A DNA stretch of 20,980 nucleotides. It comes from a virus. This document shows positions 1 to 20,980 of the stretch, in pieces. How positions within the stretch are numbered: the first letter of the stretch is position 1; each line of letters begins with the position of its first letter. The stretch is taken from positions 1 through 20,980 of IMG/VR virus record IMGVR_UViG_3300009423_000042. One strand, given 5' to 3'. The notes under the pieces are model-generated. The model was not told where the DNA came from. It saw only the letters and a list, made by a program, of their open reading frames with translations, and ran no database searches. Both the position numbers and the translations under genes were made by a program.

Positions 1-260
1 CCTTTTAACCCTATTCACAGCCCTTCTAAGCAACTCAAATATTATTTTGGTGTTATCCTATTACTGAAATTAGAACGTGCAGTACAGAAGCTCTATGTGG
101 GTTATTGACGTAAAACAAGCAATCGGTATTGTAATTACTCCACCCTTGAGATTTCATTCACATTCAATAGTAAAAACTCTTTTTAATAATAAGTGATAAA
201 GTGATTTTGAAAATATAATTAATAAATGAAGTATTGGATTTGATAGATTACTGATGAGTA

Positions 261-339
261 TTTGCCCCCTCTGTTACATTAGATAATGTTAATTGCCTCA
301 ACGAATTGTTGTATTGATTGGTATCTATGCTGGGGCAAA
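261..339. other. Long-range inverted repeat, possible structured RNA
   Basis: TTTGCCCC (261-268) is perfectly complementary to GGGGCAAA (332-339). The closed interior contains two small hairpins: ACATT/AATGT (276-280 with 285-289) and CAAC/GTTG (299-302 with 308-311). The 79-nt size recalls a tRNA, but I see no T-arm TTC motif, D-arm pattern or CCA on either strand, so I do not call a tRNA. The C/G-rich closing stem stands out in this AT-rich DNA. A leftward promoter-like motif about 100 nt away (453-441) would transcribe through it. A chance structure is possible. Confidence 0.25.
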
Positions 340-440
340 GAGAACGTAACTAAGAACATAGGCAATCGAATAGTGGCAGTTATCTGAACCAACTATGGCT
401 ACATAGAAGTTTAGCAATTTAGACAGACTTGCTACTGTTC

Positions 441-453
441 CATAATATAACAA
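441..453 (-). promoter_or_regulatory. Truncated leftward copy of the phage promoter-like motif
   Basis: On the minus strand the sequence reads TTGTTATATTATG. Its first 12 bases are identical to the start of the 15-nt motif found at 1103, 12337, 17139 and 19270. As at three of those sites the motif runs into an ATG (443-441), but here the frame stops after three codons (ATG GAA CAG TAG). If active, it would drive a non-coding leftward transcript through the inverted repeat at 339-261. It may also be a chance or decayed copy. Confidence 0.3.
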
Positions 454-546
454 GAAAGTACTCTTTTCATTTTGGTATTTACTGCTTTTGCTTACAGTTT
501 ATAATACTATTTATCTATTGGGTTATAGATTTTCTTTATAGTACGT

Positions 547-984
547 TTAATAATGTGTGCATATATACCTAACTTGTATTTTATTTAAGATAAACCATTC
601 CCCACGAACTCTTTGGTATTTATATATTTCGTGCAGTTCTTTTTCTATATCTTCATTCCAAACTTTAACCATACTTATTGTTGGTTTTTCACTTTGTAAT
701 GTTTTTTCTCTAAATTTAGGGTTTGTTGACATCCCTATTTTATACATTCCAGTATTAGAATCTTTCATTAGGTATGTTTTAATACCTCTTTTTTTTATAC
801 GCCTTTTAACTAAAGTATTAACTACTAATCTAGTTTCTTTAATATCTTCTATTTTTTGTTCCTCACGTCTATCTTCTACTTGTTGTTGTAATGTGTTTCC
901 CCATAATTTAAGATAATCATATCTTTGTCTTATATCTTCCAATGTTATTAGTCTTTGTTGCATCTTGTTTTTTATTATACTCAT
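547..984 (-). CDS. GIY-YIG superfamily protein, T5orf172/Mug113-like
   Basis: A 145-aa protein, the only leftward gene in the window. The N-terminal half (about 1-66) is charged and helical, ending in a basic stretch (RRIKKRG). The C-terminal half carries the pattern of the T5orf172/Mug113 branch of the GIY-YIG superfamily: YLM (71-73), MYKIGMS (80-86), FREKTLQS (91-98), then a helix with ELHEIYKYQRVRGEWFIL (116-133). The GEWF box near the C-terminus is characteristic. Members of this family are found in many phages and are annotated as DNA-binding or nuclease-like; their exact role is mostly unknown. The gene diverges from the late operon and has its own host-type promoter candidate at 1086-1055. 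A second Met at residue 8 is an alternative start. It could be an early or lysogenic accessory gene, or a mobile endonuclease relic. Confidence 0.75.
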   Translation of the reverse strand: MSIIKNKMQQRLITLEDIRQRYDYLKLWGNTLQQQVEDRREEQKIEDIKETRLVVNTLVKRRIKKRGIKTYLMKDSNTGMYKIGMSTNPKFREKTLQSEKPTISMVKVWNEDIEKELHEIYKYQRVRGEWFILNKIQVRYICTHY

Positions 985-1054
985 TATTAAACTTAAAGAA
1001 CATTCTCAAGTCCTTTTTTATATACTTATTTGCTCTTTTCTTATATTTCATTCG

Positions 1055-1086
1055 GCAATATACAAAAAATATTCCATATAGCAAAA
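1055..1086 (-). promoter_or_regulatory. Host-type promoter candidate for the leftward gene
   Basis: Read leftward, TTTTG (1086-1082) is followed after exactly 19 nt by TATATTGC (1062-1055). This is close to the Bacteroidota housekeeping promoter pattern TTG - about 19-21 nt - TAnnTTTG, lacking one T in the -7 box. Transcription would start near 1050, giving a leader of roughly 65 nt before the ATG at 984. It lies back to back with the phage-type motif at 1103-1117 that faces right, so the two divergent units appear to use different promoter classes. Confidence 0.4.
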
Positions 1087-1102
1087 TGAAATCGATAGTT
1101 TT

Positions 1103-1117
1103 TTGTTATATTATTAT
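1103..1117 (+). promoter_or_regulatory. Recurrent late-promoter-like motif, copy 1
   Basis: TTGTTATATTATTAT, preceded by a T run from 1099. The same 15 bases occur at 12337-12351, 17139-17153 and 19270-19284. It sits at the start of the whole rightward block. Its last two bases are the first two of the tail-chaperone ATG (1116-1118), so if it is a promoter the transcript is leaderless or nearly so. There is no TTG box about 19-21 nt upstream as in a host promoter. Confidence 0.6.
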
Positions 1118-1841
1118 GACAAAAGAGTTTGAAATATCTATACCCAAAGATTTAGGTGGTATATCGCTTAGACAATATCAGCAGTATTTAAAGATGCACG
1201 ATAGATGGGATAAGGAAGATGAGGTTTATTTTAAGACTAAGGTGCTACAGATATTCTGCGGTCTTAATATAGATGATACCTATAAGATACCTATTGTTAA
1301 GTTCAATAGCGTTATAGAACACGTTTTAGAGTGCTTTAAGGAAGAAACTCCGCTAGTAAAGAAGTTTACTATGACAGGAAAGAATAAAGCAGGTGATGAC
1401 ACTAAGGTTGAGTTTGGCTTTATACCTAAGTTAGATGATATGACCTTTGGTGAGTTTATAGACTTGGAGAAATACATCTCTGATTGGCAAACTATGCACA
1501 AGGCTATGGCGGTTTTATTTAGACCAGTGTATCATAGTAAGAAGGAGTTCTATGAGATTAACGAATATGAAGGTAGTGATAAGTATTCAGAGGTAATGTT
1601 AGATATGCCTGTTGATGTTGCTATTGGTGCGATGGTTTTTTTTTATCGTTTAGGGAGCAAATTACCACTTCTTACGATGGACTATTTACAAAGAGTGATG
1701 AAGGCGGAGGGAGTGCCACAGACGCTCAAGCCAATTTTGGGAGAAAATGGGGATGGTATCAATCGATACATACACTTGCTCAAGGAGATGTCAGAAGATT
1801 CGATGAGGTTACAAAAACAAGGGTTCACGAATGTTTTATGA
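1116..1841 (+). CDS. Tail assembly chaperone, frame-0 product (gpG-like)
   Basis: A 241-aa protein beginning MTKEFEISIPKDLGGISLRQYQQYLKM. The frame is open upstream to 942, but I chose ATG 1116: the upstream extension is hydrophobic and unlike phage protein, the motif at 1103 abuts this ATG, and N-termini of the type 'I(P)KDL..ISLRQYQ(Q/K)YLK' are familiar from flavobacterial phages. The middle has the shape of the Bacteroidota tail-chaperone family (MTFGEFIDLEKYISDWQTMHKAMAVLFRPV, within about 111-140), followed by a late MVFFYRLG segment. It should bind the tape measure during tail assembly. The gene contains a T9 run at 1636-1644, after which a second, -1 frame is also coding-like (separate entry). 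Its last codons overlap that frame. The tape measure, usually next door, lies 8.5 kb downstream. Confidence 0.7.
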   Translation: MTKEFEISIPKDLGGISLRQYQQYLKMHDRWDKEDEVYFKTKVLQIFCGLNIDDTYKIPIVKFNSVIEHVLECFKEETPLVKKFTMTGKNKAGDDTKVEFGFIPKLDDMTFGEFIDLEKYISDWQTMHKAMAVLFRPVYHSKKEFYEINEYEGSDKYSEVMLDMPVDVAIGAMVFFYRLGSKLPLLTMDYLQRVMKAEGVPQTLKPILGENGDGINRYIHLLKEMSEDSMRLQKQGFTNVL

Positions 1842-1909
1842 TGCTAGATTACGAGAAAGATAAGGTGAGTTTAGAAAATAAGTTAATGAAACAGAGTTTT
1901 AACAGATAA
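1116..1909 (+). CDS. Tail assembly chaperone, -1 frameshift product (gpGT-like)
   Basis: Predicted product: residues 1-176 from frame 0 (1116-1643), then a -1 slip on the T9 run and 88 codons in the -1 frame (1643-1906, stop 1907-1909), 264 aa in total. The -1 frame has no stop from the slip to 1907. It encodes a low-complexity linker (DEGGGSATDAQANFG) and then KWGWYQSIHTLAQGDVRRFD, EVTKTRVHECFMMLDYEKDK and VSLENKLMKQSFNR. That 'GWYQSI..LA.GD...FDEVTK' pattern is what I know from tail-chaperone C-termini in Bacteroidota phages, and it makes no sense in frame 0. This matches the lambda G/GT arrangement, where a -1 shift makes a minor extended chaperone. The extension ends 2 nt before the next gene. 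Alternatives are a sequencing indel in the T run, or translation of the -1 frame only from ATG 1838, but the coding signal begins well upstream of that ATG. Confidence 0.65.
1636..1644 (+). promoter_or_regulatory. Slippery T9 run for programmed -1 frameshift
   Basis: Nine consecutive T bases. In frame 0 they are read GTT TTT TTT TAT, which gives the canonical X XXY YYZ heptamer T TTT TTT. After a one-base backward slip the next codon is TTA at 1643, entering the open -1 frame. I did not identify a clear downstream pseudoknot by eye. Confidence 0.6.
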
Positions 1910-1911
1910 TA

Positions 1912-2364
1912 ATGAATAATTTCTATAAAATACTAGATGAACTAAGAGAATACTTGATATTGTCTAGTTTTACCAATAAAGTTACCTTTGGAGAGGTTGA
2001 ACAGGTGGATTTGGACAAAAAGACCAATTTTCCGTTAGTACACTTGAATATTGAAGATGCTCTTATAGACGAGAATTATATTGATTTTACGGTCAATATC
2101 ATAGCAGCAGACATACTAGATATTAGTAAAGAACAGGTTGCAGACCAGTTTTTAGGCAGTAATAACCTACAAGATGTATTAAATAGCCAATTAAAGGTGC
2201 TTACAGATGTTAACAACTTCTTTAGACGCAATGATTATAGAGAAAGTGGTATAACGATAGTAGATTCTAGTAGAGTAACGCCATTTTTAGACAAATTTAA
2301 CAATGAATTAGCAGGATGGGAAGGAACTATCACATTACGCTCGTTAATGCAGGATAAATGTTAA
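1912..2364 (+). CDS. Tail terminator / tail completion-like protein
   Basis: A 150-aa protein starting MNNFYKILDELREYLI, with VTFGEVEQVDLDKKTNFPLVHLNI at 24-47 and a C-terminal LAGWEGTITLRS. The 'VTFG..... DL.K.T.FPL.H' pattern followed by an alternating hydrophobic beta strand region is what I recognise from small connector or tail-completion proteins of Bacteroidota phages. Size and position next to a gp10-like protein fit a neck component that stops tube polymerisation or joins head and tail. The start is 2 nt after the stop of the frameshift extension. The 3' end overlaps the next gene by 7 nt, so the two are translationally coupled. No catalytic motif is present; the exact neck role is inference. 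Confidence 0.6.
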   Translation: MNNFYKILDELREYLILSSFTNKVTFGEVEQVDLDKKTNFPLVHLNIEDALIDENYIDFTVNIIAADILDISKEQVADQFLGSNNLQDVLNSQLKVLTDVNNFFRRNDYRESGITIVDSSRVTPFLDKFNNELAGWEGTITLRSLMQDKC

Positions 2365-2888
2365 GAACGCACACAAAAAGGATATTAGAAGAGTTTTACC
2401 AAGATGTATTTACTCAAGCAGAAAGAAATCTGCCTAAATTCTCTGGTGAGTTAAAGAATAGTTTTAAAGGTAAGGTAAAAGAGAGTAAAAACTCTATACA
2501 GCTTGATATGACGATGGCTGATTATGGTTTTTGGCAAGAAGAAGGTGTTAGAGGTGTTGGAGGTGTAAGAAAAACCACAAGTAGGTTTAATAAAAGGAAT
2601 AATAAGGGTAAAATGTGGAAGCAGAATGGTAAAGGGAGTAGATTCTCTTTTAAATCACCTGCTATTAGCTTAAAACCTGACACAACACATAGAGGAATAA
2701 AATTATGGGCGAATAGTAAAGGATTAAACCCTTATGCTGTTGCTAGAAGTATAGCTATGCAAGGATTAAAACCGAGTAGATTTATGACAAGAGCATTAGA
2801 AAGTGAATTTAAGACGCTACCTAATGAATTAACAGAAGCATACGGATTAGATATAGATGATTTCTTAGACTTTAACGCAAAAAGATAA
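2358..2888 (+). CDS. HK97 gp10-like head-tail / minor tail protein
   Basis: A 176-aa basic protein. Helical N-terminus (LRTHTKRILEEFYQDVFTQAERN), then SGELKNSFKGKV, and the typical YGFWQEEGVRGVGGVRK segment (about 56-72), followed by an RFSFKS stretch, GLNPYAVARSIAMQGLKPSRF and MTRALESEF near the C-terminus. The 'fW.eEGv.g......F.fks...P......i...G.kp..F...a' layout is that of gp10-like proteins, which act at the head-tail interface or in tail completion. The ATG lies inside the end of the upstream gene (7-nt overlap). The basic charge is consistent with contact with DNA or with the acidic neck. Confidence is good for the family and moderate for the precise location. Confidence 0.65.
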   Translation: MLRTHTKRILEEFYQDVFTQAERNLPKFSGELKNSFKGKVKESKNSIQLDMTMADYGFWQEEGVRGVGGVRKTTSRFNKRNNKGKMWKQNGKGSRFSFKSPAISLKPDTTHRGIKLWANSKGLNPYAVARSIAMQGLKPSRFMTRALESEFKTLPNELTEAYGLDIDDFLDFNAKR

Positions 2889-2908
2889 TATAAAAAGCAT
2901 ATAATAAA

Positions 2909-4963
2909 ATGGCAGACCAAAAATTAACAGAGAGAAGTTCAATAAGTTCATCGAAAGATGATTCTTATGTTCATATTGTACAAGATGGAGCATCTCTAAA
3001 ACAAACGAAGGGAAACTTCCTTAGAGAAGATAGGGGACGAATAACTGATTTAGAGGTGACAAAATTCTCTAACACTACAAGAATTAATAATTTAGAAAGC
3101 AACCAGTATAGTGGTGTTATCACCTATGAAACATTAGCAATATTACAAGCGGTAACAGGTATCGAAAACACTTCATACAAGGTAACAAATGACCCTGACA
3201 CATCGTTAAATGGATATTACCATTGGTCTGGGAGTGCTTATGTTAAAGATGCTGAATCAGCTAATGGAGTTGTTGAAAGTGGAGAAGTAGAAGCTGTTGA
3301 TGGAGGTGAAGTTTTTGATTATACAGGTAAATTCGGTACTGGTCGATTAAAATCAACAGAAAGTGTTTTAGTTGGGAATTATATAAATCCATCAGGTGTT
3401 TTATCAACACAGGTAGGGTTTAAAGTAAAATCATACACTTGTTCTGTTGGTGAAGAATTAGTTGTGGCGGGTATTTGTGGTGGAGCAGTTGCACAACACG
3501 CTTTCTATTCGGATAGTGGATTAACGAATCTTATAGAGGTAGGAGATGACAATGGAATTAGTTCGGTTGTTAACGAGATTAATTATATTGTTAAAGTTCC
3601 TGCATCAGCTAATTATATAGCTTTAACTGAAAAGATTACAGAGGGAGAAATGTTTTGTTATGATTTAGCAGGTTCTCAAAATGTGTTGGAAGATATAATT
3701 GCTGAAAACAATACAAACAATTCAGAAAACAAGACTTATCAAACGATAGATAATTCTTTTACTACTATAGCTAATTCTTACTTATCAAACACAGGTGTTT
3801 TATCTTCTTTATCTAATTTTGAGGTAAAAAAGTATGCTGTTACAGAAGGAGATTATTATAAAATAGATAGCTACAATAATGGAAATATTGCGGTGTACGC
3901 TTTTTATTCGGATAGTGGACTAACAACATTGGTTGAATTAGGTCAGGTATTCGCTGGGGTAGATTCTTTTAATGGGATTATAAAAGTTCCAACAGGTGCA
4001 ACTTATTTAGGCACTACAACTAGAACGAGTGACAGTCAATGGTACACAAATACATATGTTCAAAATAATGTGGATGTAGATTTAACCATAATAAATGAAA
4101 CTCTTAGTGATTTATCTAATAAAATAATCAACGCTTACGGAGATTCCTTAACTTTTGGAGCAGGTGGTGGTGGAACTACTTACTTAACTGTGTTAGAAGG
4201 ATTATTAGGTAGCGATTATTCTTATAATAATTTAGGAGTTGGAGGTGAAACTTCACAAACTATTGGATTTAGACAAGGCGGAATACCTGCCTTATTAGAA
4301 AACAATGTATCATTACCAGCAGATACATCAAAAGTTGCTATCGGTACAACAAACGATAGCGGATTAATATCTGTGTGGAATGGCTTAACTGTAAAACCAT
4401 TACAACAAACAACAACGGTTTTAAATCCTGTTTACATCGATAACATAGAGTGTACATTGTCTTATGATGGTGGTACAACTTATAACCTTAATAGGGTTAC
4501 AGCAGGAACAGCAAGAACATTGTATGCTGGTGAAACTGTTTATACAATTAATCAGAGTGAATATAATAATGGGGTTTCTATCATTTACGTTGGAACTAAT
4601 TCGGGAAGTTTTACTGATGAAGCTGACTTGATAGGGCAAATAAAAAGTTTTATAGACTTTACTAAAACTAAAAGATATATTGTAGTTGGTATTCATTATA
4701 GCTCTACTTTCTCGGCTTTTGATAATTTAGAAGCTGAAATGTATAAGGCGTTTGGTAATAAGTACTATAACAACAGAAGGTATATGTTAGGCAATGCGTT
4801 AATTGATGCGGGTATTACACCAACAGCACAAGATGTTATAGATATAGCAGCAGGCAATGTTCCATCTTCATTACTAGCTGATTCCGTACACTTTACAGCA
4901 CAAGGATATGATTTAATAGGAACAAATATTTATAAAATAGGAAAGTATTTAGGATATTGGTAA
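2909..4963 (+). CDS. Tail fibre with C-terminal SGNH/GDSL esterase domain
   Basis: A 684-aa protein. The N-terminus (ADQKLTERSSISSSKDDSYVHIV) is of the virion-attachment type, followed by a knob-like segment around YYHWSGSAYVKDA. Two homologous beta domains follow in tandem, about 147-258 and 281-385; both contain SGVLS/TGVLS near the start and AFYSDSGLT in the middle. The C-terminal domain has SGNH hydrolase blocks: block I GDSLT with Ser413, block II GVGGE with Gly445/446, block III TTND with Asn482, and block V DSVHF with Asp658 and His661. All four catalytic positions are present, so it is probably active. Known phage SGNH domains of this kind deacetylate bacterial surface polysaccharides; the substrate here is unknown. 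No signal peptide, as expected for a virion protein. The gene sits between the gp10-like and baseplate-like genes. Confidence 0.8.
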   Translation: MADQKLTERSSISSSKDDSYVHIVQDGASLKQTKGNFLREDRGRITDLEVTKFSNTTRINNLESNQYSGVITYETLAILQAVTGIENTSYKVTNDPDTSLNGYYHWSGSAYVKDAESANGVVESGEVEAVDGGEVFDYTGKFGTGRLKSTESVLVGNYINPSGVLSTQVGFKVKSYTCSVGEELVVAGICGGAVAQHAFYSDSGLTNLIEVGDDNGISSVVNEINYIVKVPASANYIALTEKITEGEMFCYDLAGSQNVLEDIIAENNTNNSENKTYQTIDNSFTTIANSYLSNTGVLSSLSNFEVKKYAVTEGDYYKIDSYNNGNIAVYAFYSDSGLTTLVELGQVFAGVDSFNGIIKVPTGATYLGTTTRTSDSQWYTNTYVQNNVDVDLTIINETLSDLSNKIINAYGDSLTFGAGGGGTTYLTVLEGLLGSDYSYNNLGVGGETSQTIGFRQGGIPALLENNVSLPADTSKVAIGTTNDSGLISVWNGLTVKPLQQTTTVLNPVYIDNIECTLSYDGGTTYNLNRVTAGTARTLYAGETVYTINQSEYNNGVSIIYVGTNSGSFTDEADLIGQIKSFIDFTKTKRYIVVGIHYSSTFSAFDNLEAEMYKAFGNKYYNNRRYMLGNALIDAGITPTAQDVIDIAAGNVPSSLLADSVHFTAQGYDLIGTNIYKIGKYLGYW

Positions 4964-4974
4964 AATAAACAACA

Positions 4975-6708
4975 ATGAGTAAGATAAACACAAGAAGTCC
5001 ATATTTTTTAACATATAATGACGCAAACATTACGAGTGCGGTATTGGACTTATACATATACACAGGAGTATCGGTAACGACAATGGAAGAGGTGATGTAT
5101 TCAATAGAAACGGATGCTTACAACGGGGTTGTGTCTTTTGAGATAAGCCAACTAATAGCAGATTACATAGATGTTACTTTTGATGGTGGTTTTAGTTCAA
5201 ATGTAGTGTGGGTAAATTACCAAGTAACAAAAACTATAAGTAATGTTGCTAGTACACCAGAAACACCAATTACAAGACCTGTTTTCGATGGTATGGGTTA
5301 TTTTGAAGATGGTGCAAACCCACAATTATCTGATAGAGTATTACAATCAAATAAAACCATCTATTCTTATAATGGCAACATATTTAATCTACCTATCCAA
5401 CAAGATAACCTAGATTACGTTGATTTAATGTATCAAGGAGAAGAAGTTGGAAAGGTGGTTGCGGAGGCAGGTCAAAACCTAATTCTTTATAGTGAACAAG
5501 CTGATAATGCTGTATGGAGTAAAGAGTATATTGATGTTACTGCTGACGATATAACTTATCCTAGTGGTGGTTATTTTGGAGATAAATTAATAAGTGCAGA
5601 TACATCAGGAGTTTCAAGACAGTTTTACATTAATCAACTCGTATCTAAAGCGAGTTCACCTTTAGCTTACACTTGGAGTTGTTACGTAAAAACAGATGAA
5701 CGTAGCTACGTAAGATTCGGTATATATGATGGAGCAAGGACTAACGGTGCTGTTATAAATTTTTGGATAACTGGTAGTTTTTTCGCTTCACCTGTTGAAG
5801 TAGGCGGATTTACTGCTGATGATTGGGGGTTTACAGATGAAGGTAATGGATGGAGTAGAGTATGGATAACAGTGACTACTGATAGTTCTAATAGTATTAG
5901 ACCAGATGTTCAACTATTAAATGAGCAAAATGAGCAAATTAGTTTCGCAGGAGATGGAGTAAGCGGACTTCATATAAGAGGTATGCAACTTCAAGAAGGT
6001 GCTTTAGGTACTTATGTAGAAACAACAAGTTCTATCGTTGATAGTGTTGGAGGAACAACATATCCTTTAAGAGAATACTTTACGCCTACAACAGCTAGTG
6101 GTGATGTTATAAGATATGTTTCTTATACTAATCCTAAGAAATGTAATACAACTGCTAATTACTTATTTGAAGATAGAAACAACTACTTGTTTGAAGATGC
6201 TAATAACTACATATTTGATGATGCCACAGAAGTAGATGCTATGAAAATAACATATACAGACGCATCAACAGAAACTATTAAGATAAAGAACATAAGTGAG
6301 AATAAACACACACCATATAGACTTACTTTCGTAAATAAGTACGGTGCTTTACAAAGCGTATGGATGTTTAAGCGTAGTGATTTATCTATGAGTGTAGAGA
6401 ATGAGAATTACAGAGGCTTTTTATATAATGGTAGTTCTTATAGTGTATCAGAGCATCAATATAGAAATTACAACATAAAAGCAAGGGAAACAATCTCTTT
6501 AAATAGTGGTTTCTACACAGAAGATTATAACGAGGTGTTTAGACAGCTATTACTTAGTGAAAGAGTTTGGATAGATTATAAAGACCAAATATTACCAGTA
6601 AACATTAAATCTAAAGAGTTGTCATTTAAGACACAAGTTAACGACAAGTTAATTGATTACAAGATAGATTTTGAGTTTGCTTTTGACAAGATAAACAACG
6701 TATTTTAA
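4975..6708 (+). CDS. Large tail/baseplate protein with inserted carbohydrate-binding-like domain
   Basis: A 577-aa protein in three parts. The N-terminal part (1-165; INTRSPYFLTYNDANITSAV and so on) and the C-terminal part (about 420-577, ending ...IDYKIDFEFAFDKINNVF) belong to a tail protein type I know from flavobacterial phages, of undefined function. Between them, about 167-355, is a jelly-roll-like module: NLILYSEQADNAVWSK at its start, WSCYVKTDERSYVRFG in the middle and LHIRGMQLQEGALGTYVETT at its end. That 'NLL.YSE....W.K ... G.QLE.G....Y..T' layout is a common phage virion module thought to bind glycans. A triple 8-residue repeat (395-418) links the module to the C-terminal part. The stop overlaps the next start by 1 nt (TAATG), so it is coupled to the 731-aa protein. 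No enzyme motif seen. Confidence 0.6.
   Translation: MSKINTRSPYFLTYNDANITSAVLDLYIYTGVSVTTMEEVMYSIETDAYNGVVSFEISQLIADYIDVTFDGGFSSNVVWVNYQVTKTISNVASTPETPITRPVFDGMGYFEDGANPQLSDRVLQSNKTIYSYNGNIFNLPIQQDNLDYVDLMYQGEEVGKVVAEAGQNLILYSEQADNAVWSKEYIDVTADDITYPSGGYFGDKLISADTSGVSRQFYINQLVSKASSPLAYTWSCYVKTDERSYVRFGIYDGARTNGAVINFWITGSFFASPVEVGGFTADDWGFTDEGNGWSRVWITVTTDSSNSIRPDVQLLNEQNEQISFAGDGVSGLHIRGMQLQEGALGTYVETTSSIVDSVGGTTYPLREYFTPTTASGDVIRYVSYTNPKKCNTTANYLFEDRNNYLFEDANNYIFDDATEVDAMKITYTDASTETIKIKNISENKHTPYRLTFVNKYGALQSVWMFKRSDLSMSVENENYRGFLYNGSSYSVSEHQYRNYNIKARETISLNSGFYTEDYNEVFRQLLLSERVWIDYKDQILPVNIKSKELSFKTQVNDKLIDYKIDFEFAFDKINNVF
6157..6228 (+). repeat. Triple 24-nt coding repeat
   Basis: Three consecutive 8-residue units in the 577-aa tail protein: NYLFEDRN, NYLFEDAN and NYIFDDAT (residues 395-418). 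The DNA units are similar but not identical, so the repeat is maintained at protein level. It joins the inserted glycan-binding-like module to the conserved C-terminal part and is probably a structural linker. Confidence 0.75.
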
Positions 6709-8903
6709 TGAGAAGGAACGTAGAAGTATTTATAAACAATCAGAGAGTTGACTTATTCGATTTTGAGGATATTAATATTGTCGATTCGGTACAAGACGTA
6801 AGGGATATTGCTAAGATATTTGTTCCTTACTCTAGGGAGTTTACTGTACCTGCTTCTAAGAATAATAACAAGATATTCAAGCATTACTACAATAATGATA
6901 TTGTTAATGGCTTTGATGCTAGGTTTAAGATTTCTGCGGTCATTAAAGTAAACGGAATGGTCTATAAAAATGGTAGAGTTACTTTATTAAACTCGTCACT
7001 TAAAAATAATAGACCTGTTAATTATAAGTTAGTATTTTATAGTAAAACCATAGACTTCAAGACGTTATTGAGTGATGATTTACTAGAAGATATGGACACT
7101 TCTATTTTAAGTAAGTTTAATATAGAATATAATGCTCAAAATGTATTTGATGGTTTTAATTATGGTTACAGTTTAATAGGTGAAAATATAGTAGCGAATG
7201 ATGTGCCTGTTGAGAATAGCGACTTAATAATACCGTTCATATCTACAAATAGCCATTATTACTATGACGATAATGTAGCAGGTATAAGTCCATTAGAAGG
7301 AGATTCTGAATCTAGGAATGTAAACTTTAATGGAGGTGTTGCGTACCCTAATAATGTAGTGAGTGGCGTAAATTGGAAGGATTTAAGACCATCTTTGAAG
7401 TTACCGATACTAATACAAGCAATAGAGGAAAAGTATGGTATATCGTTTGTAAGCGACTTCTTTACTACTGATGCGTTTAATAAGTTGTATATATGGCTTA
7501 ATAATGACAAGGGTTTATATGGTGAAGAAAGAACGGTTGGTACTGATTTCTCTGAATTTACACTTGATAATGGTAATGATGAAAGACCAATAACCACAAC
7601 GTCTAGCGTGTTTTATAGACTATTACTTACTGTTAATATTGATGATGTAAATGATGATTACGAGTTAAATGTTACTAATAATAACGATAGCAAGACAATT
7701 TACACGTCAACCGCAAAAGGAACTAATACATTTGAGATACCATTACTATTTAGAGGTGGAGGTATTTATATATATGATTTAAACTTTGAGATTACAGGTG
7801 TTGAATCTAATTCTATAACATTAAGTGCAAAACTTGAACTTTTTAGTAATGGACTACAAAGTACTTCTAATTATTCATTTGTAGACGCAGCAACAGATGG
7901 TGTGTTTAATATAAGAAAGAATATGCCTAAGGTAAAGGTTATAGACTTCTTAACAGGCTTATTTAAGATGTTTAATCTAACTGCTTATGTGAATGATGAT
8001 GATAATATAGTAGTAGATACATTAGATGACTATTATAGAAAAGGTAGTACTGTTGATATAACTAGGTTTACTAAGAATGAAGAATCGACTGTTTCTAGAA
8101 ATAAGTTATATTCTCAAATAGACTTTATGTTTGAAGAACCCAAGACATTCGCTACAATAAACTCTAATGAGTTATCAAGAGATGAATTTGGTAATGAGAG
8201 AATAGATAACACAAACAATGACCCCGAATTATCAGCTTTACTAGCTTTTGATGGTGGAAAATATGAAGTTGCTCCTAAGTTTGAGAAGATGCAGTATGAG
8301 AGAATGACAGACCAGAGTAATCCTACTTTATTGCAAAATTTCTGTTGGGGATGGTGTGTTACTGATGACCAAAAAGCAACACTAACAAAACCTATATTAC
8401 ACTATACAGAAAACGTAGATGTAGATGTTATTCCTTTAACTGTTCAAATGGGTTTTGACCCAACAACAGGACAAGCTAATATCCCCGTATCATATTATTT
8501 CAGACCATCAAATTCATTAAGCACTAGCACTACTCTTGGTCAATCTCTACATTTTGGTAGTGAAGAAGATGAGTTTTACACAAGTTTAGGTAGTAATGAA
8601 ACTAGCTTGTTTAATATGTATTGGAAGAATACTATATTAGCAATATACGATGAGAAGTCAAGGATAACTACTTACAAAGCTAACCTACCAATATCAATAG
8701 CAAACACAATAAAACTAAACGATGTAGTAGTAGTTAACAGAAAGAAGTATAGGATAAATAAAATAGATATTAACATAACAACAGGCGATGCAAATTTAGA
8801 ATTAGTAACGTATAGAAAACTCGTAAGATATAACGGATTCACAGTAGATAACGATGGATTCACAGTAGATTCAACATTAATAACAGTAGATAAAACAATA
8901 TAA
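6708..8903 (+). CDS. Large phage tail/baseplate protein
   Basis: A 731-aa protein with no signal peptide. The N-terminus (VEVFINNQRVDLFDFEDINI, then VRDIAKIFVPYSREFTVPASKNNNKIFKHYYN at about 31-62) is a family I recognise in Bacteroidota phages and prophages, where it is simply annotated as tail protein. It is followed by a beta-rich segment resembling tail-hub or distal-tail proteins (NGMVYKNGRVTLLNSSLKNNRPVNYKLVFY). Around 400-450 there is KVKVIDFLTGLFKMFNLTAYVNDDDNIVVDTLDDYY, reminiscent of baseplate-hub folds. The C-terminus ends in short repeats (GFTVDNDGFTVDSTLITVDK). The gene starts at the TAATG overlap with the previous gene and ends 1 nt before the next start. I infer a distal tail or hub role between tube and fibres. 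Confidence 0.65.
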   Translation: MRRNVEVFINNQRVDLFDFEDINIVDSVQDVRDIAKIFVPYSREFTVPASKNNNKIFKHYYNNDIVNGFDARFKISAVIKVNGMVYKNGRVTLLNSSLKNNRPVNYKLVFYSKTIDFKTLLSDDLLEDMDTSILSKFNIEYNAQNVFDGFNYGYSLIGENIVANDVPVENSDLIIPFISTNSHYYYDDNVAGISPLEGDSESRNVNFNGGVAYPNNVVSGVNWKDLRPSLKLPILIQAIEEKYGISFVSDFFTTDAFNKLYIWLNNDKGLYGEERTVGTDFSEFTLDNGNDERPITTTSSVFYRLLLTVNIDDVNDDYELNVTNNNDSKTIYTSTAKGTNTFEIPLLFRGGGIYIYDLNFEITGVESNSITLSAKLELFSNGLQSTSNYSFVDAATDGVFNIRKNMPKVKVIDFLTGLFKMFNLTAYVNDDDNIVVDTLDDYYRKGSTVDITRFTKNEESTVSRNKLYSQIDFMFEEPKTFATINSNELSRDEFGNERIDNTNNDPELSALLAFDGGKYEVAPKFEKMQYERMTDQSNPTLLQNFCWGWCVTDDQKATLTKPILHYTENVDVDVIPLTVQMGFDPTTGQANIPVSYYFRPSNSLSTSTTLGQSLHFGSEEDEFYTSLGSNETSLFNMYWKNTILAIYDEKSRITTYKANLPISIANTIKLNDVVVVNRKKYRINKIDINITTGDANLELVTYRKLVRYNGFTVDNDGFTVDSTLITVDKTI
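8835..8870 (+). repeat. 15-nt direct repeat at gene 3' end
   Basis: GGATTCACAGTAGAT occurs at 8835-8849 and again at 8856-8870 (21-nt period), encoding GFTVD twice. A further degenerate copy follows (ITVD). The repeat forms the C-terminal tail of the 731-aa protein, a likely slipped-strand expansion site. Confidence 0.8.
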
Positions 8904-8904
8904 A

Positions 8905-10233
8905 ATGGCACAACAGATAATAGATATAGGGTCACAAGCAAACGATGGAACAGGGGATACTCTAAGAGATGCAATGATAAAGGCTAATGGCAATTTCACA
9001 GAGCTGTACAGTGAAATACCAGTTGAACTAGATAATAGAATAATAGTAAATCAAACTAACAAAGACGCAACAATAGGCGGAATAATAGATTCTTCTAAAC
9101 AGTATTTTTTAGATGGCATCATTGATATGGGTACTACTCAAATAACTGTACCTCCTACGGGAATGACAATAATAGGCTTATCATTCGATATAAGCGGTTT
9201 AACTTCTTCAGAGGACAACTATACTATGTTTGTATCTGAAAGTATAGCTATAGGTTCAGGAAACCTTCTAGGTGCTGATTATTTTATTACTGTAAACGGT
9301 GCAAATTCTAAAGTATATGAATTGTATGACGCAACGGGTTTTAACGCTTTTGAGTTTCAACGAATAAATTACAACGATTGTACTTCATTAGGAGACATTT
9401 ACGATTATAGACAAGGTTTAGAGGAAGGTTCGGGTAGATTCGGAGGTTCTCCATCTTTGACGCTTCACGGGCTTTGGAGAGGCGGTTACAGAATCACAAC
9501 TTCTATCGTTAGGGGTTTAGCAGGAACTATGACTGCTCCATTATTTAAAGAAGGAACTGCTTTTCAGATGGATAGTAGATTCTTAACAGATATAAATGTT
9601 GACCTACCTACATTAGCACCATTTTGTGATTTTACAATAGGAGCTTTTCCTAACCCTTCAACGGTACAACTAAAAGGAGCTATATTCACAAGAGACGGAG
9701 CATTTAATCCTAATGACACAAATATATTTAGTAACTTAGAGGCATCTGATTTACCTTGCGATTGGGATAATAATATAGGGATAAAAAATACTTTTGTAGG
9801 TGGAGCATTAAACAATGATGCTGAACTAACAACTACGATAGTAACACAAGGCGTGGCAGTAGATTTAAACGGAACTTTTAGCACTAGAGACTTACAACAC
9901 TTTGACAGTCCTGCTAACGGAAGGTTAAGACACACAGGAACTAATCCTACTGACTTTTTAGTATCTTGGGATTTAGTAATAGAAGGAAAAGACAATGATA
10001 ATTACGCATTGAACTTGGTAAAGATAGATAGCTTTGCAACTGTAACTGTAGAAAAGACACAAATAAGAACCGTAAATAATCTTCAAGGTGGTAGAGATGT
10101 TGGTATATGGTCAGGAACAACACCCGTAACATTAAACCAAAACGATTTAGTTTTTTGGCAGGTAGCAAATTTATTAGATACAGATAATTGCACTTTAGAA
10201 ATAGATTCAACTTGGACTATAACAGAGAGATAA
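8905..10233 (+). CDS. Tail fibre / receptor-binding-like protein
   Basis: A 442-aa protein. The N-terminus contains IDIGSQANDGTGDTLRDAMIKANGNFTELY (about 6-35 in all), the widely shared virion-anchoring motif 'I.IG...NDGTGD.LR.A..K.N.NFTELY' of phage fibres. The following ~70 residues resemble the start of a beta-solenoid (YFLDGIIDMGTTQITVPPTGMTIIGLSF). The remainder is beta-rich with no enzymatic motif, and the last ~130 residues look like a compact jelly-roll (LVSWDLVIEGKDNDNYALN ... CTLEIDSTWTITER). A role in receptor binding is inferred from position and N-terminus. The gene follows the baseplate-like gene by 1 nt and precedes a 46-aa ORF by 1 nt. Confidence 0.65.
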   Translation: MAQQIIDIGSQANDGTGDTLRDAMIKANGNFTELYSEIPVELDNRIIVNQTNKDATIGGIIDSSKQYFLDGIIDMGTTQITVPPTGMTIIGLSFDISGLTSSEDNYTMFVSESIAIGSGNLLGADYFITVNGANSKVYELYDATGFNAFEFQRINYNDCTSLGDIYDYRQGLEEGSGRFGGSPSLTLHGLWRGGYRITTSIVRGLAGTMTAPLFKEGTAFQMDSRFLTDINVDLPTLAPFCDFTIGAFPNPSTVQLKGAIFTRDGAFNPNDTNIFSNLEASDLPCDWDNNIGIKNTFVGGALNNDAELTTTIVTQGVAVDLNGTFSTRDLQHFDSPANGRLRHTGTNPTDFLVSWDLVIEGKDNDNYALNLVKIDSFATVTVEKTQIRTVNNLQGGRDVGIWSGTTPVTLNQNDLVFWQVANLLDTDNCTLEIDSTWTITER

Positions 10234-10234
10234 T

Positions 10235-10375
10235 ATGATAAACTTAAAGATGATATTAGAGGTATTGGCAATGGATGATTTCTATGGTGCTGATGAAGAT
10301 ATACAGATAGCCAAAGGTAAGTATAAAACACCAATGGGTTTAAAGGATTTAAAAGATAGATTAAAACGTAGATAA
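10235..10375 (+). CDS. Small hypothetical protein (46 aa)
   Basis: Begins MINLKMILEVLAMDDFYGAD and ends GLKDLKDRLKRR. It fills exactly the gap between the fibre and the tape measure: its ATG is 1 nt after the upstream stop and its TAA overlaps the tape-measure ATG (TAATG at 10373-10377). This tight coupling is the main evidence that it is translated. It has an amphipathic helical start and a strongly basic C-terminus. I do not recognise a family. It could be a tape-measure-associated accessory factor. Confidence 0.55.
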   Translation: MINLKMILEVLAMDDFYGADEDIQIAKGKYKTPMGLKDLKDRLKRR

Positions 10376-12315
10376 TGGCAGGAAATAAAAACTTAGTTTA
10401 TACAATAACAATTAATGATAACGCTACCGCAGTTATTAGTAAAGTTAATGGTCAATTTCTAAAAACAGCGGTTAGTGTAGACAATCTTGATAAAGAACTG
10501 TTAGAGTTAAATGGAACTCTATCTATGTCAACTAATCAATTTAATGCTCAAATAAATAAGTTAACGCAATTACAGAATGGTGTTGCAATAGGTAGTCAGA
10601 GATATAATGAACTAGGTAATGCAATAACATCTTTAAACACAAAGCAACAAGCTCTTATAGGGAGTGGTAGTACAGGTTTAACTGGTGTGTCTGCTGCAAC
10701 AGGTAGTGCGTCTGCTTCTGTTTTAGAAATGGGTAGGGTTATTTCGGATTCCAACTACGGAATTAGAGGTGTTGCGAATAACTTGTCGCAATTAGCGTCT
10801 AATATGGTTTACACCACAAAAGCAGCAGGTGGTTTAGGTGCAGGTTTAAAAGCTATTGGTTCTGCAATGGCTGGACCTCTTGGTATTCTATTGCTTTTTC
10901 AAGGAGCGATAGCTTTGCTTGAGAAATGGTCTATGGCTAATGAAGGAGCAAAAGATAGCACCGAAGAATTAACAGATAAGATAAAAGAACAAAACGAAGC
11001 GTTAGAGGAAAATATAAGGCTTAGAAAAATACAATTAGAGCAGATAACAGGTTTAATAAACTCAAGTCAAATAGCAGAGTTGTTTTCTGGGATATTTACA
11101 AGTGGCATACAAGAATCAGAGAAATATGAAGCTGCTTTAACTGAATTAGCAGATAGGCTACAAAAGATAGGTTCTAAAGAGGCTAAGTATTTAAAAGACG
11201 CAAACATTTTACAGTCCGATAGAATATTGATAGCAGGTAACTTGGTAGCAATAGAGAAGCAGAAAACAAAACTTTTAGAAGAAAGATTAGTTGTTGATAA
11301 AAGGATAAAATCTATTGATGACATAAAAAAAGAATTTACTGATGGCGAAATAACTAAAGCACAAGAAACCAGAAAACTAGAAGATGTAGGTATAATAAAC
11401 CTAAATAAAACCATAGCGATACAAAAAGAAATAAATAGATTAAAACAAGCTAATCTAGGTATAATCGCTAAAACTGTTGAGATAGAGGCAGATGATAGCA
11501 GTACTAAAGGTAAAGGTAAAGGTAAGAAGGAGTTTTTTGGTGGTGGATATTTTGATGAAGATTTCGAGGCTAGAATAGAGGCTTATAAGAAAAGATATAA
11601 AGAATATACAGAAGATGTAAGGGCGATTGAATCTGAAATTGATATAGCTAGTTTTGCGGAGCAAAATGGTGGCTCTTTTAAAGGTCAATCAACGCTTATT
11701 GATATGGAGATGAATGAGGAATTGGCTAGAGTTGATTTTTTGATAGGTCTACGAAAAGAAGAAAATGATGCGTACGCAGACCTTGAAGCCGAACAAACTC
11801 TTATCAAGAAAAACGCACAAATAGCAAGGAATGAAATTGATAGATTAGAAGTTGAAAACAAGAGGCAAATGTTTGAGAACATAGGCTCTATACTTTCTTC
11901 TGCTAGTCAACTAGCGGGTAAACACACTGCGGTAGGGAAAGGATTAGCAGTAGCTTCTACAACTATATCTACTTACAATGCGGCACAGAAAGCATACGAG
12001 AGCCAAATGCAACTCACACCAGATTCACCAATTAGAGCGCAAATAGCAGCAGGTGTTGCTATCGCAAAAGGATTAGCTAACGTTAAGGCAATATTAGCAG
12101 TTAAAGTGCCAAATCAAGCAAGTATAGGTGGCGCACCCGCTAATAAAGGTAGAACATTTGATTTCAACCTAGCAGGAAGTACAGGACAGAATCAACTTGC
12201 TCAAACAATAGGTGGTCAAGTACAACAACCTATCAAAGCATACGTAGTGTCAAGCGAGATAACCAATCAACAACAATTCGATAACCAAATTCAAGGCGAA
12301 GTAACTATCGGATAA
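10375..12315 (+). CDS. Tail tape measure protein
   Basis: A 646-aa protein with the composition of a tape measure. It has a short beta-type N-terminus (LVYTITINDNATAVISKVNG), long helical Q/L/N-rich stretches, then SASASVLEMGRVISDSNYGI and RGVANNLSQLASNM (about 111-144), which is a signature I know from Bacteroidota phage tape measures. A hydrophobic segment follows (about 152-184; MAGPLGILLLFQGAIALLEKW) that could be membrane-interacting at DNA entry. Coiled-coil regions follow (about 195-250, 275-345, 440-505) and an Ala-rich helical C-terminus (GKGLAVASTTISTYNAAQKA ... GVAIAKGLANVKAILAVKVP). At about 0.15 nm per residue the length suggests a tail near 100 nm. A K/G repeat (KGKGKGKK) interrupts the helices. 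It starts within the stop of the 46-aa gene. It is unusually distant from the chaperone gene at 1116. Confidence 0.8.
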   Translation: MAGNKNLVYTITINDNATAVISKVNGQFLKTAVSVDNLDKELLELNGTLSMSTNQFNAQINKLTQLQNGVAIGSQRYNELGNAITSLNTKQQALIGSGSTGLTGVSAATGSASASVLEMGRVISDSNYGIRGVANNLSQLASNMVYTTKAAGGLGAGLKAIGSAMAGPLGILLLFQGAIALLEKWSMANEGAKDSTEELTDKIKEQNEALEENIRLRKIQLEQITGLINSSQIAELFSGIFTSGIQESEKYEAALTELADRLQKIGSKEAKYLKDANILQSDRILIAGNLVAIEKQKTKLLEERLVVDKRIKSIDDIKKEFTDGEITKAQETRKLEDVGIINLNKTIAIQKEINRLKQANLGIIAKTVEIEADDSSTKGKGKGKKEFFGGGYFDEDFEARIEAYKKRYKEYTEDVRAIESEIDIASFAEQNGGSFKGQSTLIDMEMNEELARVDFLIGLRKEENDAYADLEAEQTLIKKNAQIARNEIDRLEVENKRQMFENIGSILSSASQLAGKHTAVGKGLAVASTTISTYNAAQKAYESQMQLTPDSPIRAQIAAGVAIAKGLANVKAILAVKVPNQASIGGAPANKGRTFDFNLAGSTGQNQLAQTIGGQVQQPIKAYVVSSEITNQQQFDNQIQGEVTIG

Positions 12316-12336
12316 GTAAAATAAAAAATAGATAAA

Positions 12337-12351
12337 TTGTTATATTATTAT
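12337..12351 (+). promoter_or_regulatory. Recurrent late-promoter-like motif, copy 2
   Basis: TTGTTATATTATTAT, identical to copies at 1103, 17139 and 19270, in the 34-nt gap between the tape measure and the prohead protease. The last two bases belong to the protease ATG (12350-12352). No hairpin terminator is visible before it, so read-through from the tail genes is likely to add to any initiation here. Confidence 0.6.
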
Positions 12352-12961
12352 GGAAGATTTAGAAGTTATAGAACTAGTAATTGATGAAGAGAGTGACTTT
12401 AGTGGTATAGAGGCTATTAGTATAGTTGAGAACCCTGCTATTGAAGAAGATTTCATCGCATTAAAAGAACAAAGTAGACTTGAATTAGCAAAGGTAGATG
12501 AAGAGAAGCGTATCTTAATGGGTGCAGCACTCATACCTAACAAGAAGATATACCGTAACAATGGCTTACAAGAGTATTACATCTTCTTTTCAAATGATAC
12601 GGTACGTAAAGCCTCTGAACTATTCTTATCTAAAGGTAAGCAAAACAACTCAACCTTAGAACACGAAAGCGAGTTAGAGGGATTGTCTGTTGTAGAATCT
12701 TGGATTATTGAAGATGATGTACAAGACAAGTCGAGAAAGTATGGTTTACATATGCCAGTTGGAACGTGGATGGTTTCTGTCAAGGTAAACAATGATGAGA
12801 TTTGGGAAGAGTTTGTTAAAACTAAGAGAGTGAAAGGTTTCAGTATTGAAGGATTCTTTAGCGATAAACTAGAGATGAATAAAGAAGTACTTGAAGATAA
12901 ACTAACCGAACAAGAAGTAAGTTGGTTAGAACAAATTAAAGAGATATTAAAAGATGCCTAA
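12350..12961 (+). CDS. XkdF-like prohead protease
   Basis: A 203-aa protein matching the XkdF putative phage serine protease family. Order of landmarks: acidic N-terminus with the cleavage-like segment GIEAISIVENPAI (19-31); ILMGAALIPNKKIYR (55-69); LEHESELEGLSVVESWIIE (103-121) with His105; MPVGTWMVSVKVNNDEIWEEFVK (135-157); and VKGFSIEGFF (161-170) with Ser165. His105 and Ser165 are the likely catalytic pair positions by comparison with prohead proteases; this assignment is by eye. The enzyme would process scaffold and capsid during maturation. Family members are normally encoded directly before the scaffold and capsid genes; here about 4 kb of fibre and enzyme genes intervene. Its ATG overlaps a copy of the recurrent motif, giving no room for a ribosome-binding leader. 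Confidence 0.85.
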   Translation: MEDLEVIELVIDEESDFSGIEAISIVENPAIEEDFIALKEQSRLELAKVDEEKRILMGAALIPNKKIYRNNGLQEYYIFFSNDTVRKASELFLSKGKQNNSTLEHESELEGLSVVESWIIEDDVQDKSRKYGLHMPVGTWMVSVKVNNDEIWEEFVKTKRVKGFSIEGFFSDKLEMNKEVLEDKLTEQEVSWLEQIKEILKDA

Positions 12962-13124
12962 GAGTGTATATTGCTTATGCAAAAATAGATACTTAGTAGA
13001 ACACTTATGTAAGTGTGACAAACAACCTTACTATTGGAAACATGGTATAGGTAGAACAGTAGCATTACCACCAGAACCTTTGATTGCTATATTTGATGCA
13101 ACATTTGATGACACATTTAACTAA
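12954..13124 (+). CDS. Small four-cysteine protein, possible zinc-binding
   Basis: A 56-aa protein starting MPKSVYCLCKNRYLVEHLCK. It has two Cys pairs, C7-x-C9 and C19-x-C21, spaced nine residues apart, suggesting a small zinc knuckle. It continues with KQPYYWKHGIGRTVALPPEP and ends in an acidic tail (FDATFDDTFN). The ATG overlaps the last 8 nt of the protease gene, indicating translational coupling, and the next gene starts 6 nt after the stop. I do not recognise a named family. Possible roles include a head accessory or DNA-binding factor; this is not supported further. Confidence 0.6.
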   Translation: MPKSVYCLCKNRYLVEHLCKCDKQPYYWKHGIGRTVALPPEPLIAIFDATFDDTFN

Positions 13125-13130
13125 AGAATT

Positions 13131-14591
13131 ATGAGTATAAAAACAGACGCAGTAATAATCAGAGATGAAACAACTACGGGGGCGAATACAGCAGCAAGAG
13201 TAGGAACAAACTTGGTAGATATAGCAGATGATTTAATTGCTAAACAAGCAGCTATTGATTTAAACAATGCTAAAGTAAGTAATGTAGACCACCCATTAGT
13301 TGAGACCGCAGTTCCTTTAAATTCGGTCTTTACAGATACTACTTATGATGATACAGCACTACAAGCCGCTGTAGCCCTTAACACATTAAAGGAGAGTAAT
13401 ATTGCTCACCCTTTAGTTGAGAAAGCAGTACCTAGCAATGCAGTCTTTACCGATACAATCTATGATGATTCTGATGTATTGAAAGATTCTGACACAGTTT
13501 CACCTGTTACTAGCGGTAATAAGTTAATGACTGAGAGTGATGTAGCAGGTCTTGGTGGTGGTGATATGTTATCATCTATATACGACCCTATTATAGCTTC
13601 AAACACAGCTAAAGTAGGTATTACTCCACAACAAGCATCAGATATAACTGCAAATAACGATAAAATATCTTATACAGATGCAGCGGCAGTTGCTGCGAAT
13701 ACTGAGAAGGTTGGAGTTACAGCGCAAATGGTTTCTGATATTGATACTAACAATTTAAAAGTAGGAATAACTACTCAACAAGCAGATGACATAGTTGCTA
13801 ATAATGCTAAGGTTACATACCCTTCAGCAGATTCTACTAAGCTAGGATTAATTGAAGCAGGTGCAACGAATGACAATACAGCAACCATACAAACTAAAAG
13901 ACCTTTAAAATCTGTTAATGGTCAATCTATAGAAGGCTCAGGGAACGTTGTTATTTCAGGTGGAGGTAGCACTTCAGCAACAGTAGGAACAGGAGCATCA
14001 ATAGACCTTACAAATGTAGTTGGTTCTTATTATAACATAGGAGCATCATCAACAGCAACAGAATTTACAGTACCAACAGTAGCGGTAGGTGGATTCGCAG
14101 TAGTTCAAAGCGCAAGTACTACAACCGAACCAACAGTAGTGGTTACAGGTGGTACAGCAACAGAAGTAATAGGAGTATCTTGGAAAGCTAGTACTGTACT
14201 GTATCTTAATATCTATTCTTATGATGGAACAAATGTATTCTATTATTGGAGTGGGGTTGGTAGTGGAACAGATACTTTTGATAGAGTACTTCAACCTGAT
14301 TTAGCGGGTTTATCTACTTTTGAGATAGACTATGAATCAGCAGAGACTTTTGTTATAGATATGACACAGGCTACATCATTAACAGAAACAGGACTACCTA
14401 TATCTAATACACTACTAAGTAAAAAGATTACACTACATGTTAAAGGGAATTTCCCACTAACCTTACCACCTGCTTGGACTACAAGTGGGGTGATAAATGG
14501 AAGTTACACACTAGGAACAGAATATAATATAATAGTGGTTGAATATGTATCAGCGTTAACACCATTTTATAGGGTACAAATATCAATATAA
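13131..14591 (+). CDS. Repeat-containing tail fibre protein
   Basis: A 486-aa protein. The N-terminus IKTDAVIIRDETTTGANTAA, RVGTNLVDIADDL is a virion-attachment type frequent in phages of this group. A pair of repeats at about 50-77 and 89-116 shares HPLVE.AVP.N.VFTDT.YDD. A second repeat family at about 158-232 has KVGIT.QQA.DI..NN units, likely forming a trimeric coiled or triple-beta shaft. LKSVNGQSIEGSGNVVISGG precedes a Ser/Thr/Val-rich beta C-terminal region that could be the tip. No enzymatic motif is visible. Its place between protease and scaffold, away from the other fibres, suggests later acquisition. It may support or anchor the metallophosphoesterase encoded 1 nt downstream. Confidence 0.65.
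   Translation: MSIKTDAVIIRDETTTGANTAARVGTNLVDIADDLIAKQAAIDLNNAKVSNVDHPLVETAVPLNSVFTDTTYDDTALQAAVALNTLKESNIAHPLVEKAVPSNAVFTDTIYDDSDVLKDSDTVSPVTSGNKLMTESDVAGLGGGDMLSSIYDPIIASNTAKVGITPQQASDITANNDKISYTDAAAVAANTEKVGVTAQMVSDIDTNNLKVGITTQQADDIVANNAKVTYPSADSTKLGLIEAGATNDNTATIQTKRPLKSVNGQSIEGSGNVVISGGGSTSATVGTGASIDLTNVVGSYYNIGASSTATEFTVPTVAVGGFAVVQSASTTTEPTVVVTGGTATEVIGVSWKASTVLYLNIYSYDGTNVFYYWSGVGSGTDTFDRVLQPDLAGLSTFEIDYESAETFVIDMTQATSLTETGLPISNTLLSKKITLHVKGNFPLTLPPAWTTSGVINGSYTLGTEYNIIVVEYVSALTPFYRVQISI
13278..13478 (+). repeat. Two-copy fibre repeat
   Basis: Residues about 50-77 and 89-116 of the 486-aa fibre are homologous with a 39-residue offset. Both contain HPLVE, AVP, N.VFTDT and YDD in the same order. 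The DNA copies have diverged, so selection acts on the protein. The element is a common fibre-shaft building block. Confidence 0.7.
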
Positions 14592-14592
14592 T

Positions 14593-16041
14593 ATGAATAT
14601 AAACAGTATAAATAATAATCTAAGGTCAAGATTAAAGTACGCAAGAACACCTGAGCGGTATCCATTTGTGCCAATAGGAGAGAAAGCTATCTTCTTAGGT
14701 GATTTACATCCTGACTACCCAAATTTGAACCCAGTAGCAGCTGAAATAGTGAATAGAACTCCTGACTACGTGATAAATGGTGGTGATATTTACGCCGATG
14801 GAACTGTAGCAGAATTTGCCGCAACTTTAGGAGGTTATTCATCTTTTATAGCAGCAGAGAATTACTACCATGTTAAAGGAGATCACGAATTAGATTTGCT
14901 TACAGTTATAGGTGATTTAACACTAGGTACTAATATTTTTCCAATAGGAACAACTTGGGACTATTTAGTGCTTCCAAATGGAGGTGCTTTTCCGACAGAC
15001 TGGAAACTTGCCTCATTTGATGATAGTTCATGGACTAATGCAGTAGGTAGTTTTGGTTATGGTGGCATTACAGGTAAAACAATAGCTACAACAATTACGA
15101 GTGGTAGAATAAATTATTTGTTTAGAAAAACTATTAATAAAACTTCTATAACAAGTACGGGGGTTGTTATAGAACTTTCTGTAGATGATGCTTGTGAAAT
15201 TTACTTAAATGGTAATATGGTTTATTCTATAAATATGATGTATCCAATAACGCCAACTTCTACCGAAGTTCCTGAGTATTTAATAGACACCCTAATAGGG
15301 GAAGGTAGTAATCAAGTTATAAGAATCCCTTCGTCTTTATTCATAGATGGAGATAATCAAATAGCAGTTTTATTGAAAAATGGAGCAACAACAAGTAGTG
15401 ATGTATTTTTTGAAATGGCTATGCACAACTATACGTTTGCAAGTACTCCATTTTTATCAAATGGTCGCGGTGATGGTCTACAAGACTACTTACCTTATTT
15501 ACCTGCTTATGCTGAACAATATACTGTAGTTCAAAATAATATTGAATACTTCTTTATAACAAGTGGAAGAGAAAACGAAACATCATTTGTAGCTAGTCCT
15601 TCAGGACAAGGCCCTACAAGTCAACAAGCAGCTTGGTTAAAACAAGCCTTAGCAGATTCAACTGCTGATTTTAAAGTGTTAGTTTCTCACGATGCACCTG
15701 TGACAAGAGTATTTCAAAAGAGTAGACAAAACCTAGATTATTTATTAGGTAATACAGATTACCCTATTGATGTGATGTTAGTAGCAGACACTCATCTTAC
15801 AGAAGCCTATGTTCATTCAAGTGGCTTAGTAGTTTTCAATGCATCTAATCAAGATAATTCAGGTCGGCCAATTAATGCATCTATTCAGGCTACAACTCCA
15901 AGTGATTGGACTGACTTATATACTGACAATGGTAATGGTAATAATTACTTTTTAGAAATAACTAGAGATGATAATTATATGCAGTTTGATTATAGAGATA
16001 AAGATGGCAATAGTATATTCAAACATTTAATAACAAAGTAA
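14593..16041 (+). CDS. Calcineurin-like metallophosphoesterase with nested beta domain
   Basis: A 482-aa protein. Metallophosphoesterase blocks are in order: GDLH (Asp37, His39), GGD (Asp65), GDHE (Asp97, His98), VSHD (His366) and ADTH (Asp399, His401). Compared with the family consensus (GDxH, GD, GNHE/D, GHxH) two positions differ: the Asn of GNH is Asp97 and the first His of GHxH is Asp399. Between the third and fourth blocks, about 118-285, lies an inserted beta-sandwich: DWKLASFDDSSWTNAVGSFG, then FRKTINKTSI, then LSVDDACEIYLNGNMVYSIN. This is the galactose-binding-like module often found in secreted hydrolases of Bacteroidota. There is no signal peptide, and the short N-terminus (NINSINNNLRSRLKYARTPE) may attach to the virion. 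It follows the fibre gene by 1 nt. It probably acts on a phosphodiester or phosphate-decorated surface polymer; substrate and activity are unproven. Confidence 0.75.
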   Translation: MNINSINNNLRSRLKYARTPERYPFVPIGEKAIFLGDLHPDYPNLNPVAAEIVNRTPDYVINGGDIYADGTVAEFAATLGGYSSFIAAENYYHVKGDHELDLLTVIGDLTLGTNIFPIGTTWDYLVLPNGGAFPTDWKLASFDDSSWTNAVGSFGYGGITGKTIATTITSGRINYLFRKTINKTSITSTGVVIELSVDDACEIYLNGNMVYSINMMYPITPTSTEVPEYLIDTLIGEGSNQVIRIPSSLFIDGDNQIAVLLKNGATTSSDVFFEMAMHNYTFASTPFLSNGRGDGLQDYLPYLPAYAEQYTVVQNNIEYFFITSGRENETSFVASPSGQGPTSQQAAWLKQALADSTADFKVLVSHDAPVTRVFQKSRQNLDYLLGNTDYPIDVMLVADTHLTEAYVHSSGLVVFNASNQDNSGRPINASIQATTPSDWTDLYTDNGNGNNYFLEITRDDNYMQFDYRDKDGNSIFKHLITK

Positions 16042-16048
16042 CTTATAT

Positions 16049-16207
16049 ATGAAAGCAATAATTATAACACAAGAAATAAAAGACTTAAACCCTAATTTAT
16101 TCAAACAAGATGTAGGTGTAATCAAAAAATTTAAAGAAATACCTAAAAGCTTATACTCTACTATTTATTTTAATAGACAGAGAACTGATGGATATCATAT
16201 TCTATAA
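16049..16207 (+). CDS. Small hypothetical protein (52 aa)
   Basis: Starts MKAIIITQEIKDLNPNLFKQ and ends FNRQRTDGYHIL. It begins 7 nt after the metallophosphoesterase stop and fills the gap before the chimeric gene. Hydrophobic first strand, then a mixed basic region. I do not recognise a family. The short spacing and lack of internal stops support translation weakly. Confidence 0.4.
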   Translation: MKAIIITQEIKDLNPNLFKQDVGVIKKFKEIPKSLYSTIYFNRQRTDGYHIL

Positions 16208-16239
16208 TATAAATTTAATACAAATTAATAAACAACATA

Positions 16240-17115
16240 ATGAATTTAATACAAAAATTAGGCAATGCTTTTAGTTCAGGATTTGCATCATACACAGAGG
16301 TTACAAACTCTCAGGGTATTGAGCAAAACCCATTACTGAAAACATTAGAAAACATGAATACTAGACCCCGTTATAAAACGGTAGACGGTCTTGAGTATCT
16401 TACTTTCGGGGCATCTGATGATGTAGATATTATGATTGATAAGTTGATGTATAAGTCAGCGACTCACTCAGGTATAGTAACGAAGAAAGCAAAAATGATA
16501 ACAGGTTCAGGTTTATCTGTTAACTCTCAATTAATTGGAACTAAAGATGCAAAACTTAATACACTTATTAAACATGCAGGTGGGGCTAATGTAGGGTTAT
16601 ATAACTTGATAACTAAATCAGCATTTGAATATACTAAGAGTGGTCAAAATCTTGATATTACATGGGAGAATAATAAGCTTACAGATAAAGTTATGATGAC
16701 ATCTTCAGCTTCTCCTTTTTCAACAGATGGTTCTGATTTTAAAGAATGGTTAATTGATGGTGGTAAAATTACATCTTCTAATAATACTTATGTAGGCACG
16801 AATAGTGGGTTTAGTGTATGGAATACAGCAGCGGTGGATTTAAATATAACATTTAAAAACTTCACATTTGATTTAACAGATATGACAGAAGGTTATTTAT
16901 TTAACTTTCTACATAATGGAACAGTTTTATTTGAAAATTGCATATTTAAAGCGAATAGTGCTATAACAGCCGATATGACTAGAACAATACTTGGCTCTCC
17001 ATCCATAGACTGTGGTACAATGACTTTTAAAGATTGTAAATGGGTAAATGTAACACCAACTTACAGAATAGGTGATATGGTTATTACAACACCAACAAAT
17101 GAAGTAGTGCAGTAA
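16240..17115 (+). CDS. Chimera: portal-like N-terminus fused to fibre-like C-terminus
   Basis: A 291-aa protein. Residues about 48-135 align by eye with the intact portal at 19636: YLTFG (53-57) with WMTFG, a helix MIDKLMYKSATHS with KIIERYLGSPTNS, and AKMITGSGL (84-92) with TDMIFGRGL. The distance from the F of TFG to the G of the last motif is 35 residues in both. LNTLIKHAGGANVGLYNLITKSAFEY then matches MKKLLHKRHVKKVCSDYKLL in position. After about residue 137 the resemblance ends, and the rest is beta-solenoid-like (DLNITFKNFTFDLT, VLFENCIFKAN, MTFKDCKWVNV), as in fibre or spike proteins. A working portal is normally more than 400 aa, so this cannot be one. It may be a recombination relic, a fibre with a borrowed N-terminus, or an assembly artefact. 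It is not a simple truncation, because the frame stays open across the junction. Confidence 0.6.
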   Translation: MNLIQKLGNAFSSGFASYTEVTNSQGIEQNPLLKTLENMNTRPRYKTVDGLEYLTFGASDDVDIMIDKLMYKSATHSGIVTKKAKMITGSGLSVNSQLIGTKDAKLNTLIKHAGGANVGLYNLITKSAFEYTKSGQNLDITWENNKLTDKVMMTSSASPFSTDGSDFKEWLIDGGKITSSNNTYVGTNSGFSVWNTAAVDLNITFKNFTFDLTDMTEGYLFNFLHNGTVLFENCIFKANSAITADMTRTILGSPSIDCGTMTFKDCKWVNVTPTYRIGDMVITTPTNEVVQ

Positions 17116-17138
17116 AATGAAACGGAATTTTAACGAAT

Positions 17139-17153
17139 TTGTTATATTATTAT
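17139..17153 (+). promoter_or_regulatory. Recurrent late-promoter-like motif, copy 3
   Basis: TTGTTATATTATTAT, identical to the copies at 1103, 12337 and 19270. Here the ATG of the scaffold gene is 17 nt beyond the motif, so the motif is not simply a start-codon context. That is the main reason to regard it as a transcription signal. It marks the start of the scaffold-capsid unit. Confidence 0.65.
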
Positions 17154-17170
17154 AAATAAACCCAATAATT

Positions 17171-17608
17171 ATGAATACAAAAGATGTTTTACAAAAACTT
17201 CAAGAAGTATTTTCTCCTAAAGAGATAGAAGCCGAGTTATCAGAGGTGGAAGTTGTAGTGGAGGAAGTAGTAGAAGAAGTGGTTGAACAAACGGAATTAG
17301 CGGAAGAGCCTGCACAAGAGGAAGCGCCTGTTGAGGTAGCACCTGTACAAACGGTAGAGTACGCAACGAAGTTAGAAGTAGAGGAAATGAAGAAAACCTT
17401 TTTAGATTTACTTGCAGCGATGCAACAAGAATCACAAGTAGAAAAGGAAGTACCTCAAGAACTCTCTAAAGAAGAAGAAGTTGAATTAGCAGTTGAAGAG
17501 ATTGCTCATTCTCCAGAATTGGAAGTAGAGAAGAAACAAAATTTTCACGTTCCTAAAGCGAACAATGAATCATTAGAGTCTAAAATTTATAATAAACTAT
17601 TTAATTAA
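17171..17608 (+). CDS. Capsid scaffolding-like protein
   Basis: A 145-aa, strongly acidic protein, rich in Glu and Val (VVVEEVVEEVVEQTELAEE region, about 27-60), then a likely coiled coil (LEVEEMKKTFLDLLAAMQQE, about 67-90), and a C-terminus with LESKIYNKLFN. It lies 6 nt upstream of the major capsid gene. Composition, size and position are those of a scaffold expelled or cleaved during prohead maturation, but there is no sequence motif to prove it. Its natural partner would be the XkdF-like protease at 12350. It has its own motif copy 17 nt upstream of the ATG, suggesting independent high expression with the capsid. Confidence 0.7.
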   Translation: MNTKDVLQKLQEVFSPKEIEAELSEVEVVVEEVVEEVVEQTELAEEPAQEEAPVEVAPVQTVEYATKLEVEEMKKTFLDLLAAMQQESQVEKEVPQELSKEEEVELAVEEIAHSPELEVEKKQNFHVPKANNESLESKIYNKLFN

Positions 17609-17614
17609 AAAATT

Positions 17615-18538
17615 ATGCCAACAGCAACAGTAACATCAACTTACGCAGGGGAATTTGACGCACAGAAATATATTTCAGCTGCCTTATTATCTGCTCCAAC
17701 CTTAGAGAAAGGATTGGTAACAGTAAAACCTAACGTTAAATACAGAACAACTGTAAAAAACGTAGTAACTAACGGTCTTTTACAAGATGCAGCTTGTGAT
17801 TTCACAGATGCAGGAACAGTAGTATTAGACGAAAGAGTATTAGAGCCAAAAGCTTTAATGGTAAACAAAGTCTTATGTAAAGATGATTTCAGAGAAGATT
17901 GGGATGCAATCTCTATGGGATATAGTGCATACGATAATTTACCTCCTGATTTTCAATCATTCTTATTAGCACACATTGTTAAGCAAGTAGCAGCAGAGAA
18001 TGAAGTATCTATTTGGAGAGGTACAGCAGCAGCAGGTAGTTTCGATGGTTTCGCTACTCAAATCGCTTTAGATGCAGGTTTACCAGCAGCACAAGAGATT
18101 GCAGGTGCAGCTATTACTGCAACTAACGTTATTGCAGAGTTACAGAAAATTCATTCAGCTATTCCTGATACTTTATTTGGAAACCCTGATTTAAGAATAT
18201 ATGTATCACAAAACATTTACAGAGCGTATGTTCAAGCGTTAGGTAACTTAGGATTTGTTGATAGATTCAATAACCAATCATTTGGTGAAGTAGTAATCGA
18301 TGGTTTCACAGTAGTTATGGTTAATGGACTTGCAGCTAACACAGCAATAGCAACTCTTAAATCTAACTTGTGGTTTGGAACGGGATTATTGAATGACACT
18401 AATATGGTTAAGGTAATTGATACTGCCGATACTTTAGGTGATGAGAATGTGAGAATCATTATGAGAATGACCGCAGGAACACAATACGGACAGATTACAG
18501 AAATTGTAACTTACGGTATCGTTAACGCTGCTAACTAA
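17615..18538 (+). CDS. Major capsid protein
   Basis: A 307-aa protein. Position after the scaffold, size, and composition (few charged clusters, many Ala/Thr/Asn/Val) fit an HK97-fold capsid protein of the kind seen in Bacteroidota phages. Recognisable stretches include YRTTVKNVVTNGLLQDAACDF near residue 50, LVNKVLCKDDFREDWD-like text around 85-105 (actual start of that stretch MVNKVLC), HIVKQVAAENEVSIWRGTA (about 124-142), and a C-terminal RIIMRMTAGTQYGQITEIVT. The QAAENE.-IW.G type helix end is typical of the capsid spine helix. The start has an A-rich upstream context (TTAAAAAATT) without a Shine-Dalgarno. A strong hairpin follows the stop. I infer HK97 fold from context, not from a conserved motif. 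Confidence 0.75.
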   Translation: MPTATVTSTYAGEFDAQKYISAALLSAPTLEKGLVTVKPNVKYRTTVKNVVTNGLLQDAACDFTDAGTVVLDERVLEPKALMVNKVLCKDDFREDWDAISMGYSAYDNLPPDFQSFLLAHIVKQVAAENEVSIWRGTAAAGSFDGFATQIALDAGLPAAQEIAGAAITATNVIAELQKIHSAIPDTLFGNPDLRIYVSQNIYRAYVQALGNLGFVDRFNNQSFGEVVIDGFTVVMVNGLAANTAIATLKSNLWFGTGLLNDTNMVKVIDTADTLGDENVRIIMRMTAGTQYGQITEIVTYGIVNAAN

Positions 18539-18540
18539 GA

Positions 18541-18578
18541 ATAATATAAGGGAGGTGTAAAAAACCTCCCAATATTAT
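18541..18578 (+). terminator. Hairpin after the major capsid gene
   Basis: GGGAGGT (18550-18556) pairs perfectly with ACCTCCC (18564-18570) around a 7-nt loop. An outer stem ATAATAT (18541-18547) pairs with ATATTAT (18572-18578) across a small internal loop. No run of T follows directly (AATATTATCTAATTA), so it may act as a partial terminator or as a 3' stabiliser of capsid mRNA rather than a full stop. It separates the capsid gene from the tail tube gene. Confidence 0.65.
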
Positions 18579-18609
18579 CTAATTAATTAATTAAAAAAAA
18601 TATAAACTT

Positions 18610-19179
18610 ATGGCTTGTGATATTAGTGCAGGAAGAACCGAAGCGTGTAAATCCAATGTAGGTGGTTTACGTAATATGTATATCGGTAACTTTTCAGCAG
18701 GAATGTACGATGAGTTTTTAGATGCAGATAAAGATTTAGACTTTATAACCGCTTTAGTTACACCAGTAGATGTGTATAAATTTGAGTTACGAGGTGAGAA
18801 TAATACTTTTGATGAAGCTAACGAAATCTCTCGTGATAACGGAACATCGTTCTGGACACAAACAGCGAACATCGTTGTTAAAAAACAAGATAACTTAACT
18901 CAAGTGCAGTTAAAATTGTTATCTTATGGTAGACCACATATAATCCTTGAAGATTATAATGGTAATTTTAGAATACTAGGAGCGCAAAACGGATGTGAAG
19001 TAGCAGTATCTAGTTCTACGGGTGGTGCAATGGGTGACTTAAATGGTTACACTATGGCTATCGAAGGAAAAGAATTAAGTATGGCTTACTTTGTAGACCC
19101 TGCTATTGTAGTTGCAGGAGCAGCGACAGGATATGATGTGCAAACAGCAGTATTATCTGATGGAGTTTTAGTACCTTAA
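18610..19179 (+). CDS. Major tail (tube) protein
   Basis: A 189-aa protein starting MACDISAGRTEACKSNVGGL. Middle landmarks: VDVYKFELRGENNTFDEANE and ISRDNGTSFWTQTANIVVKK, then VQLKLLSYGRPHIILEDYNG, then GDLNGYTMAIEGKE. 'MAC.....GR.E.CK..VGGL ... SR.NGT.F..Q ... LL.YGRP.I..ED.NG' is a pattern I know from a Bacteroidota phage family placed where the tail tube protein is expected. It is highly expressed in phages as a rule, consistent with a capsid-side hairpin upstream and a strong terminator directly downstream. A two-Cys N-terminus (C3, C13) is notable. Confidence 0.7.
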   Translation: MACDISAGRTEACKSNVGGLRNMYIGNFSAGMYDEFLDADKDLDFITALVTPVDVYKFELRGENNTFDEANEISRDNGTSFWTQTANIVVKKQDNLTQVQLKLLSYGRPHIILEDYNGNFRILGAQNGCEVAVSSSTGGAMGDLNGYTMAIEGKELSMAYFVDPAIVVAGAATGYDVQTAVLSDGVLVP

Positions 19180-19211
19180 TACTTAGTAGTATTAAAATGT
19201 TTAATAATATG

Positions 19212-19243
19212 GAGGCTACACTTAAAACGGTAGCCTCTTTTTT
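19212..19243 (+). terminator. Rho-independent terminator after tail tube gene
   Basis: GAGGCTAC (19212-19219) pairs perfectly with GTAGCCTC (19230-19237) around a 10-nt loop, followed directly by six T bases (19238-19243). It is the best terminator in the window. It ends the scaffold-capsid-tube unit; the next promoter-like motif begins 27 nt further on. Confidence 0.85.
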
Positions 19244-19269
19244 ATTATATAAAACAAATATGGCTTTTT

Positions 19270-19284
19270 TTGTTATATTATTAT
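19270..19284 (+). promoter_or_regulatory. Recurrent late-promoter-like motif, copy 4
   Basis: TTGTTATATTATTAT preceded by a T run, identical to the copies at 1103, 12337 and 17139. It lies just downstream of a strong terminator, so transcription must restart here; this is the strongest contextual argument that the motif is a promoter. The last two bases belong to the ATG at 19283-19285. Confidence 0.7.
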
Positions 19285-19633
19285 GACAATATTCGATTAC
19301 GATAATTTACCGACTATAAGTATTCCCTATATTCTAAGAGAAGTAGGAAATCCTGCTATTGGTGTATGGGTTACTAATCAAGAAACTAAGGAGAAAGTGT
19401 TTTGTGATGCTGTAACAATAGGAGAACTTAAATCCTTTTTCTATGATGGGTACTTTCTTGTGAACATAACAGACTTAGTTGCAAACATAAATGTAAACAC
19501 AACATTATTAGTATCAGCTATTGATTCTAATAACCTACCAATTTATAGAGATATAGTTGTATTTAGTAATAGGCTAGATACGGATTCTGATTACGAACAA
19601 AATGATAACAGTGGCGAATATGCCTTTGTATAA
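19283..19633 (+). CDS. Hypothetical structural-region protein (116 aa)
   Basis: Begins MTIFDYDNLPTISIPYILRE and ends DYEQNDNSGEYAFV. The sequence is beta-rich with hydrophobic alternation (YFLVNITDLVANINVNTTLL) and an acidic C-terminal tail, without Cys or enzyme motifs apart from a single FCDA. The start is fixed by the motif that overlaps its ATG. It is 2 nt upstream of the portal and probably co-transcribed with it. I do not recognise a family. A head-completion, neck or portal-accessory role is only guessed from position. Confidence 0.6.
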   Translation: MTIFDYDNLPTISIPYILREVGNPAIGVWVTNQETKEKVFCDAVTIGELKSFFYDGYFLVNITDLVANINVNTTLLVSAIDSNNLPIYRDIVVFSNRLDTDSDYEQNDNSGEYAFV

Positions 19634-19635
19634 TT

Positions 19636-20980
19636 ATGGAAGATAAAAAACCACAAACAGGAATAAGAGTATCTAAGTATAACTTATCAGGGTACGAAAA
19701 GCCTACCGTTAAAGAAGTCTACAACAAGGATTGGATGACTTTTGGAGATAACAACGACTACTTTGATAAGATTATAGAGCGTTACTTAGGCTCTCCTACA
19801 AACTCAAGATGTGTAAATGGTATTACTGATATGATATTCGGTAGAGGTTTAGATGCATTAGATTCTTTAAATAAACCTAAAGAGTATCTTGAGATGAAGA
19901 AGTTGTTACATAAACGACACGTAAAGAAGGTTTGTTCAGATTACAAGTTATTAGGTCAAGCAGCTATTCAAGTAACATATAACAAGGCTAGAACTAAGAT
20001 ACTTAAAGTATCTCACTTCCCTATGGAGTGTTTACGAGCAGAGAAAGCAGATAGTAAAGGATTTATTAGAGCATACTACTACCATCCATCTTGGAAGGAT
20101 ATTAAGACTACTGATAAGCCTAAACGCATACCATCATTCGGTAATGGTTCAAACAAAGAACTTAACGAGATATATATAGTTAAGCCTTACAGAAGTGGTT
20201 TCTATTACTATGCTCCTGTTGACTATCACGGATGTTTACAGTATTGTTCACTAGAAGAAGAGGTATCGAATTATCATATTAACAATATACAGAACGGACT
20301 ACAACCATCTTTATTAATTAACTTTAATAATGGAGTACCTAGTGAAGAAACTCAAGATGCTATTGAGAAAAGGATATACCAAAAGTTTAGCGGTTCAAGT
20401 AATGCAGGTAAGTTTATCATTGCATTTAACGAATCACAAGAAACTAAAGCAGACTTAGAGCCTATACACTTACCAGATGCTCACGCTCAATACCAATTTA
20501 TGAGTGATGAAGCAAGAGAGAAGATAATGTTAGGACACGGTGTTACATCTCCAATACTATTAGGTATTAAAGATAACACAGGGTTTGGTAATAATGCAGA
20601 AGAATTACGTACAGCATCAGTATTAATGGATAATGTTATTATTAGACCATTACAAGATGAGATACTACACGCTTTTGAAGAAATATTATTAGTAAATGAT
20701 ATTAACTTAGATTTATATTTCACTACACTTCAACCTATCGAGTTTACAGAGTTAGATAATATCTCTACTAAGATTAAAAGAGAAGAAGAAACAGGTGAAA
20801 AACTATCGTCTGACAAGATTGAGTTAACCGATGGTGAGGAGGATGACCTTATGAGCCAATTAGAGGCTCTTGGAGAAACTATCTCTGATGGTTGGGAGCT
20901 AATACATTCCGAAGAGGTAAAAGACTCGGAAAAGGACTTTAAAATCGATTCTCTAGCAGAGGCTAATCCTAAGAAAAAGA
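19636..20980 (+). CDS. Portal protein, 3' end beyond window
   Basis: An open frame of 448 codons that continues past the right edge. Start MEDKKPQTGIRVSKYNLSGY; then WMTFGDNNDYFDKIIERYLG (33-52) and TDMIFGRGL (64-72), the N-terminal pattern of portals in Bacteroidota phages ('W.TFG..N.Y...I...Y..SP...... G..D.I.G.GL'). Mid-protein features include LLGQAAIQVTYNKARTKILK and VSHFPMECLRAEKADSKGFI, then a likely stem/crown region with MLGHGVTSPILLGIKDNTGF and GNNAEELRTASVLMDNVIIR (LGI and N.AEEL boxes are typical). The C-terminal part seen is acidic (EALGETISDGWELIHSEEV). The portal is the DNA gate at the capsid vertex. It is unusual that it lies after the capsid and tail tube genes. A second, N-terminal-only portal copy is at 16240. 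Confidence 0.8.
   Translation, partial: MEDKKPQTGIRVSKYNLSGYEKPTVKEVYNKDWMTFGDNNDYFDKIIERYLGSPTNSRCVNGITDMIFGRGLDALDSLNKPKEYLEMKKLLHKRHVKKVCSDYKLLGQAAIQVTYNKARTKILKVSHFPMECLRAEKADSKGFIRAYYYHPSWKDIKTTDKPKRIPSFGNGSNKELNEIYIVKPYRSGFYYYAPVDYHGCLQYCSLEEEVSNYHINNIQNGLQPSLLINFNNGVPSEETQDAIEKRIYQKFSGSSNAGKFIIAFNESQETKADLEPIHLPDAHAQYQFMSDEAREKIMLGHGVTSPILLGIKDNTGFGNNAEELRTASVLMDNVIIRPLQDEILHAFEEILLVNDINLDLYFTTLQPIEFTELDNISTKIKREEETGEKLSSDKIELTDGEEDDLMSQLEALGETISDGWELIHSEEVKDSEKDFKIDSLAEANPKKK

Follow-up and report, generated by a model that had tools for sequence, protein, structure and literature searches.

The open reading frame at positions 16240-17115 of IMG/VR virus record IMGVR_UViG_3300009423_000042 was identified by homology as a composite gene, in which a 5' portal gene fragment is joined in frame to the 3' end of a fibre gene. 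The record was analyzed over its whole length of 20,980 bases (the window) and is sea-phage DNA (Table 1). The two parts, a portal N-terminus and the end of a beta-helix fibre, are homologous to two separate, unrelated gene families. Recombination between two phage lineages probably made the chimera, and its product would be a tolerated remnant, translated in all probability and functioning neither as a portal nor as an anchored fibre. The portal/fibre chimera in one open frame that the original prediction proposed is real. Homologues outside the window were found for both halves (portals for residues 1-135, a fibre from the same slot for residues 184-265). For the suggested recombination scar from a second phage, strong support comes from the identity to donor-lineage portals, the sharp junction, the truncated upstream gene and the hypervariable fibre locus.

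Table 1 Features of the window at and around the chimeric gene
Feature	Position	Strand	Basis
Head maturation protease (XkdF-like, Peptidase_S78_2), left border of the slot	12350..12961	+	Pfam PF14550, E 2.5e-15
First fibre gene of the slot	13131..14591	+	Shares its N-terminal part with the 544-aa gene in L013/L014; diverges in the middle
Slot gene with calcineurin-like phosphoesterase domain	14593..16041	+	PF00149, E 4e-8
Truncated 5' part of a 218-aa gene, 52 codons plus stop	16049..16207	+	60 % identity to L013:5284-5940
Left junction zone and A-rich leader	16208..16239	+	Alignments; resembles donor portal leaders
Chimeric ORF	16240..17115	+	291 aa, ATG start
Foreign portal segment, codons 1-135 of an other-lineage portal	16240..16644	+	Nucleotide and amino acid identity to L004-L012
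Right-handed beta-helix fibre 3' end, fused in frame, with the ORF stop codon	16645..17115	+	L013 fibre match; structure neighbours
Right slot edge (conserved), with the leader of the scaffold-like gene	17116..17170	+	Homology to L013-L016 resumes
Scaffold-like gene, right flank of the slot	17171..17608	+	Position before the major capsid protein; acidic composition
Own portal gene, cut by the record end	19636..20979	+	phrog_33693, E 5e-87

Origin of the portal segment

Residues 1-135 of the chimera are 81-86 % identical to the N-termini of full-length portals of 430-432 amino acids, encoded by nine other IMG/VR contigs (L004-L012) and referred to here as donor-type portals. Identity to L004 is 80 % at the nucleotide and 86 % at the amino acid level, and identity to L005-L012 is 77-78 % and 81-83 %, respectively; a tenth, more distant portal matches the segment at 61 %. 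The full donor-type portals match portal profiles, and with a low-confidence model of a donor portal (pLDDT 46) solved portals were found with E values down to 9e-6. A search of the portal profile against PDB sequences gave no match, and an alignment that mixed portal and fibre rows turned out to be misaligned and was discarded.

The segment had been proposed to match, over about 90 residues, the portal of the window itself at 19636. The TFG and MI.G.GL motifs do lie inside both aligned stretches. However, the portal-derived part extends over 135 residues, and its closest portals are foreign and not the neighbour. By BLASTP, chimera residues 42-92 align with own-portal residues 22-72 (35 % identity over 52 amino acids, E 2e-4 as a single comparison), and by profile-profile comparison residues 41-111 align with own-portal columns 20-91 (E 7e-4, at a probability of only 26 %). 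The full donor portals are 21-24 % identical to the own portal (E 1e-12 to 1e-15), the best matches being 23-24 % over about 350 residues (E about 1e-15). Taken together, the alignments show that residues 1-135 are a piece of the portal of another marine lineage and not a copy of the neighbouring gene. The own portal is 39 % identical to that of Nonlabens phage P12024S/L, and its relatives measure 570-597 amino acids. Portals of this clade (L015:2583-4295, L019:4124-5896 and others) have a C-terminal extension with the Cys/His motifs FC..M, RKEDI and KGG..C.H.W; the copy in the window is cut by the contig end.

The chimera resembles portal proteins (phrog_11226, phrog_33693; Pfam PF04860) in the homology of residues 1-135 to their N-terminal region, and differs from them in holding about a third of such a protein. 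The match stops at residue 135 of ~432, so that a complete core of wing, stem and clip is not present. In the low-confidence model the first beta-strand predicted for the wing begins just after the end of the fragment. From this model and general portal anatomy, the fragment would have no stem, clip or crown and only a small part of the wing. The chimera retains every residue of this segment that does not vary among the donor portals and L053. Compared to L004, dN is 0.09 and dS about 1.2 (dN/dS about 0.07), with 56 of 81 differences at third codon positions. These values give no sign of long decay of the portal half, and much of the history that they record may be that of a true portal; because most of the divergence may predate the transfer, dN/dS cannot date a loss of function.

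It was suggested in the original prediction that the protein could be a decoy or modified portal subunit. A fragment acting in a decoy or regulatory role would enter or disturb portal rings, either those of the phage itself or those of co-infecting donor-type phages (superinfection interference). The segment is indeed 81-86 % identical to portals of phages that shared a cell with the ancestor, its translation signals are kept, and a dominant-negative effect on the donor lineage is possible in principle. However, the 135-residue piece appears to lack the stem, clip, crown and most wing strands, and the fusion was not found repeatedly, though a selected interference gene is expected to recur. 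A decoy subunit is therefore regarded as very unlikely.

The fibre-derived part

Residues 184-265 of the chimera align with residues 854-941 of the 1008-residue fibre of L013 (31 % identity over 90 positions, z 8.6 against 500 shuffles). In L013 the scaffold-like gene comes directly after this fibre gene, just as it comes after the chimera in the window, and the counterpart of this match is common to the close relatives L013 and L014. A weak glocal alignment hints that residues 136-183 are fibre-derived as well. The end of the L016 fibre has no similarity to the C-terminal half (z 0.9). In a model of the chimera (mean pLDDT 42) strands are paired in residues 168-274, in part with pLDDT 55-79, and the structures closest to it are those of pectate lyases, alginate lyases and phage tailspikes (Z up to 9.2). 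At this model quality the neighbours support a beta-helix fold but no function. The C-terminus that had been described as beta-solenoid-like thus appears beta-helix-like, both by the L013 fibre match and by the pectate-lyase-like neighbours of the model. Structure prediction, proposed as a check on both halves, was informative for the fibre half; the portal part had no structural match of its own in this low-confidence model, which is no evidence against a portal origin. Foldseek gave no significant match among viral models, and no catalytic family was matched by the fibre half in searches that included Pfam and PHROG profiles.

The fibres of L013, L014 and L056 start with MAIVKQGxTTLNSGSKGDKGxxG. 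The C-terminal beta-helix of the chimera is homologous to this type of slot fibre, and the starting motif has no match anywhere in the window; the chimera has therefore lost the N-terminus of the fibre family. About 156 fibre residues are left, compared to 1008-1037 in the same slot of the relatives. On these alignments the C-terminal part is a fibre remnant without its anchor and without more than 80 % of its length.

Such a remnant could still be expressed for a purpose, the portal segment providing a start and leader and the tip retaining some function, such as glycan binding in soluble form. The periodicity of a beta-helix is preserved in the C-terminal 156 residues (pLDDT 55-79 in part), as is their similarity to L013, and no stops interrupt them. 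However, the piece is short and matches no catalytic family, and the two known copies are identical in the chimera, leaving no post-fusion selection signal to read. A role of this kind is considered quite unlikely.

A functional fibre of another kind was also envisaged, in which the beta-helix tip is attached to the neck or portal vertex by the portal segment and forms a new adsorption appendage. It would be in line with the open, in-frame ORF that has kept the start and leader of the portal, with the conserved donor-portal residues that are kept, with the location among head and fibre genes and with the presence of the fusion in two records. Against it, the source portal is only about 24 % identical to the phage's own, the fragment stops before the first wing strand predicted in the low-confidence model, about 156 fibre residues are left of the 1008-1037 in relatives, and no other such fusion was found in IMG/VR. 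This appendage is likewise quite unlikely. Neither the decoy or modified portal subunit nor the portal-anchored fibre found positive support. The fragment ends before the wing strands of the low-confidence model, comes from a portal ~24 % identical to the own portal and displaces the fibre N-terminus. Overall, it is quite unlikely that the fusion is a working protein, whether as an anchor for a minimal beta-helix tip at the portal vertex or as an inhibitor of portal assembly in co-infecting phages of the donor lineage. A selected role for the fusion is possible, with no positive support.

Junctions and occurrence of the fusion

At the right junction, the DNA similarity to donor-type portals stops at base 16644, corresponding to residue 135. 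Donors and window have the sequence ...ACTAAGAGTGGT in common; beyond it the portal gene continues in the donors, whereas the window switches to a sequence unrelated to it. The junction had been placed at residues 137/138; the sharp change was confirmed, but its exact site is slightly earlier. On the left side a 218-codon gene that is complete at the same place in L013 and L014 is truncated in the window. Its identity to L013:5284-5940 covers residues 1-53 and the rest is absent. The stop codon of the truncated gene (16205-16207) is followed by the A-rich leader resembling that of donor portals. A direct repeat of 15/16 nucleotides is located at the left junction (16209-16224 and 16240-16255, the latter being the first bases of the ORF).

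The same fusion, with both junctions, is present in a separate IMG/VR contig (L003). The window and L003 differ by nine SNPs over 6901 bases, none of them in the chimera, where about one was expected, so that zero is uninformative. It had been considered that the fusion might be a misassembly, in which an assembler joined contigs of two co-occurring phages. The record is metagenomic, and L003 could be a re-assembly of related reads. However, L003 has both junctions together with nine SNPs located elsewhere, and is thus a different assembled sequence. Moreover, the donor-type portals and the window have no common run beyond the portal match at the right junction, and no repeat other than the one of 16 nucleotides was found at the left junction. 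Misassembly is disfavoured by these data and held to be very unlikely.

Six of the nine SNPs lie within 38 bases of the scaffold-like gene (window 17223-17260), which suggests a small recombination tract or local assembly variation.

No third copy of the fusion was found in IMG/VR besides the window and L003. A degenerate junction pattern searched in IMG/VR retrieved the fusion from L003 only, five other matches being unrelated or out-of-frame chance. The chimera and its C-terminal half had no match in 50,697 phage records, and no portal-fibre chimeras were found in the literature (open-access papers).

The fibre slot

Comparison with related contigs shows the region between the protease and the scaffold-like gene to be a hypervariable, swappable fibre slot with a fixed right border at 17112. 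The DNA around the protease is collinear with L013 (92.5 %) up to about 13340, and the flanking DNA at 17112-20307 is 95 % identical to L013. Between ~13,664 and 17,112 almost nothing is common to the window and its 92-95 %-identical relatives L013 and L014. In L013, L014, L015 and L016 alike, homology returns exactly at the stop codon that ends the last gene of the slot, and L016 and L013 have different fibres in the slot. The first fibre gene of the slot is 58-65 % identical to the 544-aa gene of L013/L014 over the N-terminal ~180 residues and 44 % over the last ~100. The gene at 14593-16041 joins its calcineurin-like phosphoesterase domain to fibre-like sequence and has no counterpart in L013/L014. 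The name of the scaffold-like gene was inferred from its position and acidic composition, its phrog_73 match being weak (E 0.73).

The right-edge sequence AAAATGAAACGGAATTTnAACGAATTTGTTAT is also found after a related 873-residue fibre in L056, where the downstream sequence is unrelated. This occurrence in L056 marks, as judged from the shared sequence, a transferable fibre cassette, of which the chimera locus marks the right border. The edge sequence ATGAAACGGAATTTnAACGAATTTGTTAT (window 17117-17145; L056:4721-4749) is conserved after different fibre genes and in the unrelated genome context of L056.

Proposed origin of the chimera

The portal genes of L004, L007 and L011 are each preceded, at a distance of 4 to about 30 bases, by a long fibre or adhesin-like gene. 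The first 54 residues of the L007 fibre are common to the first fibre gene of the slot (37-39 % identity). During co-infection, a foreign 5' portal fragment with its A-rich leader would have been joined into the fibre slot by illegitimate recombination. Lost in exchange would have been the 3' part of the 218-aa gene, a 174-aa gene and the larger share of the fibre gene, its N-terminal anchor included. A plausible route is a fibre exchange that overshot into the portal, because the donor fibre gene sits immediately upstream of the portal gene. Translation of the 291-aa product probably begins at the start codon that came with the portal, and the protein would be a tolerated remnant, most likely neither a working portal, because the N-terminal part alone of a portal is retained, nor a virion-bound fibre, because the anchor and most of the beta-helix are missing. 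A random join is in frame about once in three times and the halves keep their own frames; the fusion therefore needs no selection, and the scar is probably accidental. The product would have lost its function with the frame intact and the portal part undecayed.

The closest parents found are donor portals with 86 % amino acid identity at best and a fibre parent with only 31 %. The L004 donor portal had no match in the 50,697 phage records at the sensitivity used, and the donor portal alignment retrieved none from 84,980 bacterial and archaeal genomes. The recombination implies a common host for both lineages, and the Nonlabens and Bacteroides phage relatives indicate that both probably infect Bacteroidota.

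Relation to known composite genes

The chimera is a known kind of composite gene, and the pair of parts is unusual. The receptor-binding protein of Lactococcus phage bIBB29 is a composite (mosaic) viral gene as well, in which parts of two phage groups are combined in frame. Its N-terminal part, however, is group-conserved receptor-binding-protein sequence, whereas that of the chimera is a portal piece and no attachment domain is kept (PMC4202312). Tail-fibre modules such as those of Alteromonas phage A5 are reported to be exchanged between distantly related phages. Unrelated phages with common host-recognition modules, and a variable fibre slot with conserved borders, are found in both cases. 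The exchanges described there concern whole working modules and chaperones, whereas in the chimera one end lies inside a portal gene and genes are truncated (PMC10579305).

The chimera offers a clear view of one illegitimate recombination event that joined two lineages of uncultivated marine phages. If the fusion were functional, it would represent a novel mode of fibre attachment or of interference with a rival's portal; nothing found here requires a function. In metagenomes, such portal fragments can be miscounted as second portals.

A repeated element in the window

A 16-nucleotide element, TTTGTTATATTATTAT, has four copies on the + strand (at 1102, 12336, 17138 and 19269), while shuffled sequences expect 0.29. 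At least three copies are located directly upstream of gene starts, namely those of the protease, the scaffold-like gene and the gene at 19283. It may serve phages of this group as a late promoter or leader.
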